Shown in pieces: positions 1 through 64,000 of a stretch of 64,000 bases of DNA. The DNA lies in the IMG/VR virus record IMGVR_UViG_3300042549_002424, positions 1 to 64,000 of that record; one strand, 5' to 3'. The first letter of the stretch is position 1. Every line of letters starts with the position of its first letter. Below the pieces are notes generated by a model, which ran no database searches, was not told the origin of the DNA, and worked only from the letters and a program-made list of their open reading frames with translations. Source of the DNA: a virus. A program made the translations under genes and the position numbers.

Positions 1-6
1 TTTCAT
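1..6 (-). CDS. Possible start of the next leftward gene (truncated)
   Basis: The first six bases read ATG-AAA on the minus strand, about 33 bases downstream of the gp26-like stop codon. This would continue the leftward baseplate/packaging unit beyond the window. Only two codons are visible, so no product can be given and the start itself is uncertain. Confidence 0.3.
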
Positions 7-39
7 AATGATTGAATAGCGTCTCGTGGGAGAGATTTA

Positions 40-750
40 TTAAAAAAAATTGTTCAGACCCTTTACGTGTTTATTATGTTCTACTTTACAAACTGGACAG
101 GTATACTTTACTGCAATCCTAACAAGTGGCATTGTCTCGAAGAAATCCTCGAGCATCTTGTTCTGTTTGCTAGTCAAACTATCCATGAATGCTTTTAGTT
201 CAGATTCAGTTTCTTCAGCAACATGGTATACGTCATCTTCGACATAAATAGTTTCCATCGCTGCCAAGACTGCTTTCTGCTTAGCATCTTCCTCAGTTGA
301 ATTCTGAATCTCAATCAATTCATCCATTGTCGGATATTTCATCAGAACAGTGATTGTATCAGATAGTTTGACCTTATTGCTATGCTCTTCAGGAGTAAAC
401 ACTTCAACTGTTCGTAAGTCAATCTGGATCTTTGCTTTGGCTTCTGGATCCTCACAGGTATCACAGCGGAATACTAACTCGCTGAACTCACCAACGGACT
501 TTGATCGAATAAAGGTAAACAGATACTCAAGATCGAAACTCGTCATATTCTCAACAAGTTCAGATGGCTCGATACAGTTCTCAACTACTTGTTTCAAAGT
601 AGTCAACATCACTGCTAGGTCTTCTGACTCTTGAGCAGCTAACAGAGCACGTTCTTCTTTTACTCGGAATGGACGATACTTTGCTTTCTTCTTTGTTGAT
701 GGAATAGTAATCGGGTATAGTGGGGTTGGGTTAACTTCAGATAATCTCAT
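40..750 (-). CDS. gp26: T4 gp26-like baseplate hub protein
   Basis: This 236-aa protein resembles the T4 base-plate protein family that includes gp26 (T4 gp26 is about 208 aa). Its N-terminus carries a lysine/arginine-rich stretch followed by 'YRPFRVKEERALLAA', the typical family signature. Two Cys-x2-Cys pairs (C96/C99 and C218/C221) could together bind a metal ion. In T4, gp26 is part of the central hub under the tail tube. It is the last complete gene of the leftward unit, and its ATG overlaps the gp16 stop codon, which points to coupled translation. The assignment is by family resemblance; exact equivalence to gp26 rather than a related hub-assembly factor is inferred. Confidence 0.75.
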   Translation of the reverse strand: MRLSEVNPTPLYPITIPSTKKKAKYRPFRVKEERALLAAQESEDLAVMLTTLKQVVENCIEPSELVENMTSFDLEYLFTFIRSKSVGEFSELVFRCDTCEDPEAKAKIQIDLRTVEVFTPEEHSNKVKLSDTITVLMKYPTMDELIEIQNSTEEDAKQKAVLAAMETIYVEDDVYHVAEETESELKAFMDSLTSKQNKMLEDFFETMPLVRIAVKYTCPVCKVEHNKHVKGLNNFF

Positions 751-1157
751 AGTTTTTTCATCTTCTCCATAATTATTGCATTCATTTCAGAGGTAGTACC
801 AATGAAGGCTACATTATTAGTTACATTAGCAGTCGGTATATTCTTCTCAGTTGACTTCTCAAGAATCTTTCTTTTCTTCTCATGCACGTCCAGCAATTGA
901 GAATTCATATCAGATACTGTCTTCAGCATTGTTGCTAGTACTTCATATGACCTTGGTGTTTCGCTTTGAATGGCAATTTCTAGCGCACTCTCAATGGCTC
1001 TGTTACCGAGGTTGAGAAGTCCTTTGATGTTTGTTCTTGCCAGTTCTGCGTCTGTTGAAACAGTTGAGTCTTTATCATCTTCGGAGATTGTGGGAAGTAT
1101 AACCCGATCCATCGGAACTGGTTCTACATCAAATACCTCGGAAATCTTTTTACTCAT
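747..1157 (-). CDS. gp16: Terminase small subunit (T4 gp16-like)
   Basis: This 136-aa protein (T4 gp16 is 164 aa) should recognise phage DNA and regulate the packaging motor gp17. The central helical stretch containing 'TPRSYEVLATMLKTVSDMN' corresponds to the gp16 segment 'SPRHMEVFATLMGQM', with the same following 'LxxHxKxxxI' pattern. A C-terminal 'FIGTTSEMN' matches the gp16 'FMGSPTELM' tail. This is the helical oligomerisation core of T4-type small terminases. The gene overlaps its neighbours on both sides (gp26-like and holin). It is on the opposite strand and about 40 kb from the large terminase gene, unlike the adjacent 16-17 pair of T4. Confidence 0.85.
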   Translation of the reverse strand: MSKKISEVFDVEPVPMDRVILPTISEDDKDSTVSTDAELARTNIKGLLNLGNRAIESALEIAIQSETPRSYEVLATMLKTVSDMNSQLLDVHEKKRKILEKSTEKNIPTANVTNNVAFIGTTSEMNAIIMEKMKKL

Positions 1158-1438
1158 TGTTCTTTAGAAACTGCGTCAGATGCGTTATTTATTCTCGCAA
1201 TTTTCTCTTGACCGCGAGTAAATGCCGAGACGCCAAGAATCGCTCCGAATGAGATATGGAATAATCCAGACCCAACCAGAGTTAATGGTTGCCACTGAGA
1301 ATTGACATTACCATTATAAAATGTCTGGATAATTGACCAGAGAATTGGCGCAACAACAAAATCAAATAAACAAATAACCAAATACACAATGGCAGTAATT
1401 GGTCGCCATTTATTTTGCAACCAAGTTTCTGGTGTCAT
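1154..1438 (-). CDS. Holin, three-helix GTA/3TM type
   Basis: This 94-aa membrane protein is predicted to form the lesion in the inner membrane that times lysis. It begins 'MTPETWLQNKWRPITA' and has hydrophobic segments near residues 12-35 and 52-72. It ends with the pattern 'GAILGVSAFTRGQEKIAR' followed by a charged tail, which is typical of the 3TM holin family found in marine and environmental T4-like phages and gene transfer agents. It overlaps gp16 by four bases and the gp54-like gene by one. No stand-alone endolysin gene lies beside it. The only lysozyme domain seen here is in the gp5-like tail protein, so the endolysin is presumably elsewhere. Confidence 0.8.
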   Translation of the reverse strand: MTPETWLQNKWRPITAIVYLVICLFDFVVAPILWSIIQTFYNGNVNSQWQPLTLVGSGLFHISFGAILGVSAFTRGQEKIARINNASDAVSKEQ

Positions 1439-2676
1439 TAGTATTTTCCTCTGGTAACATCGGATTGAAGTTGTGATGCTGCACCGGAAACATCATTACC
1501 TCTGGTGTTATATACACTACCCATTTTACCAACAGAATCAGCGATCTGTTGGCTTCCACCAGGAATACTGTTCATTGAATTGGTCAGACTAGAGAAGATT
1601 GATCCAACTCCTGATAAGTTCGCACCAATAGCACCAAGATGACCAGGAATACCTGCGACATTTGACACAACAGCAAGTTTGCCACCAATTCCCAATAGAT
1701 TGGTTTGTATACCTGCGAATGGTGCCCCAAGTCCCAGAGAACTTGCTGCTGAGTTAATAGCACCAAGTGTATTTGCGATACCGACCGTAGCATTAGTGAG
1801 TGCAGCTAATGGTGCGGTGATGTTGTTGATTCCTTCTCCAAGCCCACCAAGAGCAGCACCAAAATCACTGGAACTCTTTCCAAGAGAAAGAATACCACTA
1901 CCGAAAGCAGAAGTATTTGCATTTCCTCCAGGTGCTGTGCTTAACAAAGCATAGGAAGCAGAACAACTTCTTGATGTGTCGGATGCGAAATCTCTGCCGA
2001 GGGCAACTGCACCACCAGAAAAGTTATTCGAGAATCCTGAACCACTACCAGCTGTTGCGTAGCCGAGATATTCAGCAGAACCATCTTTTGCCAATGCTGC
2101 CACACCACTCTCTGATTTTTTAGTCGTGAACAGTTCTAGTTTATTGCTAATTTCATTCCCTGCTTCATCCATGGGAATTTGAGTCCAGTATTTGAATACC
2201 AGAGATACGCGCACTCTGATGATATCTTTATTCTCGAAACCGAAACTAATATCCTGTATTGATTTCGGATATGCCTCAAAGACTCTGGCACAATAAACTA
2301 TTTTACTTTCTTTATCAGTTACGATGACATCTAATTGTTTAGTGTAATCTGAATAATATCCTACATTTCTTGTTGTTTTATTTACAACTGCGTTAGACCA
2401 TTGTTCGAAGTATTGTTTAACTATCATCTTCCTGTCAGATATAAATGATAGTTCCATACTTGGATATAATGGCATATACGGTACTTCTCTATTTTCACCG
2501 AATATTCTAATATCTGTTGTTGAGTTTGTTAACCCAGGAAGGTTAACGCTGTCGCACATTAAACTAACTTCTTTACCAGTGGAGTCACCAAACACCACAT
2601 AGTAGTGCGTTCCTGTGAGCAGTCCTTCAGATTTTACCTTAGAGATAAACTCATTTAATGTTGCCTTTGAATCCAT
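1438..2676 (-). CDS. gp54: Baseplate tail-tube initiator, gp54-like
   Basis: Residues about 18-170 of this 412-aa protein look like a tail-tube fold, with the tube-type opening 'THYYVVFGD', the 'VNLPGL' strand and the paired strands 'ARVFEAYPKSIQDISF' and 'VSLVFKYW'. That fits gp54, the T4 protein (320 aa) on which the tube starts to polymerise. Residues about 190-412 are a long Gly/Ala/Ser-rich, weakly hydrophobic segment. In T4 gp54 a comparable Gly/Ser-rich region is inserted inside the tube domain, whereas here it follows the domain. The gene sits between holin and an unidentified structural gene in the leftward unit. gp48, its T4 partner, is just across the divergent promoter region at 3756. 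Confidence 0.7.
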   Translation of the reverse strand: MDSKATLNEFISKVKSEGLLTGTHYYVVFGDSTGKEVSLMCDSVNLPGLTNSTTDIRIFGENREVPYMPLYPSMELSFISDRKMIVKQYFEQWSNAVVNKTTRNVGYYSDYTKQLDVIVTDKESKIVYCARVFEAYPKSIQDISFGFENKDIIRVRVSLVFKYWTQIPMDEAGNEISNKLELFTTKKSESGVAALAKDGSAEYLGYATAGSGSGFSNNFSGGAVALGRDFASDTSRSCSASYALLSTAPGGNANTSAFGSGILSLGKSSSDFGAALGGLGEGINNITAPLAALTNATVGIANTLGAINSAASSLGLGAPFAGIQTNLLGIGGKLAVVSNVAGIPGHLGAIGANLSGVGSIFSSLTNSMNSIPGGSQQIADSVGKMGSVYNTRGNDVSGAASQLQSDVTRGKY

Positions 2677-2678
2677 GA

Positions 2679-3269
2679 TTACCAGTGCGCTTTCTTAGAT
2701 GATTCTTTCCATACCTGTTCTTTGGATGCGCCGACGAATCTCTGTACTGGCATTAACATAGCCGTATACCAGGATTCATGGGGGATTTCGCAGAATGGGG
2801 ACTTTACGTGCGGAAGAAGGTATTGTTTAATGCAAGGTGCCGCTGCCTTTAGACGAGACATTCCCTGGATCAAATCCCAAGAATACTTAATCTTAGCAGT
2901 ATCCGTCCCACCCTTCTCATAGATGGATGTCAGTTCTTTGAATAGCATCATACGAGGACGATAGTCCAGATAATGAAGATTCAATCCAATGAAACCATTC
3001 TCTGTCTTTGCATAAGGAATAACTAAAGGAAACTGGTCATAGTAAGGCAGAGTTTCTTTGAACTTTGGATCATAGTAAAAGAAGATTGGTCGACCAGGCA
3101 CTAGGCGAGAAGTCAAGTTCATACCACCATCACCAATCATAATTCTGTTGGGTGTGATTTTCTTGGTTGACAACATCTTTACTTGGTCGTCAAACCATCT
3201 TTTTGAATTCACAACTTGACTTGGATCAATATGATACAACTCAAGTGAGGTCTTTCTTTCTCTTGCCAT
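2679..3269 (-). CDS. Conserved T4-like phage protein, function not identified
   Basis: This 196-aa soluble protein is basic at both ends. It has a central segment rich in aromatic residues and prolines ('GRPIFFYYDPKFKETLPYYD', then 'FPLVIPY' and 'GLNLHYLDYRPRMMLF'). I recognise this as a type of protein seen beside gp4 in environmental T4-like phages, but I cannot attach a firm function. Its place next to the head-completion gene gp4 would suit a DNA-end or head-completion role such as gp2, but the sequence does not prove this. It starts seven bases after gp4 ends and is followed two bases later by the gp54-like gene. Confidence 0.6.
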   Translation of the reverse strand: MARERKTSLELYHIDPSQVVNSKRWFDDQVKMLSTKKITPNRIMIGDGGMNLTSRLVPGRPIFFYYDPKFKETLPYYDQFPLVIPYAKTENGFIGLNLHYLDYRPRMMLFKELTSIYEKGGTDTAKIKYSWDLIQGMSRLKAAAPCIKQYLLPHVKSPFCEIPHESWYTAMLMPVQRFVGASKEQVWKESSKKAHW

Positions 3270-3275
3270 ATTTCC

Positions 3276-3713
3276 TTAGAACAATTGTTTCTCGGTTAGT
3301 ACGATGAATTCCATATTGTGCTTCTTACAATATGCATCAGCACTTTTCCACTTCTCTGTATTTACAGCATAGGTAGCCATCTCAGTCAGAAACTTCTTGG
3401 TCTTTCTAGTCTGCTTCGGAGGTTCCGTTTGCGCCGAAGGTTTAATTTCCACTGCGTATTTCTTTATATCACCAGTTCTTGTCTTTACCATAATGACAAA
3501 GTCAACAAAGTATCTGTGCGGTCGTTTATCAACTGGTGATATATAAGGAATAACTAATTCTTCGTTGTTGTACTTTAACACTGAAGGATTCGCGTCGCAC
3601 CAATTTAGAAACTTCAACTCCCAGCTGCTACGATAGAAGATATTGTTAATATCACCTACGTATTTCTCTGGTCGTTTTGGTTTGAAATATCCCTGAATAT
3701 AGTGCCGCGCCAT
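3276..3713 (-). CDS. gp4: Head completion protein gp4 (TnsA-like nuclease fold)
   Basis: This 145-aa protein (T4 gp4/50 about 150 aa) is needed after DNA packaging to make filled heads competent for tail joining. The N-terminal 'GYFKPKRPEKYVGD' and 'YRSSWELKFLNWCDANP' are very close to T4 gp4. They continue into the nuclease-like core 'RYFVDFVIMVKTRTGDIKKY' and 'EIKP', which supply the D...ExK residues of the TnsA/restriction-endonuclease fold. It is the first gene of the leftward unit. A TCTAAATA late-type motif on the minus strand (3740-3747) lies 27 bases upstream of its ATG. Confidence 0.92.
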   Translation of the reverse strand: MARHYIQGYFKPKRPEKYVGDINNIFYRSSWELKFLNWCDANPSVLKYNNEELVIPYISPVDKRPHRYFVDFVIMVKTRTGDIKKYAVEIKPSAQTEPPKQTRKTKKFLTEMATYAVNTEKWKSADAYCKKHNMEFIVLTEKQLF

Positions 3714-3715
3714 TC

Positions 3716-3723
3716 GCTAAATA
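3716..3723 (+). promoter_or_regulatory. Late-type promoter motif for gp48 baseplate unit
   Basis: The octamer GCTAAATA, one of a recurrent family of TCTAAATA-like motifs here, lies 32 bases before the gp48 ATG. It resembles the T4 late promoter element TATAAATA read by gp55. Promoter function is inferred. Confidence 0.55.
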
Positions 3724-3739
3724 TAATACTACTAACCAT

Positions 3740-3747
3740 TATTTAGA
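3740..3747 (-). promoter_or_regulatory. Late-type promoter motif for the leftward unit
   Basis: Read on the minus strand this is TCTAAATA, 27 bases upstream of the gp4 start. It faces and overlaps the transcript expected from the plus-strand motif at 3716-3723, so the 42-base gap would fire in both directions. Confidence 0.6.
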
Positions 3748-3755
3748 CCACCACA

Positions 3756-4685
3756 ATGGCAACTCCTCAAAAACGCTCTGTAACGTACAATACTCTCAAG
3801 TACGAGATACAGAATTTACAGTACCCAGAGGATTTGGATACATCGGAACAATATGGTCAGAACAGAGTATTGTTCTTTATCAATGTCACTGGTGAAAGTA
3901 AATTGAACAAGAATTCAATTTACCCTGAGCGAATAGTAGTAGATATTCCTCCGAATGAATACAAGAATTCTGTTGGAAGAGAATCACTTGAGAAAGCAAC
4001 CGAGAAAATTGGTCTTGGTGGAGCATTGAGAAGTACGTTACCAATGAAGAGGTTAACCTCTGCTATTAGCCTATATATCCCAAATGATCTTAGTACCTCG
4101 TATGGTGTTACATGGGGAGATGGAGAAGAGTTAGCGGGTAGTGGTCTTTTTGCGCAACTAGGTTCTGATGTGACTAGTGGTAAAGCGGGATTTGGGGATG
4201 CGGCTGCAAGTGCAGCTCTAACTGGAGTCGCGCAAACAGTCTTAAAAAATTCTAAGTCTGTTCAGAAAATTTCAAGGACTACACAAAACACAAAGAAAGA
4301 ACAATTATTCCAGGGTGTTGATTTTAGAACTATAAATTTCTCTTATCAATTCGCACCAAAGAATGAGTTTGAAGCAGCTAATGTTCTTGACATTATTCGA
4401 ACATTTCGTCACCATATGCTTCCTGAGTTCGCAGATGAGAATCAGTTTATCTATATCTACCCTTCTGAATTTGAGATCAAGTATTTTAGGGGTGACCAAG
4501 AAAGTGAATTCCTCGAGCGACACTTTACTGCTGTGTTGACAAATTGTAACATAAACTACACACCGAATGGGCAATTTGTTACATTCGAAAATGGAATGCC
4601 TTCTCAGATAAACATGACCTTGACATTCAAAGAACTGTTCTTGGCATCCAAAGAAACATCAAGTCAGTTTGAGGCTGGAAAATGA
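3756..4685 (+). CDS. gp48: Baseplate tail-tube cap protein gp48
   Basis: gp48 caps the baseplate and, with gp54, seeds the tail tube. This 309-aa protein is somewhat shorter than T4 gp48 (364 aa). Its C-terminal third matches the gp48 pattern: 'FRTINFSYQFAPKNEFEA' and 'IIRTFRHHM' correspond to the tube-like strand and helix. 'INYTPNGQFVTFENGMPSQI' followed by 'NMTLTFKEL' corresponds to the 'TPNGNFNGLA...LEITMRE' end of T4 gp48. The N-terminal half is variable and Ala/Gly-rich around residues 130-165. It is the first gene of the rightward baseplate unit and overlaps gp53 by four bases. Confidence 0.85.
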   Translation: MATPQKRSVTYNTLKYEIQNLQYPEDLDTSEQYGQNRVLFFINVTGESKLNKNSIYPERIVVDIPPNEYKNSVGRESLEKATEKIGLGGALRSTLPMKRLTSAISLYIPNDLSTSYGVTWGDGEELAGSGLFAQLGSDVTSGKAGFGDAAASAALTGVAQTVLKNSKSVQKISRTTQNTKKEQLFQGVDFRTINFSYQFAPKNEFEAANVLDIIRTFRHHMLPEFADENQFIYIYPSEFEIKYFRGDQESEFLERHFTAVLTNCNINYTPNGQFVTFENGMPSQINMTLTFKELFLASKETSSQFEAGK

Positions 4686-5215
4686 CCTACTTCGCAAACT
4701 TCCCAGATATCTTATATCCATTCGAACTGGGTGGAAAGATCAAACTCGTTCGAGTCAAAGACATTGTTTGTAATGTTAGAGTTAGAAAGAAGGTACTGAG
4801 TAATATCACGTTGTATGATGAATATGATATTGAGGACGGAGAGACTCCGGAAATTATTGCTGAGAGAGTTTATGGGGATGCCAATCTTCATTGGGTAATT
4901 ATGCTTGCGAATGATCGTTATGATAGGTGGAATGATTTTCCAATGAGTGGAGAGGCTCTTGGCAAGTACATTGAAAACAAATATGGGCAGGGAAATGATG
5001 GTGACCAGCACTATATTTTTGACACGCCACATTTCGAGGATGAGAAAGGAAATATAGTTGACGGTCCTGCAACAAATCTAGTTCGAGCCATAACCAATCT
5101 TGAGTATGAGACAAGAGTCAATGAGAGTAAACGAAGAATTAAGATTATCAATAAAACTCTAATTGCTGCTATCGTCTCTGAACTTGAAACATCATTTGAG
5201 ACGTTCGAAGAATGA
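4682..5215 (+). CDS. gp53: Baseplate wedge protein gp53
   Basis: gp53 is a LysM-like baseplate wedge subunit that helps join wedges around the hub. This 177-aa version (T4 196 aa) shows the family core 'YDEYDIEDGETPEIIAERVY' and 'LHWVIMLANDRYDRWNDFPM' (T4: 'YWVLLMCNDNYDPYYGW'). The C-terminal helix 'NESKRRIKIIN' matches 'NEKLRQIKII' of T4. The ATG overlaps the gp48 stop codon and its own stop overlaps gp27, so these genes are probably translated in a coupled fashion. Confidence 0.92.
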   Translation: MTYFANFPDILYPFELGGKIKLVRVKDIVCNVRVRKKVLSNITLYDEYDIEDGETPEIIAERVYGDANLHWVIMLANDRYDRWNDFPMSGEALGKYIENKYGQGNDGDQHYIFDTPHFEDEKGNIVDGPATNLVRAITNLEYETRVNESKRRIKIINKTLIAAIVSELETSFETFEE

Positions 5216-6447
5216 CTGTTAATTACCCTCTGAAGTTTGCAGGTGAATATACCTTAGATGAGGTAACTATAATTACGTCTGAAAATGCAGAGACGAATAT
5301 TGTCGATCAGGTTGTTGGTATTGTTGTTTATGAAGATCTGTTCTCTCCATTTATATCAGGAACTATTTTCATAAAAGATACATTCGACCTCCCTGGGTTA
5401 TTCGGAAGATCTGGACTTAATAGAGTTCGTCTAAAGATATACACCCCAACTATTGACAAAGATAATTATATCTCTTCGGTATTTCACATATACAAACATT
5501 CTGATAGAACACTTACTGGGGATAGAACGCAACAATACTCATTCCACTTCATATCAGAAGAAGCTATCGCCAACCAGAAAAAGATATCCAAGAGTTATGG
5601 TGGTTCTCCATCAGAGTTAGTGAACAGAATTATTAGAGATGAGTTCCGTTCTAGAAAACCAGTCTATATGACTCCATCGACGAACAGCATAAAGTATGTG
5701 TCTAACTTCTGGACTCCGACGGAGAATATCAGATTCCTTTCTGAGGTATCAAGAGGAACTGGTGGTGATAACTTCGTATTTTTTGAGAATAGAGATGGGT
5801 TCAATTTTCTTTGCTTAAATGATATGGCAAATAAACAAAAGCCAACTCTACAGAAGTTTAAAAATATTGATTCTCTTGGCAAAGGAAAGAAAGATATCAA
5901 TTTTGACTATGAGACTATTATTTCCATAAACGTAGATACTTTCTATGATTACTTCAAAGACTTAGATTCTGGTATGATAAAATCTAAGTTGTATATCTCT
6001 GATCCAGTATTAAAGAGATACAAGATTAAAACATTCGATCTTTCAACTGATAAAAAAGAACTACTCAATAAGAACAGACTTTATACTGATAAAGTAATTA
6101 GTGAATCACAAACAACTATTATGAGCGGCACCCGTCAGTATAACACGATGAGTGCCGGAGACTCAACTAACTTTGATTATTATCAGAGACGGATTTCTCA
6201 GATCAGACAATTCCAAGCATCGAAGGTTGAGATCGAGGTTCTTGGAAGAACGGACTATACTGTCGGCAAGAAAGTGCTCTTGGATATTAACAAGATTCGC
6301 TCATTCTCTGCGGGAGATGATCAGGGAGATTTCTTAGATAAAATCCTTAGTGGATACTATATAATTTCCGCAGTCGCGCATAAGTTCTCTCTTGATAAAC
6401 ACATCTGCAGCCTCGAACTAATTAAAGATAGCACACAATCAGAATGA
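5212..6447 (+). CDS. gp27: Baseplate hub protein gp27-like
   Basis: This 411-aa protein matches T4 gp27 (391 aa) in length and position immediately before gp5. It has the opening strands typical of gp27/VgrG-type tube-like domains ('NIVDQVVGIVVYEDLFSPFI', 'GTIFIKDTFDLPGLF'), then a middle helical part ('SELVNRIIRDEFRS') and a C-terminal β-rich part ('KVEIEVLGRTDYTVGKKVLL', 'GYYIISAVAHKFS'). In T4, gp27 forms a trimeric ring that connects the gp5 spike to the tail tube. It overlaps gp53 and gp5 by four bases each. Confidence 0.85.
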   Translation: MTVNYPLKFAGEYTLDEVTIITSENAETNIVDQVVGIVVYEDLFSPFISGTIFIKDTFDLPGLFGRSGLNRVRLKIYTPTIDKDNYISSVFHIYKHSDRTLTGDRTQQYSFHFISEEAIANQKKISKSYGGSPSELVNRIIRDEFRSRKPVYMTPSTNSIKYVSNFWTPTENIRFLSEVSRGTGGDNFVFFENRDGFNFLCLNDMANKQKPTLQKFKNIDSLGKGKKDINFDYETIISINVDTFYDYFKDLDSGMIKSKLYISDPVLKRYKIKTFDLSTDKKELLNKNRLYTDKVISESQTTIMSGTRQYNTMSAGDSTNFDYYQRRISQIRQFQASKVEIEVLGRTDYTVGKKVLLDINKIRSFSAGDDQGDFLDKILSGYYIISAVAHKFSLDKHICSLELIKDSTQSE

Positions 6448-8867
6448 CACAATTTTACACTGGCGTAGTTGAGGATAGAACCACTGACCCATTAAAATTA
6501 GGTCGTTGTAAGGTAAGAGTATTCGGTTTACATTCTGAGAGTAAACTAGATCTACCAACAGCAGATCTGCCATGGGCGATCGTAATGCAGCCTGTTACAT
6601 CAGCTGCTATGAGTGGTATTGGGTTCTCTCCAGTTGGTCCAGTTGAAGGTTCTTGGGTAGTTGTTATCTTTACTGATGCTGATAACCAGCAGCCAGTAAT
6701 TATTGGTACACTGGGTGGTATTCCTCAACAGGACGTCGGGACGAACTCAACTTATGCTGAACAAAGCAACACATTAAAATCCACTGATGGCACAGAAGTA
6801 ACGGATAGTAGTGGTGCTCCAATCTTAACTGGTGAGACAACTCCTGCTACTCCGGAGACTTCTACCTCAGTTGGCCAAGCAAAGAAAGTATCTTCTTTAT
6901 CTTTATCAGCAGAAGGATTAAATGAATTAAAGAGTCACGAGGGTCTTGCTTCTTTGGATAAAGCAAGGACGAGAATCGGCAGAGATTCTACTCCTGATAA
7001 TACAACATTGTATCCATATAAAGATACCAAAGGCATTTGGACGATCGGTTGGGGATCAACTTATCTTCTTGATAATTCAAGAGTCAACGAGAACACAATT
7101 ATCACTAAAGCAGAAGCTGATAAACTTCTGGCATATAAACTGGAAAAGGAATTTGTTCCTGCTATAAAACGTAATGTGAAGGTTCCTGTCACCCAGAGTA
7201 TGTTTGACTCTCTGGTGGGTATGGTCTATAATATGGGATCTGGTGGATTGTTTAGCAGCCAGATTGCTACAAGTCTTAATGCAGGAAAATATGAAGAAGC
7301 AGCTGCATTTATTCCGCAGACCAGAAATAACAATGGTACTCTCACTGGAAGAAGAGAAAAAGAGAAAACTCTATTTCTGAAAGACGGTATTCCTACCATC
7401 GATGGTGATGTAACACCAACTCCAGCAACGCCAACTGAAACCAAAACAGCAGCTGATGTTACGCAGAATCCAGCTGTTATTCGTAAAGCATCCACGACTA
7501 CCGTAGCGCAGCCATTAAACCCAACAGATAATTCTGGTTTCAAGGATCCTAATAAAGCATACCCAAGATTTCTGAATGAACCAGATACGCACCGTCTAGC
7601 AAGAAATGAGTCTATTGATAATACAGTTGTATTCTCCAAGGAAGCTGGTCGTGTTCTAAACGTAAAGAAGGCAGATGGGTCAACTTGGAATCAACCTCCT
7701 ATTCCATACAATGCCAAGTATCCATTCAATCATGTATTCGCAACTGAGAGTGGCCATATTGAAGAATGGGATGACACAAAGGGCAGCGAGCGTCGTCACT
7801 CCTTTCATAAGTCTGGAACATTTTACGAGATCGATGCAAATGGAACTAGAGTAACTCGTATCGTCGGTGATGATTATGAGATCTTAGAACGTAATGGTAA
7901 CATTCTGGTTAAGGGTGCTTGTAACGTAACTATCCAGGGAAACTCGAATGTTCGAATTGAGAATAACTCTATCGTTCAAGTTTTAGGAAATGCTACTCTA
8001 AATGTTACTGGGAATCTAACCCAAGCAGTATCTGGTGATTATAAAGTAAAGGTCGGCGGTCAATTCGCAGTTGACGCAAATAAGATTTACTTCAATAGTG
8101 GAGTTGCGAGTGGAGTGTCTCTACCAACAGAAGCTGCTGGTGAACAACCAGAGTTCGGTGTATTGACTACGACAAGCAGAACTAGCGATGTTGATGCCAA
8201 TTACGAGACTCCACAGGAAGGTAATTCAGAGGAATTCGTTGCGAAGAATATTGATAATGGTAAGGTGAATCCAGAAGAGACTCAACCTACCACGACACCA
8301 ACCACTGAGGAAGCAGTTGTTCCAGAGAAAACAGCAGTCGCATCGTTCACTACTTGTGGCGATGACATCAAGAATACAACTACCTTTACCTCTGGATTCA
8401 AACTAACTGAACAGTTTACGCTTGGTCAAATCTGTGTCGGCTCCAGTGGTATTCCAAGTGGTGTCAACTATGGAATACCAGCATCTGAAATTGTTTGTAA
8501 CCTTCGTCTACTGGTAGCAAATTGTATTGAGCCAATCAAAGCAAAGTATCCGAATCTGAATATCACCAGTGCCTGGAGATCGGAAGCACAGAATACAAAA
8601 ATCGGTGGTTCAAAGACATCGGATCACTTGAAAGGAATGGCGATCGATTTCCAGTTGAAGGGATTCAACAGAAAGCAACACTACGATGCTATTATTGAGA
8701 TCCAGAAAATGCTTCCGGCATTCCGACAACTTATTCTTGAGTATAAAGGTGCAACTACCTGGATTCATATTGCTTTCAATATAAATAATAATCTTATGCA
8801 GGCATTGACAATTGATGCAGCAATAAATAAGACCCTCAAATCTGGTGGCTATGTGCTAAAGGAATAA
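6444..8867 (+). CDS. gp5: Baseplate spike gp5 with lysozyme domain plus C-terminal M15 peptidase
   Basis: This 807-aa central spike (T4 575 aa) pierces the outer membrane and digests peptidoglycan. Residues 1-95 are the OB-fold ('GRCKVRVFGLHS', 'GSWVVVIFTDADNQQPVIIG'). Residues about 155-310 are a T4-lysozyme domain with the catalytic triad positions intact: E166 in 'SHEG', D194 in 'YKD', T200 in 'WTIGWG'. Residues about 380-575 are the β-helix with regular strands ('NGNILVKGACNVTIQGNSN'). An extra domain at about 640-800 has the M15-type zinc ligands H728 and D735 in 'SDHLKGMAIDF' and H775 in 'WIHIAF', indicating a D,D- or L,D-peptidase. T4 gp5 has no such domain. It is linked by a Pro/Thr/Glu-rich spacer (about 590-635). 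The PAAR tip gene follows after one base. Confidence 0.93.
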   Translation: MTQFYTGVVEDRTTDPLKLGRCKVRVFGLHSESKLDLPTADLPWAIVMQPVTSAAMSGIGFSPVGPVEGSWVVVIFTDADNQQPVIIGTLGGIPQQDVGTNSTYAEQSNTLKSTDGTEVTDSSGAPILTGETTPATPETSTSVGQAKKVSSLSLSAEGLNELKSHEGLASLDKARTRIGRDSTPDNTTLYPYKDTKGIWTIGWGSTYLLDNSRVNENTIITKAEADKLLAYKLEKEFVPAIKRNVKVPVTQSMFDSLVGMVYNMGSGGLFSSQIATSLNAGKYEEAAAFIPQTRNNNGTLTGRREKEKTLFLKDGIPTIDGDVTPTPATPTETKTAADVTQNPAVIRKASTTTVAQPLNPTDNSGFKDPNKAYPRFLNEPDTHRLARNESIDNTVVFSKEAGRVLNVKKADGSTWNQPPIPYNAKYPFNHVFATESGHIEEWDDTKGSERRHSFHKSGTFYEIDANGTRVTRIVGDDYEILERNGNILVKGACNVTIQGNSNVRIENNSIVQVLGNATLNVTGNLTQAVSGDYKVKVGGQFAVDANKIYFNSGVASGVSLPTEAAGEQPEFGVLTTTSRTSDVDANYETPQEGNSEEFVAKNIDNGKVNPEETQPTTTPTTEEAVVPEKTAVASFTTCGDDIKNTTTFTSGFKLTEQFTLGQICVGSSGIPSGVNYGIPASEIVCNLRLLVANCIEPIKAKYPNLNITSAWRSEAQNTKIGGSKTSDHLKGMAIDFQLKGFNRKQHYDAIIEIQKMLPAFRQLILEYKGATTWIHIAFNINNNLMQALTIDAAINKTLKSGGYVLKE

Positions 8868-8868
8868 T

Positions 8869-9153
8869 ATGCCAGCAGTAGCAAGACTCTACGACAAATG
8901 TTCTGGTCATGGTTGTTTCCCTCCGAGGGTAAATGATGCTGCATCATCAGATGTTTTTGTTAATGGTAAAGGCGTACATAGAGTCGGCGACCATTGGATT
9001 CCGCATAAATGTAATAAGAATATGCATGACTCAATCCTTGCTGCTGGGAGTTCTACTGTATTTGTTAATGGTAAGGCTGTTGGAAGAATTGGTGATGATG
9101 TTGCCTGTGGTTCAGTGATAGCGCAGGGATCTTCAGACGTTTTCAGCGGGTAA
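8869..9153 (+). CDS. gp5.4: PAAR-motif spike tip protein (gp5.4-like)
   Basis: This 94-aa PAAR-repeat protein should cap the gp5 β-helix with a sharp, metal-stabilised cone. It contains the repeated 'SSDVFVNGKGVHRVGDHW' and 'SSTVFVNGKAVGRIGDD' hairpins and several His/Cys residues (GHGC, HKC, MHD, ACG) suited to metal binding, as in PAAR tips of T4 and type VI secretion. Its position directly after the spike gene supports the call. Confidence 0.92.
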   Translation: MPAVARLYDKCSGHGCFPPRVNDAASSDVFVNGKGVHRVGDHWIPHKCNKNMHDSILAAGSSTVFVNGKAVGRIGDDVACGSVIAQGSSDVFSG

Positions 9154-9160
9154 CTAAATA
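9153..9160 (+). promoter_or_regulatory. Late-type motif beside gp25
   Basis: ACTAAATA lies only four bases before the gp25 ATG. With T4-like geometry, transcription would start at or inside that codon, so it may serve gp6 and later genes, make a leaderless message, or be a chance match. Confidence 0.35.
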
Positions 9161-9164
9161 ATAC

Positions 9165-9551
9165 ATGGCCACAATAACATTCTCAGATATCGATGCTAGT
9201 TTTACACCAAATCCCATAACAGGCGATTTGGCAGTAAGAACAGACGACCAGGCAATTAAATTCGCCATTCGTTCACTCATAATGACGAATTATTATGAGC
9301 GTCCATTTCATAGTAATATTGGATCCCCTGTCAGTTCTCTCTTGTTTAATAACATGGGTCCAAATTTCAATAGCATCCTTAGGCAAGGCATTACTGATAC
9401 CATAAACAACTTTGAACCAAGAGTTGATGTTTTGGAAGTTCAGATAGATGATTCACCAGATAATAATCGAGTGTATATCTCGATTATCTTTAAGATTAAG
9501 AACACAGAAAGACCAATTGAGGTCGGGCTAAATCTAACGAGAACACGATGA
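9165..9551 (+). CDS. gp25: Baseplate wedge protein gp25
   Basis: This 128-aa member of the gp25/GpW family (T4 132 aa) forms part of the inner baseplate wedge and resembles a sheath handshake domain, so it nucleates sheath assembly. Family features are 'AIKFAIRSLIMTNYYERPFH', the glycine turn 'NIGSPVSSLLFNNM' and the 'NFEPRVDVLEVQI' strand (T4: 'NYEPRIDKLAV'). It overlaps gp6 by four bases, matching the 25-6 order of T4. Confidence 0.93.
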   Translation: MATITFSDIDASFTPNPITGDLAVRTDDQAIKFAIRSLIMTNYYERPFHSNIGSPVSSLLFNNMGPNFNSILRQGITDTINNFEPRVDVLEVQIDDSPDNNRVYISIIFKIKNTERPIEVGLNLTRTR

Positions 9552-11338
9552 CAAGTAAAAACATTAGAACCGATTCTCTTGATTTCGATGAGATCAAACA
9601 GAATATCAAGAACTTCCTTCGTGGTCAGTCTAAGTTTACTGACTATGATTTCGAAGGTTCTGCTCTTAGTATTCTGATTGATGTTCTTGCGTACAACACT
9701 CATTACAACTCATTGTACACGAACCTTGCGGTCAATGAGATGTTCTTGGATAGTGCAAACAAGTATTCTAGTGTTGTGTCATTGGCGAAGAGTCTTGGTT
9801 ACAATGCCAAGTCTATTACTAGTGCCAGAGCAAAAATCAATCTAACCATCACTACTAATACGTTTAGCACAAATACTTTAGTTCTTCCCGCAGGAACAGT
9901 ATTCCGTGGTAAAGTAGGTGATGTTGAGTATGACTTCGTCGTAGAGAGTGATGTCAGTTCATCGGGATTTCTTACTGCAGATAACATTAATGGTGTGTAT
10001 AGGTTCTTTGATGTAAGTTTGGTTGAAGGTTATAGACTCACCAAACAATACGTCGCGACTGCAACTGGATTTGATTTTGCTATTCCAAATAGATTGGCTG
10101 ATCTTTCATCGCTTCAGGTTAGCGTTCAAGATAATGCATCTTCATCAATCTATACTGGATTTGGTTTTGCAGCTGACACATTATCAGTTCAGGGTGACAC
10201 CCCTGTATATTTTATCAAACAAAGAGATGATCTTTATTACGAGATATTCTTTGGTAATGATGTAATTGGTAAGGCAGTCAATCCTGGTAATGTCGTTCAC
10301 CTTAGTTATTTGGTTAGTTCTGGCTCAGCTGCAAATGGTGCCAATAATTTCGTATACTCCCGTGGATTGAATCTTCCATCTTTGACATCAACTGTCGTAG
10401 AGTTAGTTTCTGCTGCTTATGGTGGAGCAGAAGAAGAAGATATTGATTCAGTTAGATTCAATGCCCCTCGCGCGTATGCCTCGCAGAACAGAGCTGTGAC
10501 GGCTGAAGATTATAAGAATATCCTTTATACCAATTACCCATCCATTGAAACAATTGCTACCTGGGGTGGTCAGGAGAATTACCCTCCTGTATACGGAAAA
10601 GTTTATATCTCCGCAAAACCATACGGTGCCAGTTCATTTACTGCTGCAGAAAAAGAAAGTATCATAAACTTTATAAAGAGAACCAAGTCTGTTGTGTCAG
10701 TTACTCCTGTGTTTGTTGACCCAGAGTTCCTGAGAATTGAACTTACCACAACAGTAAACTTCAATAGAAATGCTGCTCGCCGAAGTGTTGGTGAGATCCA
10801 GAGTCTTGTTGCATCGTCTCTCGTACAGTACGGTGATTCACTTGGTAAATTTGGGTCCAATTTTAGATATTCTAAGGTCGGTGCTTTGATTGATGGCGCA
10901 GATGATTCTATTACGAGCAATGAGACATCGGTTAAAATTAGACATACAATAAGTCCGTTGTATAATAAGAATGCAAGATACACAGTCCCATTCGATAACC
11001 CTATCTTCGATAATCCACTTGGTGGGGCATTCTTCTCAACGAGATTCTATATTCCAACAGTAGAAGATCGTTGTTATCTGTCAGATGATGGTGCGGGCAA
11101 TATCGACCTTTATTCAGAAACAATTGAAGGAACTCCTTCTAGAATTAGAACAGTTGGTAAAATTGAATACGTATCTGGGTTAATTGATGTATATGAATTA
11201 ACGATCAGTGGATTACATGATACATTGTTTGAGTTCGTGGTAATTCCAGCGAAGAATGATATCTTTCCAACTAGAAAGTATATCATCCAAATGCCAGAAG
11301 AACTGTTAAATATCAGCATGCAAGTCGATAATACCTAA
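9548..11338 (+). CDS. gp6: Baseplate wedge protein gp6
   Basis: gp6 forms the continuous ring that holds the six baseplate wedges. This 596-aa version (T4 660 aa) begins with the family-typical helix 'FDEIKQNIKNFLRGQSKFTD', continues with 'LIDVLAYNTHYNSLYTNLAV' and contains the baseplate-J-like segment 'APRAYASQNRAVTAEDYK' and 'TNYPSIETIATWGGQEN'. The C-terminal domain (about 480-596), with 'CYLSDDGAGNIDLYSE' and 'VGKIEYVSGLIDV', has a clear relative at the end of the 925-aa repeat protein at 36328-39105, described as a finding. Confidence 0.92.
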   Translation: MTSKNIRTDSLDFDEIKQNIKNFLRGQSKFTDYDFEGSALSILIDVLAYNTHYNSLYTNLAVNEMFLDSANKYSSVVSLAKSLGYNAKSITSARAKINLTITTNTFSTNTLVLPAGTVFRGKVGDVEYDFVVESDVSSSGFLTADNINGVYRFFDVSLVEGYRLTKQYVATATGFDFAIPNRLADLSSLQVSVQDNASSSIYTGFGFAADTLSVQGDTPVYFIKQRDDLYYEIFFGNDVIGKAVNPGNVVHLSYLVSSGSAANGANNFVYSRGLNLPSLTSTVVELVSAAYGGAEEEDIDSVRFNAPRAYASQNRAVTAEDYKNILYTNYPSIETIATWGGQENYPPVYGKVYISAKPYGASSFTAAEKESIINFIKRTKSVVSVTPVFVDPEFLRIELTTTVNFNRNAARRSVGEIQSLVASSLVQYGDSLGKFGSNFRYSKVGALIDGADDSITSNETSVKIRHTISPLYNKNARYTVPFDNPIFDNPLGGAFFSTRFYIPTVEDRCYLSDDGAGNIDLYSETIEGTPSRIRTVGKIEYVSGLIDVYELTISGLHDTLFEFVVIPAKNDIFPTRKYIIQMPEELLNISMQVDNT

Positions 11339-11340
11339 AC

Positions 11341-13080
11341 ATGGATGCATTAATCAATAGTACTGCTGTAGTAGCAGCAGTACTTTCTAAACAAGTTGCT
11401 CTTGCATCTTCTATTGATGCTTCTGCGATTGCATCACCACCGCTGTCTAAACAAGTTGCTCTTGCATCTTCTATTGGTGCTTCTGCTTTAATATCAGGGA
11501 ACATTTCTTCTGGTGTTGCAGTATGTACCGTCAATATAGTAGCTAACCTTAATGTTACTGTAGTTATTGGCACTATTCCTGCACGATCTTCTATCAAATG
11601 TATTAGTTCTGCAGCAGGAAATCTTTCTGTAATAAGAAAACGTGATATCAATGATGTTCTTCCTGCCCATCTAGTTGAACAACAGTTTCCTTCATTCATT
11701 CGTGATGACTATCCAAAGATGGTCGAGTTCACTAGAGCCTATTATGACTTTATGGCTCAGACTGAGAATGGACGGATAGAGAATCTTAGAAATATCGATG
11801 AGACCTCAGGTGATTATCTTAATCACCTACAGAATGAATATCTGTATAATGCAGCGAAACCTAATTTTGAACAGGACTTCGCTGCTGAAGATTTCATTAG
11901 ATATTCTAGGCAGTTCTATGCTGCCAAAGGAACTGAAGAATCAATTAAGTTCTTATTCCGCGCTCAGGCAAATAAAGAAATTGAAATTGAATATCCATCT
12001 GAACTGATATTCAAACCATCAACTGCGCGTTGGTACCAAGAGCAGTCAATTAAAGTATCAATTACTGAGAATTCGAATTCTATTCCTGCTACTTATTTTA
12101 TTGGTGGGTATTTAACTATCAGAAATAACAACGGCGAAGAACAGACAATTGAAATATCTAATGTTATTGATTTAACGCAAAAAGTAGCATCTACTGATTT
12201 ATCTACAGAATTTGAGATATTCTTTACAACAGAATTGATTATTGATATTCAAGTTGGTAATGAACTTTTCGCGACCAACTTTTCCGCAACAATTACACCA
12301 TCTATCTCAGAAGTTGACATTATTAATGCAGGAAGTAATTTTAGAGTTGGTCAGGTAGTTAAACTTGATGGTGTCACTGGATCTGGCGCAGTTGCTGTTA
12401 TTACAAAAGTGCTTGAAGGCGGCGCAATTCGAAATCTCAAACTTATTAAGTTTGGTTCTAGTTATGTTACTAACTTCTACCTTGGTATTGAGCCGGAGGG
12501 TGTGTTTACTAATACAGGTGCATCATTCACTGTTCCTAGTATTGATGGTGTTATTGCTACTACTAATCGTGCTCTCACAGACGTGACAGAAGGGTTTTTA
12601 GAATCAAAATCTATCTTAAGATCAGATTATGTTCTTAATGATTCTCCGGATGCATTTCCTTTCTATGCGTATCCTGGCTATGACGGTAAGTATGTTTCGC
12701 AATCATCTAACAGACAGGTATTTTACCTTGAGGAAAATTACTCTGCGTTGTTATTATGTAAAATTGGAGCGGTCTGTAAATATCCAGGAAAATATCTAGA
12801 CCAGACTGGAATGCCATCTAACGATAGCGTTCTGCAAGATAATAATTACTATCAAGATTTCTCTTATGTAATTAAATCTACTCTTGATATTGAGAACTAT
12901 AGAGATACGATTACAGCTCTGGCGCACCCAGCTGGGTTCAAGATGTTCGGTGAACTATCAATTGAAAATGAGTTCTATAGTGACACTACAGCTGGGGAAG
13001 CTACTGTCAACTCATTTGTTGATCCAGCTAGTTTTATAAATGTGAGTGTTACTGTTGCAGCTACTCTTAGTGTTGTCTAA
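11341..13080 (+). CDS. Baseplate wedge structural protein in the gp7 position
   Basis: This 579-aa protein lies between gp6 and gp8, where T4 has gp7 (1032 aa). The conserved part (about 105-250) reads 'LPAHLVEQQFPSFIRDDYPK' followed by an aromatic-rich helix, 'GRIENLRNIDETSGDYLNHL' and 'AKGTEESIKFLFRAQ', a pattern I know from structural proteins of environmental T4-like phages. Residues 330-395 contain one or two Gly-rich repeats like those in gp8 and sheath. The first 75 residues are low-complexity with a 20-residue duplication. The C-terminus ('YRDTITALAHPAGFKMFGEL') is again conserved. A baseplate wedge role is inferred from order; identity with gp7 is not shown. Confidence 0.6.
   Translation: MDALINSTAVVAAVLSKQVALASSIDASAIASPPLSKQVALASSIGASALISGNISSGVAVCTVNIVANLNVTVVIGTIPARSSIKCISSAAGNLSVIRKRDINDVLPAHLVEQQFPSFIRDDYPKMVEFTRAYYDFMAQTENGRIENLRNIDETSGDYLNHLQNEYLYNAAKPNFEQDFAAEDFIRYSRQFYAAKGTEESIKFLFRAQANKEIEIEYPSELIFKPSTARWYQEQSIKVSITENSNSIPATYFIGGYLTIRNNNGEEQTIEISNVIDLTQKVASTDLSTEFEIFFTTELIIDIQVGNELFATNFSATITPSISEVDIINAGSNFRVGQVVKLDGVTGSGAVAVITKVLEGGAIRNLKLIKFGSSYVTNFYLGIEPEGVFTNTGASFTVPSIDGVIATTNRALTDVTEGFLESKSILRSDYVLNDSPDAFPFYAYPGYDGKYVSQSSNRQVFYLEENYSALLLCKIGAVCKYPGKYLDQTGMPSNDSVLQDNNYYQDFSYVIKSTLDIENYRDTITALAHPAGFKMFGELSIENEFYSDTTAGEATVNSFVDPASFINVSVTVAATLSVV
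11386..11476 (+). repeat. Direct repeat, 31 bp identical at 60-bp spacing
   Basis: Bases 11386-11416 recur exactly at 11446-11476, encoding the repeated 'SKQVALASSI' in the N-terminus of the gp7-position protein. The 60-bp (20-residue) period equals that of the large repeat array at 36421-38100. Confidence 0.85.
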
Positions 13081-13083
13081 ATA
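13076..13083 (+). promoter_or_regulatory. Late-type promoter motif TCTAAATA
   Basis: TCTAAATA overlaps the stop codon of the gp7-position gene and lies 25 bases before the next ATG at 13109, a spacing that fits a T4-type late promoter with a short leader. Confidence 0.6.
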
Positions 13084-13108
13084 ATACACAAATCTAATTC
13101 AAATAATT

Positions 13109-13798
13109 ATGCAATTACAAGATACATTCAAAGTCACGGGAAATATTGTTCTGCGTCGATATGATGAGAATGGTATTCTTAATCTCGAGCGTGAACACAA
13201 GAATCTAGTTGTTACGACTGGCAAGGAACTAATTGCATCCAGATTAGCCTCTGATACACGCCCTGCTATTACGATTACTGCTACAGCGGGAACTAGCACA
13301 GAAGCGACCATTACATACGCTACACAATTAGTTGTTCCGTATGAAGTTGGTACATACATATCCATTAGTGGCGTTGATCCTGTAGGATATAATGGAACAT
13401 ATAGAGTAAAGACAGCAACCACGACACAGATTACCTTTGATAGTACCACGACTGGGTCAATGGTAACTGCTGGTATTATCAATTCATTGTTTAATGATAC
13501 AATCAAAACAATGAGAATTGGTGAGAATACTACAGTGGCTAATCTTAGCGATATTGCCTTGGCGACTCAAGTAGGTTCTGTTAGTCTTTTCTCAAGTGCG
13601 TTTAGTAATGCCAATGGAACAGCAGATGTTGTTTATATTGCTTTGTTTCCTGCAGGAACTGGCACCAGTACAGCTGGAATTGCTGAGGCTGCTTTGATGA
13701 ATAGTAGTAATAAAATGCTTTGTAGAACAGTATTCCCTCTTGTCACAAAGGCAGCAGGAGAATCCCTGGCAATCTTCTGGACAGTAACTATAAACTAA
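13109..13798 (+). CDS. Small virion/fibre-like structural protein, not identified
   Basis: This 229-aa protein begins with a segment common in phage tail proteins: 'RYDENGILNLEREHKNLVVT' then 'TGKELIASRL'. Residues about 50-120 form an inserted β-module ('YEVGTYISISGVDPVGYNGT', then 'TYRVKTATTTQITFD') resembling modules in the 2090-aa protein and in the fibre at 34599. The C-terminal half ('YIALFPAGTGTSTAGIAEAA', 'LFWTVTIN'-like ending) resembles terminal domains of small fibre or baseplate decoration proteins. It probably attaches to the baseplate, since it is expressed between the gp7-position gene and gp8. No specific function can be given. Confidence 0.6.
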   Translation: MQLQDTFKVTGNIVLRRYDENGILNLEREHKNLVVTTGKELIASRLASDTRPAITITATAGTSTEATITYATQLVVPYEVGTYISISGVDPVGYNGTYRVKTATTTQITFDSTTTGSMVTAGIINSLFNDTIKTMRIGENTTVANLSDIALATQVGSVSLFSSAFSNANGTADVVYIALFPAGTGTSTAGIAEAALMNSSNKMLCRTVFPLVTKAAGESLAIFWTVTIN

Positions 13799-13802
13799 TA
13801 AG

Positions 13803-16800
13803 ATGTCATCAATAATCACACACCAATTAAGAAGAGCCATCGCTGAGGCTATCTATGATGATATCTTCTCAAGAAGAAACAATTATTACTATGTTTTTGG
13901 GCGATACCTAGACTCGGAAACAGTTCCTACTGATCCCCAGAACACTCTAGAATATGAGACGACAATGCGAAATCACATTGTCGCAGCCAAGAAAGTATAT
14001 GTCTCAGATGTAGCATTTATTGTTCCAAGGTTCAATTGGGTTAGTAACTCGTCATACCCGAAATATACCACATTGATGAATGGAAATGTAACAAAAGATA
14101 ATGTAGTTAATGTTACTGACCTCTCCATAGGAGCAACAGCAACTATTCTTACTGTTGGCACCACAAACTTCGTTGCTATCGGAGCAATCAATAACAATAT
14201 CGGTACAACATTCACTGCTACTGGATCAGGGACAGGTACTGGTACAGTTACTTCTTCTGGTCCTGCATTTTATGTATATGATGATATAAACTATAGAGTC
14301 TACAAGTGCATCAATAACAATAATGGTGTCGGTGCTTCTACTATCCGTCCAACCAGTACAGAAGCATTTGATGTTACGTATTCTGATGGATATACTTGGC
14401 GCTATATGTATAGCATTCCGAAATCTCTCAGGAATAAATTTGTAACAGCAACACACATCCCTGTGTTCACTGCTCTTCAGAAACGATATTATTCTGATGG
14501 TGGTATTGGTGATATTACAATCGTTAAGGCAGGGGCTAACTACACACAGGCAACTTCAGTAATTACTGTTTCTGGAGATGGTTCCGGAGCAGTATTAACT
14601 CCTGTTATTGTAAATGGCCAGCTTGGTGATATTATCGTAAACAATCCAGGTCGAGATTATACCAGAGCAGTTATTTCTATTTCTGACAGTGGATCTGGAT
14701 CAGGTGCCGAGGCAGTTGCTGAATTAAACACAGGTGATCTGGATAGTGATCAGGCACTTGTTGAACTATTAACTGTCGGTGGAACAGTTGACAGCGCCGA
14801 AGTAATAAATGGTGGTTCTGGTTATGTTACTGCCGCTGTCCAAGTCATCGGTGATGGTACTGGAGCTATTGCACAGGCAGATATATTTGGTGGAGTAATC
14901 ACAAAAATCCGCATCACTAGCAAAGGAAAAGGTTATTCCTACGCTTCATTAGTAATTACACCACAGAATATTCCTGCTATTACAACAGCAGCAACAGCTC
15001 GAGTTAATGTATCGTCATTCCTTGGTCACGGCAGAAATGCAGTTTATGAGTTATTTGCTGACCAACTGATGTTCTATTCGAATATCACTTCAGATAGACT
15101 TGCTGATTTTGATGTTGTTACTCCATATAAGCAATTCGGTATTATGAAGAATATTCGTAATCTTGAATATACATCAAATATCTATGACCAAGTATCTCCG
15201 AACAGGTATCAGGTTGAGGCTGACTTTGGACCACAGGTATTATTCGTCGGTGGCGGTGGTACTGGTGCAAAAGGACGAGTCAACGTAACTGGTAATTTTG
15301 TTTCAGATGTGAAGATCGAAAGTGCCGGAGCAGGATATTCTTCTACACCAACAGTAACTTTTAGTGGTACTGGTTCTGGTGCTACTGCAGTAGCTACTAT
15401 TGATGCAAAACTAAACACCGCGACATTGAGTTATGGTGGTGTTGGATACGCATCTCCTCCAGGAGTCGCTTTATCTGCAGCCCAGGGTTTCGGTGGTGTA
15501 ATTACTGCGACCACTACTCTTGGTGTTGGTGCTGTTGTTATTACTAACCAAGGCAGTGCTTATGCTACTGCGCCTACTGTTGGGTTCACTGGTGGAACTG
15601 GAGTAGCAGCAACTGCCACTGCAGTTATTGCTGATGGTAAAGTAGTTAAGATTATTATTACGAATCCAGGACAGTATTCTGTAGTTCCTACTGGAGTCAC
15701 TTTCTCTGGCGGCGGTGCAGCAGCTGGAACAGTTGTTCAGACGTTTACTACTAATTCACTGACAGTTAGTAAGGTCGGTTCAGGATATCAACAAAATCCA
15801 ACATTGACATTTAATGGTTCATGTGGTATATCTGATATTATTGTAAACGATCCAGGATACTTATTCACTGCTGGTTCTAATCCTGCATTGACATTTACTG
15901 GCGGTGGTGGAAATGGATTAGCAGCAACTGCTTACGTTAATGACTGCATTAGAAGCGTAACAATTACAAATTCTGGAACTGGTTATTATCAGGCTGGAGC
16001 ATTGATTCCGACCACGACGTTTACGACGATATCTGGAGTTAAACTAACAACCGCTACTGTTAGTAGCGCAACAGTAAGACAAAAATCGTCCAGTGGTTCT
16101 GGAACTGGTGCTACTTTCACCATTACGACGACTGGTTCTGGAGCTACGTATACTGGTGTCACGACCATTACTCTTGCGATTAATGGTTCTGGATATGCTC
16201 TTACTGATACAGTAACTATTAGTGGCGCTGCTCTTGGTGGTCTAGATAGCGTCAATGATTTGACATTCACAATTGCTACTGCAGTTGGTGCTTTGCCAGT
16301 AGTTACATTCGGAGGAGCTGGTGGTGCGACAGCAACAGGAACTGCAGTTGTTTCTGGTGGCGGAGTAGTAGGAATCACTATTACCAATAGAGGGACTGGA
16401 TATACATCAGGTTCAGTTACAATTGCTGCACCAAGCAGTGGAACTACTGCGACAGCCAATGTCTCTGTTGGTAGTGGTATTAGTCATATCAATATTACCA
16501 ATCCAGGAACTGGATACACAGCATTACCTACAATAACAGTAGCCAATAATGGAACTAGAGATGGTTTCCAATTAACTCCTGTGCTCGGAAAAGGAATTGG
16601 TTCCACTACAGTAACTGGCATCTTAAAAACAATTACACTGACAGGCAATGGTAGTGGGTATACTTCTGCCCCGACTGTTGTGTTGAGTGGTGGTTCACCA
16701 AGTACGGCAGCAGTTGCTTATTCGAAAGTAGTTGGAGCAGTTACATCTATTACAGTGGATGATGGCGGCGCTGGATATAGTAGTAGCCCATCAGTTATTA

Positions 16801-17477
16801 TTTACGGTGGTGAAGGGATTGGGGCATCATATGTGGCCAATATCAATACCAGCACTGGTACAGTTACTACTTGCACCAAAGTAAGGGGTGGGAGTAATTA
16901 TGTAATTACCAAATTTGCTGATTTTACTATCGGCACATTATTGGTTGATGAACTGTTGAATGAGTATAATGTATACTCTGCCAAAACTAATATTGATAAT
17001 AGTTCACTTATCATAACATCAAATAATGGTTACCCAGTAGTCGGTAGAATGAAGATTCGTAAGAAGAATGCCTCTGACTATTTTATCACCAATACAGCAC
17101 TGAGTCAGAAGTTCTTGGAATCGCGTTTTCCTGTTGCTTGTTATAAAGTTCGTGGTAATTTTACTTTAGGTAATTATCCGGCGAATACTACTGTGACATT
17201 AAGTGACCAGGTAAATGGTACTAAGACATTCATTGTTATCTCATCAAAATACTATGATGTTGGTGTTAACGAAATGTTGTTATTGCCTATCGATGGAGGC
17301 ACCCTAAATAATGGTATGACGCTAACAAATGGGTCAAATCCTTTCTCGGTACTATCTTACGATGAGCCTGCACTGGATAGAAGAACTGGTGATGTATTAA
17401 TGATAGCAAACAACTCATCTTCTTTTACTCAGAATGCCGACCAAACTCTTTCATTCAGAACTATCATAAATTTCTAA
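13803..17477 (+). CDS. gp8: Baseplate wedge protein gp8 with a very large repeat insertion
   Basis: T4 gp8 has 334 aa; this protein has 1224. The two ends are gp8: N-terminal 'FGRYLDSET', 'VYVSDVAFIVPRFNWV', 'VYKCINN' and 'DGYTWRYMYSIP', and the C-terminal 'TGDVLMIANNSSSFTQNADQ' ending in 'LSFRTIINF', corresponding to the T4 'SGEMIYMENR...ILFTF' end. Between them (about residues 235-1040) are roughly fifteen degenerate repeats of the type 'GxGYxxxPxVxFSGGGGxGA', interrupted once near 400-480 by a gp8-like segment ('YKQFGIMKNIRNLEY'). Residues about 105-155 hold another mobile phage module ('VGTTNFVAIGAINNNIGTTF'). The repeats probably make an extended β-structure projecting from the baseplate. 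Confidence 0.85.
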   Translation: MSSIITHQLRRAIAEAIYDDIFSRRNNYYYVFGRYLDSETVPTDPQNTLEYETTMRNHIVAAKKVYVSDVAFIVPRFNWVSNSSYPKYTTLMNGNVTKDNVVNVTDLSIGATATILTVGTTNFVAIGAINNNIGTTFTATGSGTGTGTVTSSGPAFYVYDDINYRVYKCINNNNGVGASTIRPTSTEAFDVTYSDGYTWRYMYSIPKSLRNKFVTATHIPVFTALQKRYYSDGGIGDITIVKAGANYTQATSVITVSGDGSGAVLTPVIVNGQLGDIIVNNPGRDYTRAVISISDSGSGSGAEAVAELNTGDLDSDQALVELLTVGGTVDSAEVINGGSGYVTAAVQVIGDGTGAIAQADIFGGVITKIRITSKGKGYSYASLVITPQNIPAITTAATARVNVSSFLGHGRNAVYELFADQLMFYSNITSDRLADFDVVTPYKQFGIMKNIRNLEYTSNIYDQVSPNRYQVEADFGPQVLFVGGGGTGAKGRVNVTGNFVSDVKIESAGAGYSSTPTVTFSGTGSGATAVATIDAKLNTATLSYGGVGYASPPGVALSAAQGFGGVITATTTLGVGAVVITNQGSAYATAPTVGFTGGTGVAATATAVIADGKVVKIIITNPGQYSVVPTGVTFSGGGAAAGTVVQTFTTNSLTVSKVGSGYQQNPTLTFNGSCGISDIIVNDPGYLFTAGSNPALTFTGGGGNGLAATAYVNDCIRSVTITNSGTGYYQAGALIPTTTFTTISGVKLTTATVSSATVRQKSSSGSGTGATFTITTTGSGATYTGVTTITLAINGSGYALTDTVTISGAALGGLDSVNDLTFTIATAVGALPVVTFGGAGGATATGTAVVSGGGVVGITITNRGTGYTSGSVTIAAPSSGTTATANVSVGSGISHINITNPGTGYTALPTITVANNGTRDGFQLTPVLGKGIGSTTVTGILKTITLTGNGSGYTSAPTVVLSGGSPSTAAVAYSKVVGAVTSITVDDGGAGYSSSPSVIIYGGEGIGASYVANINTSTGTVTTCTKVRGGSNYVITKFADFTIGTLLVDELLNEYNVYSAKTNIDNSSLIITSNNGYPVVGRMKIRKKNASDYFITNTALSQKFLESRFPVACYKVRGNFTLGNYPANTTVTLSDQVNGTKTFIVISSKYYDVGVNEMLLLPIDGGTLNNGMTLTNGSNPFSVLSYDEPALDRRTGDVLMIANNSSSFTQNADQTLSFRTIINF
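14500..16920 (+). repeat. Degenerate Gly-Tyr repeat array inside gp8
   Basis: About fifteen coding repeats of roughly 45-70 codons or less, each with a 'GxGY' turn and a Gly/Ala-rich strand such as 'TFSGTGSGATAVATI'. They are diverged at DNA level, so the array is old rather than freshly amplified. Similar units occur in the sheath and in the gp7-position protein. Confidence 0.75.
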
Positions 17478-17478
17478 T

Positions 17479-20400
17479 ATGACAACATACAACCGCGACC
17501 CATACTTCGACGATTTTGACAAAACAAAGAATTTCGTCAAGATCCTGTTCAAACCTGGTGTCTCTGTTCAAGCGAGAGAGTTGACTCAGCTGCAGACAGC
17601 GATTCAGGAACAAATTAAATCGATCGGTGGTTTCCTCTTTAAGAATGAATCACTGGTCACTGGTGGTAATAGCAGAACATTCTCTGCTATTTGGATCGAT
17701 GTTGCATCAACTGATCTTTCTGACTATGTGACCAAGACATTCGTCGGCGCAAGTAGTCGCGCAAAGGCACAAGTTATTTCGTATAAGAATAACGTATCTT
17801 CTGGTGTTTCTAGGCTGTATTTTGTCTATAAGAATGGATACAGATTCCAGAAATCTGAGTCGTTGAGTGAGGATGTTCTTTCACCATCAGTTGCCCCAGT
17901 AGTAACAACGAATAGCGACACCAATACTGGTAGCGCTATGGCGTACACGATCTCTGAGTCTGTGTTTTTCGTCAAAGACTATTTCGTTGTTTGCTCTGAG
18001 CAAACTATTATTATTTCTGAGAACGCAACTCCGAGCGTAAAGATCGGTCTTACTGTTACTGAAGATATTGTTACGTATCAGGATGATGCAACACTGTTGG
18101 ACCCAGCAACTGGTTCATACAACTACGCAGCACCAGGTGCTGATCGTGTCGCTATTAGCCTTGATCTAGTTACACATGCTCTGGATCCACTGGCAGATAC
18201 AGATGCTGAGTTTATGATCGAGAACACTGAAGATAACTTCATTGAACTTGCTCGATATAAAGATGGTGTACTAATTAAGAGTTTGACTAGCCCAACTCTC
18301 GGTGCTCTTGAGGGAGTTCTCGCAAGAAGAACGTATGATGAATCAGGTGATTACACTGTTCGTGCGTTTAAGACTAAAGTTACAGACAATGTCAAGAAAG
18401 ATTCTTCTAAATTAAGTCTGGCCATTGAACCAGGTAAAGCCTATGTTAAAGGCTATGAGTTCGAGACTACCTCAACTCTTTTCCTTGACTTAGAAAAAGC
18501 AAGAGACACGAATTTCATCAATAACTTCTATGGTGAAGCAGCATTCGGTGATTACTTTATTATTGAACACCCAACTGGTGCGCTTATTGATTATACTGCC
18601 AATCCAGAAATCAATTTAGTTAATTCATCGGTGGCAGTTATTGGTACTGCCAGAGTTAGGTATGTTTCTAGACATTCTGCGAATAGATTAAAGTTATACG
18701 TTTACAATGTAAAATTCACTACGAGTTCTATTTCTGCAGTAACCACAGTTAAAAATGGATCATGGACTGCTAATGTTGATGGGGCAGCGAACGCAAATAA
18801 ATTATATCGCGGAAAAAACTTACAATATATTGTTCCTTTCACGCGCAGTCCAATTAAATCAGTGACTGATATTAGTTATACTTCACAGGTTGCAGTCAGC
18901 AACATAGCAACGGCTACTACATTAAGTTCACCAACATCATTAAGTGCAGGTAAAACTTATTCATCTAGTAACCCAGATGATTATATTGTTGTCAAGAGTG
19001 ATGGTTCCGTTGCAACTGGGTTCACAGTTACAACCAGCGGAGGTCAGACGTTCATTTTGACTGGTACATTTACCAATGCGGCGACATACTCAGTTTATGC
19101 TAAGATTGCAGTTTCTACGCCAACAGTTAAGTCTAAAGTAAAGACAGCTGCTACTGTAACTGCCACAAATAGCAACGGCAACATCTCTCTTGGTGTGGCT
19201 GATGTTTATAGAATTGTTTCCATCTACGCAAGCAGCACGGATGGAAGTTTGACATTAGATATTACTGGTAGATATAAACTGAATCGTGGTCAGAAAGATA
19301 CTCATTATGATTACAGCACACTTGTTCTGACAACTGGTCAACAAGCAGCCAATTTAACTACGTATCCGCGACTTGTCATAACTCTTGAGTATTTCGTTTC
19401 TGCGCAGACCAATGGTTATTTCACAATTGACTCATACAATACTACTACAACAGATACAAGTCTGTTAGTTCCGTATGAGAAGATTCCATCATTCACAGGT
19501 TCAAATGGTGCGGTAGTTTCATTACGTGATGTTATTGACTTCAGATCTGTGCGTGCTAATGTTTCTGGATTCCCAGGATCATTAGGGACTCCTATTCCTT
19601 CCAGCGATAACACAAGTATTGTTGGTAATGAATTCATCACTCCATCGAGTAACATCACTTCTGACTTTGAGTACTACCTTCCTAGAGTTGATAAACTAAT
19701 TATCACCAAGGAAAAGAAGTTCGACCTTATTCAAGGCAATTCTTCAGAAATCCCGCAAATTCCATCTGATATTTCAGATGCGATGACGATCTATACAGTA
19801 GAGATTCCTGCCTATACGTTTAGTGCTGCTGAAGTTAAATTGAACTATATTGAGAATCGCCGTTATACAATGCGCGATATCGGTAAGATTGATAAACGAG
19901 TAGATCGTCTTGAGTATTACACATCGATGAGTTTGCTTGAGAAACAAGCATCAGATGAAGTAATTGTTAATGCAACTGGTATTGACAAGTTCAAGAATGG
20001 TATTCTGGTTGATCCATTTGCTGGTCACGGAGTTGGTGACGTTGGCTCTGCTGATTACTCCTGCTCTATTGACGTAGCGAATAGAACTCTTCGTCCGAGA
20101 TTCGCATCTGATTCATTCACGTTTGACGTAAACTTATCAGAGACTAGCGGAGCAAATTATTCGAGGAAAGATGATCTAATCACTCTTCCATATTCAACGG
20201 AATTTTATGTTTCAAATAACCAGGCTACTAACTGGCAAAACCTAAACCCATATGCAGTGTTCTCATGGGATGGTGAGATTAAGTTAATGCCTGCAACTGA
20301 TACTTGGACCGATACAACTACCCGTCCAGATGTTGTTATTAACATAAATGGAGACAAAGACGCATTCACCATTATGGCTGATGACGTCGCCAACCCTGCA

Positions 20401-23400
20401 TCAGTTGGAGTAGAATGGAATAATTGGCAAACTACCGTAAAGGGAGTTTCCCAAACTCCAACGTCAACTAGTAGTACTGCAACTAGCACATCTCTAAAGG
20501 GATCACAGGCTATTCAGTCAACATCAACTACCGCTACTACTTCATTGACAACTACTGTCAATGAGACATCTACGCGTACTGGTATTGAAGTAGAAAGATC
20601 TGCGATCTCAACTGTTACTAGAGATCTTGGAAATAAAGTCGTAGATACTTCTATCGTTCCGTTTATTAGATCTAGAGTTATTGACTTTTCCGCGTCTAGA
20701 CTAAAACCATCAACTCAACTATTTGCCTCATTCGATAGCGTTGATGTTACTACTTATTGCACACAGGCTCCAGTAATTTATCTGACTACGGTTGCTAATG
20801 CAAAACGTGTTCGCAAAATTGGAGCATCTAATGCTGCTAATGTGATTCTGTTAAAGACAGACAGAGCATACATTAAGATGGATGATGGGCAAACATTATT
20901 CGCAGTTGGCGATGTTGTTGAATGGTTAGTAAACAATGCCTGGGTCACTGGTACGACTATTACTGATGTAGCTGCTCCAGTCGATGATTCATTGATTACT
21001 GATGAGAATGGTGATCTGGCTGGATATTTCCTAATTCCTAATAATTCAGAAACTAAATTCCGAACTGGTGAGCGACCATTTAGATTAGCAGACACTCTCG
21101 GTAAACAACCACTCACTGCAGCAGAAACAAAGTATGTTGCACAGGGATTGTCAATGTCTGTGCAAAGAGACATTGTAGCAACTAGAGTTGTTACTGTTGC
21201 TGTTAATCCCGTTCAACAATCAAATACTTCAACTTCTTCATCAACATCAACATCTACTGAAGTCGCAACAGTTACTAAAGATGTAACTGTCCTCTGCGGA
21301 GAAACTGCGAATGGAGCAGGAAGAACTGGTAAATTTACTTATGATCTAGAGTTCGGAACTGACATTGGAGCATGTGGTATTAACTATGCCACTGGACCAA
21401 TTCCAGACTGCTATACTATTATCTGGAATGGAAAAACAATAACTAGTGGTTTCCGTAGTCAGGGAAACAAAACGGAATATAATAGAACTCTTAATTCATT
21501 AGGATATCCTTCAGTAAATAGCGTTATTGATGCAAATAATCCTGCGTATGGACAATTACGATTCCAGAAAACATCTATCTACCCAACCAAGGCAAAACTA
21601 ATTGTTGATGCTCCTCTTTCTGGCACTGGTTGGACCTGGAAATCAATTTGTCCAGGTAAGACTAATAACCTAGTAGCAGAAACTACTGCTCGTCTAGATG
21701 CATTCATTGATGTTCCTTCTACGACAATAACGTCATTTAGGTCAGTTGGTGGCTCTCCTGCAGTTCCTGCTGCTTCTTTCGGTCTATTTAACATTCCAGC
21801 AAGACCAGCAGTAGATCCAACTATCTCTACTACAGATACTGGAGTTCGATATAACTTCGCATTGAAGATCAACGGAAATCAGGGCGTTGCTGTTGGTACT
21901 CCAGTAATAATCACATCACTGTCTAGGTCAGAAACTACTAATGGTCGTTTCACTTCGTTCGCAACTGGAACTCGATTCTTGGTAAATGGCGCACCAATGA
22001 CATTCCCTTACACGGTCAATGTCGGTGTTCCTCTTACAATTACAGCGATTTATGACTTCACAAATGACTCAAAAACAAAGGGTCTTAATTTATCCGGAAG
22101 TCTGAACAATCCTATTTCTAGGATCACAGTTAATGCTGAATTAGTAACAGCAATTGCTGGTTCTGTTTGCGCTACTACTGCAGCAGATTCAGTTACTCAT
22201 ACATCTTCTTATGAGCGTTGGGACCGTAGTACTTGCAAAAATGACCCACTAGCTCAGACATTCTATGTGTCTTCAGAAGAAAATCCAGATGGTATTTTCG
22301 TTGACAGTGTTGATTTGTTCTTCAAGTCAAAGGATGCATCAGGAACAGTACCAGCAGTAGTGCAGATTCGCCCAACAGTTAATGGCTATCCATCTTCAGA
22401 TACTGTTCTGCCTTTCGCAAGTGGTTCTGTTATGTCAAAGGACATTGTTGTCTCAGCTGAGAATAGTTCGAGCAAAGCAGCAACCAGGTTTAATTTCCAG
22501 GCTCCGGTCTTCTTAGCACCAGATACTCAATATGCTTTGGTTGTTCTTGCCAACACTGACAAATTTGAAGTTTATACTTCAAGAATCGGTGAGTTCTTGT
22601 TGTCTAATCCTTCTGTTCGATGCACGAAACAACCTCTGGCTGGATCATTGTTCTTGTCACAAGATGGAATGACTTGGTCAGCTGTGCAGACTGATGATCT
22701 GGTATTCAGAATGAGTAAGTGCGTGTTTGATACAAATGTCGAGAGACCAGTTGTTCTTAATGTAAGTATTCCTGCAGAAAAGAAAACCAGTCAAGATTTT
22801 AACTATGATGTTCTGTTTCTTGACGGAGAAGTTCTTGATTTTGCTAATACGAATGTTAACTATTTTTATAAAACAGCAGAGCTATCTGGTAGTTCTGTAG
22901 TTTATACAAAAGACTCTTCTTGGAATTCATATCAATTAGGAAGTAACGTAATTCTCCCAGCAAGAAAGACTCTTGATATTCAAGATCCAACTACTCTGCG
23001 CATTAAGTGCGATATGCGGACTAATAATAAAGATATTAGCCCTGTTATTGACTTGGATAGATTGTCTACAGTTCTTGTTCAGAATATCATCAATAATAAT
23101 TCTAACAGTGAGACAGCAACAACTACAGCTACCATCTCTTCAGTTGCTGCGACTACTAATACAGTAACTATCACGGCTTCTGCTGCTCATGGATTATCTG
23201 TTGGCGATACTGTTTACGTGTACGCCAATACTTCTACTGTAGTTAATGGATTCGTGACTGTTGCTTCTATTGGTACGACAACAGTAACGAATGACAATTT
23301 CACTTATGTGAGATTTGATGGAGGAACAACGATTTCTAGCACAAACCAGGCAGGAACTGTAACTAGAAACCCACAGGCACTCTCAAGATATATTACGCGT

Positions 23401-23751
23401 AAAGTTACTCTGAATTCAGATTTTTATTCAACTGATATTAAGGCATATTTCCTCGCTGATATTCCTGCTGAGTGTTCAGTTATTCCGTATTATAGAGTAG
23501 CTAGTTTGACTGACAATATTCTAGAAGATAATGACTGGATCCCGATGACTCTTGATACAGTTGGTTCTGCCAATTCTTCTGGCTTCGCTGAATATAAATA
23601 CAAAGCACCGTATGTTGTATCTTCGAATACAGTAGCTCTTTCTACTGGTGAGACATTTGGAACCTTCAGTGTTAAATTAGTTATGTTGTCAAGTAATACT
23701 GTTAAAGTTCCGAAAATCAAAGACCTACGAGTATTGGCTCTAGATGACTAA
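17479..23751 (+). CDS. Giant baseplate/fibre-network protein with DUF4815-type N-terminus
   Basis: This 2090-aa protein opens with 'YNRDPYFDDFDKTKNFVKIL' and 'VQARELTQLQTAIQEQIKSI', the signature of DUF4815 proteins found after gp8 in cyanophage-like myoviruses. A conserved region near residue 780-830 ('YTMRDIGKIDKRVDRLEYYT') precedes a low-complexity Ser/Thr segment (about 990-1050). Residues about 1590-1720 ('DPLAQTFYVSSEENPDGIFV', 'APDTQYALVVLANTDKFEVY') form a β-sandwich typical of these proteins. Residues about 1880-1970 carry an 'AHGLSVGDTVYV' module also seen in other virion proteins here. It probably links baseplate wedges to fibres, as gp9/gp10 do in T4, but the role is inferred. Confidence 0.75.
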   Translation: MTTYNRDPYFDDFDKTKNFVKILFKPGVSVQARELTQLQTAIQEQIKSIGGFLFKNESLVTGGNSRTFSAIWIDVASTDLSDYVTKTFVGASSRAKAQVISYKNNVSSGVSRLYFVYKNGYRFQKSESLSEDVLSPSVAPVVTTNSDTNTGSAMAYTISESVFFVKDYFVVCSEQTIIISENATPSVKIGLTVTEDIVTYQDDATLLDPATGSYNYAAPGADRVAISLDLVTHALDPLADTDAEFMIENTEDNFIELARYKDGVLIKSLTSPTLGALEGVLARRTYDESGDYTVRAFKTKVTDNVKKDSSKLSLAIEPGKAYVKGYEFETTSTLFLDLEKARDTNFINNFYGEAAFGDYFIIEHPTGALIDYTANPEINLVNSSVAVIGTARVRYVSRHSANRLKLYVYNVKFTTSSISAVTTVKNGSWTANVDGAANANKLYRGKNLQYIVPFTRSPIKSVTDISYTSQVAVSNIATATTLSSPTSLSAGKTYSSSNPDDYIVVKSDGSVATGFTVTTSGGQTFILTGTFTNAATYSVYAKIAVSTPTVKSKVKTAATVTATNSNGNISLGVADVYRIVSIYASSTDGSLTLDITGRYKLNRGQKDTHYDYSTLVLTTGQQAANLTTYPRLVITLEYFVSAQTNGYFTIDSYNTTTTDTSLLVPYEKIPSFTGSNGAVVSLRDVIDFRSVRANVSGFPGSLGTPIPSSDNTSIVGNEFITPSSNITSDFEYYLPRVDKLIITKEKKFDLIQGNSSEIPQIPSDISDAMTIYTVEIPAYTFSAAEVKLNYIENRRYTMRDIGKIDKRVDRLEYYTSMSLLEKQASDEVIVNATGIDKFKNGILVDPFAGHGVGDVGSADYSCSIDVANRTLRPRFASDSFTFDVNLSETSGANYSRKDDLITLPYSTEFYVSNNQATNWQNLNPYAVFSWDGEIKLMPATDTWTDTTTRPDVVININGDKDAFTIMADDVANPASVGVEWNNWQTTVKGVSQTPTSTSSTATSTSLKGSQAIQSTSTTATTSLTTTVNETSTRTGIEVERSAISTVTRDLGNKVVDTSIVPFIRSRVIDFSASRLKPSTQLFASFDSVDVTTYCTQAPVIYLTTVANAKRVRKIGASNAANVILLKTDRAYIKMDDGQTLFAVGDVVEWLVNNAWVTGTTITDVAAPVDDSLITDENGDLAGYFLIPNNSETKFRTGERPFRLADTLGKQPLTAAETKYVAQGLSMSVQRDIVATRVVTVAVNPVQQSNTSTSSSTSTSTEVATVTKDVTVLCGETANGAGRTGKFTYDLEFGTDIGACGINYATGPIPDCYTIIWNGKTITSGFRSQGNKTEYNRTLNSLGYPSVNSVIDANNPAYGQLRFQKTSIYPTKAKLIVDAPLSGTGWTWKSICPGKTNNLVAETTARLDAFIDVPSTTITSFRSVGGSPAVPAASFGLFNIPARPAVDPTISTTDTGVRYNFALKINGNQGVAVGTPVIITSLSRSETTNGRFTSFATGTRFLVNGAPMTFPYTVNVGVPLTITAIYDFTNDSKTKGLNLSGSLNNPISRITVNAELVTAIAGSVCATTAADSVTHTSSYERWDRSTCKNDPLAQTFYVSSEENPDGIFVDSVDLFFKSKDASGTVPAVVQIRPTVNGYPSSDTVLPFASGSVMSKDIVVSAENSSSKAATRFNFQAPVFLAPDTQYALVVLANTDKFEVYTSRIGEFLLSNPSVRCTKQPLAGSLFLSQDGMTWSAVQTDDLVFRMSKCVFDTNVERPVVLNVSIPAEKKTSQDFNYDVLFLDGEVLDFANTNVNYFYKTAELSGSSVVYTKDSSWNSYQLGSNVILPARKTLDIQDPTTLRIKCDMRTNNKDISPVIDLDRLSTVLVQNIINNNSNSETATTTATISSVAATTNTVTITASAAHGLSVGDTVYVYANTSTVVNGFVTVASIGTTTVTNDNFTYVRFDGGTTISSTNQAGTVTRNPQALSRYITRKVTLNSDFYSTDIKAYFLADIPAECSVIPYYRVASLTDNILEDNDWIPMTLDTVGSANSSGFAEYKYKAPYVVSSNTVALSTGETFGTFSVKLVMLSSNTVKVPKIKDLRVLALDD

Positions 23752-23983
23752 TAATTATTTGAAAGTAATCGATGCTCCGGGTCTTTTACGAGACCCGTAC
23801 TCGAAGGCTCTTGTAAACACAGACCTCTCTGCTCTTAATGAACATAAAAAGAAAAAGAGAGCGATGAATGCTATTCTAAATAATAGCAGAGAATTAGAAG
23901 CAAGAGTGGACGAATTATCTTCTAAGATGGATAACATCGAAATAATGTTAACAAAATTGTTAGAGAAACAATCAAATGGCTAA
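23744..23983 (+). CDS. Small coiled-coil protein
   Basis: This 79-aa protein overlaps both the DUF4815 protein and the first long fibre. The N-terminus reads 'APGLLRDPYSKALVNTDLSA', followed by a lysine-rich stretch and a heptad-like helix 'ELEARVDELSSKMDNIEIML'. Small proteins of this form sit at the same place in related phages. They may be trimerising or assembly factors for fibres, but nothing here proves this. Confidence 0.65.
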   Translation: MTNNYLKVIDAPGLLRDPYSKALVNTDLSALNEHKKKKRAMNAILNNSRELEARVDELSSKMDNIEIMLTKLLEKQSNG

Positions 23984-26900
23984 TTTAGTTTATCGTAAAA
24001 GTTCAACTCCTGCAGCGAATGTAAGTACTACATTCAAGGGTTCACCATTAACGAATGATGAACTAGATAATAATCTATTTGGTATTAATGCTGAAGTTCA
24101 ATTAAAAGCACCAATCAATAATGCTGTTTTCACTGGAACGACAACGATCCCAAGTATTACTGCCACTGGCGGTACAATAAACAATATCACAATTGGCGCA
24201 AGCGGTGCTTCTACTGGTGCGTTCACCACATTAACAACTACAGGTGATGTTAACGTTGATGGTGGTGACATTACAACGGCAGCAACGACATTCAATTTAC
24301 TTAACGCAACTGCTACTACAGTGAACTTTGCTGGGGCAGGTACTGCGGTTACTATCGGTGCTACGACTGGAACTGCCACAATCCGTAATGCAACTCTAGC
24401 AGTAACTAATGCAGCCACAGTAGGAACTACATTAGGCGTTACAGGTAACGTAACAATCGGAGCATCCAAATTTGTTGTTACCGCAGCAACTGGTAATACT
24501 GCTATTGCTGGCGATGTTGCCGTCGATACCAATAAGTTTACAGTCGCTGCAGCGACTGGTAATACTGCTGTGTTGGGTACATTTAGTTCCGGTGGACTTT
24601 CTACCCTTAATTCTTTAACAGTAACTAACGCATCTACACTATCTGGCGGACTTAGTACAACTACTGGCTCATTTAGCGGTCAAGTTACATCAACAGTGGC
24701 AATCGGAACTGCTCCATTTGTTGTAACGTCAACAACTAAGGTCACTAACTTAAATGCAGACAGAGTCGATGACTTTACAGCAGACCAAGCAAATACTGCA
24801 TCTGCTATTGTCGTGAGAGATGCGTCAAAGAATATAAACATTAGTAATGCAGTAATGTCCGGATCGACTTCTGGGACTACTACTTTACAACCAACAGCTA
24901 TCTCTGGAACTAGTGTTCTGACTCTTCCAGCTGCGACTGACACTCTGGTTGGAAAAGCAACAACTGATACGTTGACAAATAAATCATTCAGCCTCGCGAG
25001 CAATACATTAACTGGAACTCTGGCTCTGTTTAATACTGCTCTCACAGATGCTGATTTTGTTTCTATTGCTGGCGCAGAGACACTGACAAGTAAGACTTTA
25101 ACTAGTCCAGTAATAAACACTGCCACTATCTCTGGTGGTACAATCAATAACACAATAATTGGCGGAACAACTAGAGCAGCTGGTTCGTTCACTACATTAA
25201 ATGCGAATAGTACTCTTGATGTTACTGGAGCAACTACTCTCTCCAGCACATTGGCAGTTAATGGTGCAAGTTTAACGACTACTGCAACTACGTTTAATTT
25301 AATCAACGCAACAGCGACAACATTAAATCTCGGAGGAGCGGCGACAACAATCACTGTTGGTGCGGTAACAGGAACAACGACTGTAAGAAATAATGCCTCT
25401 ATTACCGGAACTCTTGGTGTAACAGGAACATCTACTCTTGCTGCTGTAACAGCAACTACTGGATCATTTAGCGGTCAAGTTACATCAACAGTGGCAATCG
25501 GAACTGCTCCATTCGTAGTAACATCAACTACCAGAGTGACGAATCTGAACGCAGATAGAGTTGATGACTTTACAGCAGACCAAGCAAATACTGCATCTAC
25601 AATAGTAGTTAGAGATGCATCTAAGAATATAAACATCAATAACGCAGTAATGTCTGGTTCAACTTCTGGAACGACGACATTACAACCAACAGCTATCTCT
25701 GGTACTAGTGTTCTGACTCTTCCGGCAGCAACAGATACTCTTGTTGGTAAAGCAACAACTGACGTATTAACTAATAAGACAGTCAATCTAACAAGCAATA
25801 CATTAACTGGAACTCTGGCTCAGTTTAATACTGCGCTAAGTGATGCCGATTTCGCCACTACTTCTGGTGCTGATACGCTGACGAATAAGACACTCAATCT
25901 GGCGAGTAATACATTATTAGGAACTCTGGCTCAGTTTAATACTGCGCTAAGTGATGCTGATTTTGTTTCTATTGCTGGAATCGAAACAATAACCAGTAAA
26001 ACATTAACTAGTCCAGTAATAAACACCGCTACTATCTCTGGTGGTACAATCAATAATGCAATCATTGGCGGAACAACTAGAGCAGCTGGTTCGTTTACTA
26101 CATTAAATGCGAATAGTACTCTTGATGTTACTGGTGTGACAACTCTTTCTAGTCTTGTTGTTGGTACTTCTGCAACAATCGGAACTACTCTAGCAGTCAC
26201 TGGTGATGTTTCTGTTAATACTAACAAGTTTAATGTAACTGCATTAAGTGGTAATACTGCAATCGCAGGTACATTAGGTGTTGCTGGTAATGTTGCTGTT
26301 GCTACAAATAAGTTTACTATCGCAGCAGGATCTGGTGATACTGTGGTTGCTGGAACATTAAATGTTTCCGGAACATCTACTCTTGCTGGTGTGAACGCAG
26401 GCGCATTGAGTGCTAGTTCGTTAACATCCTCCGCTGGTGTGCAAGGAACAACTCTTACGTCTACTGTTGCTATTGGTACTGCACCACTCACAGTAACATC
26501 AACTACTAGAGTAACGAATCTAAATGCAGATACTGTTGATGGAATGAATTTTGCTACAGTTAATGTCGGTGGAGTTCTGAACACTGATCAGCGAGGTGGT
26601 GTTGCGTATGCATCTGATGCATCTAATATTACATATGTCGCGCCAGGAACATCTGGATATTTACTGCAATCAAATGGATTAAATTCTGCTCCTACCTGGG
26701 TAGCAGCAAATGCACTAACTGCTGGTAATTCTTCTACAGCAGCAAATGTTTTGGGTGGCGCAGCTGGATCAATATTATATCAGAGCGCAGTAGATAATAC
26801 TGCAAAATTAACGATTGGTTCGACAGGACAAATCCTTACAGCTGGTGCTACGTTACCAGAATGGTCAAGCAGCATATCAGTATCAGGAACTTTGACTCAT

Positions 26901-27296
26901 GGTGGTTTGACGCCATCTGCTGGCACGAACATTGACCAATTATACACAGCTACTGATGCAACATTAGTTGTTACCACTTCTTGGGTTAGTACCAGTGTTA
27001 ATTTCGCAGAGCTCGCGACTGGTTCATATATGGTCCAAGTAAATACAGGAACAGAGTATTATACTGGTATTATGAGTTGGTATGGCGCTGATATCAATTC
27101 TGTGGTAACGGACGAAATTATTCTACACAGAGCATCATCTGGTGCTGAAACTAGTAATCTGTTCCTTAAAGTTGAAAGAACAGATACTGACTTAGATCCA
27201 GCTGGTGCTGCTTCTCCAAATATGACACTACAAATTAGTTCATCTGTCGCAAGAGCATCAGCCAGTTACACTTATAAATTCCGCAGAATGATCTAA
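23976..27296 (+). CDS. Long repetitive tail fibre
   Basis: This 1106-aa fibre has an N-terminal attachment-like segment ('FKGSPLTNDELDNNLFGINA'). A long Thr/Ala/Gly-rich shaft repeats motifs such as 'TTTGDVNVDGGDI', 'NATATTVNFAGAGTAVTIGA' and 'GTAPFVVTSTTKVTNLNADR', the pattern of trimeric β-fibres. An approximately 800-bp internal duplication makes residues about 230-400 and 495-690 nearly identical. The C-terminal ~130 residues are non-repetitive and presumably form the tip ('GSYMVQVNTGTEYYTGIMSW', ending 'YTYKFRRMI'). There is no S74-type chaperone at its end, unlike the next fibre. Confidence 0.85.
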   Translation: MANLVYRKSSTPAANVSTTFKGSPLTNDELDNNLFGINAEVQLKAPINNAVFTGTTTIPSITATGGTINNITIGASGASTGAFTTLTTTGDVNVDGGDITTAATTFNLLNATATTVNFAGAGTAVTIGATTGTATIRNATLAVTNAATVGTTLGVTGNVTIGASKFVVTAATGNTAIAGDVAVDTNKFTVAAATGNTAVLGTFSSGGLSTLNSLTVTNASTLSGGLSTTTGSFSGQVTSTVAIGTAPFVVTSTTKVTNLNADRVDDFTADQANTASAIVVRDASKNINISNAVMSGSTSGTTTLQPTAISGTSVLTLPAATDTLVGKATTDTLTNKSFSLASNTLTGTLALFNTALTDADFVSIAGAETLTSKTLTSPVINTATISGGTINNTIIGGTTRAAGSFTTLNANSTLDVTGATTLSSTLAVNGASLTTTATTFNLINATATTLNLGGAATTITVGAVTGTTTVRNNASITGTLGVTGTSTLAAVTATTGSFSGQVTSTVAIGTAPFVVTSTTRVTNLNADRVDDFTADQANTASTIVVRDASKNININNAVMSGSTSGTTTLQPTAISGTSVLTLPAATDTLVGKATTDVLTNKTVNLTSNTLTGTLAQFNTALSDADFATTSGADTLTNKTLNLASNTLLGTLAQFNTALSDADFVSIAGIETITSKTLTSPVINTATISGGTINNAIIGGTTRAAGSFTTLNANSTLDVTGVTTLSSLVVGTSATIGTTLAVTGDVSVNTNKFNVTALSGNTAIAGTLGVAGNVAVATNKFTIAAGSGDTVVAGTLNVSGTSTLAGVNAGALSASSLTSSAGVQGTTLTSTVAIGTAPLTVTSTTRVTNLNADTVDGMNFATVNVGGVLNTDQRGGVAYASDASNITYVAPGTSGYLLQSNGLNSAPTWVAANALTAGNSSTAANVLGGAAGSILYQSAVDNTAKLTIGSTGQILTAGATLPEWSSSISVSGTLTHGGLTPSAGTNIDQLYTATDATLVVTTSWVSTSVNFAELATGSYMVQVNTGTEYYTGIMSWYGADINSVVTDEIILHRASSGAETSNLFLKVERTDTDLDPAGAASPNMTLQISSSVARASASYTYKFRRMI
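24671..26140 (+). repeat. Internal duplication in the first long fibre (about 798-bp offset)
   Basis: The segment starting at 24671 recurs from 25469 with nearly identical protein sequence over about 190 residues. The first ~45 bases are identical at DNA level. The second copy has an extra inserted 'TLTNKTLNLASN'-type unit. Confidence 0.8.
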
Positions 27297-27298
27297 CC

Positions 27299-27306
27299 TC
27301 TAAATA
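27299..27306 (+). promoter_or_regulatory. Late-type promoter motif TCTAAATA
   Basis: TCTAAATA follows the stop codon of the first fibre and lies 40 bases before the next fibre's ATG, which has a good purine-rich ribosome site (GACGAGGAA). Confidence 0.65.
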
Positions 27307-27346
27307 ATAAACAACTACCTCTGATTCATAAAGAAGGGACGAGGAA

Positions 27347-30300
27347 ATGACATTCAAAATCAAAGATGGTCTTTCTCTTGGCGCGAACACAGTAATTGAC
27401 GCCACTGGAAACATAACTGTCCCTGGAAAGACTACCCTAAGTAATACAACAGCTACTGCAGCTAGTCTAAATTTAGGAACAGGAACGGCGGATCCTTCCT
27501 CACCAGTTGCTGGTGATTTTTGGAATAATACTGGTGTTCTAAAGATTCGTCAGGCATCTGCCACTAAGACTATCGCATTCCTCGATAGCAATATTACTGG
27601 AACAGCAGCGAACGTATCTACTGGCACAGTAGCTATTGCTAATGGCGGAACAAATACCACAACCACACCAACCGCTGGTGCAGTTGCAGTGGGAAATGGA
27701 ACTGCGTATGCATTTACTGCAGTTGGAACTGCGGGACAAGTCTTAACATCAGCAGCAGGTTCTACACCAACTTGGACTAACTCGACTAGCGCAAACACAT
27801 TTTCGGCTATTGTTCAGAGAGATGCCTCTGGTAATTTTTCAGCAGGAACCATTACTGCTGCTCTCACTGGTACGGCGACGAATGCAACTAATCTAGTAGT
27901 AACTGATGATACAGCGACGAACGCAACATATTATCCTTCGTTTGCTCTTGGCACATCATCCAATCAAGCGCACAGAGTATCTAGTACAAAGTTAACATTT
28001 AATCCAAGTACTGGTATCTTAGCCTCTACTGGGTTTTCTGGATCTGGCGCATCTATTACTGCTATCAACACAGCTAATATCAGCACAGGAACTCTGGTAG
28101 TGGCAAGAGGTGGTACAGCTGGAAGTGCAACCCCTACAGCTGGCGCCATTGCTTTTGGAGACGGAACTGCGTATGCATTTACTGCAGTCGGAACTGCAGG
28201 ACAAGTCTTAACATCAGCAGCAGGTTCTACACCAACTTGGACTTCTCAAGGCAGTTTATCAGTTGGTTCAGCTACCAATGCCACTAATTCTACTAATGCA
28301 AATAACGTCGCGATAACAGCAGACAGCGCGTCAGCTGGAACACATTATGTCCACTTTGGCGCAGTTACTACTGGAAACACCCCAGTAAAAATATCATCTA
28401 GTGGATTATATTTCCAACCAAGTACAGCAACATTGACTGTTGGTGGAGCGTTGACTGTCGGCGGAAATTTAACAGTTAATGGAACTACAACAACAGTCAA
28501 CTCAACAACTACTACAGTTGACGATCCCATCTTTACTATTGGTGGAGATACGGCTCCGGCATCAGATGATAACAAAGATCGTGGTATTGAATTCCGTTGG
28601 CATAATGGTACTACTGCCAAAGTAGGTTTCTTTGGATACGATGACTCAACAAGTAAATTTACATTCGTCCCAGACGCAACAAATACATCAGAAGTATTCA
28701 GTGGAACAAAGGGAACTATTGATGCTAACCTAGAATGGGCAGACGTTCTTAATAAACCAGACCCTGTTGTTACAGTCACGTTAACGGGTGACGTAACTGG
28801 TACAGCAAACACAACATTAACTGATCTTGCATCAGGTACAGTTACTGTTGCAACTACAATTGCTGCTGACTCTGTTGCCCTTGGCACAGATACTACTGGT
28901 AATTACGTGGCTACTGTTGCCGCTGGAACTCCTGGAGTAGAAACTACCAGTTCTGGATTAACAATTTCTTCTGTTGCTGGAGAAGGAACTGCTTCAACTA
29001 TCGCTCACGCAGATACATCAACGTTGACTGGTACACAAGGAAGTGCTGGAATTTCTTCAGTTACAATTGATGGTTTCGGTCACGTAACTGGAGTTACAAC
29101 AGCTACTTACTTAACAGCTGAGGCAGATACACTTGCATCAGTAACTGGTCGTGGTGCAACTACCTCTACTGCTTCTTCTTTCACTGGTGGAATGACAGTT
29201 GGTGGAACTGGTATCGTTTATAATGGATCTACCAGTGGTTCTACTACATTCAGAGCAAGTGCCACAGCTGGAACAACAACAATTACTCTTCCTGCTACAA
29301 CTGGTACTGTTGCTCTGGCGGGAGATACACATTTTATCGGAACCACTTCAGTAGCATTGAATAGAGCTAGTGCCAATTTAGCCTTGACTGGTATTTCTAG
29401 TGTTACATTACCTGGCGCAACCAGTGGTACTGTTCAGATAATTCCAACTGCTATTGCAGGAACAGGAACAGTGTTGACTCTCCCTGCTACAACTGGAACA
29501 GTAGCTCTTAGTACTGGAAATCTATCGCAGTTTGCTGCTACTACATCATCCCAGTTAGCAGGTGTTATTTCTGATGAAACTGGTTCTGGTGCTCTTGTAT
29601 TCGCCACTAGTCCAACGTTAACAACTCCATCAATTGGAGTAGCTACTGGTACAAGTTTCAATAGTATCACTGGTTTGAGTTCCACGACTCCTGTCGTAGC
29701 TGGTACTGCTGCTATTGGAACAGGAACCACGGTAGCAAGAGCTGACCACGTGCACCCTGCACAGACTACTGTTTCTGGCACTGCTGGTGGTTTATCAGCA
29801 ACGTTAAGTCCTGCTTCTGGTGGTACAGGTGTTGCAAACAATGCCGCAAGTACAATTACTATAAGTGGAAACTTTGGAACAACATTTACAGTATCAGCAG
29901 CAACAAGTGTTACATTACCAACAAGCGGTACTCTGGCAACTACCGGACAAACATTCTCTATTGGTACAACCAGTATTGCCATTAACCGCGCCAGTGCTGC
30001 GCAAAGTTTAACTGGTATTACTAGTATTGATGGATATGCTGCTGGTTTGGCTGGTGGAAATGCTACGACATTATTGGGCTCAATACCATATCAGAGCGCA
30101 GCCAATACAACAACTTTATTAGCTCCGAACACTACTGTCACTAAGAGATTCCTACGTTCAACTGGTGATGGCACTAATGGTACTGCTCCTGTATGGGATA
30201 CTATTGTTGCAGGTGATATTCCGACTCTCAATCAGAGTACAACAGGCTCAGCTGCTACATTAACGACTGCCAGAACTATCAATGGTGTTTCGTTTAATGG

Positions 30301-31060
30301 CTCAGCAGATATTACTGTAACTGCTGCGGCTGGTACATTAACAGGCGCTACATTGGCTTCTGGTGTAACAGCATCTAGTTTAACTAGCGTTGGAACATTA
30401 GCATCATTGGCTGTGACTGGTACTGTGACTGGTACTAGTTTCAACAGCATTACAGGTCTTAGTTCTACTACTCCTGTCGTGGCTGGAACTGCTGCTATTG
30501 GAGTAGGAACCACGGCAGCAAGAGCAGATCACGTTCACCCAGCACAGACTACAGTTAGTGGTAACGCAGGATCAGCTACAGTACTCGCGACTGCTCGCGC
30601 TATCAATGGAGTTTCGTTCGATGGTTCAGCTGCCATTACGGTGACAGCTGCTGCTGGTACATTAACAGGCGCTACATTGGCTTCTGGTGTAACAGCATCT
30701 AGTTTAACCAGTGTTGGCACGTTAGCAAGTCTTGGTGTCGGTACTGCCAATGGAGTAGCTGGTACTATTGTTGCGTCAGGAAACATTACTGCTTTTTCAG
30801 ATATTCGTCTCAAGAAAGATCTTGTCCAGATTCCAAATGCTCTAGATAAAGTTCAGCAATTGACTGGGTACACGTATACACGTATTGATAGTGGAATACA
30901 AGAAACTGGTCTGGTTGCGCAAGACGTACAGAAAATATTACCAGAAGCAATTGTTGAGGGTGAATATCTATCAGTTGCGTATGGAAATTTAGTTGGATTG
31001 CTGGTTGAGGCGATTAAAGAACTTAGAGCAGAAGTAGCTGCTCTAAAGGAAAATAAATAA
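27347..31060 (+). CDS. Tail fibre with C-terminal S74 self-cleaving chaperone
   Basis: This 1237-aa fibre has a repetitive Thr/Ala/Gly-rich shaft including twice 'NGTAYAFTAVGTAGQVLTSA' and twice 'ARADHVHPAQTTVSG', the HVHP element common in trimeric fibres. The last ~90 residues are an intramolecular chaperone of peptidase S74: 'SDIRLKKDL' supplies the Ser-Lys dyad (S1151, K1156), followed by 'GLVAQDVQKILPEAI' and a closing coiled coil 'LLVEAIKELRAEVAALKE'. In this family the chaperone directs trimer folding and then cuts itself off just before the serine. The gene has its own late-type motif and overlaps the adhesin gene by one base. Confidence 0.92.
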   Translation: MTFKIKDGLSLGANTVIDATGNITVPGKTTLSNTTATAASLNLGTGTADPSSPVAGDFWNNTGVLKIRQASATKTIAFLDSNITGTAANVSTGTVAIANGGTNTTTTPTAGAVAVGNGTAYAFTAVGTAGQVLTSAAGSTPTWTNSTSANTFSAIVQRDASGNFSAGTITAALTGTATNATNLVVTDDTATNATYYPSFALGTSSNQAHRVSSTKLTFNPSTGILASTGFSGSGASITAINTANISTGTLVVARGGTAGSATPTAGAIAFGDGTAYAFTAVGTAGQVLTSAAGSTPTWTSQGSLSVGSATNATNSTNANNVAITADSASAGTHYVHFGAVTTGNTPVKISSSGLYFQPSTATLTVGGALTVGGNLTVNGTTTTVNSTTTTVDDPIFTIGGDTAPASDDNKDRGIEFRWHNGTTAKVGFFGYDDSTSKFTFVPDATNTSEVFSGTKGTIDANLEWADVLNKPDPVVTVTLTGDVTGTANTTLTDLASGTVTVATTIAADSVALGTDTTGNYVATVAAGTPGVETTSSGLTISSVAGEGTASTIAHADTSTLTGTQGSAGISSVTIDGFGHVTGVTTATYLTAEADTLASVTGRGATTSTASSFTGGMTVGGTGIVYNGSTSGSTTFRASATAGTTTITLPATTGTVALAGDTHFIGTTSVALNRASANLALTGISSVTLPGATSGTVQIIPTAIAGTGTVLTLPATTGTVALSTGNLSQFAATTSSQLAGVISDETGSGALVFATSPTLTTPSIGVATGTSFNSITGLSSTTPVVAGTAAIGTGTTVARADHVHPAQTTVSGTAGGLSATLSPASGGTGVANNAASTITISGNFGTTFTVSAATSVTLPTSGTLATTGQTFSIGTTSIAINRASAAQSLTGITSIDGYAAGLAGGNATTLLGSIPYQSAANTTTLLAPNTTVTKRFLRSTGDGTNGTAPVWDTIVAGDIPTLNQSTTGSAATLTTARTINGVSFNGSADITVTAAAGTLTGATLASGVTASSLTSVGTLASLAVTGTVTGTSFNSITGLSSTTPVVAGTAAIGVGTTAARADHVHPAQTTVSGNAGSATVLATARAINGVSFDGSAAITVTAAAGTLTGATLASGVTASSLTSVGTLASLGVGTANGVAGTIVASGNITAFSDIRLKKDLVQIPNALDKVQQLTGYTYTRIDSGIQETGLVAQDVQKILPEAIVEGEYLSVAYGNLVGLLVEAIKELRAEVAALKENK

Positions 31061-32646
31061 TGCCAGTACCGACATCAGGCGCGATCAGTCTCGCTAATCT
31101 TCAGACTGAATTAGAAGGTGTAACAGCAGGGGCAAATGCAGCGTCACTAAATGAGTTTTACGCTGGTGGATCATTCGTTACTGCTGGTTCTTTTGGATAT
31201 CTTAGTGGTGTCCAAACAGCAATCCCTGCAAGTGGGGCTATATCACTAAATAATTTTTATGGTGCAAAATGGCTTGGTGGTGTGACATATGAGTATACAA
31301 CTGCAGGAACATATACAGTCACTATTCCCAATAAAACTGGGTTTATTAGAAATTATCAGTGGAGTGTGTTTCTAGTTGGTGGTGGTGGGGGAGGCGGCGG
31401 CGCACATGGATCTACTGCACCGAATCGTGACCCCATTGGATCTGGTGGTGGGGGAGGCGGTGGGAATCACACAAATGCCTCTGGCACAAATACTACAGCA
31501 ACCAGTTTGTCATTCACTGTTGTTGTTGGTGCAGGCGGCACAGGCGGCGCATCATCTACTGCTGCCAATCCTTATACACCAAAAGGAACAGCTGGTGGCA
31601 CTGGTGGCACTACTTCTCTTGCTATTAATGGTACAGTTGTAACTTCTATCGCTGGTGGAGGTGGCGGAGGTGGTGGCTCAATTGAACCAGACGTTGCTGG
31701 AACTGCTGGCACTAGTACTACTGCATATCCTGGAACTGCAGGTACTGTATCTGAAAATGGCAACGCACCAGGTGGCAACGGTGGGCAATCTGTACTTGCG
31801 TATGGTGAGAATGGAAGTTCTAGTGCTGCCACCACCGCAGGAATCCATGGTGGCGGAGGTGCTGGCGGTGGCGGGAATGGTGGTGACATATACAGCAATG
31901 GATCTAATGGTGGTCCTGGATATGCCAGAGTAACATTTAAGAATGGGTTTAGTTTTACTACTTCACAAACATTCACAACACCAACTGCGTCAGGAACATT
32001 TACTGTACCTGCAGGAATTTATCAAATATATACAAACTGTGTTGGTGGAGGTGGAGCACAAGGTGCTGCTGGCGGTCTGGTTGAGGCATTGATTTCCGTC
32101 ACTCCAGGTGAAGTACTAACTGTTCGTGTTGGTGGGGCTGGCGCTGCGACAACTGTAGTAGGTTATACTACAGCAGCAGTTAATGGTGGGGGTAGAGGAG
32201 AAACCGCATCAACATCTTATACTGCGTGTGGCGGAGGCGGGTATTCTGGAATATTCCGCAGCACAACTCCTTTAGTAATAGCTGGTGGTGGTGGGGGAGG
32301 ACAGAATGGTGCAGCTGCTGGTGGTGCCCTTCCTGCTAATACTGCATCGTCTGGCGCGACGCCAGGAACACAAAGTGCGGGCGGGTCTTCTGGCGGTGGG
32401 TATTTAGTTGGTGGTGATGGAGTTGCAAGCAAAGGTGCATGTGGCGGTGGTGGCGGTGGGTATTATGGAGGTGGTGGTGCAACTAGCGGTGCTTTGTCAA
32501 GCAGCATTGGTGGTGCAGGCGGATCAAACTATATTATTTCCACAGCTGCTGGTCTATACAGTATGTCTGGATTTAATGGTGGTGGTAGTTGGGGCGGCAC
32601 TTATGGTTCATCAAGTAATGGTGGTCGAGTAATAATTTACTATTAA
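31060..32646 (+). CDS. Glycine-rich tail fibre tip adhesin
   Basis: The first ~75 residues of this 528-aa protein contain a duplicated attachment motif ('SGAISLANLQTELEG' and 'SGAISLNNFYGA'). The rest is two domains with long poly-glycine blocks ('VGGGGGGGGAHG', 'GSGGGGGGGNH', 'CGGGGGGYYGGGG') separated by more complex loops. T-even gp38 adhesins also form a glycine-rich helix sandwich with variable loops that contact the receptor, and the position right after a long fibre fits that role. The GGT/GGC runs are prone to slippage and recombination, which could change host range. Confidence 0.75.
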   Translation: MPVPTSGAISLANLQTELEGVTAGANAASLNEFYAGGSFVTAGSFGYLSGVQTAIPASGAISLNNFYGAKWLGGVTYEYTTAGTYTVTIPNKTGFIRNYQWSVFLVGGGGGGGGAHGSTAPNRDPIGSGGGGGGGNHTNASGTNTTATSLSFTVVVGAGGTGGASSTAANPYTPKGTAGGTGGTTSLAINGTVVTSIAGGGGGGGGSIEPDVAGTAGTSTTAYPGTAGTVSENGNAPGGNGGQSVLAYGENGSSSAATTAGIHGGGGAGGGGNGGDIYSNGSNGGPGYARVTFKNGFSFTTSQTFTTPTASGTFTVPAGIYQIYTNCVGGGGAQGAAGGLVEALISVTPGEVLTVRVGGAGAATTVVGYTTAAVNGGGRGETASTSYTACGGGGYSGIFRSTTPLVIAGGGGGGQNGAAAGGALPANTASSGATPGTQSAGGSSGGGYLVGGDGVASKGACGGGGGGYYGGGGATSGALSSSIGGAGGSNYIISTAAGLYSMSGFNGGGSWGGTYGSSSNGGRVIIYY

Positions 32647-32656
32647 GGAAACAATA

Positions 32657-32971
32657 ATGAGTAAAGTACATGTTTGGGAAGTTCCGAGAATAGATTGTTC
32701 AGTTGATTATGAAAATGGATCGATTCCTATTTGCAATATTCACTGGAAACTAACATCAAAAAATACAGAAGGTTTCATATATACTTCTATAAATAATGGT
32801 TTCGTTGAGGTCGATATTACTCCAACGGAAGCACTGGCTCTCACAAAAGAATCTGCGTTGACTCTTTTATTGACAACCTTGGGTACCAGAGTTGCTTCTA
32901 TAGAGGAAGAGAACTCCGGTATTTTAGATGAAATGATTGTTCCAGTTATTCCAGTTATTACAATATCATAA
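32657..32971 (+). CDS. Small protein after adhesin, not identified
   Basis: A 104-aa acidic protein with a tidy ribosome site (AAGGAA, seven bases before ATG). It has an N-terminal β-rich part ('CNIHWKLTSKNTEGF', 'YTSINNGFVEVDI') and a C-terminal helix ('TLLLTTLGTRVASIEEEN'). I recall similar small proteins beside fibre genes in other phages but cannot name a function. A fibre-assembly or fibre-decoration role is only a guess from position. Confidence 0.5.
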   Translation: MSKVHVWEVPRIDCSVDYENGSIPICNIHWKLTSKNTEGFIYTSINNGFVEVDITPTEALALTKESALTLLLTTLGTRVASIEEENSGILDEMIVPVIPVITIS

Positions 32972-32972
32972 T

Positions 32973-33356
32973 ATGATTATTTTAACTCAAGAAATACTTG
33001 ACGCTGTAGGTGTTTGTGCTGATGGTCAGCGTGTTGCCGAAGAGTTTAATTGTATTGGTATTGATCTCGCTATTGGTATACAGATTATGGAAGACAATAA
33101 TACTGGATATGCCAAATGGGCCAGAGATTTATACTCAAACAGAATAGCACTAAAGTTATCAAATCATTATGAATATATTCAATACCTGGTCTTTGACCCA
33201 GTCAATAATCACTACAAAGCCACACCAAATGAATCTGATGTGGCAGGAATCAAACAACAAATAATTGAAGATAATCCAGGTGTGGACCAGTCGCAGATCC
33301 TCATCTACGAAGAGATCAAATCTTTAGATGGATCAATTCAAAGATTTCTATTATAA
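32973..33356 (+). CDS. Small protein in the fibre region, not identified
   Basis: This 127-aa protein is taken from the ATG at 32973, one base after the previous stop, rather than an upstream in-frame codon at 32937 inside the preceding gene. It looks globular ('GVCADGQRVAEEFNCIGIDL', 'YEYIQYLVFDPVNNHYKA') with no membrane segment or known motif. Its stop codon lies within an exact TATAAATA late promoter for the next unit. Confidence 0.5.
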   Translation: MIILTQEILDAVGVCADGQRVAEEFNCIGIDLAIGIQIMEDNNTGYAKWARDLYSNRIALKLSNHYEYIQYLVFDPVNNHYKATPNESDVAGIKQQIIEDNPGVDQSQILIYEEIKSLDGSIQRFLL

Positions 33357-33359
33357 ATA
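33352..33359 (+). promoter_or_regulatory. Exact T4-type late promoter TATAAATA
   Basis: This is an exact copy of the T4 late promoter consensus, 29 bases before the ATG at 33389. It would drive the short unit 33389-34517, which ends in a terminator. Confidence 0.75.
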
Positions 33360-33388
33360 GATAGCACCCAGACACCATAAACCGTATA

Positions 33389-33754
33389 ATGAAAACCTTA
33401 ATAAGAAATCTACTGCCGCAGGATACAAGAAGCGTTGAATTTCCCTCAGCAGTGGGTCTTATTATCTGTTCAATTATGTTGTTCTTCAACCTAATTCCTA
33501 ATGTTTATCATATTGGTTTCTGGTGCGTGGTGACATTTATGCTCGGAGTGGTGTATATTGTATCTCTACTTCATTTCCCTAAACTAGATTGCTGTCGTCC
33601 AGTCTTATCCTGGTTGGCAGGATCATTTTGGATCTGGTTGACATTTTCGCAGCCGTTATCTATTATGGCAATACCAGTGTTCTTTCTTGGTGTTTCTAAT
33701 ATTGTGGCATTCCTTATAAATACAGTAATATTGAGTGAAACATGGAGACCATAA
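33389..33754 (+). CDS. Four-helix membrane protein
   Basis: This 121-aa integral membrane protein has about four hydrophobic segments (near residues 20-37, 44-62, 70-88 and 92-112) separated by short charged loops. No family is recognised. Holins, superinfection-exclusion proteins and envelope modifiers can all look like this. It overlaps the next gene by 13 bases and is the first gene of a unit with its own late promoter and terminator. Confidence 0.55.
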   Translation: MKTLIRNLLPQDTRSVEFPSAVGLIICSIMLFFNLIPNVYHIGFWCVVTFMLGVVYIVSLLHFPKLDCCRPVLSWLAGSFWIWLTFSQPLSIMAIPVFFLGVSNIVAFLINTVILSETWRP

Positions 33755-34074
33755 TAGTTACCGCATTCAACACACTTAACGGAAGCTCCGGATTCCTGAG
33801 TTTTCTAATAAGTATATCTACATTGGCTTTCGGTGCTTGGTTGTTTTTCAAGAAAACCAAAATCGAAGAAGTTACATCAGTAGGCACATTACAACAGAAA
33901 CAAATAACTAGCCTTCTCGAGCAAATTCAATTTCTCGCAGAAGAACTAACCAAGGCAAGAAGTCAAATTGCCGAAATTCATGAACAGAATGTTCATCTAA
34001 TGCAACAAGTAAGAGAATCCAATCATAGAATACAGGAATTGGAACGTCTTCTTGAAATTAACAGGAGTATATAA
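33742..34074 (+). CDS. Single-span membrane protein with long coiled coil
   Basis: In this 110-aa protein residues 18-37 ('GFLSFLISISTLAFGAWLFF') are a membrane span followed at once by KKTK. About 60 residues of heptad-like helix follow ('LLEQIQFLAEELTKARSQIA', 'HLMQQVRESNHRIQELERLL'). Layout resembles inner-membrane spanin subunits, but the positive charges lie after the span, which would place the coil in the cytoplasm rather than the periplasm. It may act with the overlapping four-helix protein. Function is not known. Confidence 0.5.
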   Translation: METIIVTAFNTLNGSSGFLSFLISISTLAFGAWLFFKKTKIEEVTSVGTLQQKQITSLLEQIQFLAEELTKARSQIAEIHEQNVHLMQQVRESNHRIQELERLLEINRSI

Positions 34075-34076
34075 TT

Positions 34077-34517
34077 ATGGCAGCAATGTCAAACTATCTA
34101 GAAAACAAACTTGTGGATCACATCCTCAGAGCAACTGCGTTCACCGCACCAGGTACAGTGTATATTGCTCTGTATACAGCAGCCCCATCTGATGCAGGTG
34201 GTGGTACTGAGATTACTATCGGTACGAATAACTATTCAAGAGCATCATTAGTTTCTTCGCAATCTGCTTGGAACAATACACAGGCGTCAGGAACTGCAGT
34301 TGCTTCTACTGGTACCACTGGAATTACTGCTAATACATCAGCTATTACTTTCGCGACTCCTTCTGGTTCTTGGGGAACTGTAACTCACTTTGGTATCCTA
34401 GATGCTGCTAGTGCAGGAAATCTATTATTCCACGGAGCATTGACTGTGTCGCAAACAGTTAACACAGGAAACACCGTGTCATTCGCTGGTGGTGCACTAC
34501 AAATTACTTTCGCTTAA
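34077..34517 (+). CDS. Phage tail fibre-type structural protein
   Basis: This 146-aa protein belongs to a family often annotated as phage tail or minor tail protein: 'LENKLVDHILRATAFTAPGT' then 'VYIALYTAAPSDAGGGTEIT', 'YSRASL' and 'VTHFGILDAASAGNLLFHGA'. The start at 34077 is preferred to an in-frame ATG at 34086 because AGGAG lies about ten bases upstream. It is the last gene before a hairpin terminator. Confidence 0.7.
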   Translation: MAAMSNYLENKLVDHILRATAFTAPGTVYIALYTAAPSDAGGGTEITIGTNNYSRASLVSSQSAWNNTQASGTAVASTGTTGITANTSAITFATPSGSWGTVTHFGILDAASAGNLLFHGALTVSQTVNTGNTVSFAGGALQITFA

Positions 34518-34537
34518 TAGCATAGTAATTTTGATTA

Positions 34538-34559
34538 GGGCTGCTTAGGCAGCTCTTTT
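34538..34559 (+). terminator. Rho-independent terminator
   Basis: GGGCTGC and GCAGCTC (one G-T pair) form a 7-bp stem around a TTAG loop and run into TTTT. It lies just after the 34077 gene and before the next late promoter motif. Confidence 0.8.
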
Positions 34560-34563
34560 CATT

Positions 34564-34571
34564 TCTAAATA
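34564..34571 (+). promoter_or_regulatory. Late-type promoter motif TCTAAATA
   Basis: TCTAAATA directly follows the terminator and lies 27 bases before the fibre ATG at 34599. Confidence 0.65.
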
Positions 34572-34598
34572 TGATTAGTATATTACTAGAATAGAACC

Positions 34599-35804
34599 AT
34601 GGCACATATTACTGCAGATCGCGTTAGGCAAACAAGTACCTCAACTGGTACTGGCACGTTCGTTCTATCTGCGTCATTGAGTGGGTTCCGAGATTTCTCA
34701 TCTGTACTCGCGACCAGTGATACTTTCTGGTATGCTATTGCTTCATTTCCTGGGTCAGAATGGGAAGTAGGACTTGGCACATACTCTGCTCTCAACACAA
34801 TCACCAGAACAACTGTATTGGCGTCTAGTAATGCCGGATCCGCTGTAGTATTCTCTGCTGGTACGAAAGAAGTATTCATTACTGCAGCGGCGAGTAAGTT
34901 CCTACAGGCAGACGCAGCTGGTAGTTATGGAAACTTTACAGCAGGAACTATTACTGCTGCGTTGACTGGTAATGCAGGTACAGCTACTACATTCTCAACT
35001 ACAAGGACAAACTATAAAGGTGTCACTGATGCCGCAGTAGCTGGCCAGTTAATGTGGAAGCATTATGGAAATAACCATACGATATTTGATGCTTCCAATA
35101 GTACAAGTCCACAAGGTGGAGCAATAAGCAACACAAATGCAGCAACTGCATGGATTGCTACTTATCCAACACTTATGGGGTGGAATGGAACAACTACTTA
35201 TGGCGTTAGAGTTGATTCTGCTAGAGTAACTGATGCGCTTTCTACTGCATCAGGTTCAGCACCAAGTTATTCTGCCAGAGCGTGGGTGAATTTCAATGGA
35301 GTAACAGTCGGAACTTTTGTAGGAGGAACTACGACGTTTGCGAGAACATCACCAAGCACAACTGCTGTGTGTACTACTACAAATCCGCATGGGCTAATTA
35401 CTGGAAATAATATATACGCAAGTTCTGGGATAATTATTTTTCCTGGAAGTTATACAGTCACAGTTACTGGGGCAAATACTTTCACAATTGTTACCAGCGC
35501 CAGTACCACTGTGAGTGGTACATTAAGTGTTTTTGTTAGTAATATTAGAGGCGATGGAAATGTAAGTACTGTCGCCGATGAAGGTGTTGGTATATATTTA
35601 ATAAATTTCTCGGTAGCTATGCCAGATACTAATTATGCGGCATTATTTGGATGGGGCATTGGGTCAAACCCGCCATCTGACACCAGTAATGATGGATTTG
35701 CTAATATAGGTGAGCAGACAGTATATTATGTTCGTGTGTATTTTGAAGCAGCCAATGATACGTCATTAGATAGAGCGTATATGTCAGCTGCGATTTTTAG
35801 ATAA
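34599..35804 (+). CDS. Short tail fibre-like protein
   Basis: This 401-aa protein has a typical fibre N-terminus ('ITADRVRQTSTSTGTGTFVL', 'SGFRDFSSV') and a mid-part shared with many phage fibres ('NYKGVTDAAVAGQLMW'). The C-terminal domain has the motif 'ARAWVNFNG', which normally continues directly into 'RGDGNVSTVADEGVGIYLIN'. Here these halves are separated by about 80 residues containing a module with 'TTTNPHGLITGNNIY' and 'YTVTVTGANTFTIV'. Two small probable chaperone genes follow. Confidence 0.78.
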   Translation: MAHITADRVRQTSTSTGTGTFVLSASLSGFRDFSSVLATSDTFWYAIASFPGSEWEVGLGTYSALNTITRTTVLASSNAGSAVVFSAGTKEVFITAAASKFLQADAAGSYGNFTAGTITAALTGNAGTATTFSTTRTNYKGVTDAAVAGQLMWKHYGNNHTIFDASNSTSPQGGAISNTNAATAWIATYPTLMGWNGTTTYGVRVDSARVTDALSTASGSAPSYSARAWVNFNGVTVGTFVGGTTTFARTSPSTTAVCTTTNPHGLITGNNIYASSGIIIFPGSYTVTVTGANTFTIVTSASTTVSGTLSVFVSNIRGDGNVSTVADEGVGIYLINFSVAMPDTNYAALFGWGIGSNPPSDTSNDGFANIGEQTVYYVRVYFEAANDTSLDRAYMSAAIFR

Positions 35805-35812
35805 GGAAATAT

Positions 35813-36070
35813 ATGATCAATTTAAGAATTATTTATCCACAACAAAATGGTATTGTTACCATTCTTACACCAGCATTGAATTCTGACTTAACAATTGAAG
35901 AACTGGCTCGCAAAGATGTTCCGGCGGGAATCCCTTATAAAATCATTAATGTAGAAGATATCCCAACAGATCGAACATTTCGTAATGCCTGGGAAGCTGA
36001 TTTCTCATCTCCAGATGGTTATGGTATTGGGCATGCTGCCTGGTTTGCAGAAAGAGAAGGTAATGTATGA
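35813..36070 (+). CDS. Small fibre-linked protein, probable assembly factor
   Basis: An 85-aa protein with the pattern 'AGIPYKIINVEDIPTDRTFR' and 'AWEAD', which recurs in small proteins encoded just after phage tail fibres and often labelled as assembly chaperones. It has a good ribosome site (AAGGAAA) and overlaps the next gene by four bases. The chaperone role is inferred from context. Confidence 0.6.
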   Translation: MINLRIIYPQQNGIVTILTPALNSDLTIEELARKDVPAGIPYKIINVEDIPTDRTFRNAWEADFSSPDGYGIGHAAWFAEREGNV

Positions 36071-36312
36071 TTGTAATTAACATGGATAAAGCGAAAGATA
36101 TTCGGCGCAAACAATTTCGAAAAGAGCGTCAACCATTACTCGATGCTCTCGATGTTCAATTCATGCGTGCAGTTGAAACTGGTGATGTTGCATTACAACA
36201 AAGTATAGTGCAAAAGAAACAACTTCTTAGAGATGCTCCTGCAAATCCAGAGATTGAATCTGCACAGACAGTTGATGATCTGAAAGCAATTACATTACCG
36301 ACCGTGTTATAA
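36067..36312 (+). CDS. Small fibre-linked helical protein
   Basis: This 81-aa, highly charged helical protein ('MDKAKDIRRKQFRKERQPLL' then 'DALDVQFMRAVETGD') resembles small proteins found after fibre genes in many phages, usually as the second of a pair. The methionine at residue 6 may be the true start; the listed ATG overlaps the previous stop. Likely assembly factor, by context only. Confidence 0.6.
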   Translation: MIVINMDKAKDIRRKQFRKERQPLLDALDVQFMRAVETGDVALQQSIVQKKQLLRDAPANPEIESAQTVDDLKAITLPTVL

Positions 36313-36327
36313 TATAAAGAAAATTAA

Positions 36328-39105
36328 ATGTTAAGTTTTAACGCAATTTCATCAAATGCAATATCTGCTATAGGCAGAGTATTTGATGTTGCGTTAAATG
36401 AAAATGCCGTCACTGCGTCATCTTTAGAAACTTCTGGTGTAGTAACGGCTAGGTCAATATCAGAAACAAGAGCTACATCTTCAGCAGAAACTGCTGGTGT
36501 TGTTGCCGCAAGATCAATAGCAGAAACAAGAGCTACATCTTCTACTGAAACTTCTGGTGTTGTTGCCGCAAGATCAATAGCAGAAACAAGAGCTACATCT
36601 TCGGCAGAAACTTCTGGCGTAATAACGGCTAGGTCAATATCAGAAACAAGAGCTACTGCATCAACAGAAACTGTTTTACTGACTGCTGGCGCAACCAGAG
36701 CTGACACTAACTCCACTACGTCAACAGAAACTTCTGGCGTAATAACGGCTAGGTCAATATCAGAAACAAGAGCTACATCTTCTACTGAAACCACCTTACT
36801 GACTGCTGGCGCAACAAGAGCTGACACTAACTCTACTACGTCAACAGAAACTTCTGGCGTAATAACGGCTAGGTCAATATCAGAAACAAGAGCTACATCT
36901 TCAGCAGAAACTGCTGGTGTTGTTACTTCTGCCTCAGTATCAGAATCTAACTCTACCGCTTCGTCAGAAACCACCTTACTGACTGCTGGCGCAACAAGAG
37001 CTGACACTAACTCTACTACGTCAACAGAAACTTCTGGCGTAATAACGGCTAGGTCAATATCTGAGTCAAACTCATCTGCATCAACAGAAACTACCTTACT
37101 GACTGCTGGCGGAACAGTATCAGAAACTCGTTCTACTGCTTCCACAGAAACCACTACATTAACGGCTGGTGGAACAGTATCCGAAACAAGAGCTACTGCG
37201 TCAACAGAAACTGCTGGTGTCGTAACTTCTGCTACATTATCCGAATCAAGAGCTACTGCATCAACAGAAACTGCCGCATTAACGGCTGGTGCCAGCATAG
37301 CAGAATCAAGAGCTACTGCTTCGTCAGAAACTGCTGGTGTTGTTACTTCTGCATCAGTATCCGAAACAAGAGCTACTGCTTCCACAGAAACCACTACATT
37401 AACAGCTGGTGGTTCAGTAACAGAAACTCGTTCTACTGCTTCCACAGAAACCACTACATTAACGGCTGGTGGAACAGTATCCGAAACAAGAGCTACTGCT
37501 TCCACAGAAACCACTACATTAACGGCTGGTGGAACAGTATCCGAAACAAGAGCTACATCTTCTACTGAAACCACTACATTAACAGCTGGTGGTTCAGTAA
37601 CAGAAACAAGAGCTACATCTTCTACTGAAACCACTACATTAGTAGCTGGTGGAACTTTATCTGATACTAACTCTACTGCTTCCACAGAAACCACTACATT
37701 AACAGCTGGTGGAACTTTATCTGATACTAACTCTACTGCTTCGTCAGAAACCACTACATTAACAGCTGGTGGTTCAGTAACAGAAACTCGTTCTACTGCT
37801 TCCACAGAAACCTCTGGTGTAATTACAACTACATCGAGAGCAGAAACAACTGCCAGTTCGTCATCAGAAAATAGAACATTAGTAGCTGGTGCAACTAGAT
37901 CTGATACTAACTCTACTGCAACTACAGAAGCCTCTGGTGTAATTACAACTACATCAAGAGCAGAAACAGTAGCGGCGACATCGTCAGAAAACACTTTAAT
38001 AATAGATTTTGAACCAATAGCAGAAACAACTGCTACTGCATCAACAGAAACTGTTTTACTGACTGCTAGCGCAACCAGAGCTGACACTAACTCCACTTCG
38101 TCAACAGAAGTTTCTGTTGCGTCTTTAGTTGCTTCTGTAACTGACTCAACTAGTACTTCTGAGTCATCCGCTGCGTTTGTTAGTAATTTCCAGGCTATCA
38201 TCAATTGCGCAGCAACGGTAACCGCGCTGTTAGATTTAGATGGAAACACAGAAGGTTCTCCTGCCGGAAATGCTGCTCCTGGATTCACTCCACTATCTAG
38301 CGTCGTTCTTGCTCAGCACATTGAATCTGCCCCAGCCGCGACCTATACAATAACAGCTGACTTTGATCCATTATTAGAGACTGAGATTACATCGGTGTTC
38401 TTCAATGATAATCCAGCAAATGTTCTTTCGTATTCTATCATTGGACCAGATGTGTTTATTACTGCAAATACACCAGCAGAGGTGTACGCACAGGCATCTA
38501 CGTTTATGGTAAACAGAAAAGTTGTTCCACAGTTTAATGAATTCTTTAATTATAATGTTAGATTCAATACTACAGTCAAGAGAGATAGCGCAGGAAACAA
38601 TTTCTATTCAAATAAATTCTACTCCGAGCAAAATGTAATCTGTTTCCTACAGGATGATGGCACTGGACTAATTGATCTTTATGAAGAGATTACTCCTGGA
38701 ACTACGAAGAAACTAAAGACAATTGGTAAAATAGACTATACCACTGGGTTCGTAGAGGTTCGCGGATTAATGATTACATCTCTTTACGATCTTGAGTTGT
38801 TCTTCTTCGTAGAATCCCTCGACGCGATCATCCCTACGAAGGATTACTTCACTGCACAGAATAATCTCTTAGTGGACAGTAAGACCATAACTTTCCCTAC
38901 TGGAGAACAGGTTGAGATTAGCCAGTATGAGAAACAAACAGATATCGTTGATCTGGAGATTTATGTAACAGCCAGATCTTATGCATTGGGCAGTCCATTG
39001 ACTACAGTTGAAACAAGAACAGCAACATATGTTCTTAGAATTGTTCCGGATTATAATATCGGTAAGAATGCCATCAAACAACTGGTCTTAGAACAAGCAG
39101 CATAA
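36328..39105 (+). CDS. Repeat-shaft virion protein with gp6-like C-terminal domain
   Basis: Residues about 32-591 of this 925-aa protein are 28 exact-length 20-residue repeats rich in Ser, Thr, Glu and Ala ('STETTTLTAGGTVSETRATA' type), with two alternating variants of the middle ('SGVITARS' and 'TTLTAGGT'). Residues about 660-925 are globular. Within them, about 768-845 ('VICFLQDDGTGLIDLYEE', 'IGKIDYTTGFVEV') align with the gp6 C-terminal domain. The gene lies between fibre assembly genes and neck gene 13. A regular shaft with a baseplate-derived foot suggests a fibre or whisker that docks like gp6; this is inference. Confidence 0.7.
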   Translation: MLSFNAISSNAISAIGRVFDVALNENAVTASSLETSGVVTARSISETRATSSAETAGVVAARSIAETRATSSTETSGVVAARSIAETRATSSAETSGVITARSISETRATASTETVLLTAGATRADTNSTTSTETSGVITARSISETRATSSTETTLLTAGATRADTNSTTSTETSGVITARSISETRATSSAETAGVVTSASVSESNSTASSETTLLTAGATRADTNSTTSTETSGVITARSISESNSSASTETTLLTAGGTVSETRSTASTETTTLTAGGTVSETRATASTETAGVVTSATLSESRATASTETAALTAGASIAESRATASSETAGVVTSASVSETRATASTETTTLTAGGSVTETRSTASTETTTLTAGGTVSETRATASTETTTLTAGGTVSETRATSSTETTTLTAGGSVTETRATSSTETTTLVAGGTLSDTNSTASTETTTLTAGGTLSDTNSTASSETTTLTAGGSVTETRSTASTETSGVITTTSRAETTASSSSENRTLVAGATRSDTNSTATTEASGVITTTSRAETVAATSSENTLIIDFEPIAETTATASTETVLLTASATRADTNSTSSTEVSVASLVASVTDSTSTSESSAAFVSNFQAIINCAATVTALLDLDGNTEGSPAGNAAPGFTPLSSVVLAQHIESAPAATYTITADFDPLLETEITSVFFNDNPANVLSYSIIGPDVFITANTPAEVYAQASTFMVNRKVVPQFNEFFNYNVRFNTTVKRDSAGNNFYSNKFYSEQNVICFLQDDGTGLIDLYEEITPGTTKKLKTIGKIDYTTGFVEVRGLMITSLYDLELFFFVESLDAIIPTKDYFTAQNNLLVDSKTITFPTGEQVEISQYEKQTDIVDLEIYVTARSYALGSPLTTVETRTATYVLRIVPDYNIGKNAIKQLVLEQAA
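36421..38100 (+). repeat. Tandem array of 28 in-register 60-bp coding repeats
   Basis: Every unit is exactly 60 bp, without insertion or deletion over 1680 bp. Several neighbouring units are identical over long stretches (for example the units from 37441 and 37501), indicating recent copying. The array is open in the antisense frame too, giving a spurious 654-codon minus-strand frame. Confidence 0.95.
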
Positions 39106-39108
39106 CAC

Positions 39109-39116
39109 GCTAAATA
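39109..39116 (+). promoter_or_regulatory. Late-type promoter motif GCTAAATA
   Basis: GCTAAATA lies 22 bases before the gp13 ATG, just after the repeat protein's stop codon. Confidence 0.6.
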
Positions 39117-39138
39117 CAAGATAATTATAGGGGCTACT

Positions 39139-39885
39139 ATGGCAGTAACTAATCGCGAAGGTCTAAAGAATTACGCACTAAGGGCACTTGGTGCTCCACT
39201 AATCACAATTGATATTGCTGATGAACAGGCAGAAGATCGGATTGATGAAGCACTGGCATTCTTTCGCGAATACTACTTTGATGGTATCGAGAAAGTTTAC
39301 TACAAGCATGAAGTAACTGAACAAAACGTAACGAATCAATATATCGCGCTTCCGGATACAATCTGGAGTGTTAACCGTATTTTCCCATACCCAACTAGCA
39401 GTGGCTCTAGTTCTGTTAATATCTTTGACCTGCAATATCAGTTGAGAATGAATGACCTGAAAGATTTGACCAGCACAAGTCTAATCTATTACCAACAGGC
39501 TATGAGTCACATTGCTCTAATTGATAACCTGCTTAATGTACAGAAGCAGTTTAGATTTAATAAACTAAATGGCAAACTATATATTGATCAGAACTGGGGT
39601 ATCGCTGGATTGACAGCTGGTCAATACCTTCTGTTTGATGTGTATACTGCCTTAGACCCAAGTGCTAGTCCTAAACTTTGGGATGATCGTTTATTCAAAG
39701 AATATAACATTGCTCTGTTTAAGAAACAATGGGGCACCAATGTCAAGAAGTATCAGGGTATTCAATTACCTGGTGGGGTGACTATTGATGGCCAGTCACT
39801 GTACGAAGAAGGCAAGGCTGAGCAGGCTGACATTGAAGATAAGATTATGAGTCAGTTGTCGCCACTAGAATTCTTTATGGGCTAA
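39139..39885 (+). CDS. gp13: Neck protein gp13
   Basis: gp13 helps join head and tail by forming the neck under the portal. This 248-aa protein (T4 309 aa) opens with 'REGLKNYALRALGAPLITID' and 'DEQAEDRIDEALAFFREYYF', the most conserved part of gp13. It continues with 'YYQQAMSHIALIDNLLNVQK' and ends with 'SPLEFFMG', as is usual in this family. It precedes gp14, as in T4. Confidence 0.92.
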   Translation: MAVTNREGLKNYALRALGAPLITIDIADEQAEDRIDEALAFFREYYFDGIEKVYYKHEVTEQNVTNQYIALPDTIWSVNRIFPYPTSSGSSSVNIFDLQYQLRMNDLKDLTSTSLIYYQQAMSHIALIDNLLNVQKQFRFNKLNGKLYIDQNWGIAGLTAGQYLLFDVYTALDPSASPKLWDDRLFKEYNIALFKKQWGTNVKKYQGIQLPGGVTIDGQSLYEEGKAEQADIEDKIMSQLSPLEFFMG

Positions 39886-39897
39886 ACCTCATAGTCA

Positions 39898-39940
39898 CAG
39901 TTGAATTATACCCCTTAAATCCAACTCATAAAATAAACTT
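39898..39940 (+). promoter_or_regulatory. Two-box 43-nt conserved element, copy 1
   Basis: CAGTTGAATTATACC (39898-39912), 16 variable bases, then TAAAATAAACTT (39929-39940). The same two boxes with the same 16-base gap occur at 57616-57658. Box 2 ends directly at the gp14 ATG. It matches neither a normal sigma70 promoter nor the late motif. Confidence 0.6.
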
Positions 39941-40591
39941 ATGACTTTACGTCTGCATAACTCCGTATATGGGAATGAGAATCTGTTGATCGAATCTATG
40001 ATCACGGAAGCCATCAATATGCATGGCGTGGATTTTATGTACATCCCACGAAGTTTCGTCGGTAAAGAAGATCTGTATGGTGAAGATAGGCTTAGTCGTT
40101 TTAATAATGCGTATCCTATCGTTATGTATATGGAGAACAGTGATGGTGGCTTCCAAGGACAGGGAGCATTCGCCTCGAAGTTTGGTTTGATGATGGAACA
40201 GTCTGCCACTCTAACTGTGGCAAGAAGAACTTGGGTTCAGGCAGTTGGTCGCTATGGTGAAACGATTCTGCCCCAAAGACCAGCTGAAGGTGATTTACTA
40301 TACTTTCCGATGACAGGTGGATTGTTTGAGATTATGTTTGTTCAGCACCAAGATGCATTCTATCAGTTAGGTCAGTTGTATACTTACAAACTGACAGTAG
40401 AACTGTTCCGATACAGCAGCGAAATTATGGAAACTGGTGTTACTGATATCGATGCGTTTATGGAAAATAAGAGTACTGACGTAACTCTTAATGAACCAGA
40501 GAAACCAGATTCCTTCGGTGATAATAGTCTGTTACGTCAAAAGGCAGATGCTTTCGTGTTTGACGTCAATAATCCATTCGGGGAACTTTGA
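39941..40591 (+). CDS. gp14: Neck protein gp14
   Basis: This 216-aa neck protein (T4 256 aa) acts with gp13 in head completion. Recognisable parts are 'IESMITEAINMHGVDFMYIP' followed by 'RSFVGKEDLYGED' and 'YPIVMYMENSDGGFQGQGAF', then 'PAEGDLLYFPMTGGLFEIMF' and 'YTYKLTVELFRYSSE'. The ATG is placed directly after a conserved two-box intergenic element and has no clear ribosome site. Its stop codon overlaps the gp15 ATG. Confidence 0.92.
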   Translation: MTLRLHNSVYGNENLLIESMITEAINMHGVDFMYIPRSFVGKEDLYGEDRLSRFNNAYPIVMYMENSDGGFQGQGAFASKFGLMMEQSATLTVARRTWVQAVGRYGETILPQRPAEGDLLYFPMTGGLFEIMFVQHQDAFYQLGQLYTYKLTVELFRYSSEIMETGVTDIDAFMENKSTDVTLNEPEKPDSFGDNSLLRQKADAFVFDVNNPFGEL

Positions 40592-41427
40592 TGTTTTCGA
40601 CTCCATACTATCATGAACTCATCAAAAAGACCACTATTGGATTTGGTGCTCTTTTCAGTCAGATTAAAGTAATCCGTAGGAATCCTGCTTCTGGTGCTCA
40701 GGCGCAGGTAATCTCTGTACCTATTGCCTTTGGTCCAAAGGAAAAGATTCTTACAAGACTGGATCAAGATCCATCCTTAACTGGTCATACTTATATCACT
40801 CTTCCGAGAATGGCATTTGAGATTACAGGTTATAACTATGACACCAGTAGAATGGTCAATAGGAATAACAAAATCCAATGTTATAAAGACCAAACTCTAT
40901 CGGCGATATATTCTCCTGTTCCGTATAACATTGAATTCTCATTGTATGTTCTAACTAAGGGAACAGAGGATGGTCTGGCTATTATTGAGCAGATCCTACC
41001 ATTGTTTACTCCTGAGTATTCATTTACAGTAAATGCTATTCCTGAGATGAATATCTCACAGGATATTCCAGTTGTGTTAAATGGTATTTCTGTGTCAGAT
41101 GATTATGAAGGTGACTTTGCTACTAGGCGTCTTGTTACACACACACTTAATTTCACTGCAAAAATAAATCTCTTTGGTGATCTCAAGACTTCTGGTGTTA
41201 TTACGAGGGTTGATGCTGATATTAAGAAATTCGAGAATTATACTGCGACGATGGATGATGAAGGGAACATTGTTGTTGATGTATGGAATATGACGTCAAG
41301 AGAATCAATGCAAAATTCATTGGCAGCATCCACATCAACTTCTGCAACTACTTCTGGCGCAGCAACAAAAGCAGATTACACTCCATTGGCAGCAAACATC
41401 ACTGTCTCGGCAACTGCTACTGCTTAA
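40591..41427 (+). CDS. gp15: Tail sheath stabiliser gp15
   Basis: gp15 forms the ring at the head-proximal tail end that stabilises the sheath and binds the neck. This protein (278 aa from the ATG; T4 272) shows 'YYHELIKKTTIGFGALFSQI', 'VPIAFGPKEKILTRLDQDP', 'LPRMAFEITGYNYD' and 'IEQILPLFTPEYSFTVN', all standard gp15 features. An upstream TTG at 40588 is in frame, but the ATG overlapping the gp14 stop (TGATG) is the better start. The C-terminal ~45 residues are Ala/Thr/Ser-rich. Confidence 0.93.
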   Translation: MFSTPYYHELIKKTTIGFGALFSQIKVIRRNPASGAQAQVISVPIAFGPKEKILTRLDQDPSLTGHTYITLPRMAFEITGYNYDTSRMVNRNNKIQCYKDQTLSAIYSPVPYNIEFSLYVLTKGTEDGLAIIEQILPLFTPEYSFTVNAIPEMNISQDIPVVLNGISVSDDYEGDFATRRLVTHTLNFTAKINLFGDLKTSGVITRVDADIKKFENYTATMDDEGNIVVDVWNMTSRESMQNSLAASTSTSATTSGAATKADYTPLAANITVSATATA

Positions 41428-43016
41428 TGGCAACTGTCTTTTATCAGGCGAACCCGAATCTTAAGAATGTCGGAGTTCCAATTGAATATACTACTGAGCA
41501 GGTAGAAGAATACATCAAGTGTAAACTAGACCCTATCTATTTCATCAAGAAATATATTAAGATCATCTCTCTTGACCTTGGTCTGATAAATTTCGATTTG
41601 TATGATTATCAGATTCGATTCATAAATCAAATTCACGATAGTCGCCGAGTGCTTGGTATGTTTCCGCGCCAGCACGGAAAGACGACCACAGTAGCTGCCT
41701 ACCTCTGCTGGTATCTGTTATTCAATGACAGTAAGACCGTCGCTATCCTTGCCAATAAGGCAGCAGCAGCTCGAGAAATTATGTCTCGTCTTCAGTTGAT
41801 GTATGAGTATATTCCGAAGTGGCTACAACAAGGCGTGGCTGAATGGAACAAAGGATCGATCTCACTGGAGAATAACAGCAAGGCATTTACTGCTGCTACC
41901 AGCTCTAGTGGTATTCGTGGTAAATCCGTAAACTTTCTTTATGTTGACGAAGCAGCCATTATCCCGAATACAGTGGCTGATGAATTCTTTACTGCGACTT
42001 ACCCAACAATTTCTGCTGGTGAGACAACTAAGATTGTTCTGACATCAACTCCACTTGGATTGAATCACTTCTGGAAATTCTGGACAGAGGCGGTGTCGAA
42101 GATTAATGGATTTATTCCAGTAAGAGTTGAATACTGGGAACATCCCGACCATGACGATGCTTGGGCTGCTCAACAGAAACAACTTCTTGGTGATTTGAAA
42201 TACCGTCAGGAGATTCTGATGGATTTCCTTGGATCAGCTGCTACTTTGATTGATCCAGCAGCTATCCAAAGAATGGCAGTTGAAGCGACAATATATAACC
42301 AAAATGGTATGTTGGTTTATGATAGACCAGAAAAGAATAAAGCGAGTTATGTTATCACAGTTGATACTGCAAGTGGAGTTGGTGGTGATGCAAGTGCATT
42401 CTCTGTGGTTCGCATTGATATACTGCCATATAAAGTAGTAGCGAGATATAAGAATAATACGATCTCACCATTGTTATATCCATCATTGATCCATAGGTGG
42501 GCAAAAGAATATAACGATGCCTGGGTTTTAATTGAACTAAATAAGAATGAGCAAGTCCCATACATCTTACAGAATGAGTTGGAGTATGAAAATATTGTTT
42601 ATGTAAATCGAGGTGCTAAGGGTCAGACTGTTACTGGTGGTTTCGGCGGCGGAAAGACCCAATTGGGTGTTGTGACTGATAAGAAAACCAAGAGAATTGG
42701 TTGTTCTATGTTTAAGACATTGGTCGAAGAACATAAACTGATTATTCCTGACGCAGATATTATAAGTGAGATATCTACGTTTATTGAGCAGAGAGGCAGT
42801 TATGCTGCTGATGATGGAAAGAATGATGATCTTGTAATGACTCTAGTTTTATTTGGATGGTTGACCAGCCAATCATTCTTCAAAGAACTCACTGATATTG
42901 ATTTGAGAAAAGACATTTACGACGCTAGAATTAGACAAATTGACGAAGAGACATTACCTGCTGGGTTTTTCGTTGATGGGTCTGAATCTGGTATAGAAGA
43001 AATTCTAAATTTTTGA
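41427..43016 (+). CDS. gp17: Terminase large subunit gp17
   Basis: This is the packaging motor ATPase and headful nuclease, 529 aa from the ATG that overlaps the gp15 stop (T4 610 aa). ATPase motifs are Walker A 'RQHGKTT' (R81-T87), Walker B 'LYVDE' (D174, E175) and coupling motif 'LTSTP'. The RNase H-type nuclease acidic residues appear to be D313 ('ITVDTASG'), E370 ('LIELNKNE') and D468 ('GKNDDLV'). A longer in-frame reading from 41283 would run inside gp15 and is rejected. The small subunit gp16 is far away on the other strand. Confidence 0.95.
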   Translation: MATVFYQANPNLKNVGVPIEYTTEQVEEYIKCKLDPIYFIKKYIKIISLDLGLINFDLYDYQIRFINQIHDSRRVLGMFPRQHGKTTTVAAYLCWYLLFNDSKTVAILANKAAAAREIMSRLQLMYEYIPKWLQQGVAEWNKGSISLENNSKAFTAATSSSGIRGKSVNFLYVDEAAIIPNTVADEFFTATYPTISAGETTKIVLTSTPLGLNHFWKFWTEAVSKINGFIPVRVEYWEHPDHDDAWAAQQKQLLGDLKYRQEILMDFLGSAATLIDPAAIQRMAVEATIYNQNGMLVYDRPEKNKASYVITVDTASGVGGDASAFSVVRIDILPYKVVARYKNNTISPLLYPSLIHRWAKEYNDAWVLIELNKNEQVPYILQNELEYENIVYVNRGAKGQTVTGGFGGGKTQLGVVTDKKTKRIGCSMFKTLVEEHKLIIPDADIISEISTFIEQRGSYAADDGKNDDLVMTLVLFGWLTSQSFFKELTDIDLRKDIYDARIRQIDEETLPAGFFVDGSESGIEEILNF

Positions 43017-43033
43017 GGCAAGCAAACGCATTT

Positions 43034-43041
43034 TCTAAATA
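43034..43041 (+). promoter_or_regulatory. Late-type promoter motif TCTAAATA before gp18
   Basis: TCTAAATA lies 51 bases before the sheath ATG, which is preceded by a clear ribosome site (AAGGAAA). Confidence 0.65.
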
Positions 43042-43092
43042 ATAAAGAGCTAAACCTCAACGAATTTGTAACAAATAAAAGAAGGAAATATA

Positions 43093-45045
43093 ATGGCGAT
43101 TCAATTATCCCCGTCTGTAGTGGTTCAAGAACGAGATCTAACGAACGTAATTCCCGCAGTTTCTGCTTCTGCTGGCGCGACGGTCATTGATGCTGTCTGG
43201 GGTCCAGTACTAGAAGTAACGACTGTAGACTCAGAAAACGCACTCGCAGCTCAGTTCGGTAAGCCAAATGCAGGTAATGCAGCCAGCTGGTTTACTGCAG
43301 CTAACTTCCTGTCGTACGCAGACAACCTTAAAGTTGTTCGTACTGATACCTCGGGTCAAAGAAATGCTGTTGCAGCTACAACCGGAACAGTTGATTCTTT
43401 CACTATTACGCCCGGAAGTGGTTATACGCTTGCTCCTACATTAGCCTTTGCTGCCCCTCCTGCTGGCGGAATTCAGGCTACTGCAGTTGCCGAAGTAACA
43501 GCTGGCGCCATTACTGCAGTCAGAATCATTAATCCAGGTGCTGGTTATCTTTCTGCCCCTGCAGTGACACTTACAGTAGTTAGTGGCGGTGCGGGTGGTG
43601 CTGTTACTGCTATTCTGAATACGACTAGTGGTGTTAAATTAAATAACGAAACAGATTATGACTCTATTTATTCAGCTGGTGATAAGCCAGTTGGACAATG
43701 GGTAGCGAAATATCCAGGTCTTCTTGGCAACAGCCTTAAAGTCGTGATGGCTGATGCGTCACAATGGGCTGGTTGGGCTTCACTTGGGTATCAAAGTTAT
43801 TTCTCAGCTGCTCCAGGAACAAGTACTTATGCATCTTCACGCGGCGGTAGCGGTGATGAAATTCATATTATTGTTATTGATGAAGACGGAAGATTCACTG
43901 GAACACAGAATACCGTTCTTGAGACATACGCTTTCCTTTCTAAAGCATCAGATGCGAAGAAGGAAGATGGATCGACTGCTTATTATAAAAATGCTATCAA
44001 TACGCAATCCGCGTATATTTGGTGGGCCAATCACCCAGCAGGAATGACAGGTCCAAATTGGGGACTTTCTGCTGAGGGTCGATCATTCTCATCCCTTGCT
44101 AGTGCAAATTCGTTTTCATTAGCTGGTGGTTTAGATGATACCGCAAGCACAAATGCACAAGAAATTGCTGCTTTCAACTTGTTCGCTGATAGTGAATCGC
44201 TTGACGTTAACCTGCTTATGTGCGCCAAGGCTGACACGACTCTTGCTAACCACGTAATTCAAAATATTGCTGAAGTTAGAAAAGATTGCGTCGCTTTCGT
44301 TTCTCCACAGAACATTAACGGTGGTGACCCTCTAATTGGGGATACTTCTGCTATTGCTGCTTCGATTATTGCTTACCGTAATGTCATCACTTCTAGCTCT
44401 TACGCTGTTATTGACTCTGGTTACAAGTATCAATATGACCGTTACAATGACGAGTACCGTTGGGTTCCACTGAACGGCGACATTGCTGGTCTTTGCGCTC
44501 GCACGGACTTCACCAATGATCCTTGGTTCAGCCCAGCTGGTCTAAATCGTGGTCAGATTAAGAATGTTGTTAAGTTGGCATTCAACCCACGCAAGACTGA
44601 TCGTGACAATCTTTACAATAATGGAGTCAACCCAGTAGCATCATTCCCAGGTCAAGGTGTTGTTCTGTTTGGTGATAAGACTGCATTGGCCAAACCAAGC
44701 GCATTCGATCGAATCAACGTTCGCCGTCTGTTCATTACGCTTGAGAAGGCAATCTCTACTGCTGCTAAGTATCAGTTGTTTGAGTTCAATGATGGATTTA
44801 CTCGTGCTCAGTTCAAGAATATCGTTGAACCTTTCCTGCGTGATGTTAAGGGGCGTCGTGGTATTACTGAATTCTTGGTTGTGTGTGATGACACTAACAA
44901 CACTAGCGAAGTTATCGACACGAATCGCTTTGTTGCTGATATCTATATCAAGCCAGCGCGTAGCATCAACTTCATCCAGTTGAATTTCATCGCGACGCGC
45001 ACTGGTGCATCTTTCAATGAAATCGCTGGCGGTTCAGCTGCTTAA
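43093..45045 (+). CDS. gp18: Contractile tail sheath protein gp18
   Basis: This 650-aa sheath protein (T4 659 aa) forms the contractile tube around gp19. Conserved parts are the N-terminal 'LSPSVVVQERDLTNVIPAVS', the central 'GKLNNE'-type region, 'RNVITSSSYAVIDSGYKYQY', 'FNPRKTDRDNLYNNGVNPVA' and C-terminal 'NVRRLFITLEKAISTAAKYQ' with 'RDVKGRRGITEFLVVCDD'. Residues about 98-178 hold two repeats ('PGSGYTLAPTLAFAAPP' and 'PGAGYLSAPAVTLTV') of the same kind as in gp8, probably a surface-exposed insertion. The C-terminal half uses more C- and G-ending codons, as expected for a highly expressed gene. Confidence 0.95.
   Translation: MAIQLSPSVVVQERDLTNVIPAVSASAGATVIDAVWGPVLEVTTVDSENALAAQFGKPNAGNAASWFTAANFLSYADNLKVVRTDTSGQRNAVAATTGTVDSFTITPGSGYTLAPTLAFAAPPAGGIQATAVAEVTAGAITAVRIINPGAGYLSAPAVTLTVVSGGAGGAVTAILNTTSGVKLNNETDYDSIYSAGDKPVGQWVAKYPGLLGNSLKVVMADASQWAGWASLGYQSYFSAAPGTSTYASSRGGSGDEIHIIVIDEDGRFTGTQNTVLETYAFLSKASDAKKEDGSTAYYKNAINTQSAYIWWANHPAGMTGPNWGLSAEGRSFSSLASANSFSLAGGLDDTASTNAQEIAAFNLFADSESLDVNLLMCAKADTTLANHVIQNIAEVRKDCVAFVSPQNINGGDPLIGDTSAIAASIIAYRNVITSSSYAVIDSGYKYQYDRYNDEYRWVPLNGDIAGLCARTDFTNDPWFSPAGLNRGQIKNVVKLAFNPRKTDRDNLYNNGVNPVASFPGQGVVLFGDKTALAKPSAFDRINVRRLFITLEKAISTAAKYQLFEFNDGFTRAQFKNIVEPFLRDVKGRRGITEFLVVCDDTNNTSEVIDTNRFVADIYIKPARSINFIQLNFIATRTGASFNEIAGGSAA
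43390..43635 (+). repeat. Gly-Tyr repeat insertion in the sheath
   Basis: Two coding repeats with 'GSGY'/'GAGY' turns and Gly/Ala-rich strands, of the same type as the array in gp8. Confidence 0.7.
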
Positions 45046-45050
45046 TTTAC

Positions 45051-45070
45051 AGGGGGAGTAAAATCCCCCT
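45051..45070 (+). terminator. Hairpin between sheath and tube genes
   Basis: AGGGGGA and TCCCCCT form a perfect 7-bp stem around GTAAAA right after gp18. There is no T-run; the downstream side instead merges into the gp19 late promoter motif. It may terminate weakly or protect the 3' end of the message. Confidence 0.5.
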
Positions 45071-45077
45071 CTAAATA
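45070..45077 (+). promoter_or_regulatory. Late-type promoter motif TCTAAATA before gp19
   Basis: TCTAAATA shares its first base with the hairpin stem and lies 26 bases before the gp19 GTG start. Confidence 0.65.
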
Positions 45078-45103
45078 ACTTATTAGAATAAAGGAAACAT
45101 ATC

Positions 45104-45643
45104 GTGGCAGATATCTCGCAATTTAAAGCCCAGATGATTCAAGGCGGAGCACGTGCTAACCAGTTCCGCGTTGAAATCACATTCCCAACTTTTGTGCAGA
45201 ATGGTGGTCTGGCTGGTCAGAAACTACAGTTCTTAGCAAAATCATCGACTCTTCCGCAATCTTCTGTGTCAGATGTTGCTGTTATGTATCGTGGTCGCCC
45301 AGTGCACTTTGCAGGTGAACGCGAATTCCAGCCTTGGGGCATCGAAGTATACAATGATAACGACTTCGTTATCCGAAATGCATTCGAGGCATGGATTGAT
45401 AGCATCCAGAACGCAGAAAACACAAATGGTATTCAACAACCTGGTCTGTATCAAGTAGACATGAGCGTAATCCAATTGGATCGTTCAGACCGTGAAGTTA
45501 AGCGCTACAGATTCGTTGATGCATATCCAACAGAAGTTGGCTCTATTGCTCTTGATTGGGAAACCAACAATCAGATCGAAGTTTTCCCAGTGACTTTCCA
45601 GTATAATTATTTTACAAGCCCAACGTCCCAGGGCGTTCTATAA
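45104..45643 (+). CDS. gp19: Tail tube protein gp19
   Basis: This 179-aa inner tube subunit (T4 163 aa) starts with GTG behind AAGGAAAC. Features include 'GGARANQFRVEITFPTFVQN', 'QFLAKSSTLPQSSVSDVAVM', 'YRGRPVHFAGEREFQPWGIE', 'NDNDFVIRNAFEAWIDSIQ' and a closing 'VFPVTFQYNYF', all typical of the T4-type tube fold. It lies between sheath and portal, as in T4. Confidence 0.95.
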   Translation: MADISQFKAQMIQGGARANQFRVEITFPTFVQNGGLAGQKLQFLAKSSTLPQSSVSDVAVMYRGRPVHFAGEREFQPWGIEVYNDNDFVIRNAFEAWIDSIQNAENTNGIQQPGLYQVDMSVIQLDRSDREVKRYRFVDAYPTEVGSIALDWETNNQIEVFPVTFQYNYFTSPTSQGVL

Positions 45644-45658
45644 TTTATTGGTTGATTC

Positions 45659-47176
45659 ATGGAACTTAACGTATTTGGTTTTAATATTAAACGACAGAAG
45701 GGTGACGATCAACCGATCCCTTCTGTCGTTGCACCCAATCAAGATGATGGTGCTCTTATTGTCGGCTCCGATGGGGCTAATTATTATGGATACGCGTATA
45801 ACCCATTAGGTGATGTAAAGACGGAGAATGATCTTCTTCGTCGCTATAGAGAAGTATCGGCATTTGCTGAGGTCGATCAGGCGATTAATGAGATTACTGA
45901 TGAGGCTATCGTCTTTGATGACGAGAAGTATCCAGTTCGCCTGCAGTTAGATGATCTAAAAGTCCCAGAAACAATCAAGAAGAAATTTAATGAATGTTTC
46001 GAAGAGATTCTACAACTTCTAAAGTTCGATGACCGTGGTCATGATATCTTCCGTAGCTGGTACATTGATGGTAAAGTCTACTATCATATTATGTTTGATG
46101 GTGAGAACTTCAAAGATGGTATTGCGGAAGTTCGATATATTGACCCACGAAAGATCAAGAAGATCAAGAACGTCAAGAAGGGTCGGATGGCCAATGGCGT
46201 TGAGGTAGTCACAGAGGTAGAAGAATACTATCTGTATAATGACAAAGGTATTGACGACAAGACCACGCAAGGTGTTCGTCTCACGAAAGACTCTGTTGTT
46301 CTGTGTACCAGTGGTTTAGTTGATCCAAATAATAGTTTAGTTCTCTCTCATCTACAGAAGGCTATTAAACCAGCCAATCAGCTGAAGATGGTCGAGGATT
46401 CATTGGTTATCTATAGAATGACTCGCGCACCTGAGCGCAGAATCTTCTATGTTGACGTTGGTAATTTACCAAAGGGTAAAGCAGAACAGTACGTCAATGA
46501 GATTATGAACAAGTTCAAGAATAAACTTGTTTATGATGCAACTACTGGTGAGATTGCTGACTCCAAGCGTCATATGTCTATGATGGAAGATTTCTGGATG
46601 CCACGTCGTGAAGGCGGGAAGGGCACAGAGATTACTACTCTGGCAGGTGGTCAGAATCTATCACAGATCGAAGACATTGAGTATTTCAGAGACAAATTAC
46701 TTCGTTCATTGAATGTACCTATTGGTAGGCTAAAGCCAGACCAGACATTCAACATTGGTCGTAGTAATGAAATTACTCGCGATGAGTTGAAGTTTATGAA
46801 GTTCGTAAAGAGACTTCGTTCAAAATTCAACCAATTGTTTATGGATCTGTTGAAGGTTCAGCTCGTTTCTAAGGGTGTTATTAGGCACGAAGAATGGCCA
46901 GACATCTCCAATAAGATTATGTTGGATTACCTTCGCGATAATCAATTCGCGGAGATGAAGGATGCTGATCTGCTGAACGCAAGAATCGCAACTCTCCAGC
47001 AAATTGATCAGTATGTTGGTAAATACTACTCGAAGGAATGGGTCAGAAAGAACGTTCTTCGATTAACCGATGAAGATATTAAAGATATTGATAAACAAAT
47101 TGAAGAGGAAGCACCTGCAGCTGAGGAAGAAGCAGCTGCAGCAATGACACCTCCACCACAAGGAGATATGAGATGA
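45659..47176 (+). CDS. gp20: Portal protein gp20
   Basis: This 505-aa portal (T4 524 aa) forms the twelve-fold channel through which DNA is packaged and on which the prohead starts. It contains the strongly conserved 'YREVSAFAEVDQAINEITDE', 'YYHIMFDGENFKDGIAEVRY', 'IDPRKIKKIKNVKKG', 'MTRAPERRIFYVDVGNLPKG' and 'MSMMEDFWMPRREGGKGTEI', with 'SLNVPIGRLKPDQTFNIGRS' toward the end. The acidic/alanine-rich tail is usual. Its stop codon overlaps the start of the short gp67-like gene. Confidence 0.97.
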   Translation: MELNVFGFNIKRQKGDDQPIPSVVAPNQDDGALIVGSDGANYYGYAYNPLGDVKTENDLLRRYREVSAFAEVDQAINEITDEAIVFDDEKYPVRLQLDDLKVPETIKKKFNECFEEILQLLKFDDRGHDIFRSWYIDGKVYYHIMFDGENFKDGIAEVRYIDPRKIKKIKNVKKGRMANGVEVVTEVEEYYLYNDKGIDDKTTQGVRLTKDSVVLCTSGLVDPNNSLVLSHLQKAIKPANQLKMVEDSLVIYRMTRAPERRIFYVDVGNLPKGKAEQYVNEIMNKFKNKLVYDATTGEIADSKRHMSMMEDFWMPRREGGKGTEITTLAGGQNLSQIEDIEYFRDKLLRSLNVPIGRLKPDQTFNIGRSNEITRDELKFMKFVKRLRSKFNQLFMDLLKVQLVSKGVIRHEEWPDISNKIMLDYLRDNQFAEMKDADLLNARIATLQQIDQYVGKYYSKEWVRKNVLRLTDEDIKDIDKQIEEEAPAAEEEAAAAMTPPPQGDMR

Positions 47177-47352
47177 GTGAGAGTCTAGTTAATCTAATTG
47201 ATGCTATTCAGAATGGCAAGTCCCTGGATATTGAACAGAATTTCAATCAAGCAATGGCAGAGAAGTTACATTCTGCCATTGATCAACGTAGAGAAGAACT
47301 CAGCAGAAACCTGTTGACTACTCCTGTTGATGAAGTAGAAGAGATCGAATAA
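47173..47352 (+). CDS. gp67: Prohead core protein gp67-like (short gene)
   Basis: This 59-aa gene starts with ATG overlapping the portal stop (ATGA) and runs to TAA at 47350. The product begins 'MSESLVNLIDAIQNGKSLDI', contains 'AEKLHSAIDQRREELSRNLL' and ends in an acidic tail. T4 has gp67, an acidic helical prohead core protein of 80 aa, at exactly this place. The pattern of a short N-terminal helix, 'xxEKxxxxIxxxRxEL' and an acidic end fits. It should help shape the scaffold and be digested by gp21. Confidence 0.75.
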   Translation: MSESLVNLIDAIQNGKSLDIEQNFNQAMAEKLHSAIDQRREELSRNLLTTPVDEVEEIE

Positions 47353-47356
47353 TCAA

Positions 47357-47869
47357 ATGAAGTTTGACTCACTAAGAACCGAGATACTGCCTGTGCAAGA
47401 ATCATCATTTTTTATTGATGGTAATGTATGCGCGAACATCGAAGGTTCTTGGTATCTGAATGAAGAACAAGTTTATGTTGATTCTTTTGACGATGCAGTT
47501 TCAGTTATCAAAGAAAAAATTGAGAACAATAAAGAGAAGTATAATTCGCTAATTGACGAATCTTATTCTGTTGGACAGGCAATAAAAATAGTAAGAAAAT
47601 ACAGCAATAAAGTATCTCAGACAATATTGGAAAACTGCATTGAAACTGCATCGTCAAAACAATTAACAAATGATCCAGCAGTATTGGAATTACGATTAGA
47701 AGATACTAATTTGATCGCTGATAAATATATGTTCATTCTAGACAATAAAGATGCAGTTGCTTTAAGTAGCTCTGATTTATTGATGCTAGAAAAGTTCGAT
47801 GATGAATTGCTTCAGTATGGAAAGCAATCTGCTGAAAACCTAAAACAAATTCTTAGAGGTATATACTAA
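47357..47869 (+). CDS. Prohead-region protein, gp68 position, not identified
   Basis: This 170-aa soluble, helix-rich protein has 'NEEQVYVDSFDDAVSVIKEK' and 'KIVRKYSNKVSQTILENCIE'. T4 has gp68, another prohead core protein (about 141 aa), between 67 and 21, but I see no convincing sequence match. The location among prohead genes and its overlap by one base with the next gene suggest a head role. Confidence 0.5.
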   Translation: MKFDSLRTEILPVQESSFFIDGNVCANIEGSWYLNEEQVYVDSFDDAVSVIKEKIENNKEKYNSLIDESYSVGQAIKIVRKYSNKVSQTILENCIETASSKQLTNDPAVLELRLEDTNLIADKYMFILDNKDAVALSSSDLLMLEKFDDELLQYGKQSAENLKQILRGIY

Positions 47870-48273
47870 TGGCAAAGACCATCATGAAACTAACCGAGAC
47901 ATCGGCTATCGTCAAGATTTCTGGCACAGGAGCGGAAACAATTACGCTAAACACAGATCTTCTATCGACGACACAGACTGTCAGTGGTACTCCTAAGGTA
48001 GGTATTGGCTATTTGACTTGGACTACTGGTGAAAATATCGTAATCGCCAGAAATGGCGTGACTGTTTATACCTTGTTTACAAATACTGGTGAGTTTGATC
48101 TTTCCGGTAATGGTGGAATGTTAGATATTATTCAAGGAACTTCAAACTTGGTAGTAACGATTACTGGAGATGGCGTAATTTTCCTCACTCTTCGAAAGAT
48201 TGAGGGATATGCTTCGAAGATTGAGCCAGAGAAGTTCGGTAGTTACGATAACCCTGCTGTTGTAGGATCATAA
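47869..48273 (+). CDS. Small β-rich virion protein in the prohead region
   Basis: This 134-aa protein has alternating β-type segments ('TSAIVKISGTGAETITLNTD', 'ISGNGGM'-like turns, 'TSNLVVTITGDGVIFLTLRK'). Proteins of this shape lie between portal and protease genes in some environmental T4-like phages and look like head decoration or structural proteins. No specific role can be shown. It is followed after one base by the gp21 gene. Confidence 0.55.
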   Translation: MAKTIMKLTETSAIVKISGTGAETITLNTDLLSTTQTVSGTPKVGIGYLTWTTGENIVIARNGVTVYTLFTNTGEFDLSGNGGMLDIIQGTSNLVVTITGDGVIFLTLRKIEGYASKIEPEKFGSYDNPAVVGS

Positions 48274-48274
48274 A

Positions 48275-48907
48275 ATGAAGTTCCTTAGAGAATCAGTCAA
48301 TACCAGTGATATTAGAGTTATCACTGAAGGCATCCAGAAAGATCTATTCATTGAAGGCATCTTTGCGCAAGCAGAAACAAAGAATAGAAATGGCAGAGTA
48401 TATCCACAGAAGATCATGGAATCTGCTGTTAAGACTTATGTCAATGAATATGTTTCTTCCAATCGTGCACTTGGTGAATTATCTCACCCAGAGAATCGCC
48501 CAACAGTAAAGCCAGAATTAGCAAGCCACCTTGTTACTGAATTCCGTATGGATGGTAATAATGTTATGGGTAAGGCGAAGGTACTCAACACACCACAGGG
48601 ACAGATCGTTAAGGGTTTGCTTGAGGGTGGAGTGAAACTTGGCGTATCTACTCGTGGTCTTGGATCAGTCACTGAGAGAGCTGGGTCGACGTATGTTGGT
48701 GATGACTATACGTTAATGGCAGTGGATGTGGTATCTGATCCATCTGGTATTGATTGCTGGGTTAACGCAATCAATGAGAGTCAAGATTGGACGATCACTG
48801 ATGACGGAAGAATCGTCGAAGCGATCAGAAAAGAATTGAAGAAGCAGAAACTAACTGAAGACAAGGCTTTGGCTATGTTCAGTAAGTTTTTACGCGATAT
48901 CAAATAA
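48275..48907 (+). CDS. gp21: Prohead core protease gp21
   Basis: This 210-aa serine protease (T4 212 aa) digests the scaffold and trims capsid and internal proteins after Glu. It has the peptidase U9/herpesvirus-type fold signatures: 'AETKNRNGRVYPQKIMESAV', the catalytic His in 'GELSHPENRP' (H71) and Ser in 'GVSTRGLGSV' (S125), then 'MAVDVVSDPSGIDCWVNAI'. Its action is relevant to the capsid-targeting peptide proposed for the gene at 54606. Confidence 0.95.
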   Translation: MKFLRESVNTSDIRVITEGIQKDLFIEGIFAQAETKNRNGRVYPQKIMESAVKTYVNEYVSSNRALGELSHPENRPTVKPELASHLVTEFRMDGNNVMGKAKVLNTPQGQIVKGLLEGGVKLGVSTRGLGSVTERAGSTYVGDDYTLMAVDVVSDPSGIDCWVNAINESQDWTITDDGRIVEAIRKELKKQKLTEDKALAMFSKFLRDIK

Positions 48908-48947
48908 TCGTTGATGGAAATAGCCCAAGAGGCAAAAATTCTTAAAC

Positions 48948-48955
48948 ACTAAATA
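48948..48955 (+). promoter_or_regulatory. Late-type promoter motif ACTAAATA before gp22
   Basis: ACTAAATA is 24 bases before the gp22 ATG. No closer motif precedes gp23, so this site probably feeds both scaffold and capsid genes. Confidence 0.55.
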
Positions 48956-48979
48956 ATATATAACACAAAGGATATTAAC

Positions 48980-49825
48980 ATGTCTATTGAACAAAAAATT
49001 GCACAACTGATGGAACAGGCTAAACAGCTCGAGTCATCGGATGAAGTTGTTTCTATTGAAGAAGAAACAACTGAAGAAGTCATTGCTGAAGAAAACAAAG
49101 AACAAGTTCAGAAGATCGACCTTGGTACTCTTTTTGAAGGTGAAGAGTTCTCGGTAGAATTTAAGTCTAAGGCAGCTGAGTTATTTGAAGCTGCAGTAGA
49201 AGCTCGTATCAAGCAAGAAATTGCTCAGATCGAAGAAGAAGTTTCACAGCGTTTAGTTAATGAGAGCGCTGAGTTAAAAGAGGGTCTTGTTGATAAAGTT
49301 GATGGATATCTCGACTACGTAGTCGAACAGTGGATGCAAAAGAATGAGCTCGCCCTTGATCGTGGTATTAAAGTCGAAATCTTTGAAAGTTTCGTAAGCG
49401 GAATGAAGGATCTTTTTGAAACTCATTATATCGAAGTTCCAGAAGAAAAGTTTGACCTAATGGAAAGTGTCGACGCAAAAGCAAAAACTCTTGAAGAACA
49501 AGTAGATTTTCTTACTGCACAAAACGTTGAATTACAGCAGAAGTTTAAGTTAGTCGCAAAAGAAAGACAAATCGAAGAAGCTGCTAAAGAGCTGACCGAT
49601 TTGGAAGCAGAGCGATTCAAACAACTCGCTGAAGAATTGGCGTATGATGATGAAGAATCATTCGGAAAGAAATTAGAACTCGTAAAAGAGAACTATATTT
49701 CGAAGTCAAAACAAGTGAAGGCAGTTGTTGAGTCAGTGGTAACTGATTCGCCTGTTGAACTTAATGAAGAAAAGCAAATCGATGCATCGATGGCGCGTTA
49801 TATGCATGCCTTCAAAGCACGATAA
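48980..49825 (+). CDS. gp22: Prohead scaffold protein gp22
   Basis: This 281-aa (T4 269 aa) very acidic, helical protein forms the main prohead core and is later degraded by gp21. Long coiled-coil stretches ('IEEEVSQRLVNESAELKEGL', 'KAKTLEEQVDFLTAQNVELQ') and the conserved 'EVPEEKFDLMESVDAK' and C-terminal 'ASMARYMHAFKAR' identify it. Many Glu residues offer gp21 sites. It precedes gp23 by 27 bases. Confidence 0.93.
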   Translation: MSIEQKIAQLMEQAKQLESSDEVVSIEEETTEEVIAEENKEQVQKIDLGTLFEGEEFSVEFKSKAAELFEAAVEARIKQEIAQIEEEVSQRLVNESAELKEGLVDKVDGYLDYVVEQWMQKNELALDRGIKVEIFESFVSGMKDLFETHYIEVPEEKFDLMESVDAKAKTLEEQVDFLTAQNVELQQKFKLVAKERQIEEAAKELTDLEAERFKQLAEELAYDDEESFGKKLELVKENYISKSKQVKAVVESVVTDSPVELNEEKQIDASMARYMHAFKAR

Positions 49826-49852
49826 TCAACTATTATCAAAAAGGAAATAAAA

Positions 49853-51190
49853 ATGGAACAATCTCGTCCTGATCTAGTTAAGAAGTGGGCTCCTATTCTT
49901 GAGCACGCTGATCTTCCACAAATCAAAGATAACTACCGCAAGGAAGTTACTGCTGTTCTTCTTGAGAACCAAGAACGTGCTCAGCGCGAAGAGCGTCGTG
50001 CCCTGTTCGAAGACATTCCAAACGGATCGGCTGTTAGCGGTACATTCATGCCTGACAGTGGTGGTGTTGCTAAGTTTGACCCAGTTCTGATTAGCCTGGT
50101 TCGCCGTGCTATGCCAGCAATGGTCGCTTATGACATGTGCGGCGTTCAGCCAATGACCCAGCCTACAGGTCTGATCTTCGCAATGAAGTCAACCTATATG
50201 ACAAGTGCTGGTGTTCGTGGTTCAGAAGCTCTGTTCAACGAAGCTGACACTGGTTACTCGGGTGTTGCTGCTGGTGGTACTGCTGGTACTTCCAACACTG
50301 GTGCTGCTCAGTCTGCACTGAATGGTTCTACAACTCCGATCACATCGGGTACTGCTTTCCCAACGGCAACTGCTGAAAACCAAACTGGTACTGGTACTGG
50401 TACTACCCAGCAAAATAACGGCGCTGGTTTCAACCAGATGGGATTCACAATCGAAAAGACTTCAGTTACTGCGCAATCGCGTGCTCTGAAGGCTGAGTAC
50501 TCTGTTGAACTCGCACAGGACTTGAAGTCGGTTCACGGTCTTGACGCTGAAGCCGAGCTGAGCAACATCCTTTCGCAAGAAATCCTGGCTGAAATTAACC
50601 GCGAAGTTATTCGTACGGTTTACAACTCAGCTAAAGTTGGTGCTCAAGTCGGTACTGCTACTGCTGGTATTTTCGACCTTGACGTTGACTCGAATGGTCG
50701 TTGGTCAGTTGAGAAGTTCAAGGGTCTGATGTTCCAAATCGAACGCGAAGCAAATGCAATTTACCAAACGACACGTCGTGGTCGCGGTAACTTCATCGTT
50801 TGCTCAGCTGACGTTGCTTCGGCTCTGGCAATGGCTGGTGTTCTTGACTACGCTCCTGCGCTGTCAACGAACCTGAACGTTGACGAAGCAAGCAACACGT
50901 TTGCTGGTGTTCTGAATGGTAAGTACAAAGTGTATGTTGATCCATATGCTGCTAACCAATCAGCTGACCAATTCCTGTTGGTTGGTTACAAGGGTTCATC
51001 GGCATTCGACGCTGGTATCTTCTACTGCCCATACGTTCCGCTGCAACTGTACCGCGCTACAGACCCAGCAACGTTCCAGCCGAAGATCGCTTTCCGTACT
51101 CGCTACGGTATCGTTGCTAATCCGTTCACGGCTCTGACCGCTGGCGACAACATCTACTTCCGCAAGGTTCGCGTTCAGAACCTGATGTAA
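49853..51190 (+). CDS. gp23: Major capsid protein gp23
   Basis: This 445-aa HK97-fold capsid subunit (T4 521 aa) starts 'LVKKWAPILEHADLPQIKDN', like T4 gp23. It contains the conserved 'LVRRAMPAMVAYDMCGVQPM' followed by 'TQPTGLIFAMKSTY', then 'LKAEYSVELAQDLKSVHGLD', 'QEILAEINREVIRTVYN' and 'QPKIAFRTRYGIVANPF'. 'LFE' at residues 51-53 fits the gp21 cleavage consensus, so mature protein may begin near residue 54. Codons shift towards C-ending, strongly expressed forms compared with neighbours. A strong terminator follows. Confidence 0.97.
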   Translation: MEQSRPDLVKKWAPILEHADLPQIKDNYRKEVTAVLLENQERAQREERRALFEDIPNGSAVSGTFMPDSGGVAKFDPVLISLVRRAMPAMVAYDMCGVQPMTQPTGLIFAMKSTYMTSAGVRGSEALFNEADTGYSGVAAGGTAGTSNTGAAQSALNGSTTPITSGTAFPTATAENQTGTGTGTTQQNNGAGFNQMGFTIEKTSVTAQSRALKAEYSVELAQDLKSVHGLDAEAELSNILSQEILAEINREVIRTVYNSAKVGAQVGTATAGIFDLDVDSNGRWSVEKFKGLMFQIEREANAIYQTTRRGRGNFIVCSADVASALAMAGVLDYAPALSTNLNVDEASNTFAGVLNGKYKVYVDPYAANQSADQFLLVGYKGSSAFDAGIFYCPYVPLQLYRATDPATFQPKIAFRTRYGIVANPFTALTAGDNIYFRKVRVQNLM

Positions 51191-51211
51191 TCGGAAACGA
51201 TGTAGTAAACC

Positions 51212-51235
51212 AAAAGGGAGCTTCGGCTCCCTTTT
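51212..51235 (+). terminator. Strong rho-independent terminator after gp23
   Basis: AAAAGGGAGC, a TTCG tetraloop and GCTCCCTTTT form a perfect 10-bp stem with a T-run. It isolates the head operon from the accessory genes that follow. Confidence 0.95.
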
Positions 51236-51241
51236 CAGTTG

Positions 51242-51249
51242 TCTAAATA
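51242..51249 (+). promoter_or_regulatory. Late-type promoter motif TCTAAATA before the AAA+ gene
   Basis: TCTAAATA starts seven bases after the gp23 terminator and lies 31 bases before the ATG at 51281, which has AGAGGG as ribosome site. It makes the 51281 block a separate late unit. Confidence 0.65.
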
Positions 51250-51280
51250 ATGGTATTGATATATTTTTACAGAGGGCAAT

Positions 51281-52810
51281 ATGTCACAGTTAAACGAAGC
51301 AATTAGACAAAAAGATTTCGGAAGAGCAACTGGGCTTGTTCTTAAGTATCTCCGTAAGAAAATCGGAAACAAAGTATATCTGTATCCAGTTCCAGAAAAG
51401 TTCATTCCATCTGGTGGAAGTGCAATGACTGGAATTCGTTTCTTCCTAGAATCAAATAAATCTATTCGATTTAACTGGAAGACAACTATTGATACATCAA
51501 ATGGTCTGCTATCAATGGATTATTGGGATGGGTCAAAACTCCCACAACCAAACCCAAGTGAGCACATCAAATTCGATGAAGCGCAATCTCTGGTAAAAGT
51601 ATTACCATTTGTCGTTGAGTTCTTGGAAGGTAAAGTAGATAAGTCTGGTGTCTATGTCACTGAAGATGTTTCTGCTGAATTTAATCTGGTGCTTGATTTT
51701 CGTACAGACCTAACTGAAGCAACTTATACATCAGGCGAACTCGCAAAGACTATTTCGAATGTTATCAATGCATTCAAGAGCAATATTCAAATTGCTGACC
51801 AGTATAAGAATGGCGGGAATAAAAAGTATGGTCCGCGCTGGGAACAAGCAATCAAAGAAATTAGAAAACAATATCCAGAATTGTTTACCAAACAAGGTGC
51901 AAAGATTAACATTGATGCTGCTAATGCATCGAAGATTGACTCATCAAAGATTCTAGCAGCAATCTCTGGTGGTGAAGACGCAGTTGCCTTTACTGTTACT
52001 GCTGGTGGCAAAGAAGAACACATCGTTGATGGCGCAAGCGAAGCTGACATCGATCGCATGACGTATGAAGAGCAACTGGACTCACTGAAGTCTGGTATGA
52101 AGTTGCTTATGAGTAATGCCACAAACTCTATGTGGGTCGGTGGTCGTGGTGGTACTGGTAAGACACAGACTGTTGAAGATATGCTCCACGCTGCTGGTAA
52201 AACAGATGGCGATGGTTACTTTAAGATTACTGGCTCAGCAACTCCAACTGGTATCTATAGAATTCTTTACACGCACCGCAAAGATATCGTTCTTTTCGAT
52301 GACTCGGACTCGGCTCTAAACGATCAAGAAGGTCGTAATCTCTTTAAGGCAGCGTCGGATACGAAGAAGGTTCGTAAAGTATCTTGGATGAAGGGTGGCA
52401 AGAACTTCGTTGATCCAGCTGACTTCGATGAAGAGGATGATAACGAAGACGTTCTACCACGTTACTTTGACTTCACAGGTAAGATTATCTTCATCTCGAA
52501 TATGCCATTGGCTAAACTAGATCCAGATGGTGCTCTGCGCACTCGTGGTTTCGTTATGAACGTTGACCCGACCAATGAAGAGATCTATGATTTTATGAAT
52601 AAGATTGTTGACTTTATTCCATTGGATGTTAACTATCCATTGAGCAAAGAGTCCAGAATGGAAGTCGTTGATGTTTTGAGAGCAAGAAAGATCTCTGAGA
52701 AGAGTGCCAACCTTCGCTCGCTAGTACGTGGTCTAAACGTACGCGCTGGTATTGAATCACAGGGTGGGTCAGAAGAAGAATGGCGTCGTTTCGTCAAGAT
52801 GTTTGCTTAA
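51281..52810 (+). CDS. AAA+ ATPase of unknown role, next to the capsid gene
   Basis: The C-terminal half of this 509-aa protein is an AAA-type ATPase: Walker A 'GGRGGTGKT' (K294), Walker B 'IVLFDDSDS' (D340, D341), then sensor-like 'KIIFISNMPL' and an arginine-finger-like 'ALRTRGFVM'. The N-terminal ~230 residues match no domain I know. It is the first gene of a late unit after the capsid terminator, upstream of the mosaic protein and the 2H phosphoesterase. It might remodel capsid-associated proteins or DNA, or be a counter-defence factor. The sequence shows only ATP-dependent remodelling potential. Confidence 0.75.
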   Translation: MSQLNEAIRQKDFGRATGLVLKYLRKKIGNKVYLYPVPEKFIPSGGSAMTGIRFFLESNKSIRFNWKTTIDTSNGLLSMDYWDGSKLPQPNPSEHIKFDEAQSLVKVLPFVVEFLEGKVDKSGVYVTEDVSAEFNLVLDFRTDLTEATYTSGELAKTISNVINAFKSNIQIADQYKNGGNKKYGPRWEQAIKEIRKQYPELFTKQGAKINIDAANASKIDSSKILAAISGGEDAVAFTVTAGGKEEHIVDGASEADIDRMTYEEQLDSLKSGMKLLMSNATNSMWVGGRGGTGKTQTVEDMLHAAGKTDGDGYFKITGSATPTGIYRILYTHRKDIVLFDDSDSALNDQEGRNLFKAASDTKKVRKVSWMKGGKNFVDPADFDEEDDNEDVLPRYFDFTGKIIFISNMPLAKLDPDGALRTRGFVMNVDPTNEEIYDFMNKIVDFIPLDVNYPLSKESRMEVVDVLRARKISEKSANLRSLVRGLNVRAGIESQGGSEEEWRRFVKMFA

Positions 52811-52811
52811 T

Positions 52812-54593
52812 ATGAAAGTAGTGCATAAAGATTTACAGGCTCTTGGTGTTGATCAGGAGTCTGTAAGAAAATTCTTGAAGTACAAAGAAGCAGATGCTAA
52901 GGTAGGGGATGACCCGTATGCTTCATCTGCTAGTGAAAAGGCAAATAAGACCAAGGCGTATCGCGAACTGCATAAAGACCTCACCGCTAAAACCAAGAAT
53001 CCTAATGTTGCGATTCAAACTCTAAGTAACATTCATGACTATAAAGGAAAAGAAGCGATGTATGAAAGTATGATGTCATTCAAATCTTTCCTCGAGATCA
53101 ATGAATTGTCTAACGTCACCCTGGCTTCTTATAAAAAGAAAGCAGGAGAACAGGCAACAGCTGCTGATAAGGCAGGTGACTTCAAGAAAGGTAATAAGCG
53201 ATTCTCTGGTATTACCAAAGCAACGAAGAAACAATTTGCTAATCCAGTAAAAGAAGATTTTAATATCTGTGAAACAGCAGAATCTGGACTCGCTGCCAAA
53301 GCAGAAAAATCTGGTATCTCAATCGGTACGCTACGCAAAGTTTATAATCGCGGTATGGCAGCGTGGAACTCTGGCCATCGCCCAGGAACCACTCCACAAC
53401 AATGGGGTATGGCTCGCGTAAACTCTTACATCACCAAAGGCAAAGGTACATATCACGGAGCAGATAAAGACTTGCGTGAAGAAACCGTACAGGAGTCTGG
53501 TGGTACTGCTGTGTGGAAAAGTGGATGTTGTCATGTTGAAAAATATGGAGATGATGTATTTGCTCTATATGTTAATGATAAAAAACATAAATTTTACACT
53601 TCATTAAAAGATGCTAAAGCTGCGTCAGTTGAGTTTAATGGGAAAAATCTAGAAGAAAAAGAAGTTCCAAAAGATCCGGAGTCTGGACTGCCAAAGAAAT
53701 ATGTTGCTGGTCTTTCATCCTCTACTGCTAAAGCCAGGGCTGCGCACTTCAATAAAATGGATAAGAAAAGCGACAGCGACCCAACTGCATATGAACCAGC
53801 ACCTGGAGACGCAACTGCTAAAACCAAAACAAGTAAGCATACATTAAAGTATCGCGAAATGTATGGAGAAAGTATTGATGAGGAAATACTGGAAGCATGC
53901 TGGGTTGGTTATAAACAAGTTGGTGTGAAGAAAAAGGGAAATAGAATGGTTCCCAACTGCGTGGCAGAAGATGTTGATTATATGTTCCATCCTCTTATCG
54001 AAGCAGTAAATGCAATTGATAGTGGTGAGTATGACTACGAGGGCCAGATGGCCAGATTACAGTTACAAACTATCTGCCGCAACTCAAAAGATTTAGTTGA
54101 CATGCTTTCTGACGATGAGAATATGCCAGAGTGGGTTCAATCTAAAATAACTTTAGCTCAAGATTATATTAGTTCAGTTAGAGATTACTTACAATCTAAA
54201 GAAGAATTGGGTGAAAATCTAGAAGAACAATTCGATATAATCGAAGAAGTTGTTGAAGAGCTATCAGCTGAATATGGTATTGACTCTGAAGTAATTTGGG
54301 AAAACTTTGACGAGTTTACAGACGAAGAATTACTAGAATACGCAGTTGATGCCAAAGGGCACAAATCGTCCACTGGTGGATTGACACAAAAAGGTCGAGA
54401 TGCTTACAACGCCAAAGGCGGAAATTTGCAAGCACCAGTGACTACTCCGCCATCCAAACTGAAGCCAGGAAGTAAGGCAGCAAATCGTCGTAAGTCTTTC
54501 TGCGCACGTATGGGTGGTATGGAAGGTGCCATGAAAAAACCAAATGGTGAACCCACTCGCAAAGCACTAGCTCTGCGTAAATGGAATTGCTAA
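52812..54593 (+). CDS. Mosaic protein of phage-specific motif modules, possible internal head protein
   Basis: The start is taken at ATG 52812, one base after the AAA+ stop, giving 593 aa; an upstream in-frame start at 52752 lies inside that gene. Modules in order: a capsid-targeting-like peptide 'MSFKSFLEINELS' (88-100); a DUF5824-like region 'GISIGTLRKVYNRGMAAWNS' (168-187); a segment with 'LPKKYVAGLS' and 'PGDATAKTKTSKHTLKYREM' (293-350); 'ACWVGYKQVGVKKKG' (362-376); 'DYEGQMARLQLQTI' to 'WVQSKITLAQDYISSVRDYL' (408-460); and a DUF6321-like tail 'AANRRKSFCARMGGMEGAMK' then 'KALALRKWNC'. I know each as a recurring unit in large phages, usually on different proteins. Many are basic or Lys-rich, compatible with DNA contact in the head. 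Function is not known. Confidence 0.7.
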   Translation: MKVVHKDLQALGVDQESVRKFLKYKEADAKVGDDPYASSASEKANKTKAYRELHKDLTAKTKNPNVAIQTLSNIHDYKGKEAMYESMMSFKSFLEINELSNVTLASYKKKAGEQATAADKAGDFKKGNKRFSGITKATKKQFANPVKEDFNICETAESGLAAKAEKSGISIGTLRKVYNRGMAAWNSGHRPGTTPQQWGMARVNSYITKGKGTYHGADKDLREETVQESGGTAVWKSGCCHVEKYGDDVFALYVNDKKHKFYTSLKDAKAASVEFNGKNLEEKEVPKDPESGLPKKYVAGLSSSTAKARAAHFNKMDKKSDSDPTAYEPAPGDATAKTKTSKHTLKYREMYGESIDEEILEACWVGYKQVGVKKKGNRMVPNCVAEDVDYMFHPLIEAVNAIDSGEYDYEGQMARLQLQTICRNSKDLVDMLSDDENMPEWVQSKITLAQDYISSVRDYLQSKEELGENLEEQFDIIEEVVEELSAEYGIDSEVIWENFDEFTDEELLEYAVDAKGHKSSTGGLTQKGRDAYNAKGGNLQAPVTTPPSKLKPGSKAANRRKSFCARMGGMEGAMKKPNGEPTRKALALRKWNC

Positions 54594-54605
54594 GGTAGAA
54601 GGATA

Positions 54606-55112
54606 ATGAAATCATTTAAGAGTTATCTTACTGAACAATACGCAGGAAACTACGTCTGTCTGGAAACAGAAGATATGTCGTTTTTCTTTGTAGACTGTGG
54701 AATTCCTGAGCCAACATCTGGGGTAGTTCCTCCAGATTTTCACTGTACAGTTATGTACTCTGAAATATCAGTTATTGAACCAGAAAGAGTTGCTAGCCTA
54801 TTGCGTACTTCTGGATTCAATAAACCATACATCGGTAAGATAATTGGGTTTGATCTTTTTGATTCACCTGAAGATAATACCAAGTGTTCTCTTGTCGCTA
54901 AAATAGAATGCCCTGAATTGATGCAAGCGCATGACTATCTAAAGGGTATTGGTCTACAACATTCTTATTCAGAATATTCACCGCATATTACTCTACGATA
55001 TGGAATGGATATTATTGAGGCAGCTAAATACAAAGAATTGCTAAGTGGTTGTACTGGTTCGGTTACGATGGCAAAGTTTAGAAGTGAGCCAATAAATAAA
55101 CATTACGTATGA
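54606..55112 (+). CDS. 2H phosphoesterase, Acb1-like anti-CBASS candidate with capsid-targeting-like N-terminus
   Basis: This 168-aa protein has two HxT motifs 81 residues apart: H46-C-T48 in 'PDFHCTVMYSE' and H127-I-T129 in 'SEYSPHITLRYG'. They define a 2H phosphoesterase. The surrounding 'FHCTVMYS' and 'HDYLKGIGLQHSYSEYSPHI' closely resemble phage Acb1 (T4 gp57B), which cleaves the cyclic oligonucleotide signals of CBASS defence. The first ten residues, 'MKSFKSYLTE', match the T4 capsid-targeting peptide pattern (as in 'MKTYQEFIAE'), where gp21 cuts after the Glu. This suggests the enzyme is packaged and injected. A general 2',3'-cyclic phosphodiesterase is the main alternative. It overlaps gp3 by four bases. 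Confidence 0.75.
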   Translation: MKSFKSYLTEQYAGNYVCLETEDMSFFFVDCGIPEPTSGVVPPDFHCTVMYSEISVIEPERVASLLRTSGFNKPYIGKIIGFDLFDSPEDNTKCSLVAKIECPELMQAHDYLKGIGLQHSYSEYSPHITLRYGMDIIEAAKYKELLSGCTGSVTMAKFRSEPINKHYV

Positions 55113-55642
55113 CTATTCTAACTTGCCCATCGCCGAGTAACATTAACCCATTAAATCCAAATGGATTTTTGTTCTCGGTCAGTAAACTCCCGGAACTAAC
55201 ATTCTTCGTTCAGGACGTAGAGTTGCCTTCTCTTAGTATCGGGACTGTTATCCAGTCATCAAGTGTTCAAGATATTAAGATTCCAGGAGAGACAGCTGAT
55301 TTTGGTAGTCTTAGTGTTGAGTTTCTTGTAGATGAACAGTTCGCCAACTATAAAGCAATTTATGCCTGGATGGTTGGATTGACATACCCAGAGACCCATG
55401 ATATGTATAAGGCATTCTTAGCCTCTGCAAAGAATGCGAACTCATACAGTGAACTGGCGAAGGGTTACTCTGATGCATCATTGACTATTCTCGATAGCAG
55501 CAATAATCCAGTTCAGAGAATTACGTTTATTGATGCGTTTCCAACATCGCTAAGTACATTACCATTTACCTCTCAGAGTAGTGATGTTCAATTCCTGAGA
55601 GCAACTGCTACGTTTGACTATACATATTATAAATTATCTTAA
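55109..55642 (+). CDS. gp3: Tail terminator gp3
   Basis: gp3 (177 aa; T4 176) terminates tail tube growth and caps the tail. Key matches are 'NPNGFLFSVSKLPELTFFVQ', 'VELPSLSIG', 'FGSLSVEFLVDEQFANYKAI' (T4: 'PLIVRFIVDEELKSWIGMYEWMLG'), and the closing 'FLRATATFDYTYYKL' strand. It overlaps the 2H phosphoesterase gene by four bases, so those two are likely translated together. Confidence 0.9.
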   Translation: MTILTCPSPSNINPLNPNGFLFSVSKLPELTFFVQDVELPSLSIGTVIQSSSVQDIKIPGETADFGSLSVEFLVDEQFANYKAIYAWMVGLTYPETHDMYKAFLASAKNANSYSELAKGYSDASLTILDSSNNPVQRITFIDAFPTSLSTLPFTSQSSDVQFLRATATFDYTYYKLS

Positions 55643-55658
55643 CTTCCTGTAATATATT

Positions 55659-56093
55659 ATGACACTCGATGAAATTCGAGAGCAGTGGGAAACTGACTGC
55701 TCAATAGACGACCTCCATCCTGACAAAGCATCAGCCACTAGTCCAAGTCTTCATGCGAAGTACCTTGGTGAGTTGATGAACTATAGACTCAAACTCACCA
55801 AAACGCAGTTTGAGTACAGCCAGCTGCGCGCCAAGAAGTCTAAGTATTTTCGTGGAGAAATGACTCGCGAAGAACTTGAAGAGAATGGCTGGGAGCAGTG
55901 GCAATACAAAACACTCAAGTCCGAAGTCGAGGCATTACTCGACGCCGACACACAGACTCAGACTATCCTTGCTCGAGTTGAGTATTTGAAATCCGTTATC
56001 TACTACTTGGAATCAGTTCTCGGTGAGATTAGGTCAAGATCATTCCATGTGAAAAACATAATAACTTGGGCTCAGTTTAGGGCAGGCGCGTGA
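55659..56093 (+). CDS. uvsY: Recombination mediator UvsY
   Basis: UvsY (144 aa; T4 137) loads the UvsX recombinase onto single-stranded DNA covered by gp32. The protein is highly helical and charged, starting 'LDEIREQWETDCSIDDLHPD'. It contains 'YLGELMNYRLKLTKTQFEYS', 'AKKSKYFRGEMTREELEENG' and the ending 'IRSRSFHVKNIITWAQFRAG' (T4: 'IKSRGFAIKHIQDMRAFEAG'). It overlaps uvsW, as expected for this recombination cluster. Confidence 0.93.
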   Translation: MTLDEIREQWETDCSIDDLHPDKASATSPSLHAKYLGELMNYRLKLTKTQFEYSQLRAKKSKYFRGEMTREELEENGWEQWQYKTLKSEVEALLDADTQTQTILARVEYLKSVIYYLESVLGEIRSRSFHVKNIITWAQFRAGA

Positions 56094-57604
56094 TTCGATT
56101 TATTGATTTTAATGAGACCCACATCAAGGTTCTCATCGATGATTTTGGCATTGAGCAGGAGATGTCAGACTTCTTCACGTTCTTCGCGCCTGGGTATAAG
56201 TTTCACCCGAAGGTAAAGGCGAAGATCTGGGATGGCAAAATCCGTATGCTCGATGCTCGCAGAAAGACCCTATACAAAGGGTTACTTGCGATCGCGATCA
56301 AATTTGTAAAAGATCGCGAGTATGAGTTCGAGATTGATAAGAGCCTAGACAATCGTACTGGTCTCAAAGAAGAAGATATCCGTGCCTACGTTGATTCCCT
56401 TCAACTGACTGCTCGCGGTGAGTTGCTTGAGGTAAGAGAGTACCAATACCAAGCAGTATACAAAACTCTAGAGACAAAGCGCAACCTGTTAATCTCACCG
56501 ACGAGTTCTGGTAAGAGTGCGATTCTTTACTGCAAAACTCGATACCACGTCGACAATAATCAGAGCGTGTTGCTAATTGTTCCGACGACAATGCTCGTAG
56601 AACAAATCTTCTCGGACTTCAAAGATTACTCAACGAAAAATGGATGGGATGTTGAAGGTAATATCCAGCTGCTGTACTCCGGCAAAGAAAAGTTATTCCA
56701 CAAGCCAATTATGATCAGCACGTGGCAGTCTATTACTGCTATGATGAAGAATGATCCGGATAACTTCTCGAACCTAACATCTAGCGTAGACGTAGCCCTA
56801 TTCGATGAGGCGCATACTTACAAGGCAGCAGCAGTGCTAGCGACGATGGAAAAGTTTATCAAGACTGCTTGGAGAACTGGTACCACTGGAACTATTGATA
56901 ACAACAAGATCAATGAACTAAGTCTTATTGGATTGATGGGGCCAATCTATAAGGTCATCACGACGAAACAATTGATGGATGCGGGTCAGGTAACTACCCT
57001 AAAGATCAAAGCATTGATGCTACAACACCCAGAAGAACTACGTAAGCAGCTGAAGGGTATGAAATATGCCGAAGAGATTGCGTATCTTGTTGGATGTCAG
57101 GAAAGAAATAAGTTTATTGTTAACTTAGCGAAAGCCTGCTCGGGTAACACTCTTATTCTATTCAACTTCGTGGAACGCCATGGAGCAGTTCTCAATGATA
57201 TGATCTCCAAGAAACTGGATGGTTCTGGCAGGTCTATATACTTTGTACACGGTGGCACTGATGTTGAAGATCGAGAGAAGATTCGATTGACTGTTGAGAA
57301 AGAAGATGATTCGATTATTATTGCGACGTCATCTCTATTCAGCACTGGTATCAATATGCCATCGATTGCGAACATCATCTTTGCGGTGCCAACCAAGTCT
57401 ACGATTAGAATTCGTCAGAGTATTGGTCGGGGATTACGCCTGAAGGATGGAAAGACTCACTGTAATTTGTTTGATATCGTGGATGACCTGAGTTGCAAGT
57501 CCTATATAAACACCACGATGCAGCATTTCCAGGAAAGAGTCAAGGTCTATGACTCAGAGCAGTTCGAATGGGAATTAGTGAAAGTTCCTCTAAAGACCCA
57601 GTAA
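56090..57604 (+). CDS. uvsW: UvsW-type SF2 helicase
   Basis: UvsW unwinds branched and R-loop structures and switches replication from origin- to recombination-dependent mode. The gene starts with GTG overlapping the uvsY stop; length 504 aa (T4 about 503). An N-terminal DNA-binding domain ('VKAKIWDGKIRML') precedes helicase motifs I 'SPTSSGKS' (K142), II 'DEAH' (239-242), III 'GTTGT', and motif VI 'QSIGRGLR'. The order uvsY-uvsW and the following gp55 match T4-like phages. Confidence 0.95.
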   Translation: MIRFIDFNETHIKVLIDDFGIEQEMSDFFTFFAPGYKFHPKVKAKIWDGKIRMLDARRKTLYKGLLAIAIKFVKDREYEFEIDKSLDNRTGLKEEDIRAYVDSLQLTARGELLEVREYQYQAVYKTLETKRNLLISPTSSGKSAILYCKTRYHVDNNQSVLLIVPTTMLVEQIFSDFKDYSTKNGWDVEGNIQLLYSGKEKLFHKPIMISTWQSITAMMKNDPDNFSNLTSSVDVALFDEAHTYKAAAVLATMEKFIKTAWRTGTTGTIDNNKINELSLIGLMGPIYKVITTKQLMDAGQVTTLKIKALMLQHPEELRKQLKGMKYAEEIAYLVGCQERNKFIVNLAKACSGNTLILFNFVERHGAVLNDMISKKLDGSGRSIYFVHGGTDVEDREKIRLTVEKEDDSIIIATSSLFSTGINMPSIANIIFAVPTKSTIRIRQSIGRGLRLKDGKTHCNLFDIVDDLSCKSYINTTMQHFQERVKVYDSEQFEWELVKVPLKTQ

Positions 57605-57615
57605 TATCAACCCTG

Positions 57616-57658
57616 CAGTTGAATTATACCTTGTAAAAAGCAAGTGTAAAATAAACTT
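57616..57658 (+). promoter_or_regulatory. Two-box 43-nt conserved element, copy 2
   Basis: CAGTTGAATTATACC (57616-57630), 16 variable bases, then TAAAATAAACTT (57647-57658), identical boxes and spacing to 39898-39940. It lies between uvsW and gp55, upstream of a separate sigma70-like promoter. Confidence 0.6.
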
Positions 57659-57676
57659 TACATCTAAACAATTTAT

Positions 57677-57704
57677 TTTACTTTCTGGCAGGAAAGGGTA
57701 TACT
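57677..57704 (+). promoter_or_regulatory. Sigma70-like promoter for gp55
   Basis: TTTACT (57677-57682), a 16-base spacer and TATACT (57699-57704). The RNA would start near 57711, before the AGGAG (57718-57722) and ATG (57731) of gp55. It also argues against the upstream TTG start at 57704, which falls in the -10 box. Confidence 0.6.
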
Positions 57705-57730
57705 TGGTTGAGTTCCATAGGAGTACCTCA

Positions 57731-58303
57731 ATGCAAGACAATTCAATCAAGATCGTTCCACCAGTTGATGCAGACAATAAGAACCACTACGTAAACAACG
57801 TCAAGTTCTATGAAGAGATCAAGAAATACAAAGAAGCATACGTAATCGCCAAAGAGGCAGGAACGGAACTTCCACGCATTAGTAACTACCTCGGTGAGTG
57901 TGTGTGGAAGATCGCGAAGGGTCTTGCAATGAAACATAACTTCCGGAACTATTCATATCTTGAAGAAATGATCGGTGCAGGAGTTGAGACCTGTATCAAG
58001 AATATGCATTCATTCGACCCAGCAAAGTCTCAGAATCCTTTCTCATACTTTACTCAGGCTTGCTTCTATGCATATATCCACATTATTCAGAAAGAGAAGA
58101 AACAAAGCGCGATCAAGAAACGTCTAGTCCTTAGTTCAGCGATTGACACATATGAACTACAGAAGCATGATGAAGATGGTGAGTTCGCACTACCATTGAT
58201 TGAATATCTTAATAGTCTTGGTGGTGAGGATGAACCAAAGAAGAAGTCAAAGGTAACTACGGAGGTAGGTGCTCTTGATCAATTCTTCGGAGAAAATAAA
58301 TGA
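57731..58303 (+). CDS. gp55: Late transcription sigma factor gp55
   Basis: gp55 directs host RNA polymerase to late promoters, working with the sliding clamp gp45 and gp33. It has 190 aa from this ATG (T4 185). The sigma-2-like core reads 'NYSYLEEMIGAGVETCIKNM' then 'HSFDPAKSQNPFSYFTQACF' and 'YAYIHIIQKEKKQSAIKKR'. The C-terminal 'GALDQFFGENK' looks like a clamp-binding peptide. The ATG is preceded by AGGAG at proper distance, while an in-frame TTG at 57704 lies inside the putative -10 box. It presumably reads the TCTAAATA-type motifs listed here. Confidence 0.93.
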   Translation: MQDNSIKIVPPVDADNKNHYVNNVKFYEEIKKYKEAYVIAKEAGTELPRISNYLGECVWKIAKGLAMKHNFRNYSYLEEMIGAGVETCIKNMHSFDPAKSQNPFSYFTQACFYAYIHIIQKEKKQSAIKKRLVLSSAIDTYELQKHDEDGEFALPLIEYLNSLGGEDEPKKKSKVTTEVGALDQFFGENK

Positions 58304-59343
58304 AGTACGTACTTCTTGGTGATTGCCACCTGGGAGCACGCAATGGCAGTTCACGATTCTCAAAGCACTTCAATAAATTCTTCACGGATGTTCTGTACCC
58401 ATACATAATTCATAATGGCATTGATACGATCATTCAGTTGGGTGATCTGTTTGATAATAGAACCAATCTTTCATACAAAGCATTCCACGCCTGTAAGGAT
58501 CATTGGTTCGCTCCACTTGATAACATCGGTATTGAGATGCACGTGCTGCTAGGCAATCACGATATCTACCATAAGAACACTCTTGAGATCAATAGTCCAG
58601 AGTTACTCCTTGGTCAGTATGAGAATATACATGTTTACAATAAACCATTTACTATCTCTGAATTTGGTGAGCCAATTTTTGACCTAGTTCCTTGGATCTG
58701 CGCTGACAATGAAGTTGAGGTTCTTGAGTTCATTGGCAGAACAGACAGAGCCAAGTATTGCATTGGGCACTTTGAGATCGCTGGTTTCTCAATGTATCGT
58801 GGTGGCGAGATGCTATCGCATGGATTATCTCCTGCACTCTTTGATGGCTATGACAGAATGTTCTCCGGACATTATCACCACAAATCAGAAAATGGAAATA
58901 TCCTCTACACAGGAACTCCATACGAGATCACCTGGAGTGACTTCGCTGATCCAAAGGGATTCCACGTAGTAGATACAGATAAAAATACCGTGGAGTTTAT
59001 TGAAAATCCATTTACTATATTCAGTCGTGTAGTGTATAATAATGGTTGGTCAGGTGATATCTCTTCTCTTTCCGAAAAGATTGTTAAGTTAGTTGTTCAG
59101 GAGAAGAAAGATCTTTTCCTTTATGATCGTTTCGTAGACAGTCTTAAATTAGCTGGCGTATATGAGTTGGCTATCATTGAGAATCTCGATGAGTTCAAGG
59201 ATGGCGAAGTAGATGAGAATATTGACCTCGAAGATTCCAATGCTATTATTGAGAATTACATCGATGGTATCACGACCAATCTCAATAAAGATAAAATCAA
59301 AACATATATGCGTTCACTATACAATGAAGCACTTACCCTATGA
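58300..59343 (+). CDS. gp47: Recombination nuclease subunit gp47 (Mre11-like)
   Basis: This 347-aa (T4 339) metallophosphoesterase works with gp46 to resect DNA ends for recombination-dependent replication. Metal-binding motifs: 'GDCHLG' (D8, H10), 'GDLFD' (D49), 'GNHDIY' (N86, H87), 'GHFE' (H157) and 'GHYHH' (H191, H193). It overlaps gp55 and gp46 by four bases each, forming one operon. Confidence 0.96.
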   Translation: MKYVLLGDCHLGARNGSSRFSKHFNKFFTDVLYPYIIHNGIDTIIQLGDLFDNRTNLSYKAFHACKDHWFAPLDNIGIEMHVLLGNHDIYHKNTLEINSPELLLGQYENIHVYNKPFTISEFGEPIFDLVPWICADNEVEVLEFIGRTDRAKYCIGHFEIAGFSMYRGGEMLSHGLSPALFDGYDRMFSGHYHHKSENGNILYTGTPYEITWSDFADPKGFHVVDTDKNTVEFIENPFTIFSRVVYNNGWSGDISSLSEKIVKLVVQEKKDLFLYDRFVDSLKLAGVYELAIIENLDEFKDGEVDENIDLEDSNAIIENYIDGITTNLNKDKIKTYMRSLYNEALTL

Positions 59344-61025
59344 TCGTATTCAAAACAGTTAGTGTAAAGAACTTTCTTAGTTATGGAAACTACGATACTA
59401 AGTGGTTTCTTGATAAACATAACAGCACTCTTATCGTAGGCAGGAATGGTCATGGTAAGAGTGTTCTCTTGGACGCAGTGTGTTTCGGTCTCTTTGGTAA
59501 ACCATACCGCAATATCAATAAACCGCAATTGGTTAACTCAATCAACCAGAAAGCCTGTGTTGTTGAATTAGAGTTGATCGTCAATGGCGTTGAGTACAAG
59601 ATCATTCGTGGTATGAAGCCGAATGTCTTTGACGTATACTGTCAAGGCAAGATGCTAGACCAGGAAGCAGCGATGCGAGATATGCAGACGTATCTTGAGC
59701 AGCAGGTTTTGAAACTAAACTTCAAGACATTCTGTCAGGTAGTTATCCTTGGCTCAGCTTCGTATACTCCATTTATGCAACTTCCTGCTTATCAGCGCCG
59801 AGAGGTAGTTGAGGATGTTCTGGATATCGGCATCTTTAGTAAGATGAATGGTTTGTTGAAGGATCGAATAGCAGGCACCAAGGAAGAACTTCGCATCATT
59901 GAAGTTAAAGTTGACGCAGCAAAAAGAGAAGCGCAGGCACAGAAACGTATTATTGAATTGATCGAGAAGAATAAGACTTCGCGTATCTCTGAGATCAATG
60001 GTGAACTAACAACACTACAGGAAGAACTGGGTGTAGTAATGAGTTCGCTATCTGATCAGCAAGTACCAGACTACGTTTCAGCGAAGGCTCTGCGCGAAAG
60101 ATATATTGCCATTGTTGATAGCATCGATGAACTAAAGGCAACTGCTACACAACTAAAGACTAGGCTTGCGAGACTTGAGAGTCTTGAAGAATGCCCTACT
60201 TGCATTCAAGGAATCTCTCATGATCACAAGACAACTATCAAGACCAAGTTTGAGGAAGAATGTGAACAGATTGATCAGAATCTCAATGAACAATATCCAT
60301 CATTGAAAGAAGTCGGTGGTCTCTTGCAAGCAGCAGAAAAAGAGCAGGGTAATTATGAAACAACAAAGGAAACTCTAACTCAGAGTAAGTCTGATCTAAT
60401 CAAGTCGATCAAAGGCAAACAGGATCAGATCGAAAAGATCAAAGAAGATTCTGGTGACGTAGATACTGAGAAAGAGAAGATGAAGGCAATCGCCGCTGAG
60501 GCATTACAGTTCATCTCGCGTAAGAATGAGTTGTCAGAAGAAAAGCAACTGCAGGAAGTTTCGCAAGTTCTGCTGAAAGATAATGGTATCAAGACCGCTA
60601 TCATTCGTGAGTACCTTCCTGTGCTCAACAAACTCATCAACAAGTATCTGACTGTGTTTGACTTCTTTGTCAACTTCAATCTTGATGAATCATTCAATGA
60701 AGTAATCAAGAGTCGAGGTCGGGATGAGTTTAGTTATGCAAGTTTCTCTGAAGGTGAGAAGAAACGAATCGACCTGGCTATCCTGTTGGCTTTCCGCCAG
60801 GTCGCTGCTATGAAGAATAGCGCAAAGGTAAATCTCCTGATCTTCGACGAAGTACAGGATAGTTCTTTGGATCTGGATGCTCGTGCCAAATTCAATGATT
60901 TGTTGGACTCTATGGCTGGTTCAAATGTGTTTGTTATCTCACATACTGACACTAGCCCTGATGCCTATGATGCTGTGATCAAAGTAGAGAAACGTGGTGA
61001 TTTTAGTCAATATGAATATGTTTAA
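59340..61025 (+). CDS. gp46: Recombination nuclease subunit gp46 (Rad50-like)
   Basis: This 561-aa (T4 560) SMC-type ATPase pairs with gp47. Walker A 'GRNGHGKS' (K40) lies in the N-terminal lobe. Long coiled coils flank a zinc hook 'CPTC' (C285, C288). The ABC signature 'FSEGEKKR' (S470) and Walker B 'LLIFDEVQDSSLD' are in the C-terminal lobe. All catalytic parts are present, so the complex should be functional. Confidence 0.97.
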   Translation: MIVFKTVSVKNFLSYGNYDTKWFLDKHNSTLIVGRNGHGKSVLLDAVCFGLFGKPYRNINKPQLVNSINQKACVVELELIVNGVEYKIIRGMKPNVFDVYCQGKMLDQEAAMRDMQTYLEQQVLKLNFKTFCQVVILGSASYTPFMQLPAYQRREVVEDVLDIGIFSKMNGLLKDRIAGTKEELRIIEVKVDAAKREAQAQKRIIELIEKNKTSRISEINGELTTLQEELGVVMSSLSDQQVPDYVSAKALRERYIAIVDSIDELKATATQLKTRLARLESLEECPTCIQGISHDHKTTIKTKFEEECEQIDQNLNEQYPSLKEVGGLLQAAEKEQGNYETTKETLTQSKSDLIKSIKGKQDQIEKIKEDSGDVDTEKEKMKAIAAEALQFISRKNELSEEKQLQEVSQVLLKDNGIKTAIIREYLPVLNKLINKYLTVFDFFVNFNLDESFNEVIKSRGRDEFSYASFSEGEKKRIDLAILLAFRQVAAMKNSAKVNLLIFDEVQDSSLDLDARAKFNDLLDSMAGSNVFVISHTDTSPDAYDAVIKVEKRGDFSQYEYV

Positions 61026-61036
61026 GGAGAATGATT

Positions 61037-61252
61037 ATGCAAGTACAAGGAAATGAAGATGGATATGCTCTGACTGGGATGAGTATGATTCATCTTGAAC
61101 TTATTACTTCTTTACTTTATCGAGTTCGGCTTGGTGAGAGCGAGACTAAGATCGCTGCCTATGAACTTCTACAGGTGCTGGAAGAGTTTAAAGTACTCCC
61201 AGTGTCCTGTTCCCATGAGTGGCCAGAAGATCATTGCACTATCGAAGTCTGA
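61037..61252 (+). CDS. Small protein after gp46, not identified
   Basis: The start at 61037 (71 aa) is preferred to 61031, because AAGGAGA ends directly before 61031, leaving no spacer there but six bases before 61037. The product is acidic and helical ('HLELITSLLYRVRLGESETK', 'AAYELLQVLEEFK') with a Cys/His-containing tail ('SCSHEWPEDHC') that might bind metal. No family is recognised. Confidence 0.55.
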   Translation: MQVQGNEDGYALTGMSMIHLELITSLLYRVRLGESETKIAAYELLQVLEEFKVLPVSCSHEWPEDHCTIEV

Positions 61253-61253
61253 C

Positions 61254-61282
61254 TTTACTTTTATTCAACTTCGAGGTATAAT
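61254..61282 (+). promoter_or_regulatory. Early-type sigma70 promoter P1 for the VWA gene
   Basis: TTTACT (61254-61259), 17-base spacer, TATAAT (61277-61282). It is nearly identical in spacer and downstream sequence to P2 at 63385. A dyad (TTCAACTT at 61264-61271, AAGTTGAA at 61293-61300) brackets the -10 box. Confidence 0.8.
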
Positions 61283-61309
61283 AACTTATCGAAAGTTGAA
61301 AGGAAAGAA

Positions 61310-63388
61310 TTGGAAGCGAAATCGTTAGACCTCTTGAGCAAACTGATGGCCAACGAGAACATCACTGTTCTGCGCCAGAAAGTTCAGACAGCCTCTTTTG
61401 ACCTGAAGAGCAGAACTCTCAGGTTGCCGACCCTCGTTGGAATGTCTCCTGCCGAAGAAACGGTAATGGAATTCCACGAGGTCGGGCATGCTCTGTTTAC
61501 TGGCGAAGAGTACATAAATCTGGCCAAGAAACAAGAGAAAAAGAACTTCAGCTCCTACATGAACGTCCTCGAGGATGTGCGTATCGAGCGACTGATGAAG
61601 CAACAGTATCCTGGTTGCCGCAAGGACTTCTTTGCTGGCTACAAGGTGCTCAACGAGCGTGACTTCTTTGGCACTGCCAATCGCGATCTCAATGAGTATG
61701 GGATCATCGACCGCATCAACCTGCACTTCAAGGTAGGGTTCTCCTGTGGCGTAAAATTCACTAAGGAAGAGCGTGTATTCCTGACTGCTGCAGAAAACGC
61801 AGAGACTGTCGAGGACGTGTATGACCTCGCCCTGCGTATCTATGACTACGCAGCTACTGAGAAGAACAAAAAACAAGAAGAACAGGGTAACGACATCGAG
61901 TTCGGTGAAGGTGACTCAGATGAGTTCGGCGACGAAGAATATGATTTTGACTTCGACGACGATATGGTAGAGGAAGAAGACGCTGAGGACGCCGACCTGC
62001 CTCCGATGGATGATGGAGTCAATGAGGAGAAGGACGAAGAAGAAGCAGATGATGAAGACACTGCTCCTGCTCCTCAGACGCAGGACAGGTTCAATGAGAA
62101 GGTTCAGGCGAACACCAACGTTAATGGCTGGGACTTCATCTATATCGAACCAAAGAACTACTATGTGCCGAAGTTCATTGGGTACAAAGACATTGTGGCT
62201 GAATTCCGTGCTGCTGACTTCGGTGGTATTGAGATGAGTTCATATCGGAAAGAGCAGTACGTAAAGTTCCGTGCTGCTAACCAGAAGTCTGTCTCGCACC
62301 TTGTTAAGGAATTCGAGATGCGTAAGGCTGCTCAGCGTTACTCGCGTACGCAGGTTGCCCAGACTGGTTCGTTGTCTATGAGCAAACTACACCAGTACAA
62401 GACCAGCGAAGATCTGTTCCGTAAACTGGACGTAATCACCGATGACAAGAACCACTCTTTCCTGATGCTTCTGGACTGGTCTGGTTCTATGCAGAACTAC
62501 CTGCAGGATTCGTTGGGTCAGGTTATTACTCTGGCATCATTCTGCCGCCGAGTGAACATTCCTTTCCAGGTCTGCGCATTCAGTGACTCTAGGAATGCAG
62601 ATATTACCTACAATGAGAACAGCTTCGGGAAGTATAACGATGCAGTGAATGAGCCAGGTCAATTCGGTGTGATCAACGGAGATATGATCAATATTCTGAA
62701 TTTCCTCGATTCGAAGATGAGCAACTCAGAATTTGATTTTGTTTGCGAAATGCTGTATACGTTTCGGTTTACGCAGTTCGCTGACTCTGCTCTGTCATTC
62801 AAGTATCGCCTCGGTGGTACTCCATTGATCGAGTCAATTGCCTGGTTGTATGACTACATCGATGAGTTCAAGAAGAACACCAAGGCAGAGAAGATGACTG
62901 TGATTACGGTGACCGATGGCGAAGGTCAAGGTATTTCGTATAAGACTACTGATGCTACTTATTCGATGAAGAAGATGCTGCGTTGCCCTAAGACTGGTCG
63001 TGTGTATGCCTGCAATCATCGCACTGAGACTCAGGGCAATATGATGGATATGATCAAGTATGCCAATCCAGATGTTCGATTCATTGGTTTCTTCATCGCT
63101 GGTGGTATCAAGAATGTTCGGAGCTTCAACTATCAGAATAACATGAAAGTTTCGGATCCTGCAGTAGTTATGCGTAAAATGAACAAAGACTACTTCTTTG
63201 AGTATCCTTCGACTGGTTACCATAAAATGTACATTATTCCCTCGCAGACTGGGAATATGGAGTTCAATACCCATGGGATTGACAAGGATATGTCTGCAGC
63301 GAGGATTGCGAAGTCTTTCAGCTCGTCTATGACGTCGATTATCAAGAGTCGGGTCGTTCTGACGAAATTCATCTCCGAAATTGCTTGA
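61310..63388 (+). CDS. VWA-domain protein with HExxH metallopeptidase-like motif (CobT-like)
   Basis: The N-terminal part of this 692-aa protein carries 'MEFHEVGHALFT' (H56, E57, H60) followed by 'NVLEDVRIERLM' (E88 or D89, E93), the layout of a zinc metallopeptidase. Residues about 190-265 are a very acidic linker. The C-terminal VWA domain has the MIDAS motif 'DWSGS' (D389, S391, S393) and the later 'VITVTDGEG'. This arrangement resembles CobT-like partners of MoxR/CobS ATPases. The start is TTG 61310, supported by AAAGGAAAG just upstream and by the similar leader at 63430. It is noticeably GC-richer than the late genes. A CobS-like partner begins at 63658. Confidence 0.82.
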   Translation: MEAKSLDLLSKLMANENITVLRQKVQTASFDLKSRTLRLPTLVGMSPAEETVMEFHEVGHALFTGEEYINLAKKQEKKNFSSYMNVLEDVRIERLMKQQYPGCRKDFFAGYKVLNERDFFGTANRDLNEYGIIDRINLHFKVGFSCGVKFTKEERVFLTAAENAETVEDVYDLALRIYDYAATEKNKKQEEQGNDIEFGEGDSDEFGDEEYDFDFDDDMVEEEDAEDADLPPMDDGVNEEKDEEEADDEDTAPAPQTQDRFNEKVQANTNVNGWDFIYIEPKNYYVPKFIGYKDIVAEFRAADFGGIEMSSYRKEQYVKFRAANQKSVSHLVKEFEMRKAAQRYSRTQVAQTGSLSMSKLHQYKTSEDLFRKLDVITDDKNHSFLMLLDWSGSMQNYLQDSLGQVITLASFCRRVNIPFQVCAFSDSRNADITYNENSFGKYNDAVNEPGQFGVINGDMINILNFLDSKMSNSEFDFVCEMLYTFRFTQFADSALSFKYRLGGTPLIESIAWLYDYIDEFKKNTKAEKMTVITVTDGEGQGISYKTTDATYSMKKMLRCPKTGRVYACNHRTETQGNMMDMIKYANPDVRFIGFFIAGGIKNVRSFNYQNNMKVSDPAVVMRKMNKDYFFEYPSTGYHKMYIIPSQTGNMEFNTHGIDKDMSAARIAKSFSSSMTSIIKSRVVLTKFISEIA

Positions 63389-63413
63389 CTTTTATTCAGT
63401 TTCGAGGTATAAT
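63385..63413 (+). promoter_or_regulatory. Early-type sigma70 promoter P2
   Basis: TTGACT (63385-63390), 17-base spacer, TATAAT (63408-63413). The -35 box overlaps the VWA stop codon. GTTTCG (63399-63404) and CGAAAC (63421-63426) form a dyad around the same 16-base core as in P1. Confidence 0.9.
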
Positions 63414-63441
63414 AACTTATCGAAACGGAAAGGAAAGAAAA

Positions 63442-63600
63442 ATGGAATACCAAGAGTTTGTTGTCTACGGTGATCATTGCTTGGCTGAGTTGGCTCTGTA
63501 TGACTATAGCCTGGATCATCCAGACAGCTACAAGGATGCGAATCCTACTGCGGAACTTCATGGTTTCTTTCCTGCCTTTGTAGGCTATGACCTTGCTTGA
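63442..63600 (+). CDS. Small acidic protein between VWA and ATPase genes
   Basis: This 52-aa gene starts at ATG 63442 behind AAGGAAAG and has its own strong promoter. The product ('YQEFVVYGDHCLAELALYDY', then 'SLDHPDSYKDANPTAELHGF') is acidic and aromatic-rich and matches nothing I know. Sitting between the two halves of a VWA/AAA+ pair, it could be an adaptor or inhibitor, but that is only positional. Confidence 0.6.
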   Translation: MEYQEFVVYGDHCLAELALYDYSLDHPDSYKDANPTAELHGFFPAFVGYDLA

Positions 63601-63625
63601 CTTTTATTTGAAGTTCAGGTATAAT
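63597..63625 (+). promoter_or_regulatory. Early-type sigma70 promoter P3
   Basis: TTGACT (63597-63602), 17-base spacer, TATAAT (63620-63625), in front of the CobS-like gene. The -35 box overlaps the previous stop codon as in P2, but the dyad seen in P1 and P2 is absent. Confidence 0.9.
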
Positions 63626-63657
63626 ATATTATTGTTTATTTTGTGATGGAGTTTAAT

Positions 63658-64000
63658 ATGTGGCTTTCCCGATTCAATTCTCAAGAATTTGAGATTATCC
63701 GTAAGATGCGCCAGCTGGATACGGTGTTCTCTGAGACTGGCGAGTTCAAGCCAGCTCTGATCAAGACTGCGTGCGACGCTCTGGGTGTTCCCCCGAAGTG
63801 GTCTATTCGTGACAAGAGTCAACCTGTTAGCCGTGGAGTGTATCTTATGCATGGTGATAGTTCTGAGAATGCTGTGAAGCAATCTGAGCCAGAAGCAGCT
63901 CCTGCTATGATGGCTGCGGTCGAACGTAAGGTCGTTCCGTTCAAGCAGTCAGCTGTGCGTCAAACCCTGGTCGGCGCAGTCCCTCCAGTAGATCCTAAGT
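63658..64000 (+). CDS. N-terminus of a probable MoxR/CobS-like AAA+ ATPase (truncated by window)
   Basis: ATG 63658 lies nine bases after a GATGGAG ribosome site; 114 codons are visible. The N-terminal part ('IIRKMRQLDTVFSETGEFKP', 'ACDALGVPPKWSIRD') is followed by a linker and 'QTLVGAVPPVDPK'. That ending resembles the lead-in to the ATPase core of phage CobS-like proteins. The Walker motifs would lie beyond the window, so the call depends on this lead-in and on the VWA partner upstream. Confidence 0.6.
   Translation, partial: MWLSRFNSQEFEIIRKMRQLDTVFSETGEFKPALIKTACDALGVPPKWSIRDKSQPVSRGVYLMHGDSSENAVKQSEPEAAPAMMAAVERKVVPFKQSAVRQTLVGAVPPVDPK

Follow-up and report, generated by a model that had tools for sequence, protein, structure and literature searches.

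Introduction

Does a T4-like phage carry an enzyme against CBASS signals in its head and inject it with its DNA? The question is raised by one gene in the window, by which we mean the whole stretch of 64,000 nucleotides that was analysed; it belongs to a 79,395-base virus record. Proteins that enter the cell from the phage head are familiar: T4 Alt and the DarA/DarB-type proteins of phage P1 are injected anti-host proteins, head-carried proteins or enzymes that act in the host immediately. The closer parallel is provided by the T4 internal proteins, tagged cargo with a tested target, which are injected and all three of which block the GmrSD restriction enzymes of the host (PMC12373910). The papers cited here by PMC number were available in part only, and statements that rest on them are limited to those parts.

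An earlier note, made from the DNA letters without database searches, had read the gene as an Acb1-like phosphoesterase that is packaged through an N-terminal peptide, cut by the prohead protease gp21 and injected. Here we report a computational analysis of this proposal.

Results

The gene lies in a head gene cluster

The protein recurs with 100% identity in a record of 147,921 bases from the same phage (hereafter the 148-kb record). This phage is T4-like, and its gp23 is closest to those of cyanophages (60% to P-TIM40). Genes for gp21, gp22 and gp23 are followed by a 509-aa open reading frame (ORF) carrying an ATP-binding motif, a DUF5824/DUF6321 protein, the Acb1 gene, a gp3-like ORF, uvsY and a helicase gene (Table 1). 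The Acb1 gene stands 5.7 kb behind the gp21 gene, and its end overlaps by 4 bases the start of the gp3-like ORF, which directly precedes uvsY. We call that ORF gp3-like because its position equals that of the 'T4 gp3-like' gene of syn9; the phrog_45 profile says 'tail tube' only. Both the ORF itself and the placement claimed for it, after gp23 and overlapping gp3, were borne out.

Table 1 Features of the Acb1 locus (window positions)
Feature	Positions	Strand	Remarks
gp21-type prohead protease	48275..48907	+	phrog_207, E 6.2e-67; PF03420 in 148-kb record
gp22-type head scaffolding core protein	48980..49825	+	phrog_237
gp23 major head protein	49853..51190	+	phrog_138
Terminator-like hairpin GGGAGC-TTCG-GCTCCC, then TTTT, behind gp23	51216..51235	+	Read in sequence
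Late-promoter-like CTAAATA, opens unit with Acb1 gene	51243..51249	+	38 bp upstream of unit
DUF5824 + DUF6321 neighbour, internal tag-like MMSFKSFLEINE	52812..54593	+	
Acb1-family anti-CBASS 2H phosphoesterase gene	54606..55112	+	ATG start, 168 aa
Capsid-targeting-like tag MKSFKSYLTE, codons 1-10	54606..54635	+	Fits T4 IPIII at 4, 7, 8, 10
First catalytic motif H46-C-T48	54741..54749	+	H, T invariant in 50 aligned sequences
Second catalytic motif H127-I-T129	54984..54992	+	H invariant; position 129 T 41/50, S 9/50
gp3-like tail protein (tail-tube family)	55109..55642	+	phrog_45; position as in syn9

Two side observations concern the surroundings. The upstream DUF5824/DUF6321 neighbour contains the tag-like peptide in frame at residue 87 (window 53070-53105), where a relative, L003, has MMSFKSFIEEA; this peptide may mark an internal start or cut site, or else be a fused tag. 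Beyond the window, the gene for the replicative helicase is followed by eight consecutive tRNA genes (L005:12803-14032; record 76803-78032).

The window protein is an Acb1-family member

The window protein met every Acb1 feature that could be tested. It matched the Pfam profile of anti-CBASS protein Acb1 (PF23474) with 52.1 bits against a cut-off of 27, and PHROG 755 as well, and it retrieved the solved Acb1 of FBB1 by sequence alone (E 8e-7). Each of the 50 sequences in an alignment that combined the window protein with 49 relatives matched PF23474, and an AlphaFold model built from this alignment reached a mean pLDDT of 92.5. The earlier note had proposed comparing a predicted structure with Acb1; in that comparison the four best PDB rows by Z were solved Acb1 entries (15.0, 14.8, 14.5 and 13.8), among them 9Q2G at 15.0 and 7T27 at 14.5 (rmsd 2.4, 136 aligned), and other 2H enzymes ranked below them with Z of 12.0 and lower.

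The active site is likewise preserved. The catalytic residues reported for Acb1, H44, T46, H113 and T115 (available part of PMC9117128), map to H46, T48, H127 and T129, the two HxT motifs on which the Acb1-like assignment had originally been based. The base contacts given in the same source, Y12, W74, F107 and W147, correspond to the aromatic residues Y16, F85, Y121 and Y167, and the adenine-contacting E141 corresponds to E161; beyond residue 80, positions in the FBB1 row exceed the published numbers by one, and the map was corrected by eye. Because catalytic and base-contact residues are kept, cleavage of adenosine-containing cyclic di- and trinucleotides is expected, although catalysis by this protein remains an inference; the activity that defines Acb1 is directed at 3',3'-cGAMP, cUA and cAAA and spares cGG. 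Profile, fold, the HxT/HxT tetrad and the base-contact positions are thus common to the window protein and the known Acb1s, namely T4 gp57B and the proteins of Erwinia phage FBB1 (7T26/7T27) and Burkholderia phage BCSR5 (9Q2G/9Q2Y), with an identity to FBB1 of 21-23% over the fold. In contrast to the window protein, T4 57B and FBB1 Acb1 lack the full N-terminal tag, and the T4 gene stands beside 57A and ipI instead of in the head gene cluster.

Could the protein be a 2H enzyme of RNA metabolism, of the LigT or 2'-5' RNA ligase type, and not a cyclic-nucleotide nuclease? PHROG 755 is named RNA ligase, 14 of the 50 aligned members also match PF13563, and LigT-type chains attain Z of 10-11. However, the window protein matched neither PF13563 nor PF02834 at E 0.001 while exceeding the cut-off of PF23474, which was its sole Pfam match even at E 10, and it keeps the adenine-contacting Glu and the aromatic contacts; moreover, cGAMP nuclease activity has been proven for T4 57B, which shares this PHROG-type annotation, according to the accessible text of PMC9117128. 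An RNA-metabolism enzyme is therefore scarcely credible here. PADLOC and NCBIfam searches returned nothing, nor did Rfam around the Acb1 gene, and a neurotoxin name on two rows with E of about 0.7 was regarded as chance.

The N-terminal decapeptide fits the T4 head-targeting signal

Head targeting of T4 IPIII needs just its first ten residues, of which 4 and 7 matter most for targeting, and 8 and 10 for processing (PMC9026906, as far as available). With F4, Y7, L8 and E10, the window protein fits the signal of IPII and IPIII at all four positions. The phage also resembles T4 in having gp21 and gp22 homologues, and the window protein resembles the T4 internal proteins in being an anti-defence payload, if it is packaged; the T4 payload inhibits GmrSD restriction enzymes (PMC12373910, available part), whereas the presumed payload of the window phage is an enzyme against CBASS signals. 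A gp21 cut after Glu10 is predicted from this likeness. T4 Alt has a different propeptide (N-terminus MELITELFDE). The P1 DarA/DarB-type proteins are not known to be tagged like the window Acb1.

We defined the strict tag as M..[FYW]..[FYW][LIVM].E. Across the whole T4 genome, only three of 2,963 in-frame start codons matched it, those of IPII, IPIII and gp61.1. Among loci retrieved with Acb1 queries, it occurred at 52 distinct ATG starts, compared with 0-5 ATG starts for each of 25 control patterns in which the same residue classes were rearranged. Acb1s account for 15 of the 52; the other 37 include many internal-protein-like genes that directly follow 57B in the genomes of enteric T4-like phages. 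On the strength of the T4 scan and the rearranged patterns, we reject a chance tag. In the 148-kb record, the DNA form of the pattern (ATGA start) was found once, on the Acb1 gene, and its reversed control not at all; that this record holds a single strict tag counts against the packaging reading.

In the structural model, residues 4-11 form a helix of low confidence (first-block mean pLDDT about 66), and the fold proper starts at 15. In 19 tagged Acb1s, the Glu is followed by a spacer of 3-7 residues before the fold reaches its first conserved Gly, so a cut after the Glu would spare the enzyme.

Two observations on T4 itself may be added. The sole strict tag besides those of IPII and IPIII belongs to gp61.1, a 54-aa protein with MKTFKEFIKEDMVAGDSGG (L157, phage T4, minus strand from 19130). 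The gene 57B adjoins ipI (L158, 73591-74410), and its product begins with MMEFKDFSTG, which is similar to the IPI start MKTFKEFTST but lacks the cut site; T4 Acb1 might once have been cargo, or be cargo in part.

The tag recurs on divergent Acb1s

The tag together with the active-site motifs was matched by 33 stretches in the virus collection. By eye, 15 of these were tagged Acb1-like proteins, and the remainder consisted of tagged proteins of other kinds, chance frames and a single truncated copy. Searches with tag-free cores yielded 25 (group A5) and 71 (group A6) distinct complete proteins after near-identical, 5'-open and short rows had been removed (114 loci, 100 distinct cores, 96 retained), and the strict tag was present in 13/25 and 2/71, respectively. 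Seven of the 25 A5 proteins had been search seeds, all of them tagged, five first found by the tag pattern; without the seeds, 6/18 bear the strict tag and 2 more a looser one. Both strict-tag proteins of A6 were seeds, and L133 and L137 were looser matches.

On a tree of 102 Acb1 rows built without the tag columns (129 columns kept), the 19 tagged rows require at least 11 gains or losses of the tag, of which well-supported branches impose no fewer than 5. The tagged rows fall within the clade of the window protein and within the L033/L070/L075 clade, and four stand alone (L024, L077, L113 and L133). Four odd fusions except L058 were left out of the tree, 35 of its 98 inner branches were unresolved, and L024 and L033 had come from the tag search.

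The gp21 family (PF03420) was detected in 18/36 and 28/50 of the records searched, which covered 33 of the 34 A5-search loci plus 3 others and 50 of the 80 A6-search loci, respectively; many of these records are fragments. In 12 records having both genes, gp21 lies about 2.8-18.1 kb from the tagged or near-tagged Acb1. The 43.6-kb record L024 carries the tag without yielding any gp21 match.

One unusual arrangement deserves mention. In L058 (5281-6378; the same in L059), a 366-aa fusion joins an ADP-ribosyltransferase (PF18760) to an Acb1 (PF23474), with the tag-like LIESLDAFLSEA at the junction. The protease gp21 could in principle separate the two enzymes, and the PF03420 search gave no gp21 match in the L058 and L059 records (46 and 19 kb).

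The tag is shared by unrelated enzymes

The stricter DNA form of the tag, searched alone, was found in at least 120 stretches, with at least 131 in-frame matches, at least 128 of them distinct. Among the matches listed, the tag lay fewer than 60 codons from the upstream stop in all cases except one. We scanned with Pfam 74 of the 104 complete proteins of at least 80 aa among the matches listed, near-copies being omitted. Within the best 25 of 27 families thus obtained for the matches listed, S-adenosylmethionine (SAM) lyase occurred three times; DUF6267, DUF6321, DPBB, DUF2608 and cytidylyltransferase-like proteins twice each; and adenylate kinase, ADP-ribosyltransferase, HD_4, acetyltransferase, methyltransferase and HAD phosphatase once each. 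The tag is modular, since it is found on many unrelated enzyme families. In cyanophage syn9, the cytidyltransferase gp184 (MKKFSAFLSEA) was the sole tagged protein among 20 whose starts were inspected; its record line mentions no virion detection.

Tagged proteins of two other T4-like phages were detected in virions

The virion proteome of cyanophage S-CREM2 comprises 52 proteins (PMC10665884, as far as available). Scanning 4,729 start codons of its genome, we found the tag in T4 register on four annotated genes, gp6 (SAM hydrolase, MKDFDSFLEE), gp14 (kinase, MKRFDAFLTE), gp154 (cytidylyltransferase, MKNFSSFLTE) and gp136 (MQTFSMFFSE, with F at position 8), and all four products are in the virion proteome, as compared with 52/219 genes (24%) overall (hypergeometric P 0.003). 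Restricting position 8 to L, I, V or M gives 3/3 (P 0.013). A looser pattern adds gp30, out of register and undetected, which gives 4/5 (P 0.012), and also matches inside nrdA. The near-tagged gp13 (MKDLHSFLTE) was detected in virions.

Cyanophage S-SCSM1 has two tagged genes, one of which is represented in the proteome: its NMNAT (MKSFLQFLKE) was detected, and the 106-aa ORF30 carries no virion-protein label. Four further pattern matches fall inside genes or in other frames. We counted 48 virion-labelled genes by hand (including ORF207) and used the 45 of the paper (PMC9602691, available part). Pooling both phages, 5/6 tagged genes versus 97/501 genes were detected (Fisher P 0.0013). These non-structural proteins, a SAM hydrolase, an APH/ChoK-like kinase and cytidylyltransferase/NMNAT enzymes, thus bear the same tag as the window Acb1 on folds other than that of Acb1, and according to the accessible parts of PMC10665884 and PMC9602691 they were detected in CsCl-purified virions. 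The authors suggest there that such enzymes may travel in the virion; those parts contain no mention of a targeting tag. Residence of the window Acb1 in virions is inferred, its only support being these virion data for tagged proteins from other phages. The unlabelled S-SCSM1 ORF30 and the undetected, loosely tagged S-CREM2 gp30 speak against the packaging reading.

Alternatively, Acb1 might act only in the producing cell, its N-terminal helix being a family feature or folding aid and the virion detections carry-over. The untagged Acb1s of T4 (57B) and Cronus likewise have aromatics at positions 4 and 7, and F4 and F7 could partly be a family feature, since the 57B start has both. T4 Acb1 activity from about 15 min comes in time for CBASS (PMC9117128, available text), and the S-SCSM1 authors, in the available part of PMC9602691, concede that proteins may remain in suspension after CsCl purification. 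However, the solved Acb1 structures align with the window protein only from residue 10-13 in four rows, the helix being the least certain part of the model; unrelated enzymes carry the tag with the same four key positions; and in S-CREM2 the in-register tag goes with detection in every case. We therefore regard action in the producing cell alone as unlikely and prefer packaging.

The tag reading gained support from three sides, the T4 control, recurrence on divergent Acb1s and unrelated cargo, and the virion data of two other phages; the decapeptide reported in the earlier note is present, fits the T4 pattern and exceeds chance in the T4 and permuted-pattern controls.

Two observations on S-CREM2 stand apart. 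Its gp12 (L290:7704-10313), in the virion proteome, has a tag-like LRFASFMAEA near residues 17-26; it is annotated as a Cas9/Csn1 endonuclease, a name that is doubtful because no Pfam family was matched at E 0.001. In addition, gp6 and the tagged metagenomic protein L214 both belong to PF23780.

The Acb1 gene is most likely expressed late

Of the 15 plus-strand sites of the heptamer CTAAATA, 10 precede a listed ORF start by no more than 60 bp, the highest share among 83 composition-matched heptamers having at least 5 sites (mean 11.5%); the ORF starts were taken from a hand-typed list. It is likely the late-promoter core of the window phage. On the plus strand of the window, it occurs 5-52 bp before structural gene starts at 3717, 9154, 13077, 27300, 34565, 39110, 43035, 45071, 48949 and 51243. 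Because the site at 51243 opens its unit, the Acb1 gene is most likely late, a timing inferred without expression data. A scan for the T4 late box TATAAATA was uninformative (5 window sites versus a mean of 3.2 in shuffles), and a consensus scan did not list the hairpin behind gp23.

The earlier note had argued that a place in a late unit favours a virion protein over an early-expressed inhibitor. The late-looking position held up and fits packaging, but position alone is not decisive, because T4 Acb1, too, becomes active no earlier than about 15 min after infection starts, in step with CBASS, which sets in late (PMC9117128, as far as available).

Discussion

We consider it probable that the window Acb1 is virion cargo of the internal-protein type, made late, packaged, cut by gp21 and injected against CBASS nucleotides. 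As we envisage it, the nuclease would be synthesised late, its N-terminal helix would bind the prohead core, and the shell would close around it. The protease gp21 would then cut after Glu10, leaving a 158-residue enzyme stored in the head with the DNA. On infection, this enzyme would enter the next cell with the DNA and cleave CBASS cyclic di- and trinucleotides upon their appearance. Late synthesis and the tag have the support of gene position and sequence; binding, cut, entry and nucleotide cleavage are drawn by analogy from the T4 internal proteins. The first reading of this locus was correct on the sequence, and very probably on its meaning too.

Even an enzyme that is packaged and cut might work inside the virion or be lost on maturation, without delivery. 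In T4, gp21 cuts core proteins into fragments (PMC5694885, available part), and we saw no injection data for tagged enzymes beyond T-even phages. Against this, the T4 internal proteins that bear the signal do enter the cell by injection and target enzymes of the host (PMC12373910, available part), and the cargo types found here, SAM lyase, ADP-ribosyltransferase, cytidylyltransferase/NMNAT and kinase, have their substrates in the host cell. Packaging without delivery thus appears very unlikely, and injection, though inferred for this phage, remains our preferred reading. What it gains may be little, as CBASS acts late (PMC9117128, accessible text).

If injection is true, counter-defence would begin before any phage gene is read, and the anti-CBASS start would shift from the roughly 15 min of T4 Acb1 (same source, in part) to time zero. 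Virion delivery would then extend to signal-based immunity. The combination of Acb1 with a head-packaging tag is apparently new: in the open-licence literature, none of the matches listed dealt with an Acb1 that is packaged or bears a tag, and the available part of the review PMC10286901 covers Acb1 and IPI separately.

The larger prize is the wider reading, in which the decapeptide serves generally as an address label that loads a mixed enzyme arsenal into T4-like heads in many habitats. We lean towards it, with less assurance than for the window phage. The arsenal would include an anti-CBASS nuclease, a SAM lyase, NMNAT, an HD-domain hydrolase, an ADP-ribosyltransferase and kinases; N-termini alone would list the injected effectors of a phage, and fusions such as that in L058 could set free two effectors after being packaged as a single chain. 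The old question of which proteins a phage injects, and for what reason, can now be searched in any T4-like genome, because the tag is short, common and at gene starts. Such a search is checkable by virion proteomics, partly on published data.

Among the tagged genes, some stand in runs, with four in succession in L203 (2357-3910) and L263 (6505-9422) and two each in L177, L262 and L280; the runs in L203 and L263 look like head-cargo cassettes. The tagged HD_4 protein of L195 (279-842) matches PF13328, a domain of ppGpp hydrolases, and is possibly an injected alarmone hydrolase.
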